Source: Nocardioides panacisoli
GTDB taxonomy: Bacteria > Actinomycetota > Actinomycetes > Propionibacteriales > Nocardioidaceae
DNA length: 64,000 nucleotides
Assembly: GCF_019448235.1 (NCBI RefSeq)
Contig: NZ_CP080409.1
Coordinates: 2,480,001-2,544,000 of the forward strand
Direction of reading: 5' to 3'
Shown here piece after piece: positions 1 to 64,000 of the stretch (positions are counted from its first letter, which is position 1; each line of letters opens with the position of its first letter). Below the pieces are notes generated by a model that worked only from the letters and a program-made list of their open reading frames with translations, was not told where the DNA came from and searched no databases. The position numbers were made by a program, and so were the translations under genes.

Positions 1-391
1 GCGGGTGGCTCCTTCCGGTCCTTTCGGACCATGCCCACCACCCGATCATCGGGTCCGGCGCCACTCCGTCCCGACTAGGTTGGGACCAGCTGTTCGGGCG
101 GCGTCGCCCGAGCCCTGCTCAGTCCGACCGCTCGGCGGCCGTAGTGTCCCCATCGACCTGGGGGGACGGCGGGTGCACTGCGGCCACCACATGGGGTGCG
201 GCCGCGACCGTCGCCGCACGAGGTGCCAGCTGCCCGTGCAGCCCTCGCGTGAGGTCTCGATCCCCACCGGCGTCATCCATCACTCGTCGTCCGCCACGCG
301 ACGCGCGACTCGGCGGTCGCACCCGACCCGCTGGCAGCAGCCCACCGACAGCCCTGTCGCAACCTCGGCGCGCCACAGCGTCGACTGTGCC
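1..391. other. Region without a supported gene
   Basis: An open frame runs through this stretch into the XRE regulator gene, but its residues look non-coding (Arg/Pro/Ser/His rich, no recognisable domain), and a better start with a ribosome site exists at 416. I see no RNA gene or repeat. It probably holds distal promoter sequence of the regulator. Confidence 0.5.
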
Positions 392-410
392 TATAATCGA
401 CCGCAGGAGG
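392..410 (+). promoter_or_regulatory. Promoter -10 box and ribosome site of the XRE/TPR regulator gene
   Basis: A perfect TATAAT lies at 392-397 and an AGGAGG ribosome site at 405-410, 5 bases before the ATG at 416. The two are so close that transcription would begin at about 403, giving an almost leaderless message. No convincing -35 box is visible. Confidence 0.55.
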
Positions 411-415
411 CACAA

Positions 416-1837
416 ATGGGCACATTGGACGTCACAGAGGTCGGTCATGCCGAATTGCTGCGCGCGATGGACCCACGCGTCCTCGGGGGCCGCATCCGGG
501 CCGCACGCGAGGCACGCGGCCTGACCCAGCAGCAGCTGGGCGGAGCGGACCTGTCCGCCGGCTACCTCTCGCGCATCGAGAACGGCGCGCGACGTCCCGC
601 ACTGCCCGTGCTCCAGGACATCGCCCTGCGCCTGTCCACGTCGGTGGACCAGTTGCTCCGCGGCATGTCGGCCGCGGCCTACGACGAGATCCGGCTCGAC
701 CTGGACTTCGCCGAGATCGCGCTCGAGTCCGGCGAGGCGAGCGACGCCCACGCCCGCGCGAGCAGCGGACTGCAGCGTGCCCAGGCGGCCTCGCAGGCCG
801 ACCTCGCCCTGCGGGCGCGCCTGCTGCACGCCCGCGCGCTGGAGTCCCTGGGATCGCTCAACGACGCGATCCTGGACTACGAGAAGGCGCTCGAGTCCGC
901 CACCGGACTGCTCGCACTCCAGGCCGGGATCGCCCTGAGCCGGTGCTACCGCGAGTCCGGCGACCTGGCGCTGGCCATCGAGGTCGGCGAACGCCTCAAG
1001 CGGGTCATCGAAGACGCCGACCTGGGCAACACCGACGAAGCGGTGCGGCTCGCGGTCACCGTCGCGGCGGCGTACGCCGAGCGCGGCGACGTCGCCCGCG
1101 CGACCCGGATCTGCGCCGACGCCGTGCGTCGCGCCGAGACCGTCTCCTCACCCCAGGCCCGCAGTGCCGCCTACTGGAACGCCAGCATCCTCTACGCCCG
1201 CCGGGGCGAGGTGAGCGACGCGATCCCGCTGGCCAAGCGCGCCCTGGCCCTGCTCGCCGAGGGCACCGACGAGCGCAACCTCTCCCGGCTGCGCCTCACG
1301 CTCGGTCGACTCCACCTCTCCGCCCCCGAGCCGGACATCGCCGAGGCGGTCGAGCACATCACCCGCGCACGGACCGACTTCGGCTCCTCGAGCGCGAGCG
1401 TCGTGGACGTCTCGTTGAGTGACGTGTCCCTCGCCCAGGCCCACGTGATCAACGGCGACCCCGACGCGGCGGCCGAGATCGCGCACCAGGCCTTCGACAA
1501 CGCCCCCGAGGAGGCCTCGATGGTGCGAGCCGAGGCGCTGGTGATCCTCGGGCAGGCCGAGGCAGCGCGGGGTCGCGAGACCGAGGCCAAGTCCGCCTAC
1601 CAGCGGGCTGTCCACCTGCTCTCGGCAGCCGGCTCGGACCGGGGAGCCGCACAGCTGTGGCTCGAGCTCGGCGAGCTGCTCAACGGCCTCGGTGACACCG
1701 AGGCCGCCATCGCCGCCTTCCGCAGCGCCACTGCCGCGAGCGGACTGCGCACGCGGGCGCACCTCAACACCGGACGGGGCGTCCACATCCCCAGCGCCAT
1801 CACCGAGGTCGAGACGGCGGACGTCTCGGCGGACTGA
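416..1837 (+). CDS. XRE-family regulator with C-terminal TPR array
   Basis: This 473-residue protein probably binds DNA through an N-terminal helix-turn-helix (residues about 26-82, with LTQQQLGGADLSAGYLSRIE as the recognition part). The rest is a long run of helical pairs typical of tetratricopeptide repeats. HTH plus TPR is the plan of the RRNPP regulators (Rgg, PlcR, NprR, AimR), which bind short peptides in the TPR groove; that family plan is known, but its use here is inferred. The start at 416 is chosen over the longer open frame because of the AGGAGG at 405-410 and the TATAAT at 392. The gene converges on a 41-codon signal-peptide gene 92 bases downstream, the possible source of its ligand. 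It could instead sense a protein or an internal peptide. Confidence 0.8.
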   Translation: MGTLDVTEVGHAELLRAMDPRVLGGRIRAAREARGLTQQQLGGADLSAGYLSRIENGARRPALPVLQDIALRLSTSVDQLLRGMSAAAYDEIRLDLDFAEIALESGEASDAHARASSGLQRAQAASQADLALRARLLHARALESLGSLNDAILDYEKALESATGLLALQAGIALSRCYRESGDLALAIEVGERLKRVIEDADLGNTDEAVRLAVTVAAAYAERGDVARATRICADAVRRAETVSSPQARSAAYWNASILYARRGEVSDAIPLAKRALALLAEGTDERNLSRLRLTLGRLHLSAPEPDIAEAVEHITRARTDFGSSSASVVDVSLSDVSLAQAHVINGDPDAAAEIAHQAFDNAPEEASMVRAEALVILGQAEAARGRETEAKSAYQRAVHLLSAAGSDRGAAQLWLELGELLNGLGDTEAAIAAFRSATAASGLRTRAHLNTGRGVHIPSAITEVETADVSAD

Positions 1838-1929
1838 GGTCCACCGACGAGGCCACCGGCGGGGTTGCCCGCTTGCCTCGTCAGCTCACCCCGTTCATGA
1901 CGGGGTACGACGGGTACGTCGTGGTTCGG

Positions 1930-2055
1930 TCAGCAGCACCAGGCGTCGCGGCCGGCGGAGATCGTCCCCTCGGGCTCGGCGGGGGTGACCGCACCCAGAC
2001 CCATCGCGGCCACGGCAGCCATCGACACCATCGCGAGCTTCATGCGCTTCGTCAT
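1930..2055 (-). CDS. 41-residue exported peptide, candidate signalling peptide
   Basis: The gene encodes 41 residues. A basic start (MTKRMK) is followed by a hydrophobic stretch of about 17 residues (LAMVSMAAVAAMGLGAV) and a polar tail ending DAWCC. A signal-peptidase site after the Ala of VTPA would release a tail of about 15 residues with two terminal cysteines. The codons are strongly G/C-ending, as in the neighbouring genes, which supports real coding. The GGTGAG at 2062-2067 is the ribosome site. It converges with the HTH/TPR regulator and has an unusually long structured upstream region. A pheromone for that regulator is the attractive reading; a small secreted or membrane peptide of other function is possible. 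Confidence 0.7.
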   Translation of the reverse strand: MTKRMKLAMVSMAAVAAMGLGAVTPAEPEGTISAGRDAWCC

Positions 2056-2099
2056 TTTCTTCTCACCTTCGTGAAAGGGGTTTTGCCCAACGGACGTAC

Positions 2100-2130
2100 T
2101 GTGGCACAATCTGTCACAAGCGCTTGGCAC
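2100..2130. promoter_or_regulatory. Compound palindromic operator upstream of the peptide gene
   Basis: Two overlapping dyads lie 45-75 bases upstream of the peptide start. TGTGGCA (2100-2106) pairs with TGTCACA (2112-2118) with one mismatch, and CAAGCGCTTG (2117-2126) is a perfect 10-base palindrome. Their position fits a repressor or activator site for the minus-strand gene. The natural candidate protein is the neighbouring XRE regulator (inference). Confidence 0.5.
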
Positions 2131-2281
2131 TTTGCTAGGACAATCTCGGGGATGGAGCCGAAAGACCTTCGGATCCGTCCCCACCGTTGTCCGTCCCCCC
2201 CGTGAAGTTCCCAGCGCGAGTGTCCACGGATTTCCAGCGCACCCCCCAGCGCACGGAATGCCCCATGACACGCAGTGGCGT

Positions 2282-2307
2282 GGCCCCCGGTACGGGTACC
2301 GGGGGCC
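2282..2307. terminator. Strong 12-bp hairpin, possible terminator or attenuator
   Basis: GGCCCCCGGTAC and GTACCGGGGGCC form a perfect 12-bp inverted repeat separated by two bases. On the plus strand it is followed within 11 bases by TTTT, so it may be a rho-independent terminator. No plus-strand gene ends near it. A second small dyad, TGGCA(CAAT)TGCCA at 2328-2341, lies beside it and repeats the TGGCACAAT of the operator at 2102-2110. The rest of 2131-2639 contains no gene I can support. Confidence 0.45.
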
Positions 2308-2639
2308 GCGATGCTTTTCACACCCGTTGGCACAATTGCCATCTCGCTGGCATGCACGGGCAGGGGCCTGACCTCGATCCGGGGAGCAACGGGACCCCGG
2401 CGGCAGTCGCGAGGTCCGTGGTCGCACTGCATCGAAGCACGCCGTTGCCACCGGGGCGTGCCACCGCGACGCCCACGAGCGGTCGTGTCGGCGCGGGAAC
2501 GGATCGGGCGGGAGCCCTGCCGGCTCTCCGGCGCGGGAGGATGGGGGTCCACCACTCCACGGTGCGGCGTACGCCCGGCGCGGGGCATCCTTCAGATGGG
2601 GCAAGTCGGGCGTGTGGACACACGTGTCACCATTGATGA

Positions 2640-3170
2640 GTGAGCGACAGCAGGGTTCGGGTCCTGGACGAGTCGGACTGGCGGATCTATCGAGACCTCC
2701 GTCTCGAGGCACTCCGCGAGTCCCCTGACAGCGTGGTCGGCAGCCGGGAGGCCGAGTCCGACCACGACGAGGCATTCTGGCGCGACCTGTTGCGCGAGGA
2801 GCCACGGTTCGTCGCCGAGCGCGACGGCCAGGCCGTGGGCATCGTCGGACTGCACCCCGCGCCGGACGACCCCGACGTCGCGGAGGTCCTCGGCCTGTGG
2901 GTCGCGCCCACGATGCGCGGCAGCCGCATCGCGTGGGAGCTGGTGGCCGCAGCGACTGATCGTGCCCGCGACCAGGGCCGCACGCAGCTCTTCTTCTGGG
3001 TCGCCTCCGACAGTGGCGCGGCGGTCGCCTTCGCGAGCACCTTCGGCTTCCGGCCGACCTCCCAGCGTCGTACGGCGCCGGCCACCGAGGCCGCCACCCC
3101 GCAGGAGGAGGTCGCCATGGTGCTGCCCCTCGTGGACGACCCCAGCGCGACCAAGACCCCGTGGCACTGA
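2640..3170 (+). CDS. GNAT-family N-acetyltransferase
   Basis: This 176-residue protein has the GNAT fold, in which an acetyl group moves from acetyl-CoA to an amine. Central strands and the acetyl-CoA loop fall around VLGLWVAPTMRGSRIAWELV (residues about 83-102), followed by the ALxxAxxFGF-like end (AVAFASTFGFRP). The substrate is unknown. The GTG at 2640 is the start because the ATG at 2636 is out of frame. There is no good ribosome site in front, so the message may be leaderless. A second small acetyltransferase follows 17 bases later. Confidence 0.75.
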   Translation: MSDSRVRVLDESDWRIYRDLRLEALRESPDSVVGSREAESDHDEAFWRDLLREEPRFVAERDGQAVGIVGLHPAPDDPDVAEVLGLWVAPTMRGSRIAWELVAAATDRARDQGRTQLFFWVASDSGAAVAFASTFGFRPTSQRRTAPATEAATPQEEVAMVLPLVDDPSATKTPWH

Positions 3171-3187
3171 GCCGGAGGATCCCTTCG

Positions 3188-3523
3188 ATGAGCGAGACGA
3201 GCACCGACGTCGCCGTGCGCGACAACCCCGACCGGAGCCGCTACGAGATCCTGCTGGCCGACGAGGTCGTCGGGTTCTCCGCCTACCAGCTGGCGGACCG
3301 CCGGGTCACCCTGGCGCACGTCGAGGTCGACCCCGCCCACGGCGGCCGGGGCCTGGCCAGTCACTTGGTTCGCGCGCAGCTCGACGACGCCGCGCAGCGC
3401 GGCCACGAGGTCGTCCCGGTCTGCCCCTTCGTCCGCAAGACGATCGCCGACCACCCCGACCGCTACCTCGACCTCGTCCCCCGCGGCGAGCGCGCCCGGT
3501 TCGGCCTCCCGGACCAGGACTGA
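3188..3523 (+). CDS. Small GNAT-like acetyltransferase (YjdJ/NATD1 type)
   Basis: The 111-residue protein matches the short GNAT group (Gcn5-related N-acetyltransferase, PF14542 type). It has the conserved pattern of a strand ending HVEVDPAHGGRGLASHLV for acetyl-CoA binding and a C-terminal VVPVCPFV..YI-like segment (here VPVCPFVRKTIADHPDRYLDL). These proteins are usually 90-110 residues, so the length is normal. The ATG at 3188 is preceded by GGAGGA at 3174-3179, better than the in-frame ATG at 3161 inside the previous gene. It is probably co-transcribed with the upstream acetyltransferase. Confidence 0.8.
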   Translation: MSETSTDVAVRDNPDRSRYEILLADEVVGFSAYQLADRRVTLAHVEVDPAHGGRGLASHLVRAQLDDAAQRGHEVVPVCPFVRKTIADHPDRYLDLVPRGERARFGLPDQD

Positions 3524-3537
3524 GGCGGGGCGGCGCC

Positions 3538-4425
3538 CTAGGTCTGCGCCAGGACCGTCGCGAGCACCTGCAGGGCTCGTGCCGGTGCCGGCCGGTCGTC
3601 CTCGGCCCGCACGGCCGCCGCGAGGTCGACGTACGCCGACGGCGAGGCGAGCGGCCGGTGCGTGACGCCGTCGACGCCCAGTGCCGCCACGGGCTCGGGC
3701 ACCACGGCGATGCCCAGGCCCGCGGCGACGAAGGTGACCAGCGTCGAGGTCTCCTCGACCTCGTGGCGCACGTGCGGCTCGAAGCCGGCCTCGCGGCACA
3801 GCGACACCACGGCGCCGTGCATCACCGAGCGGCGTGAGGCGTGCACGACCATGTCCTGACCCCGCAGGTCCTCGACCCGGAGGCGGCGCCGCGAGGCGAG
3901 CGGGTGGGTGTCGGGAAGGAGCACGATCAGGCCGTCGCGGCGCAGCGTGGTGAGCCGCACCCCCAGCTCCTCGACGGGCGGCCGCAGCAACGCGACGTCG
4001 AGGCGGTGGGCCATCAGCTCCGCGACCTGGTCCGGCACCAGCATCTCGCCGCGCACGGCCACGTCCAGCAGCGGGAACTCGCGACGCAACGCGACCACCA
4101 GGGCGGGAAGCAGGCTGTAGGTCGCCGAGCCGACGCACCCGATGACCAGGCGTCCCTCCACACCGCTGGCGATCCGACGTGCCTCGTCGCCGGCGGCCTC
4201 CACCTCGCCCAGCACCACCCGGACGCGGTCGAGGTACGCGCGGCCGGCGGCGGTCAGCTCCACGCGGCGGGTGGTGCGGTCCAGCAGCCGCACCCCCAGC
4301 TCGTCCTCCAGCTGACGGATCTGCTGCGACAGCGGCGGCTGGGCCATGTGCAGCCGCTCGGCGGCGCGGCCGAAGTGCTTCTCCTCGGCGACGGCCCGGA
4401 AGTAGCGCAGGTGGCGGAGCTCCAT
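3538..4425 (-). CDS. LysR-family regulator of the beta-ketoadipate genes
   Basis: This 295-residue LysR protein has an N-terminal winged helix (MELRHLRYFRAVAEEKHFGR, residues 1-20, through about 65) and a periplasmic-binding-like effector domain. The HFGRAAERLHMAQPPLSQQI stretch is typical of the CatM/BenM/CatR branch that senses muconate or related acids. It is divergent from pcaF with a 91-base gap holding an inverted repeat, the usual LysR arrangement of autorepression and activation of the divergent operon. It therefore probably controls pcaFDIJ. Its effector (muconate, 3-oxoadipate or another) cannot be told from sequence. Confidence 0.85.
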   Translation of the reverse strand: MELRHLRYFRAVAEEKHFGRAAERLHMAQPPLSQQIRQLEDELGVRLLDRTTRRVELTAAGRAYLDRVRVVLGEVEAAGDEARRIASGVEGRLVIGCVGSATYSLLPALVVALRREFPLLDVAVRGEMLVPDQVAELMAHRLDVALLRPPVEELGVRLTTLRRDGLIVLLPDTHPLASRRRLRVEDLRGQDMVVHASRRSVMHGAVVSLCREAGFEPHVRHEVEETSTLVTFVAAGLGIAVVPEPVAALGVDGVTHRPLASPSAYVDLAAAVRAEDDRPAPARALQVLATVLAQT

Positions 4426-4448
4426 CAGGCGTCCTCACCCAGTGATAT

Positions 4449-4487
4449 CTGTGACGTCCCAATCCGCACGAACTGAGTATTTCACAG
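4449..4487. promoter_or_regulatory. Candidate LysR operator and promoter between the LysR gene and pcaF
   Basis: CTGTGA (4449-4454) and TCACAG (4482-4487) form a perfect dyad with a 27-base spacer in the 91-base divergent intergenic region. The arms are AT-richer than the surroundings. The pcaF start at 4517 has no clear ribosome site, so the message may have a very short leader. Assignment to the LysR protein is inference from position. Confidence 0.45.
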
Positions 4488-4516
4488 TATCGCTGCGCGT
4501 CCCTACCGTGGACGAC

Positions 4517-5731
4517 ATGACTGACGTGGTGATCTGCGAACCCCTCCGCACCCCGGTCGGCCGGTTCGGCGGCGAGCTCGCCGCGGTGTCCGCCGTGGAC
4601 CTCGCCGGTGGGCTGCTGCGCGAGCTGGTCCACCGGACCGGGCTGGGCGAGGGCGACGTCGACGACGTCATCCTCGGCAACTGCTACCCCAGCGGGGAGA
4701 ACCCCGCCATCGGCAGGATCGCCGCCCTCGACGCGGGCCTCGGCACCGGCGTCCCGGGCATCCAGATCGACCGGCGCTGCGGATCCGGCCTCCAGGCCGT
4801 GCTGTACGCCGCCGGCCAGGTCGCGACCGGAGCGGCACGCCTCGTCGTGGCCGGGGGCGCGGAGTCGATGTCGCAGGTCGAGCACTACGCGCTGGGCCTG
4901 CGCTCGGGAGTGAAGCAGGGTGGCGTCGACCTGATGGACCGCCTGGACCGCGCCCGCACCACGGCGGGCGGCCGTCACCACCCGGTGCCCGGCGGCATGC
5001 TGGAGACCGCGGAGAACCTGCGCGCGGAGTACGACATCGCCCGCGAGGAGCAGGACGAGCTCGCGGTGCGTTCGCAGCAGCGCGCCGGCGCCGCCCACGA
5101 CGAGGGTCGCTTCGCCGACGAGCTGGTGCCGGTCACCGTCCCCGGGCGCCGGGGCCGCCCGGACACCGTCGTCGACCGTGACGAGCACCCGCGCCCCGAC
5201 ACCACGCTGGAGCAGCTCGCCGGCCTGCGCGCCGTGCGGCACAAGCTCGACCCCGCCTCCACGGTCACGGCCGGCAACGCGAGCGGGCAGAACGACGGCG
5301 CCGCGATGTGCGTCGTGACGACCCGCGACGAGGCCGAGCGCCGCGGACTCCGCCCGCTCGTCGCACTGCGGTCCTGGGCGGTCGCCGGCGTCGGCCCCGA
5401 GGTGATGGGCATCGGTCCGGTGCCCGCCACCGCCGCCGCCCTCGAGCGCGCCGGCCTCACGCTCGACGACATCGACGTCATCGAGCTCAACGAGGCCTTC
5501 GCCGCCCAGGTCCTCGCCTGCTTGCGGGAGTGGCGGATCGACGCCACCGACGAGCGCCTGAACCCCAACGGGTCCGGCATCTCGCTGGGCCACCCCGTCG
5601 GCGCCACCGGCGCCCGCATCCTCGCGACGCTCACCCACGAGATGCGGCGCCGTGAGTCGCGCTACGGACTGGAGACCATGTGCATCGGCGGCGGCCAGGG
5701 TCTCGCCGCGGTCTTCGAGCGGGTCGCCTGA
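4517..5731 (+). CDS. pcaF: Beta-ketoadipyl-CoA thiolase
   Basis: A 404-residue thiolase that would cleave 3-oxoadipyl-CoA with CoA to succinyl-CoA and acetyl-CoA, the last step of the pathway. The nucleophilic cysteine is C88 in IDRRCGSGLQ. The C-terminal catalytic boxes NEAFAAQ, GHPVGATG and CIGGGQG are all present. The ATG at 4517 gives the normal thiolase N-terminus (VICEPLRTPVGRFGG); the frame extends upstream but without homology-like sequence. It overlaps pcaD by one base (TGATG), and pcaI and pcaJ follow in the same direction. Sequence alone does not separate it from acetyl-CoA acetyltransferase; the gene neighbours decide. Confidence 0.88.
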   Translation: MTDVVICEPLRTPVGRFGGELAAVSAVDLAGGLLRELVHRTGLGEGDVDDVILGNCYPSGENPAIGRIAALDAGLGTGVPGIQIDRRCGSGLQAVLYAAGQVATGAARLVVAGGAESMSQVEHYALGLRSGVKQGGVDLMDRLDRARTTAGGRHHPVPGGMLETAENLRAEYDIAREEQDELAVRSQQRAGAAHDEGRFADELVPVTVPGRRGRPDTVVDRDEHPRPDTTLEQLAGLRAVRHKLDPASTVTAGNASGQNDGAAMCVVTTRDEAERRGLRPLVALRSWAVAGVGPEVMGIGPVPATAAALERAGLTLDDIDVIELNEAFAAQVLACLREWRIDATDERLNPNGSGISLGHPVGATGARILATLTHEMRRRESRYGLETMCIGGGQGLAAVFERVA

Positions 5732-6504
5732 TGGCCGCCGTCGACGTCCACCACGTCCTCAGCGGCCCGGAGTCCGCCCCCGTCGTGGTGCTCTCCAACA
5801 GCCTGGGCTCGACCCACGCGATGTGGGACGCGCAGGCCGACGCCCTGGCCGAGCACTTCCGGGTCGTGCGCTACGACACCCGTGGCCACGGCCGGTCGCC
5901 GGTGCCCGACGGTCCTGCCACGATCGACGACCTGGCCGATGACCTCACCGCGCTGCTGGACCGGCTCGACGTCGCCCGGGCACACCTGGTGGGCCTCTCC
6001 CTCGGCGGGATGACCGCGATGCGGGTCGCGGCGCGTACGCCGGACCGCGTCGACCGGATGGTGGTGCTGTGCACCAGCGCCCACCTCTCCCCCGCCTCTT
6101 CCTGGACCGACCGCGCCGCCACCGTGCGGGCGGGGGGCGCCGCGGCCGTGGCCGAGGCAGTCGTCCAACGCTGGTACACCCCGGGCTTCCTCGAGTCCCA
6201 CCCGGCCGAGCGGGGAGCGGCGGAGCAGATGGTCGCCGCGACGCCGGCCGAGGGCTACGCCGCGTGCTGCGAGGCGATCGCCGGGATGGACCTGCGGCCC
6301 GACCTGCCCCGCATCCAGGCACCCACGCTGGCCATCGCCGGCGCCGACGACCCGGCCACGCCACCGCCCCACCTCACCGAGATCGCCGAGACCGTGCCGC
6401 ACGGGCGACTGCTCGTCGTACCCGATGCCGCCCACCTCGCGAACGCCCAACAGCCCGGGACGATCACCCCGGCCGTCATCGACCACCTCAGGGAGCAGCA
6501 GTGA
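5731..6504 (+). CDS. pcaD: 3-oxoadipate enol-lactonase
   Basis: A 257-residue alpha/beta hydrolase that would hydrolyse 3-oxoadipate enol-lactone, the product of CatC, to 3-oxoadipate. The nucleophile elbow is GLSLGG with S90, the oxyanion region is SNSLGS, and the catalytic histidine is H235 in DAAHLAN. The ATG at 5731 overlaps the pcaF stop, and the stop overlaps the GTG of pcaI, so the four genes are translationally coupled. The protein is of normal PcaD length and is not fused to PcaC, as happens in some actinobacteria (PcaL); no PcaC is needed in a catechol-only route. Confidence 0.88.
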   Translation: MAAVDVHHVLSGPESAPVVVLSNSLGSTHAMWDAQADALAEHFRVVRYDTRGHGRSPVPDGPATIDDLADDLTALLDRLDVARAHLVGLSLGGMTAMRVAARTPDRVDRMVVLCTSAHLSPASSWTDRAATVRAGGAAAVAEAVVQRWYTPGFLESHPAERGAAEQMVAATPAEGYAACCEAIAGMDLRPDLPRIQAPTLAIAGADDPATPPPHLTEIAETVPHGRLLVVPDAAHLANAQQPGTITPAVIDHLREQQ

Positions 6505-7298
6505 GCACCGACAAGACCGTGAGCAGCGCGGCGGAGGCCGTCGCCGACGTGGCCGACGGGTCCGTGCTGGCCGTCGGCGGGTTCGGGCTCGCCGGCATCC
6601 CCACCCACCTCATCGAGGCACTCCTGGACCAGGGCGCCTGCGACCTGACGGTGGTGTCCAACAACTGTGGCGTCGACGGTGCCGGGCTCGGCCTGCTGCT
6701 GGAGGCGGGCAGGATCAGCCGGGTGATCGCCTCCTACGTCGGCGAGAACAAGGAGTTCGCGCGGCAGTACCTCTCCGGCGAGCTGACCGTGGAGCTCACG
6801 CCCCAGGGGACGCTCGCCGAGCGGATGCGTGCGGGCGGCGCCGGCATCGGCGCGTTCTTCACCCCGACGGGAGTCGGTACGCCGATCGCCGAGGGCGGGC
6901 TCCCGTGGCGCTACCACCCCGACGGCAGCGTCGCCGCGGCCTCGGAGCCCAAGGAGGTCCGCACCTTCCACGGCCGGGAGATGGTGCTGGAGGAGTCGAT
7001 CGTGGCCGACGTCGCCCTGGTGCGCGCCGCGAAGGCCGACCGCGCCGGCAACGCCGTCTTCCACGCCGCCGCGCAGAACTTCAACCTGCCCGCGGCCATG
7101 TCCGGCCGGCTCACCCTCCTCGAGGCCGAGGAGGTCGTCGAGGTCGGCGAGATCGGGCCCGATGAGGTCCACCTGCCGGGGATCTTCGTGCAGCGGGTCC
7201 TGCCGCTGACCGCGGAGCAGGCCGCCCGCAAGGGCATCGAGAAGCGAACGACGCGGGGCGAGCGGCCCTCGGCCGCCGCCGGATCGGAGAGGAACTGA
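6501..7298 (+). CDS. pcaI: 3-oxoadipate CoA-transferase alpha subunit
   Basis: The 265-residue alpha subunit of a class I CoA-transferase. It carries the glycine-rich GGFGLAGIP motif (residues about 26-34) and a [13 protein letters not shown] stretch, both typical of PcaI/ScoA/AtoD. With PcaJ it would move CoA from succinyl-CoA to 3-oxoadipate. It starts at a GTG overlapping the pcaD stop (GTGA) and ends one base before the pcaJ ATG. Acetoacetate CoA-transferase is the main alternative by sequence, but the surrounding pathway makes 3-oxoadipate the better substrate. Confidence 0.88.
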
Positions 7299-7299
7299 C

Positions 7300-7941
7300 A
7301 TGGCCTGGTCGCGCGACGAGATGGCGGCACGCGCCGCCCGGGAGCTGCCCGACGGCGGCTACGCCAACCTCGGCATCGGCCTGCCCACGCTGGTCCCGAA
7401 CCACCTGCCCGCGGACTCCACGGTCACGCTGCACGCGGAGAACGGCATCCTCGGGGTGGGCCCCTTCCCGTATGAGGACGAGGTGCACCCCGACCTGATC
7501 AACGCCGGCAAGCAGACCGTCACCACCCTGCCCGGCGCCTCCTTCTTCGACTCCGCCACGAGTTTCGCGATGATCCGCGGCGGCCACGTGGACGTCGCCG
7601 TCCTCGGCGGCATGGAGGTCGCGGTCAACGGTGACCTCGCCAACTGGATGGTGCCCGGCGCGATGGTCAAGGGCATGGGGGGCGCGATGGACCTCGTCAG
7701 CGGTGCCGAGCGGGTCATCGTCCTGATGGACCACGTGACCAAGAAGGGCGACCCGAAGCTGCTCGAGGAGTGCACGCTGCCACTGACCGGGCGGGCCGTC
7801 GTCTCGCGCGTCATCACCGACCTCGCCGTGCTCGACGTGGGCGGCGACCACTTCGGCGTGGTCGAGCTCGCCCCGGGCGTCACGCTCGACGAGGTCGCGG
7901 CCCGCACCGGCGCACCGGTGCGGGACCGGCTCCCCGCCTGA
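7300..7941 (+). CDS. pcaJ: 3-oxoadipate CoA-transferase beta subunit
   Basis: The 213-residue beta subunit of the CoA-transferase. The catalytic glutamate is E47 in HAENGILG, which forms the thioester with CoA, and the [14 protein letters not shown] stretch is typical of the family. The ATG at 7300 has a purine-rich ribosome site (GGAGAGGA). It is the last gene of pcaF-D-I-J and converges on benE with 15 bases between stops. Confidence 0.88.
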
Positions 7942-7956
7942 TCGGCGGCGTCGGGC

Positions 7957-9195
7957 CTAGCGGCGGCGGAAGTCGTCGGCCTCGAGCAGGGCGGACACGG
8001 CGAGGCCCACCACCAGGCCCCAGAAGGCGGCGCCGACGTTGAGCACCGTCACATCGGCGACGGTCACCAGGAAGCAGAGCAGCGCACCGGTGCCGAACGG
8101 TCCCGAGAACGCGGTGGTGAACGCCCCCTGCAGCGCCCGCAGCATCGCCAGCCCGCCGAGCACGGCGACGAACGCCGTCGGCGTCGCGGACATCAACCGC
8201 ACCATCCCGGGCGCCACGATGCCGAACCCGATCGCGAGCAGTCCGCACCACACCGCGGCCGCGTAGTGGCGGTCGCGGTCGCCGGAGGCGGTGAGCAGCG
8301 CGTTCGTGGGCCCGGTCAGGCACGTCGACACCCCACCCAGCAGCGCCGTCGGGAAGGACAGCACCCCGCAGGCGAGCGTCACCTGGTTCATCGGCGGCCG
8401 GTGTCCGGCATCGCGCAGCACGGCCATCCCCTGCCCGTTCTGGACGACGAGCACGGTGATCGCGAGCGGTACGACGAGCTCCGCGGCCGCCGCTCCGGTG
8501 AACTCGGGGACCTGCCACACCGGTGTGACGACCCAGTCGCCGGACGCCGCAGCCGGGTCGAGGCGCCCGGCGAGCAGCACGACCCCCGCCCCGACCACGA
8601 GGGCCGCCAGGATCGGCGGGACCCGGCGAGCCATCGCCGGGACCGCGGTGCAGAGCAGGAAGGTCACGACCATCGGTGCCGCGACGGCCACGTCGTGTCC
8701 GACGGCGGTGACGAGTCCGAGACCGAACTGGAGGAACACCCCCGCCACCATGGCCATCACGATCGGCATCGGCAGCAGCCCCATCACCCGGTCCACCCGG
8801 CCGGTGAGCCCGACCAGGAGCACCAGCGCCGCGGTCAGCACGTAGGCGCCGACCACCTCCGACCACCGCAGGCCGGAGGCCAAGGCCTGGCCCACGAGGA
8901 CCGTCCCCGGGATCGTCCAGAAGAAGCACAGCGGCTGCCGGTGCACCAGCGCCGCGACGATGGTGAGGCCGCCGTTGAGCGCGAACACCGCGAAGATCCA
9001 CGACGCCACGACCGACTGCGGCAGGTCGCCGGTACGTGCGACCGCCAGGATCACCGCCACCGGTCCGGTGATCGAGAACAGCAGTCCCACCAGGCCGTTG
9101 CCGAGCTCGTCGGGACCGAGGTCGCGTCGCAGGGCACGCAGAGCGCCCAGGGCTCCGCGCGGCGTACCGGACTCGGTCCGGTCAGTCGTCGTCAC
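7957..9195 (-). CDS. benE: Benzoate/H+ symporter, BenE family
   Basis: A 412-residue membrane protein with about 11-12 hydrophobic segments. Family signs include WTIPGTVLVGQAL near residue 95 and NGQGMAVLRDAGHRPP near residue 255. BenE proteins import benzoate with protons. Its start lies 14 bases inside the end of the LuxR-type regulator gene, so the two are translated together. It is the last gene of the minus-strand ben operon and gives the cluster a second importer besides the MFS carrier. Confidence 0.9.
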   Translation of the reverse strand: MTTTDRTESGTPRGALGALRALRRDLGPDELGNGLVGLLFSITGPVAVILAVARTGDLPQSVVASWIFAVFALNGGLTIVAALVHRQPLCFFWTIPGTVLVGQALASGLRWSEVVGAYVLTAALVLLVGLTGRVDRVMGLLPMPIVMAMVAGVFLQFGLGLVTAVGHDVAVAAPMVVTFLLCTAVPAMARRVPPILAALVVGAGVVLLAGRLDPAAASGDWVVTPVWQVPEFTGAAAAELVVPLAITVLVVQNGQGMAVLRDAGHRPPMNQVTLACGVLSFPTALLGGVSTCLTGPTNALLTASGDRDRHYAAAVWCGLLAIGFGIVAPGMVRLMSATPTAFVAVLGGLAMLRALQGAFTTAFSGPFGTGALLCFLVTVADVTVLNVGAAFWGLVVGLAVSALLEADDFRRR

Positions 9196-11911
9196 GGTCG
9201 GCCACCCCCGATGCGGCGTTCCGGCCGGCCGCGAGCTCGGTGCGGGAGCGGATGCCGAGCTTCGCGTAGATCCGGGTCAGGTGGTACTGCACGGTCTTGG
9301 TGGACAGGTAGAGCTCCGCCGCCGCCTCCTTGTTGGACAGCCCGCTCGCGACGAGGTCGGCGACCGCCTCCTCCTGCGGGGTGAGGTCGGCGGGGCCGCG
9401 ATCGGCGCGGACCGCGTGGACGCCACCGGCCTTGAGCTCCCGGTCGCACCGGGCGACGTACGTCGTGGCGCCCAGCGCGACGTACTGGTCGCGCGCCGCG
9501 GAGATCAGGCCGTCCGCCTCGCGGCGCTTCCCGGCCCGGCGGAGCACCTGTCCGTAGGCGAAGGTCGTGCGTGCGCGGTCCAGTCGCAACGGCAGCCCGT
9601 TGAGCGCGTCCAGCGAGTGCTCGAACGACGCGCGCGCGGCGTCGAGGTCGCCCGCGGCGGCGTGCCAGCCGGCCCGCGCCCGGGCCAGTCGCGCGATGGT
9701 CGAGCGGTGCCCCTGGGCGGCCGCGCGCTCCTCGTGGGGGCGCAGGACCTCGTCGGCCTCGTCCGGGTGGCCGTCCGCGACGAGGGCGCTCGCGAAGAGG
9801 CCGACCCAGGGCCAGTAGCCGGGCTCGGCCACCGACTCGGCCAGCGAGGCGGTGGTGAGCGGTCGCAGCGCACGGACGACGCCGTCGTGGTCGGCCCGCG
9901 CCTCGGCGTACGCCGCCCGGGCGAGCGCCGTGGGCACGCGCATGACGGCGTAGTCCTGCGGCGCTGCCTCGGCGTCGGCCAGCGCCACTCGCGCCGCGTC
10001 GAGGTCGCCGCGCAGCGCATGCACCTGGACCGCGGTCCAGTCCAAGAGGGGGCGCGCCAGCACGATCTCGCTCGACTCCAGGTGACCGCGCGACTCGGAG
10101 ACGGTGCGCAGTGCGTCGTCCCACTCGCCGGTGAGGAACTGGGTGCGGGCCAGCCAGCCGCGGGCCCACAGCGAGATCCGCGACGACCCGCCGAGGTGGT
10201 CGGTCGGGACGGCTGCCTCCAGCTCGGACCGGGCGTCGTCGACCTCGTCGCGGGCGAGGTGGAGCCATCCGGAGCCGAGCTTGATCCGCTGGGCCTGTGC
10301 GCCGTGCGGCACCTGCTCGGTCAGTCGGGCGTAGGCGCGTTCGGCCTCCTCGCCGCGCCCGCAGGCGACGAGCCCGAGCCCGCGGATCGCGGCCGCCTCG
10401 GTCCCCGCCGGATGGTCGGGCGCGACGAGGTCGATCGCGCGGTCGGCCCAGCCGACCAGCTCCTCCCACCGGCATCGCGAGAGTGCGTGCAGGACGTAGC
10501 GCTGGCAGATGAGCGCGGCGACGTCGGGCTCCCGCTCCGGGTTCACCAGGTCCCACGCCCGGGCCAGCCGCGACGCCGCCTCGTTGCCGCGGCCGCGCAG
10601 GATCGCGAGGTAGGCCAGCACGGCGTTGCGCAGCGGCGTCTCGCGCAGGCTCTCGATCTCGGGGATGAGGGCGGCCGCCCTGCGACCCTCCCCCGCGCCG
10701 ACGAGCGCGTCCACGGCACGGGTCAGCCGGGACTCGCGGTCCAAGCGGTCCTCGGTGAGGCGGCTCGCGTCGGTCAGGAGGGCAGCGGCATCGCCCCACG
10801 CCCCGGCGGCGGCGCGCTCCTCGGCCAGCTGCGCCAGCTCGTGGGCCAGGTCCGCATCGGGGGTGGGCGCGGCGGCGACGCGGTGCCGCAACGCGGCGGT
10901 CGGCTCGTGGACCACCTCGGCGGCGCGACGGTGCAGCGCGGCCGCAGCCGGTGCGCCGATCCCGTCGAGGACGGCCGCCGCGACCATCGGGTCGACCGGG
11001 GCGACCCGGCGGCTGCCGGTCGGGCCCGACAGCCGCACCAGGTCGGCGGCCACGGCCGCCGCCACGGCCGGCCAGACGTCCTCCGCGGCGAGGCCGCCGA
11101 GCTCGACGGCGGCCGCGAGCGAGTCGTCGTGGCGCAGCACGGAGGCGGCCTCGACCAGGTGCCGCGCGACCGGGTCGAGGCGTGCCAGTCGCTCCTGCAC
11201 CCGGGCCGTGACCGCGGCGGGTGCCGGCAGGTCCGGATGGGGGCCGTCCCAGGTCGCGCGGGGCAGCTGCTCGAGCAGTGCGACGACCGCGCCGGGCAGC
11301 CCCGTCGTGTGGCGGTGGAGTCGCTCCGCGACCCACGGCGTGAGCGCCACCCCCCGCCCTGCTGCGACGGCCACCACCGCCGCGATGTCCAACGGGTCCA
11401 GCACGATGCGGTCCGCGACCGCGGCGAGCAGCTCGACGGCATCGGGTGCCGCCGTGGGCGGTGGCGTCGACGGGGTGGCGAGGACGACGAGCCCGGTGGC
11501 GTCGGGCCGGTGGCGCACCAGGCTCACCAGCGCCCGGAGCGAGACGGCGTCGGCGTACTGCGCGTCGTCGACCAGCACGAGCGCCACGGCGTCGGGGGCG
11601 GCGAGGCGGTCGGCCAGATGGTCGGCCAGGTGGTCGGCCACGGCCCCGGGGTCCGTCGCCCCGGCCGCATCCGGGACGCCGAGGAGCTGGTCCACGACGC
11701 CGCCGTGCCGCTCGACCTCCCACGGCAGGCCGGTGGCGCGCAGGACGACGCCGTCGTGCTGGTCGGCGAGACGGTCGAGCACCGCACTCCGCCCGACGCC
11801 CCGCGGACCGGTGAGGACGGTCAGCAATGGCCCGCGCTCGCGGACCCGGCGCAGGCCCTGCGCCAGGTCCGAGAGGGGGGCCTCTCGACCCACGAGCGTT
11901 GCTCCCGTCAC
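9182..11911 (-). CDS. LuxR-family ATPase-type regulator of the ben operon
   Basis: A 909-residue regulator of the large LuxR (LAL/MalT-like) type. It has an N-terminal nucleotide-binding module (GPRGVGRS at residues 35-42, Walker B near VALVLVDDAQYADA), a long helical-repeat middle, and a C-terminal LuxR helix-turn-helix (LSNKEAAAELYLSTKTVQYH). The Walker A lysine is replaced by arginine, so ATP use may be weak or absent. The GTG at 11911 overlaps the MFS gene stop (GTGA). An upstream open frame exists but makes no domain sense. It sits inside the operon that it probably controls, which implies feedback. Proteins of this type regulate benzoate genes in other actinobacteria as I recall; the inducer here is unknown. 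Confidence 0.8.
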   Translation of the reverse strand: MTGATLVGREAPLSDLAQGLRRVRERGPLLTVLTGPRGVGRSAVLDRLADQHDGVVLRATGLPWEVERHGGVVDQLLGVPDAAGATDPGAVADHLADHLADRLAAPDAVALVLVDDAQYADAVSLRALVSLVRHRPDATGLVVLATPSTPPPTAAPDAVELLAAVADRIVLDPLDIAAVVAVAAGRGVALTPWVAERLHRHTTGLPGAVVALLEQLPRATWDGPHPDLPAPAAVTARVQERLARLDPVARHLVEAASVLRHDDSLAAAVELGGLAAEDVWPAVAAAVAADLVRLSGPTGSRRVAPVDPMVAAAVLDGIGAPAAAALHRRAAEVVHEPTAALRHRVAAAPTPDADLAHELAQLAEERAAAGAWGDAAALLTDASRLTEDRLDRESRLTRAVDALVGAGEGRRAAALIPEIESLRETPLRNAVLAYLAILRGRGNEAASRLARAWDLVNPEREPDVAALICQRYVLHALSRCRWEELVGWADRAIDLVAPDHPAGTEAAAIRGLGLVACGRGEEAERAYARLTEQVPHGAQAQRIKLGSGWLHLARDEVDDARSELEAAVPTDHLGGSSRISLWARGWLARTQFLTGEWDDALRTVSESRGHLESSEIVLARPLLDWTAVQVHALRGDLDAARVALADAEAAPQDYAVMRVPTALARAAYAEARADHDGVVRALRPLTTASLAESVAEPGYWPWVGLFASALVADGHPDEADEVLRPHEERAAAQGHRSTIARLARARAGWHAAAGDLDAARASFEHSLDALNGLPLRLDRARTTFAYGQVLRRAGKRREADGLISAARDQYVALGATTYVARCDRELKAGGVHAVRADRGPADLTPQEEAVADLVASGLSNKEAAAELYLSTKTVQYHLTRIYAKLGIRSRTELAAGRNAASGVADRDDD

Positions 11912-13275
11912 ACGCTCACGGTAGAGGAGTCCGACCGCGGGGCTGCCGGGCTCGAGGCGGCCTCCTCGTCGTGGCCGACGCCGGGCACCAAGGAGGTGAC
12001 GAGCGCACCCACCAGCGAGATCCCGCCGAACAGGTAGAACGCGGTGGTGCCGCCCACGCCCGCTCCGACCAGCACGCCGCCGAGGATCGGGCCGACGATG
12101 CCGCCGAGGCGACCGAAGCCGGCGCACCAGGCGACGCCGGCCGCCCGGGCCCGCGTGGGGTAGTAGTTGGACACCAGGCCGTAGATCAGCACCTGCGTGC
12201 CGATCGTGCCGACACCGGCGATCGCGACGGCGACCAGCAGGATGCCCAGCGGCAGGTCCAGCGGCAGCAGTGCCAGGGTGAGCGCGGCGAGGACGAAGGT
12301 GCTCGCCACCACCCGCTTGGCGCCGATCCGGTCGGCCACCAAGGAGGCACACAGGCCGCCGACGATGGCGCCGAGGTTGAGCACCAGCAGGAACGTCATC
12401 GAGTACGACGCGCCGTACCCGTTGTCCTGCATGATCTTCGGCAGCCAGGTGTTGAGGCCGTAGGTGAGCAGCAGTCCGCCGAAGCTCATCGTGCCGAGCA
12501 GGAGGGTGGGCCAGGCCAGGGGGCGACGGACCAGCGCGCCGAACCCGACGTGGCCGCGCTCCGCGCCGGGGGCGGCGGCGTCGACGGGGAGGTCGATGCC
12601 GGTGCGGGCCGCCTGCGCCTGCGCCTCGGCCACGCGTCCGCGGGCCAGCAGCCACTTCGGCGACTCGGGCAGTTTCGCCCATGCCAGCGGCAGCAACGTC
12701 ACCAGCGGGAGGGCACCGATCCAGAACAGCGGGCGCCACCCGGCGGAGTCGGGCACGACCAGGGCGATCAGGGCGGCGAGCACGCCACCGGCGGGGACGC
12801 CGCTGTAGACGATCGCGTTGAGCCGGTTGCGCTGGCCCTGGGGCGCGAACTCGGCGACGAGCGCGCCGACGGTCGCCACCAGGGCACCGACGCCGACGCC
12901 GGTGAGGAAGCGGAAGGCCCCGAAGACCTGCACCGTCGGCGCCACGGCGGTCGCCGCCATGCCGAGCGAGAACCAGGCGAGGTTGACCAGCATCACCCGG
13001 CGACGCCCGATCCAGTCACCCACCGCACCGGCGGTGAGTGCGCCGACGAGGACGCCGACCAGCGCGTAGCTGCCCAGCGCCCCGGCCTCGCCGGCCGTCA
13101 TCGGTCCGAGCTGGGAGGGGTCGTCGAGGAGGGTCGGCACGACGGTGCCGTAGACGACCAGGTCGTAGCCGTCGAACATCAGGGCGAGGGTCGACAGGGT
13201 GACGACCCAGATGAGGCTGCGGCGGCCGAGGGCGTGATCGCCGGTGCGGCCGCTGAGCCGACTGGATTCGGACAT
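11908..13275 (-). CDS. benK: MFS aromatic acid:H+ symporter (BenK/PcaK type)
   Basis: A 455-residue major facilitator protein of the AAHS family. The first membrane helix carries the diagnostic DGYD motif (LALMFDGYDLVVYG, near residue 36), and the loop after helix 2 has GDWIGRRR, the MFS A-motif. About 12 membrane segments are visible, with a hydrophilic centre containing LPESPKWL. It should import benzoate or a related aromatic acid. It lies 93 bases after the benCD fusion in the same direction and overlaps the regulator gene by four bases. The exact substrate is inferred from position. Confidence 0.87.
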   Translation of the reverse strand: MSESSRLSGRTGDHALGRRSLIWVVTLSTLALMFDGYDLVVYGTVVPTLLDDPSQLGPMTAGEAGALGSYALVGVLVGALTAGAVGDWIGRRRVMLVNLAWFSLGMAATAVAPTVQVFGAFRFLTGVGVGALVATVGALVAEFAPQGQRNRLNAIVYSGVPAGGVLAALIALVVPDSAGWRPLFWIGALPLVTLLPLAWAKLPESPKWLLARGRVAEAQAQAARTGIDLPVDAAAPGAERGHVGFGALVRRPLAWPTLLLGTMSFGGLLLTYGLNTWLPKIMQDNGYGASYSMTFLLVLNLGAIVGGLCASLVADRIGAKRVVASTFVLAALTLALLPLDLPLGILLVAVAIAGVGTIGTQVLIYGLVSNYYPTRARAAGVAWCAGFGRLGGIVGPILGGVLVGAGVGGTTAFYLFGGISLVGALVTSLVPGVGHDEEAASSPAAPRSDSSTVSV

Positions 13276-13368
13276 GACGGACTCCAGGGAGGTGTCGGGG
13301 TGGATGGATCGCCCGGGATCCTCGTCCCGGGACGCGGTGGGGTGGGCCGGGCGGGTCGGCCCACGTGG

Positions 13369-16098
13369 TCAGCCCGGGTCGCCGCCGGCGACGGGCAGCA
13401 CGGTGCCGGTGATGTAGGACGCCTCCGGTGAGGCGAGGAAGGTGATGGCCGCGGCCTGCTCGTCGAGCGTGCCGTAGCGGTGCATCAACGAGGACTCCAG
13501 CGTCTGGTCGATGTGGGCGCGGAACCACGCGCGTTCGCGGTCCGACCCGGGTTCCGGCGTACCCCGCGGGATGCGGCGCGGGGGCGCCTCGGTGCCGCCC
13601 GGCGCCGTGGCGACCACGCGGATGCCCGCCTCGGCGTACTCCATCGCGAGGGAGGCCGTGATGGCGTTGATGCCACCCTTGGCTGCGGAGTAGGGGATCC
13701 GGTGGATGCCGCGCGTGGCGGCCGAGGACACGTTCAGGATCACGCCGCGGCCGCGGGCGACCATCCCGGGGAGGACCGCGCGACAGGCGTGCAGCGTGGT
13801 CATCAGCGACCGGTCCACCTCGGCGCGGATGTCGGCGTCGGTGAACTCGGTGAACGGCTTGAAGTTGATGGCGCCGCCGACGTTGTTGACCAGCACGTCG
13901 ACCCGGCCGAAGCGGGCGAGGGCCAGGTCGACGATCGTCGTGGCGCCGTCGTACTGCTCGAGGTCGGCGGTGACCGCCAGCGCCTCGCGTCCGGCGCCGG
14001 CGAGCTCCTCGGCCACGCCGTGGACCAGGTCGGAGCGGTCGGCGAGGACCACGGCACCGCCCTCGGCGCTGACCCGGCGGGCGACGGCCTCACCGATGCC
14101 CTGGGCGGCCCCGGTGACGAGGACGACCTGGCCGTCGTACCGGCCGGGGCTGACGTACGCCGGGCGCAGCCGACCCTGCTGGTCGGCCATCGCACGCCGC
14201 ATCGTCAGCTTGGACCGCTCACCGTGCTCGGCGACGAGGCGGCGCGCGGTCGCACGGTCGCCGGCGGCGAAGGCGTCGACGATCTCGACGTGGTCCCGTG
14301 CGCACCGCGGGTGGCACCAGGTCGCGTGGCGCAGGACCTCCTCCATGTGGCCCTGCACCCCGAGGGCCCGGTAGGCCTGCAACAGGTGCTCGTTGCCGGT
14401 GAGGGTGAACAAGTAGTCGTGGAAGGCCGCGTTGGACTCGGTGTACGCCGCGGCGTCGGTGAAGCGATCGCCCTCGACGTGGGTCAGGGTCGACTCGGCG
14501 AGCAGCCGGTAGCCCGCCAGCTGGGAGGAGGAGAGCCGGCCGATGGTGAGCTCGACGGCGCCGAGCTCGAGGGCCTCGCGGGCCTCGAAGATCGCGTCGG
14601 ACTCGTGGACCGAGGGGTGCTCCTCACCGATCTCGTACTGTCCCGGCGCCTCGCGGTCCGACGGGACCGGGGTGTCGGTCGGGTGCGCGGGCTCCGCCGG
14701 CGCCGGCAGCATCGGCTGGCCGATGACCGCACGCGCGTCGGGGTCGGCCACGGGGTGCTCGCCCTCGTCGAGTGCGAGCACGGGGCCCTCACCGGTCGGG
14801 GCGCACATCGTCTGGCCCATGACGCAGCGGGCGGTGGCGACCTCGGCCTCCCGGTCCGGCACGGCGCCCGGACCGACCGGGGACGGGTCGGCGACCGGCA
14901 GGACCACCTGCCCGATCAGCGCGCGGCCCTCCCCGGCGAGACCGATGACTCCGGCGAGCGCCGGCGGGGCGACGCCGGCCTCGGGGCCCGGCCGGTCGCG
15001 GGGCTCGGACGCTGCCGGCGCGGGCTGGTCGGTCGCCGGGGACTCCTCGGACAACGGGTCCTCCGACTCCTCGGGCACGGTTGCGGCGGAGGCGCCGGAG
15101 AGCGCGAACTTCTCGTAGTAGAAGCCGGTCGGCTCCACGCCCGCGTCCGCGAACTGGGTGCGCACCGCCTCGACCATCGGCGGCGGACCGCAGAGGTAGA
15201 CCGCGACGTCGCCGCCGTGGAGGTGCTCGGCGTCGATCAGTCCCATCACGTAGCCGGTGTTGGGCGCCCGACTGTCGGGGTCCGCGACGCAGTAGTCCCA
15301 GGTCAGCCCGTCGATCCCGTCGGCCAGCGCGCGGATCGCGTCGAGCTCGACCAGGTCGTCGTCCGAGCTCACGCCGTAGACCAGGTGGACCGGCCGGGCG
15401 CTGTCGTCGGCGTGCAGCTGGCGCAGGATCGACAGGATCGGCGCCAGGCCGGTGCCGCCAGCCAGCAGCAGCACCGGACGCTCGGCCTCGCGCAGGAAGA
15501 AGCTGCCGTTGGGACCGGTGAAGGTGATCTCGTCGCCGACCGCGGCGCGCTCGGTCAGGTAGTCCGACATCGCCCCGCCCGGCGTCAGCTTCACCAGGAA
15601 GGAGAGGCCCTCCTCCCCCGGTCCGTTGCTGAAGGAGTAGGACCGCGTCTCCTCGGTGCCCGGCACGGCGATGTTGACGTACTGGCCGGGCAGGAAGGCG
15701 AGGTCGGACCGGTCCGGCGTCTCGACGGTGATCGCCACCGTGGTCGGCGAGAGCCGGTCCAGCCGGGTCAGCGTGCCGGTGTAGGTCGCGGCCCGGGTCT
15801 TGGCGACCGCCGAGGTGCTGGCGATCTGGAGCACCAGGTCCGACTTCGGCTTCGTCTGGCAGGTCAGCACGTAGCCGGCCGCGGCCTCGGACTCGGTCAT
15901 GGCGTCCTCGACGTAGGAGCCACCGTCGTACTCGCCGGACTCGCACAGTGACTTGCAGGTGCCGCAGGCGCCGTCGCGGCAGTCCAGCGGGATGTTGATG
16001 CGGGCCCGGTACGACGCGTCCGCGACGGTCTGGTCGTCGTCACAGTCGATGAAGCGAGTGACGCCGTCCTCGAACGCAAGGGCTACCTGGTGACTCAT
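13369..16098 (-). CDS. benCD: Fused benzoate dioxygenase reductase and diol dehydrogenase (BenC-FCD-BenD)
   Basis: One uninterrupted 909-codon frame holds three parts. Residues 1-335 are BenC: a plant-type 2Fe-2S ferredoxin with C40, C45, C48 and C80, an FAD-binding RSYS (152-155) and an NAD-binding GGTGLAP (214-220). Residues about 495-640 resemble the all-helical FCD effector domain normally found in GntR regulators, without any DNA-binding part. Residues about 652-909 are BenD, a short-chain dehydrogenase with TGAAQGIG (662-669), NNVGG (738) and catalytic Y803/K807. A Pro/Ala-rich linker (about 336-490) joins reductase and FCD parts. BenC feeds electrons to BenAB, and BenD oxidises the resulting diol to catechol. 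Separate benC and benD genes are the usual arrangement. The ATG at 16098 follows benB by 45 bases. Confidence 0.88.
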   Translation of the reverse strand: MSHQVALAFEDGVTRFIDCDDDQTVADASYRARINIPLDCRDGACGTCKSLCESGEYDGGSYVEDAMTESEAAAGYVLTCQTKPKSDLVLQIASTSAVAKTRAATYTGTLTRLDRLSPTTVAITVETPDRSDLAFLPGQYVNIAVPGTEETRSYSFSNGPGEEGLSFLVKLTPGGAMSDYLTERAAVGDEITFTGPNGSFFLREAERPVLLLAGGTGLAPILSILRQLHADDSARPVHLVYGVSSDDDLVELDAIRALADGIDGLTWDYCVADPDSRAPNTGYVMGLIDAEHLHGGDVAVYLCGPPPMVEAVRTQFADAGVEPTGFYYEKFALSGASAATVPEESEDPLSEESPATDQPAPAASEPRDRPGPEAGVAPPALAGVIGLAGEGRALIGQVVLPVADPSPVGPGAVPDREAEVATARCVMGQTMCAPTGEGPVLALDEGEHPVADPDARAVIGQPMLPAPAEPAHPTDTPVPSDREAPGQYEIGEEHPSVHESDAIFEAREALELGAVELTIGRLSSSQLAGYRLLAESTLTHVEGDRFTDAAAYTESNAAFHDYLFTLTGNEHLLQAYRALGVQGHMEEVLRHATWCHPRCARDHVEIVDAFAAGDRATARRLVAEHGERSKLTMRRAMADQQGRLRPAYVSPGRYDGQVVLVTGAAQGIGEAVARRVSAEGGAVVLADRSDLVHGVAEELAGAGREALAVTADLEQYDGATTIVDLALARFGRVDVLVNNVGGAINFKPFTEFTDADIRAEVDRSLMTTLHACRAVLPGMVARGRGVILNVSSAATRGIHRIPYSAAKGGINAITASLAMEYAEAGIRVVATAPGGTEAPPRRIPRGTPEPGSDRERAWFRAHIDQTLESSLMHRYGTLDEQAAAITFLASPEASYITGTVLPVAGGDPG

Positions 16099-16143
16099 GG
16101 CGGGTGGTCTCCGGATTCGTCGGCAGTGGTCTCGGCTGCGGGA

Positions 16144-16671
16144 TCAGAAGTGGTAGACGTCCACGACGTGGTGGATGTAGTCGTTCTTCAGCACCACGAC
16201 CTTGCGACGGATCAGGGGCGACTCCCCCGAGAAGTCGATCGTGTAGAAGGACGTGCCGTAGTACGGGTCGACCGTCTGGTAGCGGAAGTACATGGTGTGC
16301 CAGTTGAACCGGACGTCGACCAGGTCGCCGCGGCGTTCGATCACCTCGACGTTGCTGATGTTGTGGCTGGTGCGCGGGTCCGGCAGCGAGGTCGCGCCGG
16401 AGCGCTCGGTGCGGATCCGGAACACCCGGTCCTCCAGGCCACCCTTGTTGGGGTAGTAGATCAGCGAGATCTCGGTCTGGGGGTCCTCGGTGAGCCGGTC
16501 GTCGTCGTCCCACGACGGCATCCAGTACTCGCAGTCGTCGGCGTAGCACTCCAGCCACTTCTCGAACTCGCGGTCGTCGAGGTAGCGGGCCTCGCGGTAG
16601 AGGAACTGCTCGATGTCGTTCTGCGTGATGAGCGTGCTGCCCAACTGCTCGACGCTCTCGGTGGTCGTCAT
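16144..16671 (-). CDS. benB: Benzoate 1,2-dioxygenase small (beta) subunit
   Basis: A 175-residue ring-hydroxylating dioxygenase beta subunit, a structural protein of the alpha3-beta3 complex. Typical features are [20 protein letters not shown] near the N-terminus, the [10 protein letters not shown] stretch and a C-terminal [12 protein letters not shown]. The ATG at 16671 overlaps the benA stop (ATGA), which fixes the start and implies coupled translation. Length is normal for the family. Confidence 0.93.
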
Positions 16672-18029
16672 GCCTGCTCTCCCTTCTCGCTGGCGACGGC
16701 GTCCTGCATCACCGAGCGCCAGTAGCCGTGCTGGACGGGGTAGAGGCCCTCGTCCTCGTTGCGCATCCCGGCCGAGATGACGCCGGTCATGCCGAGCGTC
16801 TCGGCCACCTCGTCGGGACCGTCGAGCCAGTGCTCGGACCCGCGGCTCATGTCGTTCCACGGGGCCGCGGTGGCCCGGAAGGTGAACTGGCAGGAGCGGA
16901 ACTCCTCGAGGTCGTCGGGCGTGGCCATGCCCGAGGCGTTGAAGAAGTCCTCGTACTGCCGGATGCGCCAGGCCCGGGACTCCTTGCTCTCCCCCTTGGG
17001 CGCGATGCAGTAGATCGTGACCTCGGTCTTGTCCGGCGCGATCGGGCGGAAGTGCCGGATCTGGGTGGAGAACTGGTCCATCAGGTAGACGTTCGGGTAG
17101 AGGCACAGGTTGCGGGAGCCCTTGACCATGAACTCGCCCTTGGCGTCGCCGAACTTCTCCTTCAGCGCATCCATCTGGTCCCACAGCGGGCGGTCCTGGG
17201 GGTTGCCGGCCCACGTCCACAGGCACAGGTGCCCGTTGGGGTAGGACCAGTAGCCGCCACCGGACTTGCCCCACTGACCGGCGTCGAGCGTCTTGGTCTG
17301 GTTCTTCGACTCGCCGGTGTCACGACGCGACGTGGTCGCCGCGTAGTTCCAGTGCACCGCGCTCACGTGGTAGCCGTCGGCACCGTTCTCGGCCTGCACC
17401 TTCCAGTTGCCGTCGAAGGTGTACGTCGACGCCCCGCGCAGCACCTCCAGCCCGTCCGGGGACTGGTCGACGAGCATGTCGATCACCGTCGTCGTGTCGC
17501 CGAGGTGCTCCTCGAGGGGCACCACGTCGGGGTTGAGGCTGCCGAAGAGGAACCCGCGGTAGGAGTCGAACCGCACGACCTTCGTGAGGTCGTGGGAGCC
17601 GTCGGTGTCGAAGGATGCCGGGTAGCCGGCCCCCTCGGGGTCCTTGACCTTGAGCAGGGTGCCGTCGTTGCGGAAGGTCCACCCGTGGAAGGGGCACGTC
17701 AGGGTCGTGCGGTTGTCGGTCTTGCGGCGGCACAGCATCGCGCCGCGGTGCGCGCAGGCGTTGATCAGGCAGTGGAGCTCGCCGTCCTTGGCGCGGGTGA
17801 TGACCACCGGCTGGCGCCCGATGTAGGTGGTGAAGTAGTCGCCCGGGTTCGGCAGCTGGGTCTCGTGGGCGAGGTAGATCCAGTTGCCCTCGAAGATGTG
17901 CTTCATCTCCAGTTCGAAGATCTCCTCGTCGGTGAAGATCCGTCGATTGGCGCGGTAGACGCCGGCAGCCGGGTCCTCGACCACGGCGTCGGCGAGCACG
18001 GTCTCCAGGTGGTCCAGCGTCTCGGTCAT
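16668..18029 (-). CDS. benA: Benzoate 1,2-dioxygenase large (alpha) subunit
   Basis: The 453-residue catalytic subunit adds O2 to benzoate to give the cis-1,2-dihydrodiol carboxylate. The Rieske centre ligands are C92, H94, C112 and H115 (CAHRG and CPFHGW). The mononuclear iron site has D218, H221 and H226 in [10 protein letters not shown]. The ATG at 18029 is preceded by GGAGGA at 18034-18039, better than the in-frame start 39 bases upstream. It is the first gene of benA-B-CD-MFS-LuxR-benE. Anthranilate or toluate dioxygenases are close relatives, but the rest of the cluster points to benzoate. Confidence 0.93.
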
Positions 18030-18068
18030 CGATTCCTCCAGGTCGTTCGGTTCGCACCACCGTGGCAA

Positions 18069-18088
18069 CGTGTGGCGACCGTCACACG
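18069..18088. promoter_or_regulatory. Inverted repeat upstream of benA
   Basis: CGTGTG (18069-18074) and CACACG (18083-18088) form a perfect dyad 40-60 bases upstream of the benA start. A second near-palindrome, AGGCAAATGCCT, lies at 18089-18100. Both sit where an activator or repressor of the ben operon would bind. The LuxR-type protein encoded in the operon is the obvious candidate (inference). Confidence 0.45.
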
Positions 18089-18123
18089 AGGCAAATGCCT
18101 AGTCCTGACCCAGCGTCTGATTG

Positions 18124-18187
18124 ATTGATCACGCCGATGAATCGATCAATATTCGGACCTTGTGTTGACTGAATACCGGTACGTACC
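18124..18187. promoter_or_regulatory. catR-side promoter region with two dyads
   Basis: ATTGATC (18124-18130) pairs with GATCAAT (18144-18150). TTGACT at 18165-18170 is a good -35 box for the plus strand. GGTACGTACC (18178-18187) is a perfect palindrome placed between that -35 box and the expected -10. The arrangement fits autorepression of catR by its own LysR product. No strong -10 hexamer is visible. Confidence 0.45.
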
Positions 18188-18248
18188 GTGAATCAATCGC
18201 TGCGGGCGTGACCGACGCCACAGGTCCGGACGACACGAGGAGCACTTC

Positions 18249-19163
18249 ATGGAGCTGCGCCACCTGCGCTACTTCGCCGCCGTCGCCGAGACCTGCCACT
18301 TCGGCCGCGCGGCCGAACGCCTGCACATGGCCCAGCCGGCGCTGTCCCAGGCGATCCGGCAGCTCGAGGAGGAGCTCGGCGCCCCGCTCTTCACCCGTAC
18401 CACCCGCCAGGTCAGCCTCACCGCGGCCGGGGAGTTCCTGCAGGAGGAGGCCGAGCGGGTCCTCCGGGCCGTCGACCAGAGCGTCACCGGCGTACGCCGC
18501 GTCGCCGACGGCCGGCGTGGCCTCGCCCGCATCGCGTTCACCGGCACCGCGGCGTACACCCAGCTGCCCGCGGTCGCGCGCATCCTGCAGCGCGAGCTCC
18601 CCGACGTGGCGCTCGAGGTCCACGCGGACCTGCTGACCCCGGCCCAGTGCGAGGGGCTGCGCGAGCACACCCTCGACCTCGGGGTGATGCGGCCGCCGGC
18701 GACCGGTGATGACCTGTCCTCGCGCCTGATCGAGGTCGAGCCGCTGATCCTGGCCGCACCGGCCGACCACCGCCTCGTCGCCGAGCCGGCCGTCGCGGTC
18801 GCCGACCTCCGTCCCGAACCCTTCGTGCTCTATGCCAACAAGGACTCCGCGGTCAACGACGCGGTGGTGCGGACCTGCCGCGACGCCGGCTTCACCCCCC
18901 ACCGCGAGCACACCGCTCCCGGCACCGCGGTCCTGCTCGCCCTCGTCGCCGCCGGCCTGGGAGTGGCGCTCGTGCCCGCCTCGGCCCGGGCGCTGCCTCT
19001 GAACGGGGTGGTGTTCCGCGACGTCGCCGACGCCGGCTCCGTCGAGCTGGCGCTCGCGTGGCGCAACGAGCCCTCCGAGCTCGTGCAGTCCGTGCTCGCC
19101 GCGCTCGAGCGGGCCGGCCTCTTCACCCACCCCACCGACCAACTGCTGGAGGAAGCCCGATGA
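18249..19163 (+). CDS. catR: LysR-family regulator of the catechol genes
   Basis: This 304-residue LysR protein has the N-terminal winged helix (HFGRAAERLHMAQPALSQAI, residues 18-37) and a C-terminal inducer-binding domain. It resembles CatR/CatM, which respond to cis,cis-muconate. It starts at the ATG at 18249 with GAGGAG a few bases upstream. Its stop overlaps the catB ATG by four bases (ATGA), so here the regulator is the first gene of the cat operon rather than divergent from it. It is divergent from benA, so one intergenic region may serve both halves of the pathway. Confidence 0.87.
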   Translation: MELRHLRYFAAVAETCHFGRAAERLHMAQPALSQAIRQLEEELGAPLFTRTTRQVSLTAAGEFLQEEAERVLRAVDQSVTGVRRVADGRRGLARIAFTGTAAYTQLPAVARILQRELPDVALEVHADLLTPAQCEGLREHTLDLGVMRPPATGDDLSSRLIEVEPLILAAPADHRLVAEPAVAVADLRPEPFVLYANKDSAVNDAVVRTCRDAGFTPHREHTAPGTAVLLALVAAGLGVALVPASARALPLNGVVFRDVADAGSVELALAWRNEPSELVQSVLAALERAGLFTHPTDQLLEEAR

Positions 19164-20263
19164 AGATCACGCAGGTGGAGGCGATCCCCTACGCGATCCC
19201 CTACACCAAGCCACTGCGGTTCGCCAGCGGCGAGGTCACCGCCGCCGAGCACGTGCTGGTGCGGGTGCACACCGACGAGGGCGTGGTCGGCATCGCCGAC
19301 GCCCCGCCGCGACCCTTCACCTACGGCGAGACCCAGGCCGGCGTCATCAACGTGATCGAGGATCTCTTCGCGCCCCACCTGATCGGCAGCAGCGTCCTCG
19401 AACGCGAGGTCATCGCCGGGCACATGGGCCGCACCGTGGGCAACCCGGTCGCCAAGTCGGCGATCGACATGGCCGTCTGGGACGCGCTCGCCCGCACCCT
19501 CGGCGTACCCATGACCGACCTGCTCGGCGGGTGGACCGACCGGATGCGCGTCTCCCACATGCTCGGCTTCGACGAGCCGGCCGCCATGGTGGCCGAGGCC
19601 GAGCGCATGCGCGACAGCTACGGCATCGCGACCTTCAAGGTGAAGGTCGGCCGCAAGCCGTTCCATCTCGACACCGCCGTCGTGCGGGCCCTGCGCGAGG
19701 GCCTCGGCGACGACGTCGAGCTCTACGTCGACGGCAACCGCGGCTGGTCCCCGGCCGAGTCGGCGCGGGCGATGCACGAGATGGGCGACCTCGGCCTGCT
19801 CTTCGCCGAGGAGCTGTGCCCGGCCGACGACGTGCTCGGCAGGCGGTGGCTCGTGCAGCAGTGCGACGTCCCCTTCATCGCCGACGAGTCCGCCGTGACG
19901 CCGGCCGACGTCACGCGGGAGATCCTGGGTGGCGCCGCGACCGCGGTGAGCATCAAGACCTCCCGCACCGGCTTCACCTACTCCCGCCGCGTGCACCACC
20001 TCGCCGAGGGCCTCGGCATCGAGGTGGTGATGGGCAACCAGATCGACGGCCAGCTCGGCTCGATCTGCACCGTCGCCTTCGGCGCGGCGTACCGCTCGAC
20101 GTCCCAGCGGGCCGGCGAGCTCTCCAACTTCCTCGACATGAGCGACGACCTGCTGACCGAGCCGCTGGAGATCCACGACGGGCACCTCGCCGTGCGCCCG
20201 GGACCCGGCCTGGGCGTCGAGATCGACGAGGACAAGCTCGCCCACTACCGCACCGACCGCTGA
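19160..20263 (+). CDS. catB: Muconate cycloisomerase
   Basis: A 367-residue enolase-superfamily enzyme that would close cis,cis-muconate to muconolactone. The KxK motif is K160-V-K162, the metal ligands are D191 (VDGNRGW), E217 (FAEEL) and D242 (ADES), and the general acid-base lysine is K266 (IKTSRTG). All expected residues are present and the length is normal. Chloromuconate cycloisomerases share this plan. The ATG overlaps the catR stop, with GGAGGA at 19148-19153. Confidence 0.92.
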   Translation: MKITQVEAIPYAIPYTKPLRFASGEVTAAEHVLVRVHTDEGVVGIADAPPRPFTYGETQAGVINVIEDLFAPHLIGSSVLEREVIAGHMGRTVGNPVAKSAIDMAVWDALARTLGVPMTDLLGGWTDRMRVSHMLGFDEPAAMVAEAERMRDSYGIATFKVKVGRKPFHLDTAVVRALREGLGDDVELYVDGNRGWSPAESARAMHEMGDLGLLFAEELCPADDVLGRRWLVQQCDVPFIADESAVTPADVTREILGGAATAVSIKTSRTGFTYSRRVHHLAEGLGIEVVMGNQIDGQLGSICTVAFGAAYRSTSQRAGELSNFLDMSDDLLTEPLEIHDGHLAVRPGPGLGVEIDEDKLAHYRTDR

Positions 20264-20308
20264 CCACCGACCACGAACGACCGACCCAACCCCGAGGAGA
20301 ACGAGACG

Positions 20309-21163
20309 ATGACCACCACGACCGACACCAACCCCAAGGCCGCCGACTCCGGCGCCTCGGCCACCGCACGGTTCCGCAGCGACAAGGCCTCCGGCGTCGC
20401 CGACACCCCCAAGGAGCGGGTCGACCTGCTCGCCGGTGAGGTGATCGAGGCCGTCACCGCCACGGTGCGCCGGCACAAGGTCACCTACGACGAGTACAAC
20501 GCGCTGAAGTCCTGGCTCATCAGCGTCGGCGAGGACGGCGAGTGGCCGTTGTTCCTCGACGTGTGGGTCGAGCACGCCGTCGAGGAGGTCGCCACCGAGC
20601 ACCGCGAGGGCAACAAGGGCGCCATCGAGGGCCCGTTCTACGTGCCGAACGCACCCGAGCAGGGCGCCGACGGGACCATCCCGATGCGCGAGGACGAGCA
20701 CGGCACCGAGCTGGTCTGGACCGGCCAGGTGACCTCGGTCGACGGCTCCGCCCTGGGCGGCGCGGTGGTCGAGCTGTGGCACGCGGACTCCGACGGCTAC
20801 TACTCCCAGTTCGCACCCGGGCTGCCCGAGTGGAACCTGCGCGGCACCTTCACCACCGACGACGAGGGCCGGTTCGCGATCACCACGATCAGGCCCGCGC
20901 CGTACCAGATCCCCACCGACGGCGCCTGCGGCAAGCTGATCGCCGCCGCCGGCTGGCACGCGTGGCGGCCCGCCCACCTGCACGTGAAGGTGTCTGCCCC
21001 CGGCCACGAGCTGCTCACCGCACAGCTCTACTTCCCCGGCGACGAGCACAACGACGACGACATCGCCTCGGCGGTCAAGCCCGAGCTGATGCTCGCGCCG
21101 ACCACCACCGACAGCGGCGAGACCGTCGACTACGGCTTCGTGCTCGACCCGACCCGCGACTGA
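20309..21163 (+). CDS. catA: Catechol 1,2-dioxygenase
   Basis: This 284-residue intradiol dioxygenase cleaves catechol to cis,cis-muconate using Fe(III). The iron ligands are visible: Y164 (in DGYYSQF), Y199 (APYQIP), H223 and H225 (RPAHLHV). The N-terminal helical dimerisation domain (about residues 30-105) is complete. It follows catB by 45 bases, with GAGGAGA as ribosome site, and is followed 11 bases later by catC. Hydroxyquinol dioxygenases are related, but the cat context favours catechol. Confidence 0.93.
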   Translation: MTTTTDTNPKAADSGASATARFRSDKASGVADTPKERVDLLAGEVIEAVTATVRRHKVTYDEYNALKSWLISVGEDGEWPLFLDVWVEHAVEEVATEHREGNKGAIEGPFYVPNAPEQGADGTIPMREDEHGTELVWTGQVTSVDGSALGGAVVELWHADSDGYYSQFAPGLPEWNLRGTFTTDDEGRFAITTIRPAPYQIPTDGACGKLIAAAGWHAWRPAHLHVKVSAPGHELLTAQLYFPGDEHNDDDIASAVKPELMLAPTTTDSGETVDYGFVLDPTRD

Positions 21164-21174
21164 TCGGAGCCCCT

Positions 21175-21486
21175 GTGCTGTTCCACGCCCGGATGGACGT
21201 CCGGATCCCCCACGACCTGCCCGCCGAGGAGCGCGCCGACATCGTCGCGCGCGAGAAGGCCTACGCCCAGCAGTTGCAACGCGAGGGCAAGTGGCCCCAC
21301 CTGTGGCGGGTCGTGGGGGAGTACGCCAACGTGTCGATCCTCGACGTGGAGTCCAACGAGGAGCTGCACGACCTGCTCTCGGGGCTGCCGCTCTTCCCCT
21401 ACATGGACATCACCGTCACGCCGCTCGCGACGCACCCCTCGGACATCGCGCTCGAGCAGGCCGATCCCGGCGGCGCCGCGTCCTGA
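21175..21486 (+). CDS. catC: Muconolactone delta-isomerase
   Basis: The 103-residue protein shifts the double bond of muconolactone to give 3-oxoadipate enol-lactone, the PcaD substrate. Typical features are the LFHARMDVRIP start, the LWRVVGEYANVSILDV core and the PLFPYMDITVTPLATHPS end. The GTG at 21175, with CGGAG eight bases before it, gives the expected N-terminus; a long frame continues upstream but overlaps catA out of frame. It ends the catR-B-A-C operon. Confidence 0.9.
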   Translation: MLFHARMDVRIPHDLPAEERADIVAREKAYAQQLQREGKWPHLWRVVGEYANVSILDVESNEELHDLLSGLPLFPYMDITVTPLATHPSDIALEQADPGGAAS

Positions 21487-21526
21487 GCCGCCGAGCCGCC
21501 ACCGGTGAGGTGGTTGGCTGGACGGC

Positions 21527-21760
21527 ATGGCACGACGTCCGCTCTTCTCGATCAGCGGCGTACGCCGCTCGCAGGGCGACCGGTTGCGCCGGCGGCAGCG
21601 CTGGTACTTCGCCCTGATGGGTGTGTGCCTCGCCCTGATCCTGCTGGCGTGGAACCTGGTCCGAATGTGGTCGACCGAGGCGGCCGTGGCCATGTCGGTC
21701 GTGGCGGCCGTCATCCCGCCGATCGCCGTGGTCGTCGCCAACTGGGGCGAGGACCACTGA
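21527..21760 (+). CDS. DUF3099-type small membrane protein
   Basis: The 77-residue protein has a basic start (ISGVRRSQGDRLRRRQRWYF) and two hydrophobic segments (about residues 28-44 and 52-70). This matches the actinobacterial DUF3099 family of unknown function. The ATG at 21527 is the only good start. It stands alone between catC and the divergent amidotransferase and is probably core genome. Confidence 0.7.
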   Translation: MARRPLFSISGVRRSQGDRLRRRQRWYFALMGVCLALILLAWNLVRMWSTEAAVAMSVVAAVIPPIAVVVANWGEDH

Positions 21761-21796
21761 CGTCGCTGCCACCGTCCCCACGGGCCGGCGCGGACG

Positions 21797-22561
21797 TCAG
21801 TCGGAGCCCCCGTCGGTCGACCGTGCGTGACGGCGTACGCCGGCCGCGGTGACCAGCCACCCGAAGACGGCGCGCCGGTGGTCACCGTCGGTCGCGACGT
21901 CCTCGGGGTGCCACTGCACGGCCAGCAGGTGGCCGTCGGTGCTCTCCAATGCCTCGACCACGCCGTCCGCCGCCCACCCGACCGGCAGCAGACCGTCGCC
22001 GATGCGGTCCACCGCCTGGTGGTGCCCGGACCGCACGCGGGGGTCGCGATGTCCCAGCGTGGCCGCGAGCACGGACTCCGCGGCGAGGTGGACGTCGTGG
22101 TCGACCATCGGATCGTCGGCGCCGCGGTGCGCGACGGCGGTCTCGGGCAGGTGCTGGACCAGCGTGCCGCCGCGCGCGACGTTGGCGACGTGCATCCCGC
22201 GGCACACCGCCAACGTCGGTACGCCGGCGGCCCGGGCCGCGCGTGCGAGGCCGACGTCGACGACGTCCGCACGCAGGTCGACGTTGTAGAGCTTCGGGTG
22301 GCGGGTCGTGTCGCCGTAGACGAGGGGGTCGACGTCGCCGCCGCCGAGCAGCAGCACCCCGTCGCACTCCTCCACCGCGCCATCGAGGCTGGTGGTGGCG
22401 TCGAGGTCGAGCCACACCACGTGACCGCCGACCTCCTCGATCGCCTGCGCGCAGCGTGCCGCGAGGTCGTCGATCAGCGTCGAGAGAGCAGAAGTGCCGT
22501 CGTTGCTGCTCGGCACCGCCGTCACGAGGATCGAGGGACCCTCGACCGGTGGCTCCGTCAT
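21797..22561 (-). CDS. Class I glutamine amidotransferase-like hydrolase (PuuD/peptidase C26 type)
   Basis: A 254-residue protein with a gamma-glutamyl hydrolase fold. The nucleophile is C120 in LAVCRGMH, and the triad is completed by H218 and E220 in VQWHPED. SGHHQAVD near residue 178 and LLLGGGDVDPLVYG near 70 are typical of gamma-glutamyl-GABA hydrolases (PuuD). The ATG at 22561 is chosen because it has GGGAG in front and the preceding in-frame residues are low-complexity. No polyamine genes are nearby, so the substrate stays open. Confidence 0.8.
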   Translation of the reverse strand: MTEPPVEGPSILVTAVPSSNDGTSALSTLIDDLAARCAQAIEEVGGHVVWLDLDATTSLDGAVEECDGVLLLGGGDVDPLVYGDTTRHPKLYNVDLRADVVDVGLARAARAAGVPTLAVCRGMHVANVARGGTLVQHLPETAVAHRGADDPMVDHDVHLAAESVLAATLGHRDPRVRSGHHQAVDRIGDGLLPVGWAADGVVEALESTDGHLLAVQWHPEDVATDGDHRRAVFGWLVTAAGVRRHARSTDGGSD

Positions 22562-22654
22562 CGTTGCTCCCGGGGTCGTCGTGGTGGTGGCAGGTCGCCC
22601 GGCCCATTGCATCGCGGCGGCGAAGGCCCACCATCACCGGCCCCGACATGACGA

Positions 22655-22687
22655 AAGCCGCAGGTCAGCGGGCTGATCCTGCGGCTT
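22655..22687 (-). terminator. Rho-independent terminator of the lost tRNA-Arg gene
   Basis: AAGCCGCAGG (22655-22664) pairs perfectly with CCTGCGGCTT (22678-22687), with an inner CAGC/GCTG extension and a small loop. Read on the minus strand the stem ends in TTTCG. It lies 10 bases beyond the 3' end of the tRNA-Arg remnant, so it is the native terminator of that tRNA. Confidence 0.75.
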
Positions 22688-22697
22688 CGTCGTGCTG

Positions 22698-22739
22698 CGC
22701 GCCTGTAGGGATTCGAACCCCAAACCTTCTGATCCGTAG
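22698..22739 (-). pseudogene. 3' half of a tRNA-Arg(ACG) gene, an integration scar
   Basis: On the minus strand the sequence runs from the anticodon loop CTACGGA (anticodon ACG) through the TCAGA stem strand, a full T arm (TGGGG-TTCGAAT-CCCTA) and the acceptor strand CAGGCGC to the 3' end. The 5' half is missing: the bases before CTACGGA cannot pair with TCAGA and there is no D arm or 5' acceptor strand. This is the usual product of tyrosine-integrase insertion into a tRNA gene. The native terminator on the left shows that foreign DNA lies to the right, above position 22740. The intact copy should be at the other end of the insertion, but none is in this window. Confidence 0.85.
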
Positions 22740-22942
22740 AGAGACGTCATGCCGCTCTCAGGCGGGAAGCCACGCCTGCGAGACGCGCGATGTGCACCGA
22801 TCCCGGCCGATCTTGACATCCAGGTGTGCCCAGAGTGTGCCCGCCAGGTACTTACTGTCCGGCGCTGGACCGCGACCAGAGTTGCGCCTTGCTGCTCGGC
22901 GTCGCGGTGACGCAGGAGCGACGCACTCGAGACGCGATCCCA
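22740..22942. other. Island edge without a supported gene
   Basis: This stretch directly beside the tRNA-Arg break contains a repeated GTGTGCCC motif (22822-22846 area). Short open frames on the minus strand do not show recombinase catalytic residues. It may be the attachment-site arm or the decayed end of an integrase gene. Confidence 0.35.
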
Positions 22943-23257
22943 TCAGTGCTGCAACTTGCTGCACGCCGCGCATTCGGTACAAGTCGTGGCCCAGGGCCGC
23001 CACTCCAGTCGCTCCCGACGAATGATGCGATCACATTGACGACACTGACCGTAGGTTCCGTCCTCGATCCGACGTCGGGCAAGACGCAATTCATCCACCA
23101 TCGCGGCGACGGTCTCCCGGTACGCCGCCGACACTTCATCCGTTGCAGTGATGCCCAAGAGTTGCTTCGCCCGTTCGATCTCGATCAACCGCAGGTCACC
23201 ATCGATTCGCTGCAGCTCGAACCGGTTGAAGACTGACTGTTTTACGCCCTGATTCAT
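22943..23257 (-). CDS. TraR/DksA-family zinc-finger protein
   Basis: A 104-residue protein with a helical N-terminal part and a C-terminal C4 zinc finger: C72 and C75 (GQCRQCDR) and C93 and C96 (TTCTECAACS). The stretch IEDGTYGQCRQC is the hallmark of the DksA/TraR group, which enter the RNA polymerase secondary channel. The ATG at 23257 has a clear GGAGGT at 23267-23272; an in-frame upstream extension lacks one. Being just inside the tRNA scar, it may be an element-borne regulator. Small DksA-like proteins are also common as chromosomal genes of unknown role in actinobacteria. Confidence 0.82.
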   Translation of the reverse strand: MNQGVKQSVFNRFELQRIDGDLRLIEIERAKQLLGITATDEVSAAYRETVAAMVDELRLARRRIEDGTYGQCRQCDRIIRRERLEWRPWATTCTECAACSKLQH

Positions 23258-23286
23258 TTCTCTATTACCTCCACGCACGCCCCTAC

Positions 23287-23318
23287 CTGGGCGGGCGCCG
23301 AGCGCGGCGCGCGCCCAG
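23287..23318. promoter_or_regulatory. GC-rich hairpin in the leader of the dksA-like gene
   Basis: CTGGGCG (23287-23293) pairs with CGCCCAG (23312-23318), and inside it GCGCC pairs with GGCGC, giving a 12-bp stem with a single G-G mismatch and a six-base loop. It lies 30-60 bases upstream of the start at 23257. Neither side has a T-run in the right place for a terminator of this gene, so a leader-RNA or processing structure is possible. Confidence 0.4.
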
Positions 23319-23385
23319 ATGAGGGCAGAAAAAGAAGACTGGAGGTGCCGGTTCACGACACCCCTGCTGACACGAATGGCAAACG

Positions 23386-23549
23386 TCAGCGGGGCGGAGC
23401 GCGGTCGACGCTGCGGCGTAGCACGTCGAGACCGGTGATGCCGCGAGCCTCGCGGCTGAGTTCCAGCGCAAGCAAAACCGCACCGGAAGGAACATGGGCA
23501 GGCAGCAGCGTCACATCAGCTTGACCAGCTCTGTGACGGGCACCCATGG
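23386..23549 (-). CDS. Possible small protein, unrecognised
   Basis: A minus-strand frame starting at an ATG near 23549 encodes 53 residues ending LDVLRRSVDRAPPR. A TACACT box lies about six bases before the ATG, so a leaderless message is conceivable. The codons are moderately G/C-ending, less so than in neighbouring genes. I do not recognise the protein, and it may be chance. Confidence 0.25.
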
Positions 23550-23643
23550 GTGCAGTGTAGCCGCATCGTCCGGAGCTCTCGACCTTCACGCCGGAACCCG
23601 GTAGAGAGGGTTCATGGCGATTTAGTTCACGTGGCCGCCCGGC

Positions 23644-24510
23644 GTGCAGGCGGCAGCGAGCTTCACCTTCGAGGTTGACGCGGAGTCTTGTGCGCTGGCT
23701 GCGGATCGGCACAACGCCACCCGCATGTCGTTGATGTCGCACCAGTCCTACGGACCGCTCGTCGGAGTGCCCCGGCTGCTCGAAATCCTCCGTCGCCAGG
23801 ACGTCCTCGCCACGTTCTTCGTGCCAGGGTTGACGGCGGAGACCTATCCGGACACCGTGCGCCGGATCGTCGACGGCGGTCACGACATCGCCCACCACGG
23901 ATACGCACACGAACCGATGGGAACGCTTACCGAGGACCAAGAGGCGGCAGTGTTGGATCGCGGACTGCAGGCCCTCGCAGACGTCGCCGATGTTCGACCG
24001 GTCGGCTACCGCGCTCCGTGGTGGGAGCTCAACTGGCACTCAGCCGACCTGCTGCACGAGCGGGGGTTTCTCTACGACTCAAGCTTGTTGGACGGGGACC
24101 GGCCCTATGAGATGGCCTGCGCCCGCACCACGGGAGCATCGATCGTGCAGGTACCGGTTGACTGGGCGCTCGACGACTGGGAGCAGTACGCCTTCTACCC
24201 CGGCTGGACCGGTAGCGGTGTGATCGAGTCACCCGCGAAAGTGCGCGAGATGTGGCAACTCGAGGCGGAGGCGCTCCATCGAGAGCGCGGTTGCTTCGTG
24301 CTGACCAACCATCCGTTCCTGAGCGGGCGACCCGGCCGGGCGATGCTCCTGGAGCAGCTGATCGAAACGGTGAAGCAACTGCCCGGAATGATGGTCACCA
24401 CACTGTCCGGGATTGCCGAGCACACGCGATCGCTGGGGCTGGATGCGCGCCATCACCCACGGCTGTCCGCCGTGGCTGTCGATGCCGCCTTCTCCCACCT
24501 GGACATCTGA
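23644..24510 (+). CDS. Polysaccharide deacetylase-family hydrolase, start region broken by an amber codon
   Basis: The frame shows the NodB/PuuE deacetylase fold: SFTFEVDAES with the metal-binding acid near the start, VLATFFVPG, HDIAHHGYAHEP with the two metal histidines, and GYRAPWWE. Family members act on N-acyl or amide bonds of sugars or allantoin-like compounds. The natural start appears to be the ATG at 23614, but the frame from there reads Met-Ala-Ile-TAG and then Phe-Thr-Trp-Pro-Pro-Gly, the usual family beginning. So either translation restarts at the GTG at 23644, or codon 4 is a nonsense mutation or sequencing error. It lies beside the ABC importer and amidase genes and may act on the same substrate. 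Confidence 0.7.
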   Translation: MQAAASFTFEVDAESCALAADRHNATRMSLMSHQSYGPLVGVPRLLEILRRQDVLATFFVPGLTAETYPDTVRRIVDGGHDIAHHGYAHEPMGTLTEDQEAAVLDRGLQALADVADVRPVGYRAPWWELNWHSADLLHERGFLYDSSLLDGDRPYEMACARTTGASIVQVPVDWALDDWEQYAFYPGWTGSGVIESPAKVREMWQLEAEALHRERGCFVLTNHPFLSGRPGRAMLLEQLIETVKQLPGMMVTTLSGIAEHTRSLGLDARHHPRLSAVAVDAAFSHLDI

Positions 24511-24681
24511 GAGTGGCGAAGCGTGGCCGCCTCGTGGTCGACGTTCCTCCTGGGGTGCGCGCACTGCTCCCGGTGAGTGGGAGTGAGCTCCGGTACTCGA
24601 TCGGCACGCTCCTAGCGTGACGCGCGACACACCTTCCCGGCAGATCCCGGGCTGTTCGGGGCCATACTCACTGGAGGATCG

Positions 24682-26292
24682 ATGAGGAAACGCTTGATGC
24701 CACGGGCCGGTGTCGCGGCCCTTGTAGCCACCGCGCTGTTGACGGCCGGATGCGCCAGTTCGGGCGGTGAGGACCGGGAGGACACCTCAGAGATGTCCAA
24801 GTCCGACATCTACACCGCTGGCGTGGTCGGCGTGGAGGGAGACCCGGGCGAACCTCAGACAGGCGGAACGCTCACGATCGCCGACTACTCCGAGGCGCGC
24901 AGCCTCGACCCCACTCAGACCATCCCGAACGGCGCTGCCGGCGGCAACGCACTCGCGGCGGTGTATGACGTGTTGATGCGCTATGACCAAGCCTCGGACT
25001 CCTTCGAACCGTGGCTGGCGGAGTCGCTGGACTCCGACGACAATCAGACTTGGACGTTGAGGCTCCGCGAGGACGTGACGTTCTCCGACGGCACTCCTCT
25101 CGACGCGGCCGCCGTGGTCGGCAGCATCGGTTACTACATGCAGCAGGCTGGTTACAACACTCTGCTGCTGGCGAGCAACATCAAGGACATGGACCCGCAG
25201 GGCGAGGACACGGTGGTGTTCACGCTCAACCGCCCGTGGACCACGTTCCCCAACATGCTCGCGAGTGGTCCCGGCATGATCATGGCACCCGCGGCGTACG
25301 CCAAGGACCAGAAGGAGTTCACCCCAATCGGGGCTGGCCCGTTCACCCTCGACGAATACCAGCCCGGCGAAGAGCTCCTGCTCGCCGCGAACACGGACTA
25401 CTGGAACGGCGCGCCCCACCTGGACGGGCTCCGATTCGTCTGGCTCGGAAGCGACGACGACCGGCTGAGCTCGCTGGATGACGGCAGTGTCGACGTGGCA
25501 AACGTGCGAGCGCCGCAGACCGTGGAGCAAGCGCGACGCGATGGCTTCGCGGGGATCATGGTGCCCAACGGCCTCTCGGCCATGTTCTGGCTGAACAACC
25601 GTGAGGGCAGTGCGGGTTCTGATGTCCGAGTGAGACAGGCGATCAACCACGCGATCGATCCCGAAGTGTACTTCGATCGCGTCAGCAACGGTGCCGGGTT
25701 GCCAAGTCGCAACATCTACTCGCCGAACGCGCCGTACTACACCGAGGTCGAGACCTCAGAGTTCGACCCCGAGAAGGCGGAGGAGCTGCTCACTGAGGCC
25801 AAGGCGGACGGCTATGACGGGAAGCTGACCTACATCGGTCAATCCGATCAGGCTTCCCAGACCGGCGCCGTGACGATCAAGGGAATGCTCGAGGCGGTTG
25901 GATTCGAGGTCGAGACCGATCTGCTGCGCAACGTTGCTGACCAGACGCAGCGTATCTACGTCACGCACGACTACGACGTTGCCGTGTCGGCGATGAGCAT
26001 CCCGGACGAGGACCCCTACTCCCGGTTGGCGACGAACATGAACAGCCAGTCGCCGCAGAATCCCTCGGGCTATGGGAATGATGAGATGGACAAACTCATC
26101 GCAGAGTTGCAGACCGCCGAGGGCGACGAGGCGGAGGACCTGCTGGAACAGATCAACCAGTTGTGGCAGGACACCGTTCCCGGAGTGGCGATGGGTGCAG
26201 GTGCCTTCTTCTTCCCGTGGAATGAGGACGTCCACGGCATCACCACGACTTCGGAGTTGATCATGCTCTTCGGAGATGCCTGGAAGGGCTGA
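24682..26292 (+). CDS. ABC transporter substrate-binding lipoprotein (oligopeptide/nickel family 5)
   Basis: This 536-residue protein has a lipoprotein signal (basic MRKRLMPR, hydrophobic core, lipobox LTAGC with C24) and the SBP family 5 body: GGTLTIADYSEARSLDPTQT, VTFSDGTPLDAAAVV and the C-terminal PDEDPYSRLATNMNSQSP stretch. It would capture a peptide or other amphiphilic solute outside the membrane for the permease genes encoded convergently 3-5 kb away. The ATG at 24682 follows GGAGGA. A strong terminator follows. The lone placement on the opposite strand from its permeases is unusual but not rare. Confidence 0.87.
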   Translation: MRKRLMPRAGVAALVATALLTAGCASSGGEDREDTSEMSKSDIYTAGVVGVEGDPGEPQTGGTLTIADYSEARSLDPTQTIPNGAAGGNALAAVYDVLMRYDQASDSFEPWLAESLDSDDNQTWTLRLREDVTFSDGTPLDAAAVVGSIGYYMQQAGYNTLLLASNIKDMDPQGEDTVVFTLNRPWTTFPNMLASGPGMIMAPAAYAKDQKEFTPIGAGPFTLDEYQPGEELLLAANTDYWNGAPHLDGLRFVWLGSDDDRLSSLDDGSVDVANVRAPQTVEQARRDGFAGIMVPNGLSAMFWLNNREGSAGSDVRVRQAINHAIDPEVYFDRVSNGAGLPSRNIYSPNAPYYTEVETSEFDPEKAEELLTEAKADGYDGKLTYIGQSDQASQTGAVTIKGMLEAVGFEVETDLLRNVADQTQRIYVTHDYDVAVSAMSIPDEDPYSRLATNMNSQSPQNPSGYGNDEMDKLIAELQTAEGDEAEDLLEQINQLWQDTVPGVAMGAGAFFFPWNEDVHGITTTSELIMLFGDAWKG

Positions 26293-26309
26293 CTCCGAGC
26301 ACATGACCA

Positions 26310-26344
26310 CAGAGGCCCGGCGCGCTGGGGGCGCCGGGCCTCTG
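26310..26344. terminator. Bidirectional terminator between the binding protein and amidase genes
   Basis: CAGAGGCCCGGCGC (26310-26323) and GCGCCGGGCCTCTG (26331-26344) form a perfect 14-bp stem with a seven-base loop, followed by GGGTTTCTC on the plus strand. It separates two converging genes. Confidence 0.85.
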
Positions 26345-26367
26345 GGGTTTCTCTGTTCGCGTGGCGT

Positions 26368-27777
26368 TCAGGCGTACGCGGGCGCCACCAGCGGCCACGG
26401 CAATGCCTGCTCGAGCTGACACGCCAGCCCGAGAAGGGTGCCCTCGGTGCCGAGGTCACCGATGAAATGCACTCCCAGGGGTACTCCCGCATGATCAACG
26501 CCGCAGGGCACGGACATGGCCGGCATACCGGTGGCATTGGCGACCGCGGTGAAGGCCGAGAAGTCGCCGCCGCGCTCCCACATCACTGCCGGGTCGCTGG
26601 TGTCGAGCACGCCGAGTGTCGGCACCGGCAGTGGGAGGGTCGGTGTCAGCAGGAGGTCAAGTCGCGAGAACGCGGTGCCGAGTTGCCACCCGGCTCGCTG
26701 AAGGGCCACGTGGGCGTCGTACACCTGCGTAGGCGTCATCGTGGCTCGGTAGTGATCGAGCATGAGTCGTGTGAAGGGCTCGAGATCGTTCTCTACCAAG
26801 TCGCGGCCGAGCTCGGTCAGACGGTGCTCGACGTCTGCCAGCAGTGACACCCCCATCAGGGTCGCGAATCCGCTCATCATCTGCTCCGCGTCGTGGGGGA
26901 ATGTGACCTCCTCGACATGGTGCCCGAGGGTCTCACAGGCCCGGGCGGCACGCCGCGCGGCGTCGACCACGACCGGATCGACCGTGCCGCCGTCGGCGCG
27001 TCGGGTGACGAGCCCGATGCGGAGGCCCGTCCGTGGGGCAGTGGTCTGGTGCACGAAGGGGGTGGCCGACGTCGGCGCTGCGAATGCATCGCCGGGAAGC
27101 GGTGCGCAGGAGAGGTCAAGCAGGAGCGCACTGTCTCGCACGGTGCGGGTCACCACGTGATTGACGGAGAGTGGGGCAGCCAACGTCGTCGCGAAGGGGT
27201 GGGAGGTGACCCGCCCACGGCTGGGCTTGAGTCCGAACAACCCGCACGCGGCGGCGGGGATCCGGAGGGATCCACCCCCGTCGTTGCCATGGGCCACCGG
27301 CACCAGGTCGGCGGCGACCGCGGTCGCGGCTCCGCCCGACGAGCCGCCCGACGAGTGGGTCGTGGCCCACGGGTTGCGCGTGGGCCCGTGAAGCAGCGGC
27401 TCGGTACTGGCGTTCTTGCCCAGCTCGGGCGAGTTGCTGGTTCCAAGCACAACCATGCCGGCGGCTCGATAGCGGCGGACCAGCTCGCTGTCGACTGGTG
27501 CCACGTTGTCGGCCCAGAGCCGACTGCCGCGAGTCAGCGGGAGGCCGGCGACCTGCGCACCCAGGTCCTTGATCAGGATCGGCACGCCGCGCAGTGGCCC
27601 GTCCGGGAGATCGCCGGCTGCCTCCGCAAGTGCCTCCTCGAACCGCTGGGCGACGACGGCGTTCAGGGTGCTGTCGTGCTTCTCAATTCGGGTGATGGCC
27701 TCGGTCACAACCTCGCGTGCCGACACCTCCCCATCACGGATGGCTGCGGCCGTGGCGATGGCGTCGGGATAGGTCAC
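26368..27777 (-). CDS. Amidase of the amidase-signature family
   Basis: A 469-residue amidase with the Ser-cisSer-Lys triad: K70 (PILIKD), S146 in the SSGGSSGG signature and S170 in [12 protein letters not shown]. These enzymes hydrolyse carboxylic acid amides in the cytoplasm. The GTG start overlaps the stop of the upstream ATPase gene (GTGA), so it is the last gene of the seven-gene operon starting at the CoA ligase. Amide hydrolysis after import and before CoA activation of the freed acid is the natural reading. A GatA role is unlikely, as no gatB or gatC is nearby. Confidence 0.85.
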
Positions 27778-28772
27778 GGAATCTCCTTCACGTGATGGCA
27801 GGCGACGTAGTGGCCCGAACGGATCTCACGGAGTTCGGGCTCCTCGACCGCGCACCGTTCGGTGGCCCATGGGCATCGAGTGCGGAAACGGCATCCCGAG
27901 GGTGGCTCCAGTGGCGAGGGGAGATCGACCGCCGGCGCGGGCTCAGGATCGTGGTCAGCGTCATCTGCGCTGGGCACGGAATCGAGCAGCAGGCGGGTGT
28001 ACGGATGGGTCGCGTGGTGTTCGAGGCCGTCAGCGGGTAGCACCTCGCAGGTCTTGCCGAGATACATCACGAGGACTCGGTCGCTGATGTTCTTGACGAC
28101 GGCGACGTCGTGGGCGATGAAGAGCATGCTGAGGTGTCGGTGCCGTCGAGTCTCCTCGATCAGGTTCAAGATCTGCGCCTGCACCGAGACGTCGAGGCTC
28201 GACACCGGCTCGTCACAGATCAGTACGTCGGGATCCAGCGCGAGCGCACGGGCGATGCAGACGCGCTGGCACTGGCCGCCGGACAGTTCGTGCGGCCTTC
28301 GGTCACGCACCGTGCGGGGGTCCAGCCCGACCGATGTCAACAGCTCGTCGATGAAGGTCTCCCGCTCGGTTCCGGACCGATCACCCCAGCCCCAGATGGC
28401 GAGACCCTCGGCCACGAGGTCCTTGACACGTCGTCGGGGATTGAGTGCGGAAACCGGGTCCTGGAGCACCAGCTGCATCCGTGAGCGCGCGGTGCGCATC
28501 GCCGACTCCGACAACCCGGTGAGCTCGATGTCGCCGAGGCCGACCGTTCCCGAGGTCGGTGGCGGCAGTTGCATGATCGCGCGCCCGGCGCTGGACTTGC
28601 CACAGCCCGACTCGCCGAGGATCCCCAACGTCTCTCCCGGCAGCAGGTCGAGGTTGAGTCCGGACACCGCGTGGACCGTTCCCCGCTTGACGGGGAACTC
28701 CACGACAAGGTCGTCGACGACGAGTGCGCGCTCGGCCTCCTTCCGCAGGTGTGCGGTGCCGCTACCGGCCAT
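27774..28772 (-). CDS. Oligopeptide-type ABC transporter ATPase (OppF/DppF)
   Basis: A 332-residue ABC ATPase with Walker A GESGCGKSS (near residue 53), signature LSGGQCQRV, Walker B VLICDEP and the H-loop AHD. The C-terminal oligopeptide extension has the cysteine pattern CRFRTRCPWATERC, which binds Fe-S or metal in some Dpp/Opp ATPases. It starts 11 bases inside the end of the partner ATPase gene and overlaps the amidase start. Confidence 0.9.
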   Translation of the reverse strand: MAGSGTAHLRKEAERALVVDDLVVEFPVKRGTVHAVSGLNLDLLPGETLGILGESGCGKSSAGRAIMQLPPPTSGTVGLGDIELTGLSESAMRTARSRMQLVLQDPVSALNPRRRVKDLVAEGLAIWGWGDRSGTERETFIDELLTSVGLDPRTVRDRRPHELSGGQCQRVCIARALALDPDVLICDEPVSSLDVSVQAQILNLIEETRRHRHLSMLFIAHDVAVVKNISDRVLVMYLGKTCEVLPADGLEHHATHPYTRLLLDSVPSADDADHDPEPAPAVDLPSPLEPPSGCRFRTRCPWATERCAVEEPELREIRSGHYVACHHVKEIP

Positions 28773-29820
28773 GCAGACCTCCTCCGGACACTGACACGGG
28801 GGGCGTGGACACGGTCGGGTCGAGGCGTCGATGGTGACAGGCGACCTGGCGTTGCGGCATCACACCGACTTGGAGCAACGGCGCCTCCGTCCGGCACTGC
28901 TCGTCGCAGCTTCCGCAGCGCGGCGCGAATCGGCATCCCTCGGGAGGAGCCATCAGGTCCGGCGGCGTCCCGTCGATCGTTCGCAGGAGAGTGTGAGGCG
29001 GATCCTGCAACCGCGGGATGGAGGCGAGCAGTGCCTCGGTGTAGGGGTGGTCCGGCTGGCCGAACACCGCCCTCGTGGGCCCGGTCTCGACGATTCCGCC
29101 GGCGTACATGACCTGCACCCAGTCGGTGCGCCCGGCGACGGTGCCGAGGTCGTGACTGATCAGGATCATCGCCATGTGGCGTTCGCGGACGAGTCGCCCG
29201 AGCAGGTCGAGGATCTGGCGCTGGACGGTGACGTCGAGAGCTGTAGTGGGCTCGTCCGCGATCAGCAGACGCGGGTCGCAGGCAAGGGCGATCGCGATCA
29301 TGACGCGCTGCCGCATCCCTCCGGACAGCTCGTGAGGGTATTGGTCGAGGCGCCGCCGAGGTTCGGGGATGCCGACCTGACGGAGCAGCTCGCTCGCTCG
29401 CTCGACCGCCTGCCGTCGGCTGCAGCGCTCGTGTCGCCGCAGTGTCTCGGTGAGGTGAGTGCCGATGCGCTTGACCGGGTTGAGGGAGGTCATCGGATCT
29501 TGGAAGATCATTGCTATCTCCGGTCCCCACAGCCGGCGCCGCTGGCGGTCGTCGAGCGCGTGCACGTCTCGGCCACCCAGCCTCACCGAGCCTGTGACGG
29601 TTGTCCGGGCGTCGGTGCCGACCAGCCCCATGACTGCCCGCCCCAGGACCGACTTGCCTGATCCGGACTCTCCCACCAGACCTAGGATCTCTCCGGGGGC
29701 GACGCTGAAGGAGACGCCGTCCACCGCACGGACCTCGCCACGTGGCGTGTGGAATCCAACCCGGAGGTCTTTGATCTCGAGCAGCGTGGAGTCGGGAGCG
29801 GACGGGGATAGGAGATTCAC
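28762..29820 (-). CDS. Oligopeptide-type ABC transporter ATPase (OppD/DppD)
   Basis: A 352-residue ABC ATPase with Walker [10 protein letters not shown], signature [10 protein letters not shown], Walker B LLIADEP, H-loop SHD and the C-terminal [14 protein letters not shown] stretch typical of OppD/DppD. The GTG at 29820 is taken as the start because it overlaps the permease stop in the same GTGA manner as its neighbours. The two ATPases together drive the importer. Confidence 0.9.
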
Positions 29821-30854
29821 AGCTTGGCGCTCCTGACATTCCAGTGCTCCTGGGCCTTCTCGCCCAGCAGGTTCACAGAGAAGACCGTGAGGAAGAGACA
29901 TACACCGGGAATCACCACGATGAACGGGTGTTCCTCCATCACACCGCCCTGCCCCTCGGCGATCATGTTTCCCCAGGTGGGCTGAGGCTGTTGGATCCCG
30001 ATGCCGAGGAAGGACAGCGACGCTTCGGCCACGACCAGCACCGAAATCATCACCACCGACAACGACAGCATCGGCAGGACTACGTTGGGCAGAACCTCGC
30101 GGGCGAGCAATCGCAGCCGGTGAGCGCCCAATGCTCGTGCAGCCAGCACGAACTCCCGTTCAGCAACGGCGATGGTGTTGGCCCGCGCCAGCCGCACCAT
30201 GCTGGGCACGGTCAGCAGCGAGAGTGCGAAGGAGATGCTGCGCAGGCTGGGCTCGAGCACCGTTCCGAGGGCGATGAGCAGGATCAGCGGAGGTACGGCG
30301 AGCAGGGCGTTGGCCGCCACCCCCACCACACGGTCCACACCCCCGCGCACGAAGCCGGCGACGATGCCGACGGTTCCGCCAACGACGGCACCCAACAACA
30401 CCGCGACGATGGCCACCGTGATCGATGTCCTTGCGCCGAACACGGTGCGTGCGAGGACGTCGAGACCGTAGTTGTTCGTGCCTAGCGGATGCTCGGATCC
30501 GAGGGCGGGTTCGGCAAAGATCGGCTCGCGCAGCCCGGCGACCGCGTCGTCGTGGTTGGCGAGGGGGAGCCACGGCGCCAGGACGGCGGCACCGACCACG
30601 AGCACCAGCCACACCACTCCAAGGCAGAGCACCACGTCGACGTGGCGGCCCCGAACTGCATGCGCGACGCGTCCGAGACCGGCGATGAGGGCCAGAACTC
30701 CCACCACCCCCAACGTCGCACGGGCCACACCGATCAGGGCGACGGTTGTGACGGCCCATGCGGTGAGACCAGCACCGATCAGTAGCAGGAGCGCCCCGAC
30801 GCTCAAGAGTCCGCGACGGGTGGCGGTGGCGCGGCCGGGATCAGGCGCGAGCAC
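29817..30854 (-). CDS. ABC transporter permease (OppC/DppC type)
   Basis: A 345-residue inner-membrane protein with an N-terminal pair of extra hydrophobic segments, the OppC-type [25 protein letters not shown] region, and the EAA loop ([20 protein letters not shown]). It forms the channel with the DppB-type partner. The GTG start lies 14 bases inside the end of the preceding permease gene. Confidence 0.88.
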
Positions 30855-31815
30855 GACGCGTCCTGGGGTCGAGGAATCCGTAGGACTGGTCGATCAGCGC
30901 GTTGCTCGCTACGTAGACGACGGCGATGACCAGTACGGCCCCCTGCACGACCGGATAGTTCCCTTGGTTCGCGGCCTCGATGACCAGCTTGCCCATGCCG
31001 GGCAGCGCGAAGAGGTACTCGACGATGACGGTGCTGCCGACCAGTCGCCCGATGCTCAGTCCCAGCACAGTGACGAGAGAGAAGGAGGACGGCCGCAACG
31101 CATCGCTGACCAGAACGCGAAGCGGGTGCATTCCGCGGGCGCGCGCCGCGAGGATGTAGTCCTCGGTCAGCGTGTTGGCGAGGTCGTTGCGCAAGATTCG
31201 GGTGAACATGGCGGCCTCCATGAGCGCGATGGTCAGGGCAGGCAGCAGGGCGTGTTCGAGGTTGCCCGTCACGCTGTCCGACAGTCGGACCCACTCGTTG
31301 CGAGGCAGCAGGCCGAACGAGTTCACCACCACCGCGATCAGCAGGAGTCCCAGAAGGAACGACGGCATTGAAAGCAACCCGAAAGTGGTGGCGCTGATCA
31401 TCCGGTCACTGCGGCCGCCCTGGCGGTACGCCGACCACATTGCCATCGGCACTGCGATCAGGAGGGCCAGCGTGATCCCAAGGAGCGCCAGCTCAAGACT
31501 CACCGGCAACGCAGCGAGGATCCGCTCGCTGACCGCGGTCTGAGGTGGCACCAAGGACGTGCCCAAGTCACCGGCCACAGCTCCACCGAGCCAGTCGAGG
31601 TAGCGCAAGTGGATGGGTTCGTCCAACCCCAGGTCGGTACGCAGTTCGGCATACTCTTCCGCGGTGCGTCCCTCCCCCAGTACTGCGACCGCTGGGTCCC
31701 CAGGCACCATGCTGACCAGGAGGAAAACCCCCGCGCTGACTAGGAGGAGGACCGCGACGAACTCCGCGCCCGCAGTCAGGACTCGGCGTACCACGAGTGG
31801 CAATGTGACACCCAC
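30841..31815 (-). CDS. ABC transporter permease (OppB/DppB type)
   Basis: A 324-residue permease with the OppB-type start (VSAGVFLLVSMVPGDPAVAV), the LGLDEPIHLRYLDWL loop and the EAA motif (YILAARARGMHPLRVLVSDAL). The GTG at 31815 lies 28 bases after the oxidoreductase stop. An upstream open frame exists inside that gene, but its residues are not permease-like. Confidence 0.85.
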   Translation of the reverse strand: MGVTLPLVVRRVLTAGAEFVAVLLLVSAGVFLLVSMVPGDPAVAVLGEGRTAEEYAELRTDLGLDEPIHLRYLDWLGGAVAGDLGTSLVPPQTAVSERILAALPVSLELALLGITLALLIAVPMAMWSAYRQGGRSDRMISATTFGLLSMPSFLLGLLLIAVVVNSFGLLPRNEWVRLSDSVTGNLEHALLPALTIALMEAAMFTRILRNDLANTLTEDYILAARARGMHPLRVLVSDALRPSSFSLVTVLGLSIGRLVGSTVIVEYLFALPGMGKLVIEAANQGNYPVVQGAVLVIAVVYVASNALIDQSYGFLDPRTRRARA

Positions 31816-31843
31816 GAGTGCGGTCCGATGTGACCTGTCCCAC

Positions 31844-33130
31844 TCACCGGAAGTCGCTCGGGATGGCGTCATTGTCGCGGCGGATGGTTGGGTCGGGCAG
31901 GGCGACGACATAGGCCGCGGGTGTGCCCCAATCGCTACTACGGGTCGTCTCGCGGTCAACCAGCACGCAGCGAGTGCCGGTGAAGTTGGTGGGCATGCAC
32001 TTGTTGCAATGGATGCACAGTGACCGTGCCGTCGGATCTGCTTGAATCTGGTTGACGAGATCCGGCTCACGAAGCAACGCTCGCCCCATCGCGACGAAGT
32101 CGAATCCGTCGGCCATCGCCGTTTCCATGATCCGTCGTTCGGTGATGCCGCCGAGCAGGATCATCGGAAGGTCGACCGCAGCCCGGATCTGACGTGCGTC
32201 CTCGAGCAGGTAGCCGTCCCGATACGGGTAGGTCTTGAGCAGGCGTGGTCCGACCGTGCGGACGCCGGCTCGGATCGGCTGCGGCATGACGCCTGCGAAC
32301 TCCTCCAGCGGCGCGTCGCCCTTGAAGAGGTACATCGGGTTGAGCAGGGAACTGCCTGCGGTCATCTCCACGGCGTCGACGGTGCCGTCGGACTCCAGCC
32401 ACTGGACGACCGGGATCGCCTCGTCGAGCCAGAACCCGCCGGGAACGCCGTCGTCCATGTTGACCTTGGCCACGATCGCGATGCGGTCCCCCACGGCGTC
32501 GCGGACCGCCCGCATGATCTCGCGTGCGAGCCGTGCTCGATAGCGCAGGCGACCGCCGTACTCGTCCCTGCGACGGTTGAGTTTCGGACTCAGAAAGGCA
32601 CTGGCCAGATAGTTGTGGCCAAGGTGCACCTCGACGGCGTCGAAGCCGACCGCGACCGCGCGGCGGGCCGCCTCGCCGTGGGCGTCGACCACGCGGATCA
32701 GGTCTGCGCGGCTCGCTTCGTGGGAGGTGTTCATCGCGATCAGATTCACGCGTCGGCTGGGCGCGAGCGCGGGAGCACGGTTGCCCCGTGACTCCGCCAC
32801 CGGGCCGCCGTGGCCGATCTGCGCGGAGACCGCGGCGCCCTCAGCATGCACGGCCTCGGTCAGGGCATGCAGGCCCGGCAGCGACTCGTCGGTCCAGTGG
32901 ATCTGGTGGCGGTCTGTCCTGCCGTCCTTGGCGACCGCAAGATACGCCACAGTGGTCATCCCGACACCACCCCGCGCGTAGCGCACGTGGAAGTCGACCA
33001 GGTCTCTCGTCACGAGGCCGCGGTGGCTCAGCCCCTCGTACGTCGCGGCTTTGATCGTTCGATTGCGCAGCTGGACCGGTCCGAGCCGACCCGGTGCGAA
33101 GACGTCGGGCGGCGTGGATGTGGGTGCCAC
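31844..33130 (-). CDS. NADH:flavin oxidoreductase (Old Yellow Enzyme family), single-domain with Fe-S cysteines
   Basis: A 428-residue FMN TIM-barrel protein of the OYE/2,4-dienoyl-CoA reductase group. Seen are the start LGPVQLRNRTIKAA, the substrate motif VEVHLGHNYLASAFLSP with LNRRRDEYGG, and an FMN phosphate region near ILLGGITERR. C372, C375, C378 and C388 form the 4Fe-4S cysteine cluster of the trimethylamine dehydrogenase/DCR/BaiCD type. The FAD/NAD domain that normally follows is missing; the chain ends about 40 residues after the last cysteine. It would need another electron donor. The GTG at 33130 has AGGAG in front. The gene is second in the ligase-to-amidase operon. Confidence 0.8.
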   Translation of the reverse strand: MAPTSTPPDVFAPGRLGPVQLRNRTIKAATYEGLSHRGLVTRDLVDFHVRYARGGVGMTTVAYLAVAKDGRTDRHQIHWTDESLPGLHALTEAVHAEGAAVSAQIGHGGPVAESRGNRAPALAPSRRVNLIAMNTSHEASRADLIRVVDAHGEAARRAVAVGFDAVEVHLGHNYLASAFLSPKLNRRRDEYGGRLRYRARLAREIMRAVRDAVGDRIAIVAKVNMDDGVPGGFWLDEAIPVVQWLESDGTVDAVEMTAGSSLLNPMYLFKGDAPLEEFAGVMPQPIRAGVRTVGPRLLKTYPYRDGYLLEDARQIRAAVDLPMILLGGITERRIMETAMADGFDFVAMGRALLREPDLVNQIQADPTARSLCIHCNKCMPTNFTGTRCVLVDRETTRSSDWGTPAAYVVALPDPTIRRDNDAIPSDFR

Positions 33131-33154
33131 GGGAACTCCTCAGGAAGTGAGCGA

Positions 33155-34831
33155 TCAGAGCATGATCGCTGGGCGGACGACCTTGCCGGTTGCGTTGCGC
33201 GGAAGCGGCGACGCCTCGATCCGCCACCGTGTGGGCACCTTGTAGTGGGCGAGCTCCGCTCCTGCGTGGGCCATCAGTTCCCGTTCAAGTGCGGCGGGGT
33301 CCACGTCGGCGTCGCGCGGGACCACGACAGCGGCGACCTCTTGTCCGAGGTCATGGTGATCGGTCCCCACGACTACGCACTCGGCCACCGCAGGGTGCTC
33401 GGCCAGGGTGTGCTCGACCTCGGCCGGGTAGACGTTCTCACCGCCGCGGATGATCAGGTCCGATCGACGAGCGGAGAGCCGAACGCGTCCCTGCCGGTCC
33501 ATGGTTCCCAGGTCGCCGGTGTGCAGCCATCGGGCATCGTCAAAGGCCCCGCGGGTGGCATCCTCGTTGTGCCAGTAGCCCCGCATGTTGTAGGCGCTCC
33601 GGACGCACACTTCGCCCTCCTCACTGGGAGCGAGTCGTCGACCGAGCGGGTCACGCACCTCCATTTCCACACCGATGATCGGGCGTCCGAGGGTCCCGGG
33701 AGCTTCCACCATGTCCACCGGGTTGGCCACTGCCACCGCGGTGCAGGACTCGGTGAGTCCGTAGCTGTCGACCAACGCGCCGGCGAACGGCAGGTGGTCA
33801 CGCAGTCGGGCGTGGAACGATGGGGACGACGGCGCGGACGCCAGCGAGAAGGCGTACAACGAGGACGTGTCGTAGTCAGCGACACCGTTGAATTCGAGCA
33901 GTCGGTTCGCCATCGTCGGCACTGCGCCCCAGTGAGTGACGCGCGCATCCTGGACGAGTTGGAGAACCCGGGCAGGATCGAAAGCCCCCAGGTGCATCGC
34001 CGCCGCACTCCCATTCGCCAGCCGCGGCACCGCAAGGTTGTGCAGGCTGCCCACGTGGAATAGCGGCATGGCGAGCAGGTACACCTTGTCCTCTGGCGCG
34101 ACGGGATCACCGAAGGCGGCGGCGAGAGCGTCGTTGTGTCGGTGGAACCCGATCACCGAGCAGAGGTTGCGGTGAGTGTGGACCGCTCCCTTGGGCCGGC
34201 CCGAGGTCCCAGACGTGAAGAGGATGACGGCGGGATCGTCCTCGGCGACTTCTGCGCTAGGGAGCTGCGCGTGCGGATAGGTGGTCGCGCGTCGTTCGTG
34301 CTCATCCTCCAGGTCCGTGACCGGGGCCGGACACCCACCCAGAAGCTCTGCGACGACGGCGCGACGCTTCGCGTCGACAAGCACCAGCGCCGGCTCGGTG
34401 AGCTCCAGGGCGTGAACCAGCTCGCGCGCGGACCACCAGGCGTTGCACCCGACAGCCACCGCACCGATCGAGACGATGGCCCAGAACGACTCGATCCACG
34501 CCGGGCTGTTCGCGGCAGCAATGGCCACGCGGTCGCCCTTGCCGATGCCGTAATCGCGGCGCAACGACTCGGCCAAGGACGAGACACGTTGCGCGTGCTC
34601 CGCGAAGCTCAGCCGACCTTCGAGTGTCACCAAGTAGGGGCGGTCACCGTGTGCCACGGATGCGGCGAGCACCTCGTGGAGCGCGTGGTGACGTTGGGCG
34701 AACACCTGCACCGGCGCACCGAGGACCTCCTCGACCCGCAACTCGCTCACCCCACCCGGACCCGTGAGTTTCTCGATGATCGCGCGCGCTGCCGCGGCTG
34801 GGTCCTGTGCGTATCGGTCTTGCGTGGTCAT
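33155..34831 (-). CDS. AMP-forming acyl-CoA ligase
   Basis: A 558-residue member of the acyl-adenylate family. It has the phosphate loop TSGTSGRPKG, the YGLTES core motif, TGDLG and the C-terminal catalytic lysine in NATGKVVRP. It should activate a carboxylic acid with ATP and CoA. The ATG at 34831 is preceded by GAGAGGTG. It is the first gene of a seven-gene operon (ligase, OYE, two permeases, two ATPases, amidase). The acid is not predictable from sequence; a steroid or aromatic acid would fit the neighbours. Confidence 0.85.
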   Translation of the reverse strand: MTTQDRYAQDPAAAARAIIEKLTGPGGVSELRVEEVLGAPVQVFAQRHHALHEVLAASVAHGDRPYLVTLEGRLSFAEHAQRVSSLAESLRRDYGIGKGDRVAIAAANSPAWIESFWAIVSIGAVAVGCNAWWSARELVHALELTEPALVLVDAKRRAVVAELLGGCPAPVTDLEDEHERRATTYPHAQLPSAEVAEDDPAVILFTSGTSGRPKGAVHTHRNLCSVIGFHRHNDALAAAFGDPVAPEDKVYLLAMPLFHVGSLHNLAVPRLANGSAAAMHLGAFDPARVLQLVQDARVTHWGAVPTMANRLLEFNGVADYDTSSLYAFSLASAPSSPSFHARLRDHLPFAGALVDSYGLTESCTAVAVANPVDMVEAPGTLGRPIIGVEMEVRDPLGRRLAPSEEGEVCVRSAYNMRGYWHNEDATRGAFDDARWLHTGDLGTMDRQGRVRLSARRSDLIIRGGENVYPAEVEHTLAEHPAVAECVVVGTDHHDLGQEVAAVVVPRDADVDPAALERELMAHAGAELAHYKVPTRWRIEASPLPRNATGKVVRPAIML

Positions 34832-34984
34832 GGTGGTCACCTCTCGACTCCGGCTGAACGCGGGCGAGTATTCGTGCTCGAAACAGAAGTGAGCGGCGTC
34901 TCTCCCGCTCACCGGGATCGCGCCCCGACAAGAGCCGACACGCGGTTGACGATGAGGCGAACGCACCGCAAGGAGGAATCACGG

Positions 34985-35743
34985 ATGGAGCCGTTGCAGG
35001 GCAAGGTCGCGATCGTCACCGGCGCCGGGCAAGGCGTCGGCCAGGGCATCGCGCTGGCATTGGCCGATGCTGGCGCCGACATCGCGATCGTCGGTCGTAC
35101 GCCGGAGAAGTTGGAGACGACCTGCGGCCTGTTGCGCGAGCGCGGCGTCCGGACGGAGGGGTACGTCGCGAACCTGCTTGACACTGATGCCATCCCCGAG
35201 CTCGTCGACCAGATTGTGACCGACTTCGGGCGGCTCGATGTGGTGGTCAACAACGCCTACGACGGCGTGATGATGCCGCTATTGGACATGAGCGTGAAGA
35301 ACTTCACCAAGGGCTTCGTGGCGGGGCCCTTCGCTGCGTTCGCGCTCATGAAGTCCGCTCATCCGCACCTGGTCGCGGCCGGAGGCGGGTCCATCGTCAA
35401 TCTCGTTACCTCGGCGATGGTGCGCTGGGATCCGACGAACTACGGCTCCTACGCCGCGTCCAAGTCGGCGCTGCGGTCCCTGACCCGCACCGCCGCGGTC
35501 GAATGGGCCGGCGATCGGATCCGAGTCAATGCGATCGCGCCGCATGCGATGTCACCCGGCATCCGGTGGTGGACCGAGAATCACCCCGAGGAGGCCGAGG
35601 AGTTCGTGGCGAGCATCCCGATGCGTCGCATTGGCGACCCAGAGTCCGACATCGGCCGGGCAGTGGTGTCGTTGGTGGGACCCGACTTCGGATACCTCAC
35701 CGGCGCAACGATCCCCCTTGACGGGGGCCAGGCTCACTTCTGA
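34985..35743 (+). CDS. Short-chain dehydrogenase/reductase
   Basis: A 252-residue SDR with the nucleotide motif TGAGQGVG (residues 12-19), NNAYDG, a catalytic serine in NLVTSAM and YxxxK in YAASKSA, and the usual C-terminal GATIPLDGG. The ATG at 34985 has AAGGAGGA in front. It is divergent from the CoA ligase and converges on the next SDR. It would oxidise or reduce an alcohol/ketone of the unknown island substrate. Confidence 0.82.
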   Translation: MEPLQGKVAIVTGAGQGVGQGIALALADAGADIAIVGRTPEKLETTCGLLRERGVRTEGYVANLLDTDAIPELVDQIVTDFGRLDVVVNNAYDGVMMPLLDMSVKNFTKGFVAGPFAAFALMKSAHPHLVAAGGGSIVNLVTSAMVRWDPTNYGSYAASKSALRSLTRTAAVEWAGDRIRVNAIAPHAMSPGIRWWTENHPEEAEEFVASIPMRRIGDPESDIGRAVVSLVGPDFGYLTGATIPLDGGQAHF

Positions 35744-35786
35744 GCCGCGTAGAGTCGCCTCGGAGGTCGACGTCGGAGGCGGCGGT

Positions 35787-36569
35787 TCACCGCGGTGAAC
35801 TCGTGATCACCTCGGCGCCACCGTCGACGAAGACCATCTGACCGGCCATGTGGGTGTTCTCCGGAGCAATCAGCCACAGCAACGCGTGGGCGATGGCCTT
35901 CGGTGGCGAGTATCCGCCGAGTGGCATGGGGACGGCGGCGTCCATCACTGCGCGCCACTTCGGATCGGAGACCAGTTCTGCGGTCATCGGCGACAGCACC
36001 ACGCCGGGAGCCACCGCGTTGAGGGCGATCCCCGCTCCGGCGTACTCCTCGGTCACGGCCGTGCGGCGCAGCCAATGCGCCAATGCCGCCTTGGTGGAAG
36101 GGTAGATGTCATGCGGCCGTCGGTCCGCCACCAGTTCCTCGGCGCGAGTGTGCGCGTGGTCCTCGTTGTCGTCGACGCACGCGGCCACCAGGTCTGCGTC
36201 GTGGGGATGTGTCGCGGCGATGGAGCCCACGAGGGCCACGCGCGGGGCGGACGAGGCCGCCAGCACCGGCCGCAGGCCGGTGACGAGATCGGTCGTGCCG
36301 AAGTAGTTGACACTGACCTGGGGGGCTCCGGCCCTGCTCAGGCCGGCGCAGGTGACGAGCCCATCCAGTGGTCCGTTCGCGAGTTCGGTGACCTGCTCGA
36401 CGGCGCTGCGACGTCCTCTTGGCGTGGTCAGGTCCGCGCACACATCGGCATCGTGGAGATCCACCGCGACCACCCGGTCGCCGCGCTCACGCAGCAGCGC
36501 GGCCGTGGCGGCGCCGATCCCCGAGGCGGCGCCGGTCACGGCCACGGTGCGATTCCGCTGCCCGTTCAT
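35787..36569 (-). CDS. 3-alpha-hydroxysteroid dehydrogenase-like SDR (HsdA type)
   Basis: A 260-residue SDR with TGAASGIG, the short loop pattern ADLTTPRGR, DGLVTCAGL, VSVNYFG, and YPSTK as the catalytic YxxxK. This combination, with a cysteine in the NAG position and the NYFG segment, is characteristic of the Comamonas 3-alpha-HSD/carbonyl reductase group. That suggests a steroid or similar alicyclic substrate. The ATG overlaps the stop of the TetR gene (ATGA), so the enzyme and regulator are co-expressed. Confidence 0.78.
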   Translation of the reverse strand: MNGQRNRTVAVTGAASGIGAATAALLRERGDRVVAVDLHDADVCADLTTPRGRRSAVEQVTELANGPLDGLVTCAGLSRAGAPQVSVNYFGTTDLVTGLRPVLAASSAPRVALVGSIAATHPHDADLVAACVDDNEDHAHTRAEELVADRRPHDIYPSTKAALAHWLRRTAVTEEYAGAGIALNAVAPGVVLSPMTAELVSDPKWRAVMDAAVPMPLGGYSPPKAIAHALLWLIAPENTHMAGQMVFVDGGAEVITSSPR

Positions 36570-37186
36570 TCCGCGGTCCCGTCGTAGCGGGGCCCGAGCA
36601 GGAGTCGCGCGGCGAGGCGTACATCAGCCTCACTCTGCGCCTGGTCGACCAGCCCGTTGAGGACCGAGACAAGGATGCCGTACCAAGTCTGCTCCATGAT
36701 GCGGACCATGCGGTAGTCCTCGCCGGTCGGATCGGGTGTCGCGCCGAGCGCGGTCAGCAGCACTTCGTGGAACGCGGCATTGGCGGCGGTGTGCTCCTGT
36801 CCGCCCTGCAACTGAGCGGTGTTGTTGGACTGCAGCATGGCCATGGCCAGTCGTGGGCGCTCCAACATGCGCCGCCCGGCGGCGACCAGCACGTCGGCCA
36901 CCGTGGCGGCACGATCGCCGCGGCCCGGGTCCGCGACCTTGCCCGCGTGGAGGTGATCGATCTGCGCGTGCAACACGGCCACGAAGAGGTCTGTCTTGGA
37001 CGGGAAGTAGCGATACAAGGTGGCGATGGCGACGCCGGCCTCGCGGGCCACGTCGTTCATCTGCATCCGGTCCAAGCCGTGTTCGGCACCTAGCCGTCCA
37101 GCTGCCCGGAGGATTCGTCGGTGCCGTTCCTTCTGCTCGGCCGACTGGGGCTCTGCCGGTGGCCGTGGCTGGGCGATACGCGGCAC
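36566..37186 (-). CDS. TetR-family regulator, KstR-like
   Basis: A 206-residue TetR repressor. The DNA-binding part, MQMNDVAREAGVAIATLYRY FPSK (residues about 41-64), closely follows KstR, the cholesterol-catabolism repressor that responds to CoA thioesters of sterol side-chain intermediates. The GTG start has AGGAGG at 37192-37197. It is divergent from the kshA-like gene, with an inverted repeat between them, and co-transcribed with the HSD-like SDR. No classical KstR box was found by eye. Confidence 0.8.
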   Translation of the reverse strand: MPRIAQPRPPAEPQSAEQKERHRRILRAAGRLGAEHGLDRMQMNDVAREAGVAIATLYRYFPSKTDLFVAVLHAQIDHLHAGKVADPGRGDRAATVADVLVAAGRRMLERPRLAMAMLQSNNTAQLQGGQEHTAANAAFHEVLLTALGATPDPTGEDYRMVRIMEQTWYGILVSVLNGLVDQAQSEADVRLAARLLLGPRYDGTAE

Positions 37187-37243
37187 GCGCGCCTCCTATG
37201 GGTCGGATGGGTGGGATCCTCGCTCAGACTGCCCATCCTGTGT

Positions 37244-37262
37244 GGCATCGGGATTTGATGCC
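37244..37262. promoter_or_regulatory. Inverted repeat between the TetR and kshA genes
   Basis: GGCATC (37244-37249) and GATGCC (37257-37262) form a perfect dyad with a seven-base spacer in the 175-base divergent intergenic region. It is a candidate operator for the KstR-like repressor, from position only. Confidence 0.4.
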
Positions 37263-37361
37263 TCGCCACGTTACCGCTGAGTGGGATGACAGCAGCCCGC
37301 GTCCGGCGCACGGGCCCAGAATCGCGAGAGCATCGACGAGCACCGCAAACGGGAGGGCGAG

Positions 37362-38507
37362 ATGAGCGGAACCGCGCACGCCATACGACACATCGAGGTG
37401 GACACGAGACCGCGTCGATTCGCCCGCGGATGGCACTGCCTGGGCCTCGAACGCGACTTCGCCGATGGGACTCCCCACCAGGTCAATGCCTTCGGGCAGA
37501 AGTTGGTGGTCTTCGCGGGAGGCGACGGTGTGGTGCACGTGCTCGACGCCTATTGCCGGCACATGGGCGGTGACCTCTCGCAGGGGCAGGTGAAGGGGGA
37601 CGAGATCGCGTGCCCCTTCCACGACTGGCGGTGGGGCGGCGACGGGCGGTGCAAGCAGATTCCCTACGCCCGTCGCGTTCCGTTGCGTGCCCGCACGGCA
37701 GCGTGGCCCACACTCTTGCAGGACGGCATGCTCTTCGTGTGGAACGACCCGGAGGGCAAGCCGCCGCCAGACGACGTCACCATCCCCCCGATCCCGCAGG
37801 CCACGGACGATCGTTGGACCGACTGGCTCTGGTACGAGACCGTGATCGAAGGTGCGAACTGCCGCGAGATCGTGGACAACGTGGTGGACATGGCGCATTT
37901 CTTCTACGTCCACTACTCCTTCCCCACCTACTTCAAGAACGTCTTCGAGGGAACGACCGCGCACCAGTACATGAACGGATCAGGTCGGGAAGACGTGCGC
38001 CCGACAACGTCGAGCAAGAACAACCCGGCGGTGCTCGGGACGACGTCCGTGGCCGCCTATCACGGTCCTTCGTTCATGATCGACGAGGTCACGTACCACT
38101 ACGAAGACCTCGATGTCGACACCATCCTCATCAACTGCCACTACCCAATCGACGAGAACTCCTTCGTCCTCCAGTACGGAATCATCGTGGAGAAGAAGGA
38201 GGGCATCAGCGACGAAGACGCCGAAGCGATGGCGGCCAAGACCGGCAAGTTCATCAAGTACGGCTTCGAGCAGGACGTGGCGATCTGGCGCTCCAAGGCC
38301 CGCGTCGACAACCCGCTGCTGTGCGAAGAGGACGGCCCGGTCTACCAGTTGCGACGGTGGTACCAGCAGTTCTACGTCGATGCCGCCGATGTGTCTGAGG
38401 AAATGACGGACCGGTTCGAGTTCGAGATCGACACCAGTCGCCCCAATGAAGCTTGGCGCGCCGAGGTCGCACAGAACCTCGCTGCGCGACAGACGCTACA
38501 GGGTTGA
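37362..38507 (+). CDS. kshA: 3-ketosteroid 9-alpha-hydroxylase oxygenase (KshA-like Rieske protein)
   Basis: A 381-residue Rieske oxygenase. The opening (FARGWHCLGL), AYCRHMGGDLSQG and CPFHDWRWGGDGRCKQIPYAR match KshA of mycobacteria and rhodococci very closely. Rieske ligands are C65, H67, C84 and H87; the iron site is formed by H179 and H184 in VDMAHFFYVH. KshA hydroxylates 3-keto-steroids at C9, opening ring B together with a ketosteroid dehydrogenase. Its reductase KshB is not in the window. The substrate range of KshA homologues varies. The ATG has GGGAGGG nine bases before it. Confidence 0.85.
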   Translation: MSGTAHAIRHIEVDTRPRRFARGWHCLGLERDFADGTPHQVNAFGQKLVVFAGGDGVVHVLDAYCRHMGGDLSQGQVKGDEIACPFHDWRWGGDGRCKQIPYARRVPLRARTAAWPTLLQDGMLFVWNDPEGKPPPDDVTIPPIPQATDDRWTDWLWYETVIEGANCREIVDNVVDMAHFFYVHYSFPTYFKNVFEGTTAHQYMNGSGREDVRPTTSSKNNPAVLGTTSVAAYHGPSFMIDEVTYHYEDLDVDTILINCHYPIDENSFVLQYGIIVEKKEGISDEDAEAMAAKTGKFIKYGFEQDVAIWRSKARVDNPLLCEEDGPVYQLRRWYQQFYVDAADVSEEMTDRFEFEIDTSRPNEAWRAEVAQNLAARQTLQG

Positions 38508-38510
38508 GCC

Positions 38511-38834
38511 GTGTTGGGACCGCCTGCGCGCGCCGACGTGCGACTCGAGGATGCGGCGATGCAGCCCGTCGCGTGTGGCATGTGTGGTGCATTCGTAACC
38601 GCACGCAAGAGCAGTTGGGACCAGACCTCGATCCAGTGGAGTGCCGCGGCTCTCGGTCGGTGCCAGGAACGCCGCGCCACAGCGTACGACACCGACCGCC
38701 CGAATCGACATTCCTTCCCGGGGTGCGCCGCACTGGCCGCATCGCTGCGGGAGGCGGCCGTCGACGGACGGCTTGAGGTGCAGTCCGGCGATCCGCTCAA
38801 GTCCAACACTGACTCCCCCGAGGAACACTCGTGA
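38511..38834 (+). CDS. Small cysteine-containing protein between kshA and an SDR
   Basis: This 107-residue protein has C22 and C25 in ACGMCGAF and later single cysteines C51 and C72 (LGRCQE and FPGCAAL), which could bind zinc or iron-sulphur. I recall similar small ferredoxin-sized proteins beside Rieske oxygenases but cannot name the family. The GTG start is three bases after the kshA stop, and the end overlaps the next SDR start. It is therefore translated with the oxygenase and may be an accessory or electron-transfer factor. Confidence 0.6.
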   Translation: MLGPPARADVRLEDAAMQPVACGMCGAFVTARKSSWDQTSIQWSAAALGRCQERRATAYDTDRPNRHSFPGCAALAASLREAAVDGRLEVQSGDPLKSNTDSPEEHS

Positions 38835-39616
38835 CCGACGTGAAGCAGTACGGCCCGTGGGCGCTCATCGCGGGAGGCTCCGAGGGCGTCGGCGCCGCCC
38901 TGGCAGATCAACTCGCCGCTGATGGCTTCCATCTGGTCCTGGTGGCGCGCCGCCCCGGGCCCCTCGAGGAGACAGCCGCCGCAGTACGGCGACACGGCGG
39001 ACAGGTCCGCACGATCGCAGTCGATCTCACCGCCCCTGCGGCCGTGGCAGAGATCGCTGCCGCCACCGCCGACGTGGAGGTGGGGCTGCTGATCCACAAC
39101 GCCGGAGCGAACAGCCACGGCGGCCGATTCCTCGATCGCGATCTGGTCGGCTTCCGTCGGGTCGTGGATCTCGGCATCAGCGCCATGCTTGCCCTGGTGC
39201 ACCGCTACGGGCAGCCCATGCGGGAGCGTGGTCGCGGCGGCATCTTGGTGGTTGGATCACTCGCGGGCTACGTCGGCACCTCCACCGAGAGCGTGTACGG
39301 CGGAACGAAAGCCTTCGGGCGGATCTTCGTCGAGGGGCTGTGGGCGGAGCTCGCCGACCAAGGCGTCGACGTTCTCCAACTGGTACTGGGTGTGACACGA
39401 ACGCCCGCAATGGAGCGTGCTGGCCTTGACTTCGACCTCCCCGGCCTGCAGATCAGCGAACCGGCCGATGTCGCACGAGAGGGGTTGGCGGCGCTCGGGA
39501 AGGGACCCGTGCACGTCGTGAGCGGAAACGAGGAACTGGTGGCCCGACGGATGGATCAGGATCGATCAGCCTTGGTCCGAGCGACGGAGAAGGTGATGAG
39601 ACGCCTCGTGCCGTAG
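38831..39616 (+). CDS. Short-chain dehydrogenase/reductase
   Basis: A 261-residue SDR of the 17-beta-HSD12/ketoreductase-like kind. It has IAGGSEGVG as the nucleotide motif, IHNAGAN, a serine in VVGSLAGY and catalytic YGGTK. The GTG start overlaps the stop of the small cysteine protein (GTGA). It is the third gene of the kshA operon and probably acts on the same compound. Confidence 0.78.
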   Translation: MTDVKQYGPWALIAGGSEGVGAALADQLAADGFHLVLVARRPGPLEETAAAVRRHGGQVRTIAVDLTAPAAVAEIAAATADVEVGLLIHNAGANSHGGRFLDRDLVGFRRVVDLGISAMLALVHRYGQPMRERGRGGILVVGSLAGYVGTSTESVYGGTKAFGRIFVEGLWAELADQGVDVLQLVLGVTRTPAMERAGLDFDLPGLQISEPADVAREGLAALGKGPVHVVSGNEELVARRMDQDRSALVRATEKVMRRLVP

Positions 39617-39632
39617 GAGGCCCGCGGATCCT

Positions 39633-40457
39633 TCAGCCAGTGACGGCGATCCCGCGCGCCCGGCACTGATCGCGACGGATACCAGGGATTTCGCCGAACA
39701 GGTCGACCCCGATCCGGCGGGCGGTGTCCAGTACGACCGGTCCCACCCGCTCCAGCGTGGATCCGGCACGCGCCACGACCGAGACCGCAGCCACCGGCCC
39801 CCGAGGCCCACGGATCGCGGCGGCGAGGCAGGCGATGTCCGGGACACACTCGCCCCGCTCGAGCGCAAGACCGCCGCGACTGCGGACGCGAGCCAGGTCG
39901 CGGTGCAGTGCTGCCGGACCGTTGATGGTGGCCTCGGTGCGGACCAACGGCTGGCCACCGAGCAATTCCTCGACCTCCTCGGGTTCCAGCCACGCCAGCA
40001 TCGCCTTGCCGAGTCCAGTGCAATGGGCAGGTGCGGTCGATCCCACTCGGGATGGCACGTTCGCAGCGAACCGGCCGCCAAGCTTGTCCAAGTAACGCAC
40101 GCGGCCTTCGTCGAGGACTCCCAGGTGCACCACTGCTCCCGTGCGCAGCAGCAGGTCGTGGAGATGGGGTGACGCTGCGGCGCGTAGGTCATCGGTGCCA
40201 CCGCGACCACCCAAGACCAAGGAACGGCGTCCAAGACCATAGCCGTGGGCCGAGTGGTCGAGCCACTCCAGCCGCACGAGCTGGTCGAGGATCCGGTGCG
40301 CAGTGGAGCGTGGCAACCCTGTGGACCGCGCGACCTCCTCCAAGGTCAGCCGGGTCTCGCGATCGCGGAAGCGGTCGATGATGAGCGTCATGCGCTCGAC
40401 CATCGAAGGCGGGAGCGTTCGCGTCTGTGGCGCTGCTGGCATCGTCAGGATCGACAT
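39633..40457 (-). CDS. IclR-family regulator
   Basis: A 274-residue IclR protein. The N-terminal winged helix (LTLEEVARSTGLPRSTAHRI) is followed by the effector domain with GRRSLVLGG, VRYLDKLGG, HCTGLGKAMLAWL and the IACLAAAIRGPRGPVAAVSV-type segment. The ATG at 40457 has GGAGG close before it. It is divergent from the luciferase-like oxidoreductase gene, and two palindromes lie between them. Confidence 0.87.
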   Translation of the reverse strand: MSILTMPAAPQTRTLPPSMVERMTLIIDRFRDRETRLTLEEVARSTGLPRSTAHRILDQLVRLEWLDHSAHGYGLGRRSLVLGGRGGTDDLRAAASPHLHDLLLRTGAVVHLGVLDEGRVRYLDKLGGRFAANVPSRVGSTAPAHCTGLGKAMLAWLEPEEVEELLGGQPLVRTEATINGPAALHRDLARVRSRGGLALERGECVPDIACLAAAIRGPRGPVAAVSVVARAGSTLERVGPVVLDTARRIGVDLFGEIPGIRRDQCRARGIAVTG

Positions 40458-40477
40458 TGGGCCTCCCGGAAACTCCG

Positions 40478-40554
40478 GTCACTGAAATGAATTCTAGTGA
40501 CGACGGTAACACCGCGACCGACCGGCCACCATACGATTCTGAAATTCGTTTCAG
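40478..40554. promoter_or_regulatory. Two candidate IclR operators
   Basis: GTCACT (40478-40483) pairs with AGTGAC (40496-40501) around a 12-base spacer. CTGAAA (40539-40544) pairs with TTTCAG (40549-40554) around TTCG. Both contain CTGAAAT, and the region is AT-rich against its surroundings. They lie in the divergent gap of the IclR gene, so they probably bind its product. Confidence 0.5.
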
Positions 40555-40634
40555 TTCCGGTCAGTGGGACCAAGGCCGACTGCGACCGCAACTGATCGAT
40601 GGGATGGTGACCATCAGCGAAGGGAGGACGCGCC

Positions 40635-41501
40635 GTGCGTCTGGGCATCACCAGTCCGATCGTGACCGCTCTACCGGGATTCTGCTCGTCGTGGGAAAGC
40701 GACGCCGGCATCGCCGAGTTGGCCGAAATTGCAAACGCCGCGGACCGACTGGGGTTCGACCATCTCACCTGCTCCGAGCACGTGGCTGTGCCCGTCGAGC
40801 TCGCCGAGGAACGAGGGGGTACCTACTGGGACCCACTCGCGACGCTGAGCTTCCTCGCCGCCCGCACCCAACAGATCCGACTCGCGACGCAGGTTCTCGT
40901 GCTCGGCTACCACCACCCGTTGGCCGTCGCCAAGCGGTACGGCACGCTCGACGCCCTCAGCGGTGGACGCCTCGTCCTGGGACTCGGTGTCGGATCGATC
41001 GAGGAGGAGTTCGACTTGCTCGGCGCGAGATGGCGCCGCCGTGGCGACGTCGCCGACGACGCCCTCGCCGCGCTGCGGAACTCGATGGGCCGCCGACTAC
41101 CGAAACATCGCGGCCCACACTTCAGCTTCGAGGGGCTGGTCGTCGAGCCCCATGCGGTGCAGCCGCGTGTACCGTTTTGGATCGGTGGCCATTCGGCCCG
41201 CAGCCTGCGCAGGGCACGCGAACACGGCGATGGCTGGGTCCCCTTCGGGCTCCCCCACGACACCTTGCGGAAGATGCTCGATGACGTCGACCTGCCAGAA
41301 GGATTCGATGTCGTTCTCGGCGCCGGTCGACCCATGGACCCGACCGACGATCCCGACACCGTGCACCGTCGGCTCGGTCGCACGCGCGCAGCTGGCGCCA
41401 CCATTGCCACCGTCCACATCGCGGCTGAGTCCGCGACGCACTACGTCGAACAGCTGGAGGCTCTGGCCGGTATCGCCGAAGAGTTCAAGGAGGATTCGTG
41501 A
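40635..41501 (+). CDS. Luciferase-like (F420-type) oxidoreductase
   Basis: A 288-residue bacterial luciferase-fold enzyme. It has MRLGITSPIV, the central SEHVAVPVELAEERGGTYWD-type substrate loop, RLATQVLVLGYHHPLAVAKR and the GGRLVLGLGVGSIEEEF motif, all typical of F420-dependent members in actinobacteria. It could reduce or oxidise an enone or alcohol of the island substrate. The GTG at 40635 has GGAGGA before it, and its stop overlaps the next gene. Confidence 0.8.
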   Translation: MRLGITSPIVTALPGFCSSWESDAGIAELAEIANAADRLGFDHLTCSEHVAVPVELAEERGGTYWDPLATLSFLAARTQQIRLATQVLVLGYHHPLAVAKRYGTLDALSGGRLVLGLGVGSIEEEFDLLGARWRRRGDVADDALAALRNSMGRRLPKHRGPHFSFEGLVVEPHAVQPRVPFWIGGHSARSLRRAREHGDGWVPFGLPHDTLRKMLDDVDLPEGFDVVLGAGRPMDPTDDPDTVHRRLGRTRAAGATIATVHIAAESATHYVEQLEALAGIAEEFKEDS

Positions 41502-41983
41502 GCGGGAACGAGGCCAGAATTGAAGCCTTGGAAGAGAGGCTCAAACGTCTGGAGGACCAGCAGGAGATCTCGCGTCTCGTTGCGTCGTACGGCCCCTTGG
41601 TCGACGCGGGCGAGGCCTCCCGCGTCGGGGCGCTGTGGACCGACGACGGAATCTATGACGTGGACGACTACTACATGGCCAGCCGGGCCGACATCGAGGC
41701 AATGGTGCGCTCCGATGCGCACCAAGGGCTCATCGGCAAAGGGTGCTGCCACTTCCTCGGCCCTGCCCACGTCACAGTAGACGGTGATCGGGCCGTCGCC
41801 GTGTGCGAATCGGTCCTACTGGTGCAGCACCAGGGTCGTCCAGTCGTGGCACGCATCGGCGCAAACCGCTTCGAGTTCGTCCGGACCACCCATGGTTGGC
41901 GCACGGTCCATCGCACAACGCGCGGTCTTGATGGTGATGCAGCAGCGCGGTCCCTCCTCGCAGAGACCACGGTGTCGATCTGA
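41498..41983 (+). CDS. SnoaL-like (NTF2-fold) protein
   Basis: This 161-residue protein starts with a short coiled segment (IEALEERLKRLEDQQEISRL) and continues with the cone-shaped SnoaL/NTF2 fold: YGPLVDAGEASRVGALWTDDGIYDV and a C-terminal RFEFVRTTHGWRTVHRT. Members include ring-closing, dehydrating and steroid-isomerising enzymes as well as non-enzymes. The GTG start overlaps the luciferase-like gene (GTGA), so the two work together. Confidence 0.75.
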   Translation: MSGNEARIEALEERLKRLEDQQEISRLVASYGPLVDAGEASRVGALWTDDGIYDVDDYYMASRADIEAMVRSDAHQGLIGKGCCHFLGPAHVTVDGDRAVAVCESVLLVQHQGRPVVARIGANRFEFVRTTHGWRTVHRTTRGLDGDAAARSLLAETTVSI

Positions 41984-42045
41984 CCCCTCGAAGCTCACCT
42001 CGCGGATCGTGTCCACACCCCCGAAGACCGATCCGGCGGTCTGAC

Positions 42046-42510
42046 TCAGAAGCGTGAGCGCACCTCGGGACCGTGCACCGTGGCACCGCCAGGGTCGTCG
42101 AGGTTCCAGGTCAGCTCGAAGGTCCGTCGGTAGCCGGTGTGCTGGATCCGCCAGCCCTCGGCGGTGCGGACGTAGCGGTCGGTGTAGATCGCCCCGCCCT
42201 CGAGCGCAAAACGAAACGCATTGACGATCACCTTGTCGTGGAGGTACCAGGTCGCGCGCGCGCGGTCCGGGTCGCTCGCGTCGAGGTCGATCTCGGGGTG
42301 GTGGGCGTGGTGCATGGTCAGCACGCCCTCGCTCATGTTCTTCCGCATGTAGGCGACCAGCGCGTCGCGGTCGTCAAAGGCCAGGCCGTTGTAGTCGGCG
42401 GTCGCGTCCGGGACGAAGCACGCGGCGAACTCGTCCCACGCCTTGGTGTCCAGCGTGCGCAGGTAGCGGTACTTGAGTCGCTGCAGTGCTGCGATGTCCT
42501 CTGTCGCCAT
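42046..42510 (-). CDS. SnoaL-like (NTF2-fold) protein
   Basis: A 154-residue protein of the same fold class: IAALQRLKYRYLRTLDTKAWDEFAACFVPDAT is the typical start, HHAHHPEIDLD lies in the middle and GWRIQHTGYRRTFEL near the end. It converges with the previous SnoaL-like gene and marks the end of the recognisable catabolic genes. The isomerase/dehydratase role is only possible, not shown. Confidence 0.75.
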   Translation of the reverse strand: MATEDIAALQRLKYRYLRTLDTKAWDEFAACFVPDATADYNGLAFDDRDALVAYMRKNMSEGVLTMHHAHHPEIDLDASDPDRARATWYLHDKVIVNAFRFALEGGAIYTDRYVRTAEGWRIQHTGYRRTFELTWNLDDPGGATVHGPEVRSRF

Positions 42511-43037
42511 GCTCCGGGACGCTACGCCGCGTCAACCGGCGCCGACGGCGCACTACCGGTCAGCGGGACTACCGCACACCCCCGACGAGGACATCTCTGG
42601 ATTGCGACGACCACCCCTCCGCTCGCCGCCAGGCGCAACTGGGAGGTGTCCGGAGCCGAGATGCCCATACTGATGAGGCTCGCTGCGCTCGCCGTGTTGC
42701 GTGGTGTGGTCGGGTCGCTGGCGCTGTGTTGTCGTGGTGCTTCTCTGGGTGTGTCGTGGTGTTCTCGTGGTGGTGCGGCTTTGTGGTCGTGGTGGTTGGC
42801 GTTGTGTGTTTCGTGGCGTGCGTGAGGGGCTGGTTGCTGGTCGTGGTCTCGTTGCTCTCGTGGTGGCTTCTCTTCGGCGAAGCCGAAGGGGGCGGCGACC
42901 AACGGGCGGGCTGACTGGGGATTCTGGGCCGGATTCTGTGCGGCCGATCGCGTATACGGGTCCAGAATCAACGGTCGTTTCGTCGTCTCGGGGTGCTTGG
43001 TCGCCGGTAGTCCCGGTATCTGCGCATGTGAACTGGC
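42511..43037. other. Gene-free stretch, strongly G/T-biased, with a hairpin
   Basis: About 42690-42870 is almost free of A on the plus strand and rich in G and T, such as repeated GTGGTG and TGTTG words. GGCTCGCTGCGCTCGCC at 42677-42693 resembles the chromosomal repeats at 57.3 and 62.0 kb. A perfect hairpin, CTTCGGC-GAA-GCCGAAG, lies at 42872-42888. Frames through this stretch are low-complexity (His/Pro-rich on the minus strand), and I do not believe they are genes. It marks the left edge of the mobile region. Confidence 0.55.
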
Positions 43038-44912
43038 ATGACCCTCTCTCCTTTCGCCGACGAACCGAAGACGCCTGCCGCGGAGTCCCGACTCGTGTCG
43101 GTGGGGCTGCATCCGCCGACCCGGTTGGACCGGAGGCTGGTGACCGAGGTGGCGTTGGATCCCTACTACGAGATCTTCCGCAGCAGCGGCCGGATCCCCT
43201 CCGGCGTGGACTACCCCACGGCCCGTGCGACAGCGGCCAGGATCGGGGCCCGGCTGCCACGCGCCTATGCGCCGGAACGGGCCCGGGACATGCCGAGCCT
43301 GCTGGATTCCAATGACCGGGCGGCGGCGTTGAACCTGCTGGGCGCGTTGGTGTGTTGGGGTGCGTTGACGTCGAATCAGGCAGCCGCGCTGGTGGGTGAT
43401 GTCCGGTTGGCCGATCCGCGCAGTCGACTGGTCGCGACGCTGTTCGTCAACGAGTTGGTCCGGATCAACTCACCCCTCCCCGGGCAGGGTTTGGCCGATG
43501 CCGGACGGGCGGCCGCGATGTACCAGCTCGGGTATCTGGATGCGGTCCATGCGCAGCGGCACCTGCTCACCGGTGCGGAGTGGTTGGCGGTCTCGGGGGG
43601 CCACGATCTTCCGTCGGGCGACGGGAACCCGCGCCACGACGTACTGGCCGCAGAACTGGGGTTGCGGGCAGCCGCGCTGCCTTCGATCGCGACCGTGGTC
43701 GGGCCCCGGTTGTCGGGGTTCTCCTCGTTGGTGCCGCCCCTGCACGGATGCACCCCACCCAAGGGCGGACCGGACCTGGTGCTGGTCCGCAACGACGGGA
43801 TGCGGATCTGCATCGAGCTGACCGCCACCACCGGTAGGGCGTTCGACAAGAAGGTCGAACGGTGGGCACGACTGCTGGCCGAGGCGCCGATGAAACGGAC
43901 CGGGATCGTGGTCATCTTCCTCGCCGCTGGCCGCCTGGTCGGGATGCGGAAGAAGGCCGCTCGCTGGCCCGAGCACGAGATCTACAAGAACCTCGCCGCC
44001 GCGGTCGCGAAGTCCGGTTCCCGCGATGTTGCAGAGCGCATGTTCGCCGCCCACTGGCACGACTGGTTCCCCGCACCACTCACCGCCACCTCCGACTTCA
44101 CGACCCTCACCGCCGCCGCCCCCGTCGGCCACCGCCGAGCGTGGGCACCGGCCTCGGTGGGCGATGTCGACCTGTACCCGTTCACCCCAGAAGAGGACGT
44201 CGAGGTGTGCAGCATCGTCCCCGCCTCGGCGATGCTGGGCCAGACCCCGCACCACATCCGCAGCCGGGTGAGCATCGACCCGAACCGGGTCGCGGCCCGG
44301 ACACTCCACAAGGAGGCGGGCCGGCCGGTGGTGCTGTCCACCCGACGCTCCGACGCCGCCGGAGGCCGTCCGGTCGCGACCACACAAGGCGTCGCCGGCC
44401 ACCCACATTTCCCCGCCCGCCTGCTGGGCACCTGCCACGACCGTCGACCCGTCGCGATCCCGTCCGGGCCCGGCAGCCAACGCCGTCCCGAGACGACCGT
44501 CAACAACGCCCCGCTCCCGCACCCCGGTTCCGGCAACCTTGCCCGGGCACGTGCCGCAGCAGTCGCCGCCCGGCGACTCCGGGCCGAGCACCTGATCGCC
44601 GTCGCCGAGGGCGTCCTGTCGCCTCAAGACGTCATCGAGGCCGCCGCACAGCCCGCGAACATCGCACTGCGTGCGATCGCACTTAAGGAGCTCTACATCG
44701 CCAGGGCCATGTCGCCCCGACGGTGGCGTCGGGTCCGCAACCTCACCCTCGCCGTCCTCGGCACGACCGTGGCAGAGAACAAGATGACCATCGGCTGGCT
44801 GCACGACCCACGCGCCGGCGGCCGCCGCCACTACGCCTTCACCGACGCACTGCGCGAACGCAAGCCGCCATGGCCCGGGTTCCCGTGGCACGCCACCGAC
44901 AAGTCGCGGTGA
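43038..44912 (+). CDS. Large mobile-element protein with wHTH and nuclease-like domains (replication-relaxation-like)
   Basis: A 624-residue protein. Residues about 95-150 look like a winged helix (DRAAALNLLGALVCWGALTSNQAAALV). Residues about 250-300 have the DLVLV...MRICIELTATTGRAFDKK pattern of a PD-(D/E)xK-type nuclease core, as in replication-relaxation proteins. The C-terminus (about 500-610) is a separate basic helical part ending TIGWLHDPRAGGRRHYAF. The middle contains histidine/arginine-rich linkers. The name is tentative; the likely role is DNA handling for the element. No ribosome site is evident before the ATG. Confidence 0.5.
   Translation: MTLSPFADEPKTPAAESRLVSVGLHPPTRLDRRLVTEVALDPYYEIFRSSGRIPSGVDYPTARATAARIGARLPRAYAPERARDMPSLLDSNDRAAALNLLGALVCWGALTSNQAAALVGDVRLADPRSRLVATLFVNELVRINSPLPGQGLADAGRAAAMYQLGYLDAVHAQRHLLTGAEWLAVSGGHDLPSGDGNPRHDVLAAELGLRAAALPSIATVVGPRLSGFSSLVPPLHGCTPPKGGPDLVLVRNDGMRICIELTATTGRAFDKKVERWARLLAEAPMKRTGIVVIFLAAGRLVGMRKKAARWPEHEIYKNLAAAVAKSGSRDVAERMFAAHWHDWFPAPLTATSDFTTLTAAAPVGHRRAWAPASVGDVDLYPFTPEEDVEVCSIVPASAMLGQTPHHIRSRVSIDPNRVAARTLHKEAGRPVVLSTRRSDAAGGRPVATTQGVAGHPHFPARLLGTCHDRRPVAIPSGPGSQRRPETTVNNAPLPHPGSGNLARARAAAVAARRLRAEHLIAVAEGVLSPQDVIEAAAQPANIALRAIALKELYIARAMSPRRWRRVRNLTLAVLGTTVAENKMTIGWLHDPRAGGRRHYAFTDALRERKPPWPGFPWHATDKSR
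43744..43761 (+). repeat. Copy 1 of an 18-base direct repeat
   Basis: ACGGATGCACCCCACCCA occurs here inside the large mobile-element gene and again at 45514-45531, in the same orientation but inside a gene read from the other strand. Both are followed by GGGCG with a one-base offset. Confidence 0.6.
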
Positions 44913-44930
44913 GCACGACCCTCCTGGAGG

Positions 44931-45263
44931 TCAGCGGCTGATGTGGCACCGCAGCACCTCGACCCGGTCCGGCTGGTCGCCCGACTCCACCGCGTGGCCG
45001 TAGTCACCCAGGGCCCGTGCCTGTTGCGCGGCCTCCTCGGGAGTGTCGGCGGCAACCTGACGCACCAGGGCGAACCTCACCTCGACCTCGACGTTCCACA
45101 GGCCCTTCGAGACCACCGGCACCTCGGTGCTCCAGCCGGCCGCGTGGACCTCGTGCCCGGGGTAGGCCTCCTGGTACTGCTCGATCGCCTCCGCGACCGT
45201 CGTCGCTGTCCAGGTGGTCCACCCCAACGGGCCACACACCATGCACGAACGCGGATACCGCAT
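44931..45263 (-). CDS. Hypothetical element protein
   Basis: A 110-residue protein, not recognised. It has a CMVCGPLGWTTW segment near the start and an acidic, helical C-terminal half (ADTPEEAAQQARALGDYG). The ATG at 45263 lies two bases after the stop of the upstream gene, so the pair is co-translated. No ribosome site other than the overlap region is seen. Confidence 0.55.
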   Translation of the reverse strand: MRYPRSCMVCGPLGWTTWTATTVAEAIEQYQEAYPGHEVHAAGWSTEVPVVSKGLWNVEVEVRFALVRQVAADTPEEAAQQARALGDYGHAVESGDQPDRVEVLRCHISR

Positions 45264-45265
45264 CC

Positions 45266-46003
45266 TCACCACAGGTCCTTCAGCCACGCCGGGCCGGGCC
45301 GGCAACACCCATCGCAGGCGTGCACGGTCACGTCCCGCCCATGGACGAACCATGCGTACGCACTGTCTTGTGGGTCGGGGTGGCCGATGCCGTGAGAACA
45401 GTGGCGTTCGGCGGTGCTCTTGTCCTCGCGCCAGTAGACCGGCGCGTGGTCCAACGGATGCGGGAGCGGTCGATGGATCCAGCAGCCCCAGGCGTTCTCA
45501 GCGCACACGCCGGACGGATGCACCCCACCCAGGGCGCCGTTGGCGACCACCACCCGGCCCTGCTCGTCGATCTCGGGTGCCCGCGGCGGCGGGCGGTCGG
45601 GGAGCCGTTCGATGCTGACGATGGTCGAGGACTGGCGCCACTGCTCGACGTAGTGCGGATGCGTCGCATCGTTGAACCACACCAGCGAGGCCTTATTCAC
45701 CCGCGGCCACCGCTCCACCCGGGTGATGGGGTTCGCGACCTGGTCCTGCACGAACGCTCCGCTGCGACTGTGTGCACCCGGCATGCGTGTGTAGGTCCAC
45801 GCGTCCAGGTCCCAGATGTGGGTCGACCCCTGGGTGGTGACCAGCCACCGGCCGCCATCGCCCGGCTGCAACAACTGGCACCGCTCCCCCACCGGCACCC
45901 CGGGGTCATCGACCGACGCAGAAGTCCCGGACTTGGAGTCATGGTCGAGTCCGTGCTCGTGCTCGTGCTCGGCGGGCCCGTCGCCGCCGTGGTTCTCACT
46001 CAT
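45266..46003 (-). CDS. Hypothetical element protein with a C-terminal Cys/His cluster
   Basis: A 245-residue protein, not recognised. The N-terminal 40 residues are acidic and histidine-rich. A beta-rich centre (WLVTTQGSTHIWDLDAWTYTRMPG) follows, then a C-terminal cluster GCWIH, RHCSHGIGHPDP and TVHACDGCC that probably binds a metal. I recall the HGIGHPDP and CDGCC motifs in small proteins of actinobacterial integrated elements. The ATG at 46003 has GGAGAGG in front. Confidence 0.6.
   Translation of the reverse strand: MSENHGGDGPAEHEHEHGLDHDSKSGTSASVDDPGVPVGERCQLLQPGDGGRWLVTTQGSTHIWDLDAWTYTRMPGAHSRSGAFVQDQVANPITRVERWPRVNKASLVWFNDATHPHYVEQWRQSSTIVSIERLPDRPPPRAPEIDEQGRVVVANGALGGVHPSGVCAENAWGCWIHRPLPHPLDHAPVYWREDKSTAERHCSHGIGHPDPQDSAYAWFVHGRDVTVHACDGCCRPGPAWLKDLW
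45514..45531 (+). repeat. Copy 2 of an 18-base direct repeat
   Basis: Identical to 43744-43761 over 18 bases, here within the coding region of the minus-strand Cys/His-cluster protein. Confidence 0.6.
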
Positions 46004-46098
46004 TGCGATACCTCTCCTCGGCCCGGGCACCCGTGGGGTGTCCTAGCTGGTGGTGCTGGTCGATGAGTCCTATGCCGCCTGGACGCCCACGAGCGGCA

Positions 46099-46449
46099 TC
46101 AGCGCGTGTCGTCCAGGCCGAGTGCTCGCCGCGACATCCCCATCGCCAGCAGCTCCTCACCCAGCCGCTCCTGCGCAGCATCGGCCTCGGCCAAGGTGCC
46201 GGCCGACACCTGCGGGCCCAGCACGAACCGCAGCCGGTGGATCAGCTCGGCGTGGGCCTCCGGGCTACTCAGCCACACCGGAACCGGATTCCCCCGACAC
46301 GCATCGATCGCGTCATCGACCAGCGCCCAGCGGGCCCGCTCGTCGACATCGGTGATCGGCAGCTGTGCCAACCGTCGCTCCACCCGGGCGAAGAACCAGT
46401 CCTCCCCACCCAGGCCCTCCCCAGACACTTCACTCGTCGTCCTGCTCAC
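46099..46449 (-). CDS. Hypothetical element protein
   Basis: A 116-residue, mostly helical acidic protein (WFFARVERRLAQLPITDVDER; HAELIHRLRFVLGP), not recognised. The GTG start overlaps the stop of the DUF6221-like gene (GTGA), so it is the second gene of a minus-strand operon that begins at 46772. Confidence 0.55.
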   Translation of the reverse strand: MSRTTSEVSGEGLGGEDWFFARVERRLAQLPITDVDERARWALVDDAIDACRGNPVPVWLSSPEAHAELIHRLRFVLGPQVSAGTLAEADAAQERLGEELLAMGMSRRALGLDDTR

Positions 46450-46772
46450 GGCGTCCCCCAGTCCATGTCGAAATCCTTGTCATCCATGTAGGCCCTCACC
46501 ATCGACAGCAGCAACGGGCACTCCTCCACATCGACATCGGCCGGACAGCACCACAGACGCTCACGCTGCTGGGGCGAGGCATGCATCTCGACCACCGCAA
46601 GCCGCTCCTCACGATCGACCCGCATCCGCGCCGGCGAGAACACCGCGAAGTAGCTCCCCGCGATGTCCGGCGTCACCCCATCCCCCGCATCCGCCAGCTC
46701 ATCAACGGTCCACCCCACCACCCGCAGATCCCGAGCCAACCGAGAACTGAGGAACTCAACCAAGCCCGTCAC
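46446..46772 (-). CDS. DUF6221-like small protein
   Basis: A 108-residue protein with the pattern of DUF6221: LVEFLSSRLARDL at the start, FAVFSPARM in the middle, LWCCPADVDVEECPLL and a C-terminal DDKDFDMDW. Such proteins of unknown function are common on actinobacterial integrated elements and phages. The GTG at 46772 has GAGGAGGTGA in front, an unusually strong ribosome site. Confidence 0.6.
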   Translation of the reverse strand: MTGLVEFLSSRLARDLRVVGWTVDELADAGDGVTPDIAGSYFAVFSPARMRVDREERLAVVEMHASPQQRERLWCCPADVDVEECPLLLSMVRAYMDDKDFDMDWGTP

Positions 46773-46847
46773 GGGTCACCTCCTCTGGCGCGCGCTTGCT
46801 GGCAGTCGTCTGCATGCACCGCCTGACGCACACCATAGATCACCTAT

Positions 46848-46866
46848 ACATGATGTGCAATCATGT
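46848..46866. promoter_or_regulatory. Palindromic operator between divergent element genes
   Basis: ACATGAT (46848-46854) and ATCATGT (46860-46866) form a perfect dyad around GTGCA, in an AT-rich patch that also holds TATACA (46845-46850). It separates the minus-strand DUF6221 operon from the plus-strand XRE-like gene. A lysis/lysogeny-type or maintenance switch controlled by that XRE protein is plausible. Confidence 0.55.
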
Positions 46867-46937
46867 TTACGTGAGGTTGCTTCAGCACGCCGCGATGATG
46901 GCCGGTCAGACCCGGCCGCACACCTACCGTGACGCCC

Positions 46938-47345
46938 ATGCGGAGGCCGGACGTGCCGAAGGACTGGCTTGTCAGCGGCCTACGATGGGGCATCTGGCAA
47001 CCCGACACAGGTTCGGAACAGCGATGGATCGACCTGGCCGAGATGACCGGCTACTCCAGCGCCGATCCCGCCGAGCGACAGATGTGGGCCGCGTTCCTAC
47101 GAGCCAGCCAGATCCAGGACGCCATCTGGCATCGGATCAACGTCAAGCTCCCCGCGCTCGGCTATTCCCACCGCGCCGAGTTGGCCTGGGACCCCGAGGA
47201 CCCCGCCTCATCGCGGCGTACCCAGATGAGCACCTCCACTCTGGCCAACATCGGCAGCGGCCAGCGGTTCATGACGCTCAAGGAAATCGCCCAACTCGAG
47301 ATCGCGCTCGGCACGCTCCTGCCCCTGGGTACGACTACAGACTGA
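46938..47345 (+). CDS. XRE-like element regulator
   Basis: A protein of about 135 residues. The C-terminal part (STSTLANIGSGQRFMTLKEIAQLEIALG) resembles the second half of a Cro/C1-type helix-turn-helix. The first half (KDWLVSGLRWGIWQPDTGSEQRW) is not typical. The start may be the GTG at 46929 or the ATG at 46938. It is divergent from the DUF6221 operon, with a palindrome between them, which fits a repressor. Confidence 0.55.
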   Translation: MRRPDVPKDWLVSGLRWGIWQPDTGSEQRWIDLAEMTGYSSADPAERQMWAAFLRASQIQDAIWHRINVKLPALGYSHRAELAWDPEDPASSRRTQMSTSTLANIGSGQRFMTLKEIAQLEIALGTLLPLGTTTD

Positions 47346-47379
47346 GCCGTCGCGCCCGCGCCTGAGTGGGGGCTCCACG

Positions 47380-47930
47380 GTGATGGGCGAGGACAACGCA
47401 CCCGACACACTGACGATCCGCGGCACGCTCGATCTGTGGTCAGAGACCGGCACCGAGGCGGTCGCTGGTCGGTGTTCGACGACCGCGCCCTTCACGCGAG
47501 GTCGAACGCTACCCGTGGAGCGCAGAGGGTCCGCGGTGTCCGGGAACGGCCGCGTACTGGGACCGCGCTCCCCATCGGCCTGCCCCGTTGGTGCACGGCT
47601 CCCACTACGGGATCTGGACCTTGCGCGACGGTCAGCATCTGCGGGGTATACGACAAGCAGCACCCCGACCGGCTACTGCTCGACTGGACGGTGGCACTGG
47701 TCAGGCAACCCGATCAGTACGCCGACGACGCGAAGGTCGCGCACGGCTGGGCCATCCACACCTACCCCGCCGACCTCGACCTGGACACCTTCTCCTACTG
47801 GACCCAGGCCATGTACCCCGCGACACTCACCCTCCCCGCCACCGGCGACGCTCGACGCCAAGACGGCACTTGCGCCGAACTCGCCCGCCTCACCAGGGCT
47901 CAGGCTGGCGGACCCGGCCCCGGGGCGTAG
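47380..47930 (+). pseudogene. Decayed element gene with several frameshifts
   Basis: Coding-quality sequence jumps between the three plus-strand frames. TLTIRGTLDLWSETGTE lies in the frame of 47380. RWSVFDDRALHA lies in the frame of 47436. ERYPWSAEGPRCPGTAAYWD through GSHYGIWTLRDGQHLRGI lies in the frame of 47588. YDKQHPDRLLLDWTVALVRQ to WAIHTYPADLDLDTFSYWTQ returns to the frame of 47436. Read in series these make one plausible protein of about 180 residues, so at least three indels have broken it near 47455, 47500 and 47650. The family is not recognised. Confidence 0.6.
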
Positions 47931-47968
47931 ACACGCCTGATGGCGCCGGCGCGCCCGAGCCGGGCGGG

Positions 47969-48604
47969 TCAGAGGAGGGCGAGGGCGTCTCGTGCCCGGG
48001 CCACGGCCTCGACTCGGGTCTGTTCCGGGTCGGATCCGGGCACCGAGAGCAAACCCGGCAGGGAGTCCTCGACGGTGTAGACCTCATACAAGACGTCGGC
48101 GACCTCCTCGGCAGTGGCGGTGCTGAGGTCGCAGGCCTGGAGCAGGTCGACCAGGTCCTCCTCGTCCTTGGGGCGCCAGGCGGCGAGCTTCATCGCCAGC
48201 AGGTGACGCGGTGGCGCCACATGGACCGTCAAACCTTCCGTTCCGGGGCGCGCCTGAGCGCACTCCGGACTCGGCGGCACCCACGGCGCGGCGGCCGCGT
48301 TGAGCCACCCCATCGCCAGACCACGCTCGATCGCGACGTCGCGGGCCACCTCATCCGTAGCCGGCGTCGAGCCGGCGACGTCGACATCACCAGTGCCGAG
48401 CTGCCGGCCGTGGGCCAGCAGCATCGCCGCACCACCCACGACGTACAGACCCACCCGCGCCGAACGGGCAAAGAGACGGTCGTGGAGTGTCTGGAGCAGG
48501 TCGACCACCGAACCGGCGTCGAGCTCCTTCAACGGGCCCGGAGCCCAACACGGCTCAGGAACCGCCTCCGGTGCACAGCTGGGGCACAGCCACGGGCGCC
48601 TCAT
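47969..48604 (-). CDS. Nucleotidyltransferase toxin-like protein (AbiEii-like)
   Basis: A 211-residue protein with the minimal nucleotidyltransferase signature: GG at 57-58 (YVVGGAAMLL) and the DxD pair D73/D75 (GTGDVDV), then HLLAMKLAAWRPKDEEDLVDL, the conserved KLxAxRxKDxxDL of AbiEii/MenT-type toxins. An N-terminal CPSC pair may bind zinc. It overlaps the stop of the XRE gene (ATGA), the usual antitoxin-first order. Such toxins modify tRNA or other RNA; the target here is unknown. Confidence 0.78.
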   Translation of the reverse strand: MRRPWLCPSCAPEAVPEPCWAPGPLKELDAGSVVDLLQTLHDRLFARSARVGLYVVGGAAMLLAHGRQLGTGDVDVAGSTPATDEVARDVAIERGLAMGWLNAAAAPWVPPSPECAQARPGTEGLTVHVAPPRHLLAMKLAAWRPKDEEDLVDLLQACDLSTATAEEVADVLYEVYTVEDSLPGLLSVPGSDPEQTRVEAVARARDALALL

Positions 48605-49209
48605 GCGACCTCCAGGGCGGAGGCGGCCAGCCAGATGTTCGCGACCGCCAACCACTCGGGCGTCACCTCACGAACCTGGCCCTCGCTCAGGCGACCACGC
48701 GCGGGGAACCACGCCACCGCAAGCGGGTCCACCGACGTCCACCACGGCGCCGACCGGCCAGCGGCGGTGAACTCGTGCGCAACCAACACAGCCAACAAGG
48801 TGCCCCACCGCTCCTCGCCAACCATGGGCTTCGCATCCCAGGCATCAATCAGGTGGGGACGGTTCTCCAGGGTGTCGCGCAACCGATCGCGCGCCTCGAG
48901 CGCGAACCGGAGGACCCCCGAGGGACGCGTCGACACCTCAAGGGCACGACGCAACGACGTCCCCGCGTCCAACGCCGTCGGCACACCCTCCTGACGTGCC
49001 GCATGCAGCGCGGTGCCAATCCGCTGGAACTTCACCAACAGCCGCGCCGACGGAGCGGTGTCACCGTGCAGATACGCCGACAACCGCGACGGCGACGTAC
49101 CCACAGCCCTCGCGAAGTCCTGCTGGGTCAGACCACTGGCCCGGACCGCCGCACGCAGAGACTCCACGACCGCCCGCTGGTCGACATCAAGTTCGCTGAC
49201 CCCAGCCAC
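48601..49209 (-). CDS. XRE-family antitoxin-like regulator
   Basis: A 202-residue protein with an N-terminal helix-turn-helix (residues about 16-60, LTQQDFARAVGTSPSRLSAY) and a long helical C-terminus of the kind found next to nucleotidyltransferase toxins. The GTG at 49209 is chosen because GGGAGG lies seven bases before it; longer in-frame starts lack a ribosome site. The palindrome at 49239-49254 over its -10 box fits autorepression. Confidence 0.72.
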   Translation of the reverse strand: MAGVSELDVDQRAVVESLRAAVRASGLTQQDFARAVGTSPSRLSAYLHGDTAPSARLLVKFQRIGTALHAARQEGVPTALDAGTSLRRALEVSTRPSGVLRFALEARDRLRDTLENRPHLIDAWDAKPMVGEERWGTLLAVLVAHEFTAAGRSAPWWTSVDPLAVAWFPARGRLSEGQVREVTPEWLAVANIWLAASALEVA

Positions 49210-49238
49210 CAGCACACCTCCCGCCCCGTACGCCGGTG

Positions 49239-49256
49239 TTCTCTGATCCGAGAATA
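49239..49256 (-). promoter_or_regulatory. Promoter and operator of the XRE/nucleotidyltransferase pair
   Basis: TTCTC (49239-49243) and GAGAA (49250-49254) flank TGATCC. Read on the minus strand, TATTCT (49256-49251) is a good -10 box overlapping the dyad, about 40 bases before the start at 49209. A protein bound here would block the promoter. Confidence 0.5.
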
Positions 49257-49348
49257 TCGCCGCGGTCTCGCTCACGCATCCGCTGTTGGTTCCACTCCCG
49301 TCGTCCGCTGCTGAGCCACGGGGTCCGCCGGTTCGTCGCCATCTACGC

Positions 49349-49609
49349 ATGTCACCGGACATGGACAACCAACAGAGTCACATCGAACGGTCCGGCGACA
49401 GCGAGCAGGCCGTGCCGGCCATCCCGTCGGTCAGCGAACTGCTGACCACCGACCAGGTCGCCGAAGCACTCGGCGTCTCCACCAAGACCCTGGCCAACTA
49501 CCGCGCCCGCGGTACCGGACCGAAGTACGTGCGCGTCGGCGGACGCGTCTTCTACACCCGCACCGCCTACGCCACCTACTGGGCCGCACTCATGGACGGG
49601 GCAGCCTGA
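49349..49609 (+). CDS. xis: Excisionase-like helix-turn-helix protein
   Basis: An 86-residue protein whose core LLTTDQVAEALGVSTKTLANYRARGTGPKYVRVGGRVFY is cited here in parts only: LLTTDQVAEALGVSTKTL is the MerR/Xis-type helix-turn-helix and YVRVGGRVFYT the following wing. Such proteins direct integrase excision. The start may be the ATG at 49349 or at 49361. Its stop overlaps the integrase ATG by one base (TGATG). Confidence 0.78.
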   Translation: MSPDMDNQQSHIERSGDSEQAVPAIPSVSELLTTDQVAEALGVSTKTLANYRARGTGPKYVRVGGRVFYTRTAYATYWAALMDGAA

Positions 49610-50859
49610 TGGCCCGCCACGCGATCCCGCCCGGCGGCGTGGGCGACGTACGGCCCGTCCAGGTCAAGGACCGGCTCTGGCGGGTGCGGGTGCGGTGGCG
49701 CGACGACGTCGGCACCTACCACCGCACCACGGTCAAGGCGATGTCGAAGTCCGAGTGCGCCGACCTCGCCCTGGCACGCATCGCACAAGAACGCGAACGA
49801 CTCCTCCGCCAGCAGCCCGCGACCGACCGGGAGCTCACCCTGGACGAGGTGGCCGAACGCTGGTTCGCCTCACTGGAGGGAACCCGGCGGCGGGCCTCGA
49901 CCATCGACCAGTACCGCCGCACCTGGCGCAGCGCCCTCGCCCCCATCCTCGGCCAGGACCAGATCAACGCCATCACCCGCGCCCGCGCCCAGACAGTGCT
50001 CCACGACGAACTCTTCGCCCGGCACCCCGGCCACCGAACCCCCGACGGCACTTGGCAGGCCGGCGGCCACCGCCTCGACGAACACGGTCAGCGCATCCCG
50101 CTGCGCGGCGACCAGCCCCGCAACGTGCTCAAGCTGCTGCTCGCCTTCGCCGCCGACAGAGGGTTCCGCACCGATGGCCACAACCCACTCGAGGGCACGA
50201 AGCCGCCCGAGAAGGCCAAGCCAGCACCTCGGGCCCTGACCGACGACGAAGCCGACCGGCTCATCGACATGGCCCTGCACTGGCACCACACCGGCCACGG
50301 CGCCAGCGACGTCCTCTGGCACGGTCTCGTCCTCATGCGCTACACCGGGGTCCGCATCGGCGAACTCCTCGCCCTGACCTGGCACGACATCGACCTCGAC
50401 GCCGCCGTCCCGGCCATCACCGTCCGCCACAACCTCGCCGAGGACGGCCGGACCGACGGCATGCAGCTCGGACCCACCAAGTCCGGCACCATCCACGTCA
50501 TCGCGCTCCACGAACGAGCCGTCGACGTCCTCGCCGAACGCCGCCAAACATCTGGCGCGTCAGCAGATGGGTTCGTGTTCGCCACCCGCACCGGCTGCCC
50601 GGTCACCCATGCCAACTTCCGCAGGATGCTCCGAGACCGCGTCCGCGGCACCGACCTCGAGTGGGTCCACCCACACACCTTCCGCCACACACTCGGCACC
50701 AAGGCCGACCGCACCCTCGACCTCGAGGCCGCCCGCGACCTCCTACGCCACAGCGACCAAGCAGTCACCCGCCGCCACTACGTCCAAGACGACGGCATCC
50801 ACAAACTCGACCCCCGAGCCCTCTTCACGGCGGAACAGGAGAGACCAAGACAGGACTGA
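49609..50859 (+). CDS. int: Tyrosine-type site-specific integrase
   Basis: A 416-residue tyrosine recombinase. It has an N-terminal arm-binding region (about 10-70), a core-binding SAM-like domain (about 75-205) and the catalytic domain with R249 (YTGVRIGEL), K291, H356 and R359 (HTFRH), H381 (LRHSD) and the nucleophile Y391. All catalytic residues are present, so the enzyme should be active. It is coupled to the excisionase. No tRNA lies directly next to its end; instead a set of inverted TACGGGA repeats follows, the likely attachment region. Confidence 0.9.
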   Translation: MARHAIPPGGVGDVRPVQVKDRLWRVRVRWRDDVGTYHRTTVKAMSKSECADLALARIAQERERLLRQQPATDRELTLDEVAERWFASLEGTRRRASTIDQYRRTWRSALAPILGQDQINAITRARAQTVLHDELFARHPGHRTPDGTWQAGGHRLDEHGQRIPLRGDQPRNVLKLLLAFAADRGFRTDGHNPLEGTKPPEKAKPAPRALTDDEADRLIDMALHWHHTGHGASDVLWHGLVLMRYTGVRIGELLALTWHDIDLDAAVPAITVRHNLAEDGRTDGMQLGPTKSGTIHVIALHERAVDVLAERRQTSGASADGFVFATRTGCPVTHANFRRMLRDRVRGTDLEWVHPHTFRHTLGTKADRTLDLEAARDLLRHSDQAVTRRHYVQDDGIHKLDPRALFTAEQERPRQD

Positions 50860-50953
50860 GCCCCACAGGCCAACCGCGAACGACAATCGGAGCGCGGTCC
50901 TAGTTAGGCGCATGCCCCATACCGCGTAAATGGACCCGCTTCGCGCGTGTAAC

Positions 50954-51085
50954 CCCGTCCCGTATGCCGTCCCAGTCCCGGGACGGATTGGCGGACGGGG
51001 CCTACGGGATCGCCGCCGGGCGCGGTCCCGCTGATCGGGTTGCCGACCTGGTCGATCTCGATGGAGGTCCCGCTTACGGGACGGG
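50954..51085. repeat. Inverted TACGGGA repeats downstream of the integrase
   Basis: CCCGTCCCGTA (50954-50964) and its exact complement TACGGGACGGG (51075-51085) enclose a third TACGGGA (51003-51009) and a smaller perfect hairpin, CCGTCCC-AGTCCC-GGGACGG (50967-50986). Repeats of one short word in both orientations right after an integrase gene are typical of arm-type binding sites, or of a transfer or replication origin. Confidence 0.55.
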
Positions 51086-51508
51086 AGCTCGATCGTGAGG
51101 CCGGTCGTGTACCCGAGAACGGCCCACAATGCGTTTTCGAACACAAGACTCGAACCACAACCACGGGTGACGGTTCACGGCTCCTCGACCGGGAAGCCGG
51201 GAGACCAAGTACGCAAAGGCAACACGTTCGGCGGCACGATGCCGGGCGGCCGCCGATTCCTGTGACACTGCGCCTCGTTCCTCCTTCGAGACGCCCCCGG
51301 GTCCCCGGAACTGCCCGGCGCGGCGACTGTGCTCGGGCAGGATGGCCCACGCACACAACAATGTCAGGAACGGTCTCGCATGTGACGATCACGCAAGGGG
51401 ACTGGAGTCGCGGCCCTTGGTGGGAGCCCACCGCTGCGGTCCTGCGACGTGTGAGCCCACTTGACTTTACGTTGTTCGGCAAGACCTATGCGTCAGGGAG
51501 AACTACTG
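51086..51508. other. Region without a supported gene
   Basis: Open frames in this stretch are Arg/Pro/Thr-rich and not gene-like. It presumably holds the promoter of the OLD-type gene, for which only AGGGAG at 51495-51500 (ribosome site) is clear. Confidence 0.4.
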
Positions 51509-53443
51509 ATGAAGCGGATGCGGTGCCGGCGGATCATGTTCGAGGGCTACAAGCGGCTGGCTGAGACCGACTGCAACGTAAGCCCCTACCTACTTGCCTT
51601 CGTAGGGCAGAACGAGTCCGGCAAGTCCTCCGTGCTGACGGGCCTGGAATGGCTCACGGAGGACGGCACGACGCCGCTGAGCACCCTGGACAAGGCCCGC
51701 ACCAAGAAGAAGGACCAGGGGTGGGTCGTGGGCGCCGAGTTCACCCTCGGCGACGAAGAGATCGGACTCATCGCGCCGCTCGGGTTTGACGAGACGCCCG
51801 CGACCATCGGCATCTGGAAGCAGGTCGACGGCACACTCGTCACCAAGTTCCGCGACCCGCGCGACCCGCGGCGCGACCCCGCCCCGTTCCAGGCCGCCGC
51901 CAGGGCCCTAGAACGCGCTCAGCAGCGACTCCAGAAGCAGATCGCCGAAGAGGGCGTCGAGCGAGACGAGGACGACGAGGAACACGGACCAGAGGTCTGG
52001 TTCGCGAAGGTCGAGAAGCGGCTCAATGAGCCAGAGGAGGACTGGGACGCCGACGACCAGCGTGCCGCCGAGTCGCTCGCCGAGTGGCTGGACGTACCGT
52101 CTCCGCGCGGCAAGAACCCTCGCGACGCTAAGACGGCGAGCCTGATCCGAGCCGCTGCCACGATCGGTTCGCGGCCACACCCGGAGACCGAAGGCATCGA
52201 CCTCCTGAGCGACCGGATCCCGACCTTCCTTCTGTTCCGGGAGGACGACCGCATCCTCCCGACTGTTACGCCAGTCGATCCGCCGAACCGCCCCAAGATG
52301 CCTTCTGCGATCAGGAACCTTCTCGCCATCGCTGAGGTGAACATCGCGGCGGTCTGGAATGCGCACACGGACGAAGACTCCGGCGAGAAGCGCACCCAGC
52401 TAGATGCGGCGAACCGTAGACTCGACGAGTTCTTCGGCCAAGCGTGGAACCAGTCGAACGTCTCGGTGAACATCGACGTGAATGAGAACGGTCTCCAGAC
52501 CCACGTCATCGACTTGGACACGAGGCGGTACACGAGGATCGAAGAGCGCAGCGAGGGCCTTCGAGCGTTCGTGACGCTCGCTGTGTTCCTGGGGTCGCAG
52601 GAACTGGAGATCCCACCGATCCTGCTGATCGACGAGGCCGAGCTACACCTCCATTCCGACGCTCAGGCAGACCTCGTCGGGGGCCTGCTGAAGCAGATCG
52701 ACGCCACCCAGGTCTGGTACACCACGCACTCCCCGGCGTGCCTGCCCAGTGACCTCGGCACTGGCATCCGGCTGCTCGAACGGCACGGCGAGCAAAGCGA
52801 GATCAAGTCCCACTTCTGGACGAACCAAGAGCCCGGATTCGGTCCGTTGCTCTACGCCATGGGTGCCGGTGCCGCAGCCTTTTCGCGCTGCCGCTGGGCC
52901 GTGCTCGGTGAAGGCGCGTCAGAGATGATCCTGCTGCCCACGCTCATCCGAGTGGCGACCGCCCTAGAGGACCTGCCATACCAGGTAGCACCGGGCCTCT
53001 CCCACTCGCAAGGTCACGGACTCGATGTCGAGGAGGTAGCCGCGCGCGTCATCTACCTCACCGACGGCGATAAGGATGGGTCGGACTACCTAGCCAATCT
53101 CCGCGAGCGAGAGGTGCCTGAGTCGCGACTGAAGTCCCTGCCGAAGGGGAACTCTATCGAGGACCTGCTCGACCGGGATTTTCTGCTTGACGTCGTGGAC
53201 ACCCTGCTTTCGAAGGACGCCCCGCGACCGAACGCACGCATCTTCAAGTCGTCCCAGACTGCCGGGCGCTCGATAGCGAAGTGGGTCAAGGACAACGAGA
53301 TCGCGCTCGGCAAGGTCGCCATCGCGTACGAGGTTATCGACCGCGCACCCGACATCGCGCTCGCATCGGGAGCAGCCGACACGCTGCGCACGCTCCACGA
53401 CGAGTTCATGGCCGCGTTCGAGGCTGGCGAGCGCGGGGCATAG
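51509..53443 (+). CDS. OLD-family ATPase-TOPRIM nuclease
   Basis: A 644-residue protein that joins an SMC-like ATPase to a TOPRIM nuclease. Walker A is GQNESGKSS at 33-41, the signature region is near RIEERSEGLRAF, Walker B is ILLIDEAELHLH (about 371-382), and the switch histidine is about H406 in YTTHSP. The TOPRIM acids are E468 (VLGEGASE) and D519/D521 (LTDGDKDG). An acidic coiled insertion lies at about 150-200. OLD proteins act on DNA in phage exclusion; fused forms work alone (class 1) or with a GajB helicase (Gabija). No helicase gene follows. The start at 51509 has AGGGAG before it. The gene is visibly less GC-rich than core genes. Confidence 0.82.
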   Translation: MKRMRCRRIMFEGYKRLAETDCNVSPYLLAFVGQNESGKSSVLTGLEWLTEDGTTPLSTLDKARTKKKDQGWVVGAEFTLGDEEIGLIAPLGFDETPATIGIWKQVDGTLVTKFRDPRDPRRDPAPFQAAARALERAQQRLQKQIAEEGVERDEDDEEHGPEVWFAKVEKRLNEPEEDWDADDQRAAESLAEWLDVPSPRGKNPRDAKTASLIRAAATIGSRPHPETEGIDLLSDRIPTFLLFREDDRILPTVTPVDPPNRPKMPSAIRNLLAIAEVNIAAVWNAHTDEDSGEKRTQLDAANRRLDEFFGQAWNQSNVSVNIDVNENGLQTHVIDLDTRRYTRIEERSEGLRAFVTLAVFLGSQELEIPPILLIDEAELHLHSDAQADLVGGLLKQIDATQVWYTTHSPACLPSDLGTGIRLLERHGEQSEIKSHFWTNQEPGFGPLLYAMGAGAAAFSRCRWAVLGEGASEMILLPTLIRVATALEDLPYQVAPGLSHSQGHGLDVEEVAARVIYLTDGDKDGSDYLANLREREVPESRLKSLPKGNSIEDLLDRDFLLDVVDTLLSKDAPRPNARIFKSSQTAGRSIAKWVKDNEIALGKVAIAYEVIDRAPDIALASGAADTLRTLHDEFMAAFEAGERGA

Positions 53444-53579
53444 GCATACGCGCATCGCGTTCGTTGTCAGTGGCCATCCAACAAGCTCAGCCGGCGACGC
53501 ACCACCTCAACTACGCACAGGGCTCCGGCTGCGGGGGCATTTGCTGCCAAGCGTTTGCGGGCGCGACCCAGTTATCCAT

Positions 53580-53598
53580 GGGCTCGCCGCGCGAGCCC
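53580..53598. terminator. Perfect hairpin after the OLD-type gene
   Basis: GGGCTCGC and GCGAGCCC form an 8-bp perfect stem around CGC, 137 bases after the stop. No T-run follows, so it is at best an atypical terminator. The remainder of 53444-53672 holds nothing recognisable. Confidence 0.4.
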
Positions 53599-53672
53599 AT
53601 CGCTGACAGGCATTCCATCCACCGGCGACTGTCGGGCTCTCCACCGCGATCAAACGCTGTAGCGTCTCTGGC

Positions 53673-54046
53673 ATGGACAGGAGCCGTGCCGAAGAGGCGA
53701 CAGCTGCAGCATTGCTCGTCTTCGGTGCCTTCCAGGTCGCTCTCGCTTCTGGAGCCCCATGGGGCCGCGCGGCATACGGCGGGACCCGTCGCGGCACTCT
53801 GCCCGGGCACCTAGTGCGATCAGCGGAGTGGCAGCAGTCGGGTAAGGAACCGGGGTAGCCGCCATCGTCCGCGATGTCGGCTCGCCCAGGACTCGAAGCT
53901 GCGCCTTCAAGGCCCAGAGCATCTTCATGGGAATCGGCACGGCTGCGAATGGCGCGTCCCGATCGCCGGTCGAGCGAGCTCTTTGGACGCCATTGTCGGC
54001 GGCGACGAGTGCACTCGCTTGGCGTTCACGAGCCGCCGGATCGTGA
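53673..54046 (+). pseudogene. Frameshifted small membrane protein gene
   Basis: From the ATG at 53673 the frame reads AALLVFGAFQVALASGAPWG and GGTRRGTLPG, then hits TAG at about 53856. From about 53849 a different frame continues with SIFMGIGTAANGASRSPVERALWTPLSA and ends at 54046. Both parts match one common actinobacterial small membrane protein plan (hydrophobic start with a GAPWGRAAYGG loop, ending with NxASRSxxERxxWxP). One indel between about 53840 and 53857 explains it. Codons are less G/C-biased than in the core genes. Confidence 0.6.
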
Positions 54047-54256
54047 ACTCGCAGGAAGCCGATCGGCCACTGGTACGCGCCGCGAGCCCATCCACCTACG
54101 GCACCCGGACCGGCGGCGCTCTCGGTTGCCCAAGTGTCCGCTTGCCCTTGCGTCGGCGGGTCATGCGTACAGGGCTCTGACCGCTCACATTGCCACCGTT
54201 CGCGACGGAGCGACGGACCCGGGCGTGGGTCGACTCGGGTGCGCGAGCGATGTCGT

Positions 54257-54817
54257 CTACAAGCGGTCGAACGGCTCCGCGTAGGCGAAGCGGCCGGTGG
54301 GGTGTTGACCGGTGCCGATGGGCAACACCTGGAAGTAGTCGCCCCAGGCTGGGTCGGGAGGTTCGATTCGACACTCCTGCGCCGGGACAAAGCCGAATCG
54401 TGCGCAGTAGGTCGGGTCCCCGAGTAGGGCGACGAGAGTCTCACCGGCTGTCTCGGCTCGCAGCAACAGGTCGCGCATCAGTCTGTTGCCGACTCCGGTG
54501 CGCTGGTGGTCGGGATGAACGCTGAGTGGGCCCAGGCCGAGCGCGGCCGCATCACCGATGTGTGCTCGGGTGGCAACGACGTGACCGACGACCTGGTCCC
54601 CGTGGGTGGCGACGAGCGACAAGCCCGGCAGCCAGCCCGCGTCGTTGCGCAGCCAGTTCAGTAAGTCGACCTCTGCAGGAGGCCCACCCGGCCGGAGGGG
54701 TGGGGCTGAGTGATCCGCGAGAAGGAAAGCAGCGGTCACGACTGCCTTAATCTGGTCGATATCGGCGGGGACCTCTGGGCGGATGTCGACTGAACTGGTG
54801 GGCGGGCTGGTTCTCAT
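54257..54817 (-). CDS. GNAT-family N-acetyltransferase (YhbS type)
   Basis: A 186-residue acetyltransferase. GPLSVHPDHQRTGVGNRLM carries the acetyl-CoA pyrophosphate loop, and LVALLGDPTYCARFGF is the hallmark of the YhbS group. The frame is intact, although genes on its left are broken. The substrate is unknown. Confidence 0.83.
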   Translation of the reverse strand: MRTSPPTSSVDIRPEVPADIDQIKAVVTAAFLLADHSAPPLRPGGPPAEVDLLNWLRNDAGWLPGLSLVATHGDQVVGHVVATRAHIGDAAALGLGPLSVHPDHQRTGVGNRLMRDLLLRAETAGETLVALLGDPTYCARFGFVPAQECRIEPPDPAWGDYFQVLPIGTGQHPTGRFAYAEPFDRL

Positions 54818-55588
54818 GGCTCCGGCAGGCTAACCGCCGCAGCTGCGGGGACTCGACCGTTTTTGACGGCGACCGTCGGGCGGCATGTGAGACGGCGTCG
54901 CCGAATGGGATCCCCACGTGGCCGCAGCGCTCCCGCCGTCCCCCCAGAGCGGTGGGGTCGCTGCGGCCTAGTCCGAGCACCAGAGGTGGAGCCACTCGGG
55001 AACCTTCTAACCGAGCGGCCGACCTCACGTTATCGGTTGAGCATTCAACATGTCGACGAGTTCCGCGATCCGGTCCAAGCAACCCGGAGCCACCCGTAGT
55101 ACGGGTCGACGCCCGCCCTCTCTTGGCGCCGGCGTCGCGATGGGATGTCGAATACGGACCATCGCGCCGAGACCGGATCCACTTACGGACCTCGGGCGGG
55201 CGGTCCTCAGGGCCACCGAAAAGGTTGTCTAGTCCGCAGTGCTCGAAGCTCGAAAGCTGGACTGGGCGTTGGCATACACGCCGAACTGTGAAGGTTCGCC
55301 TCGATTGTCGACGTCCGGGTGTGCCGCGATTCTCCGCGATGCAGAGGGTGTGTCTATCCGCCGCGAGTGCCGCTACCGCGGGACGAGCCCGCGCTTCGAA
55401 GGCATCACCCAGTCGGCTGACGTCTGACAGCAGGAGCAAAGCCCGCGTTCGTAGTCCGGACCGGCGCAGCTGGCGGCGCACCGCACCCGAAAGGGCCGAT
55501 ATCTCGCCCCAAACTCGCCTCTTGGACGCTCCGCTCGACATGACAGTGGCCCTGACATCGCGTTTCCGCAGGTCAGGGCCACTTCTTG
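54818..55588. other. Gene-free stretch before tRNA-Thr
   Basis: Frames on both strands are Arg/Ser/Thr-rich with no domain. Base composition is lower in GC than in the flanking core genes. It may be decayed element DNA next to a tRNA gene. I see no integrase remnant and no second copy of the tRNA-Thr 3' end. Confidence 0.4.
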
Positions 55589-55661
55589 AGCCGCCTGCCG
55601 GAATCGAACCGGCGACCTATTCATTACGAGTGAATCGCTCTACCGACTGAGCTAAGGCGGC
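55589..55661 (-). tRNA. tRNA-Thr (anticodon CGT)
   Basis: On the minus strand the 73-base gene folds completely: acceptor GCCGCCT with AGGCGGC, D arm with AGCTCAGTCGGTAGAGC, anticodon arm ATTCA-CTCGTAA-TGAAT with anticodon CGT (55626-55628), and T arm CGCCGGTTCGATTCCGGCA. No CCA is encoded. It is intact and separates the variable region on its left from core genes on its right. Confidence 0.95.
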
Positions 55662-55825
55662 GCGCTGCCACGTGGGCAACCCGCGGAAGTATACGGACGG
55701 ACCCGGCCGGGGACGTAATCAGCGTCTCGGTGGACACGATTACGTAGCACAGCGGGCCAGTCCCTAGGATCACCGTGCCCGCCGTCCGGTGCGCCGGACG
55801 ATGAACCGCGCCCCCGAGGAACGAC

Positions 55826-57295
55826 GTGTCGACGACCGAAGAGACGCTGAAGAACTGGAACGCCCGCGAGGAGATCGCCGAGGCGATGATCCCGCTGATC
55901 GGCAAGCTGCACCGCGAGAAGGGCGTCACGATCCTTCTCCACAGCCGCCCGCTGATGAACAAGGGCGTCATCGACATCCTCAAGACGCACCGCTTCGCCC
56001 GCCAGATCGAGGGCAGCGAGCTCGGCGTCCACGACACGCTTCCCTTCCTCCAGGCCCTCGCCGACCTCGACGTCGGCGCCGCGAAGATCGACCTGGCGGC
56101 CCTCCGCGCGGCCCACCGCGCCGACGACCGCGACCTCTCCGTCACCGACTTCACCGCCGAGGCCCTCGCCGGGATCATCGGCGAGAACAAGCCCGTCGGC
56201 CAGGGCCCCCGCGACGTCGTGCTCTACGGCTTCGGCCGCATCGGCCGGCTCGTCGCCCGCCTCCTCATCGAGAAGGCCGGCTCCGGTCGCGGCCTGCGTC
56301 CCCGCGCGGTCGTCGTACGCCGCGGCGGCGCCGGCAAGGACGACCTCGCCAAGCGCGCCTCCCTGCTGCGCCGCGACTCCATCCACGGCCAGTTCAAGGG
56401 CACCATCAAGATCGACGAGGACAAGAACCAGATCATTGCCAACGGCAATGTCATCCAGGTCATCTACGCCGACTCCCCGGCCGAGATCGACTACACCGAG
56501 TACGGCATCGACAACGCCATCCTCATCGACAACACCGGCATCTGGCGCGACCGCGAGGGCCTGTCGGGCCACCTTCGTCCCGGCATCGACAAGGTGCTGC
56601 TCACCGCGCCCGGCAAGGGCGACGTGCCCAACATCGTCCACGGCGTCAACCACCTCGACACCGACGCCGACGAGAAGGTGCTCTCCTGCGCCTCCTGCAC
56701 CACCAACGCCATCGTCCCGCCGCTGAAGGCCATGGAGGACGAGTACGGCATCATCCGCGGGCACGTCGAGACGGTGCACTCCTTCACCAACGACCAGAAC
56801 CTGCTGGACAACTACCACAAGGCCGACCGCCGCGGCCGCTCCGCGCCGCTCAACATGGTGCTCACTGCCACCGGCGCCTCGTCGGCGGTCAAGAAGGCCC
56901 TGCCCAACCTCGACGCCAAGATCACCGGCAACTCCATCCGCGTCCCCACCCCCGACGTGTCGATGGCGATCCTGAGCCTGCAGCTCAAGCGCGAGACCAC
57001 CCGCGACGAGGTCCTCGACCACCTGCGGGAGGTCTCACTGACCGGGCCGCTGAGCCGCAACCTGGACTACACCCAGGCCACCGACGCCGTCTCCAGCGAC
57101 TTCATCGGCTCGCGCGCCGCCTCGATCATCGACGGCAACGCCGCCATCGTCGACGGCGACAGCGCGATCCTCTACGTCTGGTACGACAACGAGTTCGGCT
57201 ACTCCTGCCAGGTCGTGCGGACCGTGCAGTACATTTCCGGCATCGAGTACCCGACCTACCCGAAGGAGCCCGGCCAGCCGGTCGTCACGGCCTGA
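55826..57295 (+). CDS. gap: Glyceraldehyde-3-phosphate dehydrogenase, long form
   Basis: A 489-residue GAPDH. The NAD motif GFGRIGR is at 135-141, the catalytic cysteine is C291 in SCASCTTN, and WYDNEFGYSCQV is near the end. The first about 125 residues are an extra helical domain absent from ordinary 335-residue GAPDH; long GAPDHs of this size exist in actinobacteria and other phyla. The GTG at 55826 follows GAGGA. Glycolytic or gluconeogenic direction cannot be told. Confidence 0.88.
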   Translation: MSTTEETLKNWNAREEIAEAMIPLIGKLHREKGVTILLHSRPLMNKGVIDILKTHRFARQIEGSELGVHDTLPFLQALADLDVGAAKIDLAALRAAHRADDRDLSVTDFTAEALAGIIGENKPVGQGPRDVVLYGFGRIGRLVARLLIEKAGSGRGLRPRAVVVRRGGAGKDDLAKRASLLRRDSIHGQFKGTIKIDEDKNQIIANGNVIQVIYADSPAEIDYTEYGIDNAILIDNTGIWRDREGLSGHLRPGIDKVLLTAPGKGDVPNIVHGVNHLDTDADEKVLSCASCTTNAIVPPLKAMEDEYGIIRGHVETVHSFTNDQNLLDNYHKADRRGRSAPLNMVLTATGASSAVKKALPNLDAKITGNSIRVPTPDVSMAILSLQLKRETTRDEVLDHLREVSLTGPLSRNLDYTQATDAVSSDFIGSRAASIIDGNAAIVDGDSAILYVWYDNEFGYSCQVVRTVQYISGIEYPTYPKEPGQPVVTA

Positions 57296-57327
57296 GAGGG
57301 GTCGCCACCCGAGGGGCGGCTCCAGGG

Positions 57328-57451
57328 GGTCTCGACACGGCTCGCTGGCGCTCGCCGGCTCGACCAGCAAGGCCGATCCCGTACGCCGGCTCGACCAGCA
57401 AGGTCGGTCGCGCCGGTGAGGTCGAGGGGTCTCGACAGGCTCGACCACCGG
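57328..57451. repeat. Chromosomal GGTCTCGACA-type repeat cluster
   Basis: GGTCTCGACA occurs twice (57328 and 57428). The 19-base GCCGGCTCGACCAGCAAGG occurs exactly at 57354-57372 and 57385-57403. The same words recur at 61988. Short intergenic repeats of this kind are scattered in Nocardioides-type genomes as I recall. Confidence 0.7.
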
Positions 57452-57488
57452 GGCCCACCGAGGTCTCGGCGGGGGAGGCCGCGTCAGG

Positions 57489-59042
57489 TCAGCACGTGGT
57501 GCCGTCGGCGGGGGCCTCGCCGTCGACGAGCAGCTGGTGGACGGCATCGGCGATGCAGTCGTTGCCGGAGGTGTAGCCGCCGTGGCCGTCGCCCTCGCGG
57601 GTCAGCAGGACACCGGACTCGAGCTGGTCGGCCAGCGCCTCGGCCTCCTCGTACGGCGTCGCGGGGTCCTTGGTCGTGCCGATCACCACGATCGGCTCCG
57701 CACCAGCCGCGGTGACACCGTCCAGCGGCTCCTCGGCCGGCTCCACCGGCAGGCCACCGCACCCCGACAGGCCCCACGCCCACATCTCACCGATCGTCGG
57801 TGAGACCTCGCGGAACTGGTCGATGTAGTCCTCGGTCTCGGACTGCTCGATCGCGCTCGGGTCGTCCAGGCAGTTGATGACCGCGATCGCCTCGACCGAG
57901 TTGTCGGTGTAGGCGCCCTCCTCGCGGGAGGCGTAGAAGTCCGCCAGCGCCAGCAGCGTCGACCCGTCGCCGTTGAAGGCCTGCTGCAGGCCCTGGTCCA
58001 GCAGCGGCCAGTTGTCCTCGCTGTAGAGCGGGGTGATCAGGCCGAGGACGGCGTACCCCGGCTCCAGCTCGCGGCCCTGCTGCGTCGGCAGCGGGTCGTC
58101 GTCGACCTGCTCCAACAGCGCGTCGATCCGCTGCAGGCCCTCCTCGACGGAGTCGCCGAGGAAGCACTCGTTGCCGTCGACGCACGCCTGCACGTAGGAC
58201 TGCAAGGCACGCGCGAAGCCCTGCGCCTGGCTCATCGAGTTCTCGATGAAGTCCAGCTCGGGGTTGACCGCCGAGTCCAGCACGAACCGGCCGACGTTCT
58301 CGGGGAACAGCTCGGCGTAGTACGAGCCGAGCCGGGTGCCGTAGGAGAAGCCCAGGTAGTGCAGCTGCTCCTCGGCCAGCGCCGAGCGCAGCACGTCCAT
58401 GTCGCGCGCCACCTCGCTGGTGCTGACGTGGCCCAGCAGCTCGCCGGTGTTGTCCTCGCAGCCGGCCCAGAACGCGTCACTGGCCTCGAAGTACTCCTCA
58501 CGCTCACCCGGGTCGTCCGGCGTCTGGTCCTCGGCGAGGTAGCCGTCGAGCTGCTCATCACTCAGGCAGTCGATCGGCGAGGACTCCCCCGTGCCACGCG
58601 GGTCGAAGCCGACGATGTCGTACGCCGCCTGCAGCTCGGGGCGGAAGTAGTAGTTCAGCGACTGCTCGCCCTCGACCATGTCGGTGCCGGGCGCACCGGG
58701 ACCGCCGGGGTTGACCACCAGCGACCCGACGCGCTCCTCCTCCGACCCCGACGCCCGGGCCCGCGACAGGGCCAGGTCGATCGTCTCGCCGTCGGGGTCG
58801 GCGTAGTCGACGGGGACGGTGAGATCGCCGCACTGCCACTCACCGCCGCCGCAGGACTCCCACGCGATCTCCTGCTCGTAGAACTCCGCGAGCTCGTCGG
58901 GCGACCCCTCTGAGGCGTTGTCCTCCCCCGCGACCGGGTCCGCGCTCGAGTCCTCGGCGCGCAGCACGAGGACGCCGGCCGAGAGTGCCGCTGCCACGAC
59001 GAGCACCCACACGGTCGTGGTCGCAACGATGAGTTTCTTCAA
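57489..59042 (-). CDS. Secreted alpha/beta hydrolase, tripeptidyl-aminopeptidase type
   Basis: A 517-residue protein. An N-terminal hydrophobic segment (LIVATTTVWVLVVAAALSAG) acts as signal or anchor. The hydrolase part has NPGGPGAPGTD (oxyanion), DPRGTGES, the nucleophile elbow GFSYGT and the C-terminal catalytic histidine in GDGHGGYTSG. This is the SlpD/SlpE or TAP-like peptidase plan of actinobacteria, with paired cysteines (such as NCLDD and GCGGLP) suggesting export. Substrates are likely short peptides or esters. Confidence 0.85.
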   Translation of the reverse strand: MKKLIVATTTVWVLVVAAALSAGVLVLRAEDSSADPVAGEDNASEGSPDELAEFYEQEIAWESCGGGEWQCGDLTVPVDYADPDGETIDLALSRARASGSEEERVGSLVVNPGGPGAPGTDMVEGEQSLNYYFRPELQAAYDIVGFDPRGTGESSPIDCLSDEQLDGYLAEDQTPDDPGEREEYFEASDAFWAGCEDNTGELLGHVSTSEVARDMDVLRSALAEEQLHYLGFSYGTRLGSYYAELFPENVGRFVLDSAVNPELDFIENSMSQAQGFARALQSYVQACVDGNECFLGDSVEEGLQRIDALLEQVDDDPLPTQQGRELEPGYAVLGLITPLYSEDNWPLLDQGLQQAFNGDGSTLLALADFYASREEGAYTDNSVEAIAVINCLDDPSAIEQSETEDYIDQFREVSPTIGEMWAWGLSGCGGLPVEPAEEPLDGVTAAGAEPIVVIGTTKDPATPYEEAEALADQLESGVLLTREGDGHGGYTSGNDCIADAVHQLLVDGEAPADGTTC

Positions 59043-59058
59043 GCCGACTCCTCGGGTC

Positions 59059-60204
59059 TCACACGTGGGCGCTCTCGGGCACCTTCAACGACACCATCAT
59101 GGACTCCAGCGCCAAGGCCACCGGGACGTTGAACTCCAACATCTGCTCCCGCGCGGCGAAGATCCAGCCGATCCGGCGCAGGTTGAGCTCGGGCGTGGAG
59201 GCACGCGCGATCTCAGCGACGTCGGCCCGCACCTCGGCGTTGACCAGCTCCGACTCGGCCCCCGTCTGCAGCGCGATCGCGTCCCGGTAGACCGAGATCA
59301 GGTCCATCAGTCCCCGGTCGACCATGTCGAGGTGGCGTCGCTTGGCACGCGTCTTCTGGTTCTTCTCCAGCTCCCGCAGGGCGGGGGCGTACTCCTTGGG
59401 GCGGCGCCCCTTCTCGACCACGCCGTAGGAGGCGTCGAGGTCGGCCTTCTCCTTCGCGTCCAGCGCGGTGGTGATCTCGTCGGCCTCGGCCCGGGTCACC
59501 TCGGCCAGCCGGGTCGCCGCGGTCATGCACGAGGCCAGCGACCGCAGCCTGGCCGGGATCGCCACCACGTCCTGGCGCCGCGCCCGCACCGCGTCGTCGA
59601 ACGCCAGCGCCCGCGCCCGGCCGATGTGGCTTTGGCTCGCCCGGGCGGCGTACGCCGCGCTGGTCGCCTCCGCGCCCTGCCCGACCAGGAACTCCTCGAC
59701 CTCCGCGGCGGTGGGCGTGCTGAGCGTCACCAGCCGGCAGCGTGAGCGGATGGTGGGCAGCACGTCCTCGACCGTGGGGGCGCAGAGCATCCACACGGTG
59801 CGGTCGGTGGGTTCCTCGATCGCCTTGAGCAGCGCGTTGCAGGCCTGCTCGGTGAGTCGGTCGGCGTCCTCGACGACGAGGATCTGCCAGCGCTCCCCCA
59901 TCGGCGACAGTGCCGCACGCCGCACGAGCTCGCGGACCTCGTCGACGCCGATGGAGAGCTTCTGGGTGCGGATGACGGCGACGTCGGCGTGGCTGTCGTT
60001 GAGCACCGTGTGGCAGGCGTGACACTCGCCGCAGCCGCCCTGCTCGCACTGCAGCGCGGCCGCGAAGGCGACCGCGGCGTTGGACCGGCCCGATCCGGGC
60101 GGGCCGGTGAAGAGCCAGGAGTGGTTCATGCCGTGGCCGGCCACGGCCTTGCGGAGCGAGTCGATGGTGTGGCGCTGGCCCACCAGGCGGTCCCAGACGG
60201 TCAC
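59059..60204 (-). CDS. holB: DNA polymerase III delta-prime subunit
   Basis: A 381-residue clamp-loader subunit. It has GPPGSGRS in place of a standard Walker A lysine motif, a four-cysteine zinc module (CEQGGCGECHAC), VVEDADRLTEQACNALLKAIEEP and the sensor region IRSRC. Lack of ATPase activity is normal for delta-prime. The GTG start overlaps the tmk stop (GTGA), the usual tmk-holB order. Confidence 0.93.
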   Translation of the reverse strand: MTVWDRLVGQRHTIDSLRKAVAGHGMNHSWLFTGPPGSGRSNAAVAFAAALQCEQGGCGECHACHTVLNDSHADVAVIRTQKLSIGVDEVRELVRRAALSPMGERWQILVVEDADRLTEQACNALLKAIEEPTDRTVWMLCAPTVEDVLPTIRSRCRLVTLSTPTAAEVEEFLVGQGAEATSAAYAARASQSHIGRARALAFDDAVRARRQDVVAIPARLRSLASCMTAATRLAEVTRAEADEITTALDAKEKADLDASYGVVEKGRRPKEYAPALRELEKNQKTRAKRRHLDMVDRGLMDLISVYRDAIALQTGAESELVNAEVRADVAEIARASTPELNLRRIGWIFAAREQMLEFNVPVALALESMMVSLKVPESAHV

Positions 60205-60845
60205 GTCGCCCCCTCCAGCAGCGGCGCCAGGCGGTCGTGGATCGCGGCGGCGATCTCCTCGACCGCGCCGCGTGCGTCCAGCACGAGGTAGTGGTCGGGG
60301 TCGGCGGCGGCCAGGTCGCGGAACGACTCCCGCACCCGTTCGTGGAACTCCAGCCCCTGCCCCTCGATGCGGTCGCGCCCCTCGAAGCGGCCCAACCCGT
60401 CGGCCGGCGGCAGGTCGAGCAGCACGGTCAGGTGGGGGCGCAGGTCGCCGGTCGCCCAGCGCGCCACCTGCTCCACCCCGGTCGTGCCCAACCCTCGCCC
60501 AGCGCCCTGGTAGGCGAGCGTGGAGTCGACGTACCGGTCGGTGATGACGACCTCGCCGCGGGCCAGCGCCGGCAGCACGACGGTCTCGACGTGCTCGGCC
60601 TTGTCGGCGGCGTAGAGCAGCACCTCGGTGCGGTCGGCCAGGTCGCCGGTCTCGGGGCTCAGCACGATGTCGCGCAGCCGCTGCCCCACCTCGGTGCCCC
60701 CCGGCTCCCGTGTCAGCAGCACCCGGTGACCGGCGGCCTCGAGCCGCTCGGCCAGCAGCCGGGCCTGGGTGGACTTGCCGCCACCCTCGCCGCCCTCGAA
60801 GCACACGAAGACGCCACGGTCGGCGTACGCACCCGGAAACTCCAC
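60201..60845 (-). CDS. tmk: Thymidylate kinase
   Basis: A 214-residue dTMP kinase. The P-loop is EGGEGGGKST, TREPGGT follows, and DRYVDSTLAYQGAGRGL carries the DR(Y/F) base-binding motif. It makes dTDP for DNA synthesis and is coupled to holB. Confidence 0.95.
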   Translation of the reverse strand: MEFPGAYADRGVFVCFEGGEGGGKSTQARLLAERLEAAGHRVLLTREPGGTEVGQRLRDIVLSPETGDLADRTEVLLYAADKAEHVETVVLPALARGEVVITDRYVDSTLAYQGAGRGLGTTGVEQVARWATGDLRPHLTVLLDLPPADGLGRFEGRDRIEGQGLEFHERVRESFRDLAAADPDHYLVLDARGAVEEIAAAIHDRLAPLLEGAT

Positions 60846-60939
60846 GCCAGCAACCTACGTGCCACCACCGACCGGCGGGCAGCCGCCTCGCGTCTATGCT
60901 CCGGTGGGGTAACCGCCCCCGACGGCCATCGGAGCCGGC

Positions 60940-61971
60940 ATGCCCCACCTCCTCTCCCGCCTGCTGCGGCGCACCAGCGCCCACACGGCGTGGCTGCTGC
61001 CGAGCGTGCTCGCGCTCTTCGTCTTCGTGACCGGCTGGGTGCTGATGGCGTGGGCCCAGCCCGGCAGCGACATCGTGCAGCCCGAAACCTACTGGTGGTG
61101 GTTCCTGGTCACCACCACGACCGTCGGGTACGGCGACTTCTTCCCCACGGCTCCCGCGGGCCAGCTGGTCGGCGGCTACGTGATCCTCGGTGGCCTCGCC
61201 ACCGTCGCGGTGCTCATCACCCAGATCTCCGGCCTCATCGAGAACGCCAAGGGACGACGCATGCAGGGACAGACCCCCTACTCCGGCTCCGACCACCTCG
61301 TGATCCTCGGCTACGAGCCGGGCCGCACCGAGCGGCTGCTGGCCGCGGTGCTCGAGGACGACGCACACCGCGAGGTGGTGCTGTGCGCCTGGGACGAGCA
61401 GGCGGCCACCGACCCGATGCCCACCGAGTCCCGGGTCCACTTCGTCCGCGGTGACCTCGCCGAGAGTGACGTCCTCGAGCGTGCGGCGCTGCACCGCGCC
61501 AGCGACGTGCTGGTCGACGCCCGCAACGACGACGAGTCGGTCACCCTCACCGTCGCCGCCCAGCACGCCGCGCCCGCGGTGCACCTCGTGGTCGGGCTGC
61601 GGGACCTGGGCCGGCGCCGCACCGTCGAGCGGGTCGCACCCAACGCGCAGTGCGTGCAGTGGCACGCCGTGCGGATGGTCACCGAGGAGCTGCAGGACCC
61701 CGGCATCGCACGCGTCTACGCCCAGCTGGCCGAGCCCGGCGGCACCGGCACGTTCTCCGGCGTGCTGCCGGCCGGCGTACGCGAGGCGACCTACGCTGAC
61801 TGGCACGCCGCGCTCGGCCGCACCCACGCCGCGACGCTGCTGGCCGTCCACGACGGCCGCGACACCCTCGCCGGCACCGACTGGTCCGCGCCCGTCGGAC
61901 CCGGCTCACGACTGTACTACGTCGCCACCCGTCGGCTCGGGACCGAGGAGCTCGCCGCGGCGCTCGGGTGA
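60940..61971 (+). CDS. Potassium channel with TrkA-N-like domain
   Basis: A 343-residue protein with two membrane helices around a pore loop carrying the K+ selectivity filter TTVGYGD (near residue 63), then a cytoplasmic nucleotide-binding RCK/TrkA-N domain (from about 120, HLVILGYEPGRTERLL) and a C-terminal domain. This is the MthK/CASTOR-like plan. It stands alone, divergent from tmk. Confidence 0.85.
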   Translation: MPHLLSRLLRRTSAHTAWLLPSVLALFVFVTGWVLMAWAQPGSDIVQPETYWWWFLVTTTTVGYGDFFPTAPAGQLVGGYVILGGLATVAVLITQISGLIENAKGRRMQGQTPYSGSDHLVILGYEPGRTERLLAAVLEDDAHREVVLCAWDEQAATDPMPTESRVHFVRGDLAESDVLERAALHRASDVLVDARNDDESVTLTVAAQHAAPAVHLVVGLRDLGRRRTVERVAPNAQCVQWHAVRMVTEELQDPGIARVYAQLAEPGGTGTFSGVLPAGVREATYADWHAALGRTHAATLLAVHDGRDTLAGTDWSAPVGPGSRLYYVATRRLGTEELAAALG

Positions 61972-61987
61972 TTGACGCGGCTGCGGT

Positions 61988-62029
61988 GGTCTCGACACGC
62001 TCGCTGCGCTCGCGCCTCGACCGGCAAGG
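61988..62029. repeat. GGTCTCGACA-type intergenic repeat
   Basis: GGTCTCGACACGCTCGCTGC and the following GCTCGCGCCTCGACCGGCAAGG form a palindromic unit related to the cluster at 57.3 kb and to 42677-42693. Confidence 0.65.
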
Positions 62030-62035
62030 GGTGGA

Positions 62036-62200
62036 TCAATTGTCCGGTGAGCGTCGCAGCTTGAGGATGCCGATCAGCGCGAACACCCCGGCCAGCACCA
62101 GCCAGGTCACGGCCTCACCGGCCTCACCGGCCAGCCCGACGGTCACGAACACCAGGGCCAGGATGAGGAAAACGGTCCCGGTCGGACGGGGCTGACGCAC
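62036..62200 (-). CDS. 54-residue membrane protein
   Basis: A GTG at 62198-62200, with GGAGG seven bases before it, opens a 54-residue frame. Two hydrophobic segments (GTVFLILALVFVTVGLAG and WLVLAGVFALIGILKL) are separated by an EAGEAVT turn, and the tail is KLRRSPDN. Codons are strongly G/C-ending. The function is unknown; it sits just after topA in the same direction. Confidence 0.7.
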   Translation of the reverse strand: MRQPRPTGTVFLILALVFVTVGLAGEAGEAVTWLVLAGVFALIGILKLRRSPDN

Positions 62201-62225
62201 GATTGCCTCCGAGCGGTGCGAGGTC

Positions 62226-64000
62226 CTAGGACTTCTTGGCCGCCGACTTCTTCGCGGCGGTCTTCTTGCTCGCCTTCTTGGCCGTGGACTTCTTCGCGGT
62301 CTTCTTCGCCGAGGACTTCTTGGTCGACTTCTTCGCCGACTTCTTGGCGCCCTTCTTGCCCTTCTTCGCCGGGCCCTTGGCGCGGCGTTCCTCCAGCAGT
62401 TCGGCAGCGCGCTCGAGCGTGACGTCCTCGACGGTGTCGTCCTTGCGCAGCGTGGCGTTGAACTCGCCGTCGGTGACGTAGGGGCCGAACCGGCCGTCCT
62501 TCACCACGACCTTGTTGCCCGAGGCGGGGTCGTCACCGAGCTCGCGCAGCGGCGGGGCGGCCGCCTGCCGGCCGCGTCGCTTGGGCTCGGCGTAGATCTT
62601 GAGCGCCTCCTCCAGCGTGAGGGAGAACAGCTGCTCCTCGGTCGCCAGCGACCGGGAGTCGGTGCCCTTCTTCAGGTACGGCCCGTAGCGACCGTTCTGG
62701 GCGGTGATGTCGTCACCGGACTCGGGGTCCTGGCCGACCACGCGCGGCAGCGACATCACCTTCACCGCGTCCTCGAGGGTGACGGTGTCCAGTGACATCG
62801 ACTTCAGCAGCGAGGCGGTCTTGGCCTTGGGCTTGGCCTTCTTGGTCTGGCCGGTGCCCTCCTCGTCCTCGTCGAGCTTCTCGGTGACGTAGGGACCGAA
62901 CCGGCCGTTCTTGGCCACGATGCGCTTGCCGGTCTCGGGGTGGGTGCCGAGGTCGATCTCCTCGCCGGCGGGGTTGGCCAGCAGCTCCGTGGCCTTCTCC
63001 AGCGTCAGCTCGTCCGGCGGCAGGTCCTCGGGCACGTTGGCGCGCTTGGAGTCCTCCGACCCGTCGTCCTTGGTGCCGACGACCTGCTCCAGGTAGGGCC
63101 CGTAACGGCCGACGCGGAGGTTGATGCCCTTCTCCTCGTCGATGGGGAAGGTCGCCATCGCCCGGGCGTCGATGTCGCCCAGGCCGGTCACCAGCGGGTG
63201 CAGGCCCTGCACCGAGTCCGAGCCGTAGTAGAACTCCCGCAGCTCGTCGACGCGCTCCTTGCGGCCGGCCGCGATCTCGTCGAGCACGTCCTCCATGCCG
63301 GCTGTGAACTCGTACGACACGTGGCGCGGGAAGTGCTCCTCCAGCAGCCGGGTCACCGAGAACGCCAGCCACGCCGGCACCAGCGCCGTGCCCTTCTTGA
63401 ACACGTAGTTGCGGTTGAGGATGGTGCCGATGATCGAGGCGTACGTCGAGGGTCGCCCGATCTCGCGGTCCTCGAGCTCCTTGATCAAGGTGGCCTCGGT
63501 GTAGCGGGCCGGCGGCTTGGTCTCGTGACCGACGGCCTCCAACGAGGCGGCGTTGACCGGGTCGCCCTCGGTGAGCGCCGGCAGCCGCGTCTCCTGGTCG
63601 TCCTTGGCCTTGCCGCCCTCGGTGCCCTCGACGTAGGCCTTGAGGAAGCCGTGGAAGGTGATGACGCGACCCGAGGCGGAGAACACCACGTCCTCACCGG
63701 CCGCGGAGTGCCCGCCGAGACGGACCGAGACCGTCTGCCCGGTGGCGTCCTTCATCTGCGAGGCGACCGTGCGCATCCAGATCAGCTCGTAGAGCCGGAA
63801 CTGGTCGCCGGTCAGGCCGGTCTCGGCCGGCGTCCGGAAGGTGTCGCCGGCCGGCCGGATCGCCTCGTGCGCCTCCTGGGCGTTCTTGACCTTGGAGGTG
63901 TAGGTGCGGGGCTGGTCGGGGAGGTACTCGCCCCCGTAGAGCTCGGTCACCTGCGCCCGCGCCGCGGTCACCGCCGAGCCCGACAACGTGGTCGAGTCGG
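62226..64000 (-). CDS. topA: DNA topoisomerase I, C-terminal part (cut by the window edge)
   Basis: The visible 590 or so residues are the later part of a type IA topoisomerase. Seen are YTSKVKNAQEAHEAIRPAG (toroid region), the GRPSTYASIIGTIL motif and KGTALVPAWLAFSVTRLLEEHFPRHVSYEFT, then several repeats of the GRYGPYL type that replace zinc fingers in actinobacteria. The tail is a long Lys/Ala/Ser stretch that aids processive DNA binding. The N-terminus with the TOPRIM domain lies beyond position 64000. Confidence 0.93.
   Translation of the reverse strand, partial: DSTTLSGSAVTAARAQVTELYGGEYLPDQPRTYTSKVKNAQEAHEAIRPAGDTFRTPAETGLTGDQFRLYELIWMRTVASQMKDATGQTVSVRLGGHSAAGEDVVFSASGRVITFHGFLKAYVEGTEGGKAKDDQETRLPALTEGDPVNAASLEAVGHETKPPARYTEATLIKELEDREIGRPSTYASIIGTILNRNYVFKKGTALVPAWLAFSVTRLLEEHFPRHVSYEFTAGMEDVLDEIAAGRKERVDELREFYYGSDSVQGLHPLVTGLGDIDARAMATFPIDEEKGINLRVGRYGPYLEQVVGTKDDGSEDSKRANVPEDLPPDELTLEKATELLANPAGEEIDLGTHPETGKRIVAKNGRFGPYVTEKLDEDEEGTGQTKKAKPKAKTASLLKSMSLDTVTLEDAVKVMSLPRVVGQDPESGDDITAQNGRYGPYLKKGTDSRSLATEEQLFSLTLEEALKIYAEPKRRGRQAAAPPLRELGDDPASGNKVVVKDGRFGPYVTDGEFNATLRKDDTVEDVTLERAAELLEERRAKGPAKKGKKGAKKSAKKSTKKSSAKKTAKKSTAKKASKKTAAKKSAAKKS

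Follow-up and report, generated by a model that had tools for sequence, protein, structure and literature searches.

Can bacteria outside the Firmicutes coordinate their behavior through short exported peptides that are taken back up and read by an intracellular TPR regulator? This question is raised by a locus of Nocardioides panacisoli, near the start of a 64,000-nucleotide stretch of DNA (hereafter, the window), in which a gene for a helix-turn-helix (HTH) and TPR protein faces a very small gene. In the literature searched, RRNPP systems appear only in Firmicutes (PMC10075063, PMC9765709, PMC13220807, PMC4748050); it describes intracellular peptide-pheromone receptors as a Firmicutes feature, with Actinomycetota typically using small-molecule signalling (PMC10075063, PMC9765709). 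A sequence-only reading of the window had nevertheless proposed a peptide-communication pair outside that group.

An HTH-TPR regulator converges on a gene for a small pre-peptide

The larger gene (Table 1) encodes the 473-residue XRE-TPR protein that the sequence-only reading had described. Pfam places HTH_3/HTH_31 at residues 23-79, followed by many TPR matches, and we read the whole architecture as an HTH at residues 20-82 and nine TPRs at 86-441. In line with this, an AlphaFold2 model built on an alignment of 73 sequences (mean pLDDT 92.6) predicts the HTH domain followed by eighteen helices, which would correspond to the nine TPRs; the final 19 residues have a pLDDT below 50. The cytoplasmic location of the protein is taken solely from its translation, which has no obvious signal or membrane segment. 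On these grounds it would be, like the DNA-binding receptors of the RRNPP/RRNPPA group, a cytoplasmic TPR superhelix bearing an HTH. Only generic HTH/TPR Pfam families passed in the family search, no NCBIfam model scored above its cut-off, and an Rfam search of window positions 1-5000 gave no match.

Table 1. Features of the window, with positions counted from its first nucleotide
Feature	Position	Strand	Basis or remark
HTH-TPR regulator, proposed intracellular receptor, 473 aa	416..1837	+	Pfam matches, AlphaFold2
Intergenic hairpins, possible two-way terminator	1838..1929	.	Folding
Gene for 41-aa pre-peptide; N-part resembling a signal peptide; tail EPEGTISAGRDAWCC	1930..2055	-	Translation and relatives
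Ribosome-binding site of peptide gene, AAGGTGAG	2062..2069	-	Read directly from sequence
Operator-like direct repeat TTGTGACAGA-TTGTGCCA (TTGTGACAGATTGTGCCA)	2102..2119	-	Motif search; 47-64 bases upstream of peptide start
Further GTGCCAA half-site beside the direct repeat	2124..2130	-	Read directly
Strong terminator-like hairpin upstream of peptide promoter	2279..2310	+	Folding
Oligopeptide ABC importer with amidase	24682-32070		Binding protein 24682-26292, rest on other strand

The regulator and the peptide gene converge, and the 92 bases between their stops fold into hairpins (z -3.55 and -2.80). The peptide gene comprises 126 bases (41 codons), and its product, MTKRMKLAMVSMAAVAAMGLGAVTPAEPEGTISAGRDAWCC, ends in DAWCC. 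The basic start, hydrophobic core and likely cleavage site attributed to this product agree with the translation, in which a T-P-A site would leave a tail of 15 residues; here and below, export was judged from composition, hydropathy and cleavage-site pattern. Likewise, the codon bias and ribosome site ascribed to the small gene are borne out by direct reading, with G or C at the end of 38 of the 41 codons and the AAGGTGAG site lying six bases ahead of the start. The peptide matched no Pfam family, and its single NCBIfam match scored far under the cut-off.

Among 119 database relatives of the peptide examined (of 129 found), 117 end in CC, a count to be read with the knowledge that the search profile itself contains CC; the remaining two look frame-shifted. 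All 70 distinct CC peptides show a loose A-x-A-like site leaving a short tail, as far as this pattern alone tells. The most conserved part of the peptide is its C-terminal end past the signal-peptidase-like site, not the hydrophobic stretch. The pN/pS ratio, here a weak test of selection, is only 0.71 for the whole peptide, which counts against the proposed system, and 0.78 over the last 12 codons, which change fast.

Regulator and peptide occur as a pair in Nocardioidaceae-type loci

Conservation of the two genes as a pair had been set beforehand as a check on the proposal. In the first loci collected (L001, L002 and L004-L032), a CC-ended exported ORF adjoins the regulator in 28 of 31. We then considered 61 named Nocardioidaceae-type loci, fetched by regulator sequence alone and overlapping in species with the 31 genus loci, the nearest named relatives being mostly Nocardioides, plus Marmoricola and Pimelobacter. 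In 54 of these 61 loci an exported CC-ended ORF lies within 700 bp of the regulator; the seven misses are L091, L102, L117, L119, L126, L130 and L132, of which L091 and L130 stop at contig edges. As a control, we turned to the more distant flanks of these loci, 383 kb in all; there a single CC-ended exported ORF was present, which is L102's own peptide, 1.6 kb off, and shuffled flanks give 0.0008 such ORFs per locus. As in RRNPP/RRNPPA systems, then, the receptor gene adjoins a small gene for a propeptide that is probably exported, judging from hydropathy and cleavage-site pattern.

The two genes also co-occur genome-wide. The regulator is present at E 1e-20 or better in 48 of 98 genus-sample genomes, with 50 having no match. 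When the same 98 genomes were searched with a peptide profile, every one of the 45 listed matches extending to the CC end, spread over 36 genomes, had a regulator no more than 1 kb away, and the 50 genomes lacking a regulator match contained none of these; matches were listed to E ~0.0076, and the 45 are every listed match reaching position 41. The proposal would have been weakened by peptide genes that are absent or broken beside orthologous regulators. This is clearly not the picture, as the peptide is present at 28 of 31 and 54 of 61 loci and all of these listed full-length matches adjoin a regulator, though some regulators stand without a peptide: L042, L044, L048, L052 and L057 of Nocardioides have no CC peptide nearby, even under relaxed rules, and are possibly listeners that only receive.

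Genomic context varies widely, with 24 groups among 62 loci and only 254 of 1891 locus pairs sharing any flank homologue, a grouping blurred by spurious frames in the ORF set and by short contigs. The linkage is therefore not mere synteny, and we rejected simple synteny as the source of the pairing on this account. A chance ORF was rejected on the strength of the distant-flank and shuffle controls and the genome-wide co-occurrence.

Peptide genes occur in tandem, in two or three copies, at several loci; three lie beside one regulator at L107 (5376-5937), L009 (2969-3741) and L124 (5371-5924). The window genome, a single 3.57 Mb contig, itself carries a second pair (G000:C1:2065284-2067044; also L002 1060-2823 and L067). 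Its only full-length regulator paralogue, 48% identical, is accompanied by a small exported ORF, MTKTKLAVAAMAVAFVTAVAPVSPAAAAPVVKTNTTEHCC, with the tail TNTTEHCC; here the peptide is upstream of and divergent from the regulator start, whereas the window pair is convergent. A third regulator match in this genome (L003) is HTH-only and was excluded from the counts.

Beyond the peptide gene we read 20 ORFs at 19 loci, of which 17 carry unrelated Pfam families (including one CAP12/Pycsar TIR effector and one integrase) and three carry none. A RiPP, bacteriocin or toxin operon was considered and set aside, as nothing of the kind was recognised among these ORFs. The CAP12/Pycsar-type TIR effector gene lies just past the peptide gene in one Nocardioides (L087, 5951-6901).

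Many related regulators across Actinomycetota adjoin putative peptides with WP or CC tails

A wider regulator profile (A3) matched, at E 1e-25 or better, in 103 of 394 class genomes and 40 of 396 phylum-sample genomes. Many of these wide-family regulators have a short exported ORF beside them, in most cases transcribed divergently from the start of the regulator. We scored 101 loci, excluding duplicates and Nocardioidaceae loci and keeping as misses the contig-end loci L214, L226 and L229, whose coordinates are doubtful; 20 loci found later are not in this count. In 60 of the 101, the opposite strand carries, no more than 450 bp away, an exported ORF whose tail is of the W(x)P or CC type, against 3 of 868 control windows and an expectation of 0.7 of 101. 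This tail rule was devised after many of these loci had been viewed, and the controls were scored by the identical rule. Any opposite-strand exported ORF was found nearby in 80 of the 101 loci, as opposed to 23.5% expected; of the 41 loci without the tail motif, 21 have no such ORF.

The tails of the wide family end in FPWPK, GQGNWP, WPGMCC, HPPTCC, PWPHCC, NWPKH, NWPKCC or GGIWCC, with WPGMCC and NWPKCC bridging the WP and CC types. In some precursors the motif is multiplied: AGEGIWY/GEGIWY three times, GNWPDPM two or three times, TVGGSWP (GGSWP) three times, DISWP three times and DIEWP twice. Three-copy precursors are found at L168 (2604-2810, GEGIWY), L284 (3367-3600, GNWPDPM), L290 (3246-3422, GGSWP) and L309 (1321-1599, DISWP), and the regulator beside the DISWP precursor matches a protein of Streptomyces vilmorinianum at 100% identity. 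At the position expected of a signal, then, the Nocardioides type has a conserved CC end and some of the others W-P repeats, which may serve as the respective signals. A rapidly built tree joined the window regulator with 91 from the wide family and every third one of the 71 of Nocardioidaceae type, 116 in all. On this tree, tail types are strongly clustered, with 20 changes as compared to a shuffled mean of 52, and CC and WP tails switch five times. Judged by sequence, the family probably spans several actinobacterial families using WP and WCC signals, a larger scope than was first claimed.

Six Streptomyces-family loci (L249, L251, L253, L256, L257 and L258) have a divergent GTG-start exported ORF with no WP/CC tail; most of these ORFs carry A-N-x-GP past the hydrophobic stretch, possibly a further peptide type. 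Distant regulators were also found in 16 plasmid records, and in the seven regions read, a clear CC peptide was seen only in Nonomuraea gerenzanensis. A search for phage carriage with one pattern returned no viral-contig relative. A partial regulator, 48% identical to that of the window, is present on an unverified, unannotated 'Bacteriophage sp.' contig from human faeces (MT836207.1, L335), which may be bacterial DNA, and no CC or WP peptide was seen beside it; we set this contig aside as too slight a basis.

The peptide tail covaries with the TPR domain

Were the tail the ligand of the regulator, it might be expected to co-vary with the TPR groove, a check that the sequence-only reading had proposed. 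Such covariation was found at the level of domains. Across 71 Nocardioidaceae-type pairs, tail distance correlates with TPR distance when the HTH is held constant (partial r 0.49, p 0.001), and not with HTH distance when the TPR domain is held constant (partial r -0.006, p 0.56). For the signal-peptide part of these 71 peptides, by comparison, the partial r values are 0.29 with the TPR domain and 0.21 with the HTH. Moreover, the tail tracks the C-terminal TPRs over the N-terminal ones (0.32 vs 0.12), and the signal peptide does not (0.18 and 0.19). These values come from a Mantel-type test that corrects only partly for shared ancestry, in which the shorter HTH gives noisier distances and the signal-peptide part is the only control. 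They cover 71 of 81 named loci; the rest had no CC peptide, an internal stop or a regulator already present.

Four residues of the predicted groove are well conserved among the 73 aligned sequences: W254 and N255 in 73 of 73, R176 in 71 and R179 in 70. Over the wide set these positions are kept less often (W254 60/91, N255 31/91, R176 55/91, R179 45/91). In a TPR register of our own, drawn from helix ends and conserved Gly/Ala, W254 and N255 occupy positions 5 and 6 of helix A of TPR5, and R176 and R179 positions 9 and 12 of TPR3, all of which we take to be groove-lining positions in TPR proteins. The basic residues among them would suit the free C-terminal carboxylate of a peptide. Four signs would thus point to the tail as the ligand: the covariation with the TPR domain, the predicted groove residues, the CC end conserved amid a fast-changing tail, and the repeats within precursors.

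A ligand of this kind would have to return to the cytoplasm. The window encodes an oligopeptide ABC importer, in which the gene for a binding protein is followed, on the opposite strand, by those for an amidase, a pair of oligo_HPY ATPases and a pair of permeases. This binding protein is one of two family-5 oligopeptide-binding proteins (E 1e-10) in the genome. Such an importer is present in many genomes, and its presence here makes re-import of the peptide possible.

A direct repeat marks the peptide promoter

To look for a control element, we searched upstream of 55 non-redundant peptide genes and found the direct repeat acTTGcCnaAATTTGcCAaa in 49, with a log-likelihood of 418 as compared to 64-74 in three shuffles, a score that is inflated by the relatedness of the sequences, the shuffles keeping single-base composition only. 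The window form, TTGTGACAGATTGTGCCA, is exact and is the sole match in its genome at up to two mismatches; as a reversed control pattern matches there twice, this uniqueness alone says little. When as many as three mismatches are allowed, 7 of 10 genomes contain the clade form, each a single time and always at the peptide gene, and its reversed control has one match in the ten (G070). The clade form is missing from three genomes: G021 and G022, in which the regulator has no match either, and G095, in which it has one.

The small gene had been credited with a dense palindromic upstream region. This is partly right: a terminator-like hairpin does lie there, but what relatives conserve is the direct repeat. 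A strict search with the upstream motif for a wider regulon, in these 10 genomes and the window genome, found no target beyond the peptide promoter. Autoregulation of the peptide gene via the upstream repeat would be the simplest reading.

Other roles for the peptide

Could the peptide instead be a secreted effector, bacteriocin-like or otherwise directed at competitors, whose own regulator, the TPR protein, responds to some other cue? The peptide does look like the main target, its promoter being the only site of the element, tandem copies would raise gene dosage, and the tail evolves fast. However, no gene for immunity, export or peptide modification was recognised among the 20 ORFs read past the peptide, tail and TPR domain covary, and the multi-repeat precursors with their short W-P core resemble multi-copy pheromone precursors; we consider this explanation unlikely. 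The same neighbourhoods, with no modification enzyme recognised, speak against a RiPP precursor modified by unlinked enzymes and regulated, or bound at its leader, by the TPR protein. Such a precursor would also be short and have a Cys pair and a conserved end to its core, yet the N-terminal part here looks less like a RiPP leader than like a Sec signal peptide, and the probability that remains for this explanation is next to negligible.

A toxin-antitoxin-like pair, in which an HTH repressor keeps a small hydrophobic membrane peptide in check, would likewise place a short hydrophobic ORF, preceded by a repeat element of its own, next to an HTH regulator. Regulators do occur without a peptide, and among the matches listed there is no peptide without a regulator, a pattern that such a pair would also give. 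Conservation that is greatest past the cleavage-like site rather than in the hydrophobic stretch, a tail motif repeated inside precursors, and the tail-TPR covariation all fit this poorly and make it extremely unlikely. The near-invariant CC end, for its part, might suggest that the vicinal cysteines belong to a metal or redox sensor, the regulator reading thiol state or metal rather than population density. The regulator family, however, includes members with cysteine-free tails (FPWPK, GNWPDPM, GDISWP), so the cysteines are not essential to the family mechanism, and a sensor of this sort is very unlikely.

A probable RRNPP-like module in Actinomycetota

Taken together, these results make it probable that the locus is a two-gene peptide-signalling module, an RRNPP-like intracellular peptide-pheromone system with an autoregulatory loop. 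The sequences show the conserved pairing, the motifs of the tails, the upstream repeat and the tail-TPR covariation, and the fold is predicted; export, maturation, import, binding and the sign of regulation are what we infer from them. In the pathway that we propose, the small gene would yield a pre-peptide leaving by the Sec pathway, from which signal peptidase, perhaps with a second protease, would free a short peptide from the C-terminus, with WCC as its end (in other clades WP or WPxxCC, some precursors carrying several copies). This product would re-enter through an oligopeptide ABC importer and bind in the groove on the concave side of the regulator's TPR superhelix, with TPR3-TPR5 at the centre (R176, R179, W254 and N255). 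Binding would switch HTH action at the TTGnC direct repeat ahead of the peptide gene, closing an autoregulatory loop that would report producer density or confinement. The proposal of a communication pair outside the Firmicutes is thus supported by the listed linkage counts (28/31, 54/61 and 45/45, from sets that share species) and the domain-level covariation, and places the system in Actinomycetota.

Among the closest known arrangements are those of PlcR-PapR and NprR-NprX, RRNPP systems of the Bacillus cereus group, in which an HTH and TPR regulator likewise lies beside a small gene for an exported pre-peptide, the tail being the presumed signal. PlcR is a co-linear HTH and TPR profile match to the regulator (E 1.1e-13), with engineered and eukaryotic TPRs scoring equally well or better. 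PlcR, NprR and Rap are among the fold matches to the model, the best being the eukaryotic LGN TPRs, which score above Rap and NprR, so that fold alone proves little. Unlike those systems, the present one belongs to Actinomycetota, has about nine TPRs and CC- or WP-ended tails, and has a peptide gene that is mostly convergent in Nocardioides and mostly divergent elsewhere; by these searches it is too distant to be placed inside a known subfamily.

In Rgg-SHP and AimR-AimP, too, receptor and peptide are adjacent, and SHP feeds back on the peptide promoter, features shared with the system proposed here; SHP signals sit in the hydrophobic part, not past a signal-peptidase site. Rap proteins are not known to carry an HTH. 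Among known actinobacterial proteins, the NsdA-family TPR regulators and RamB (NCBIfam) are similarly HTH and/or TPR regulators, and the window regulator scores well under their cut-offs (NsdA, 22.3 of 75 bits; RamB, 22.5 of 700 bits), which leaves it outside the NsdA family. The gamma-butyrolactone system uses a small-molecule signal and TetR-type receptors; the system proposed here shares its phylum and would instead use a peptide signal and an HTH-TPR receptor. Gamma-butyrolactone signalling of Streptomyces is an established type of cell-cell signalling in Actinomycetota (PMC4748050), and the Rap-Phr systems of Bacillus phages have duplicated pheromones (PMC11343458), resembling the several pheromone-like repeats per precursor seen here, which consist of W-P motifs and accompany a receptor with an HTH.

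The open-access literature searched, which leaves subscription journals and bioRxiv outside it, yielded no report of such a system in Actinomycetota. More speculatively, the family might be an ancient and widespread peptide-pheromone language of the phylum, parallel to RRNPP and built on a W-P core, with the WCC of Nocardioides forming a reversible vicinal disulfide that reports oxidation along with density; we regard this extension as rather doubtful. A paired family that runs from Nocardioides, via another family of its order, to Streptomyces would bring peptide signalling to a phylum famed for its antibiotics. As the candidate peptides are short and defined, they could be synthesised and added, and the old question of whether actinomycetes talk by peptides becomes a bench test on soil strains.
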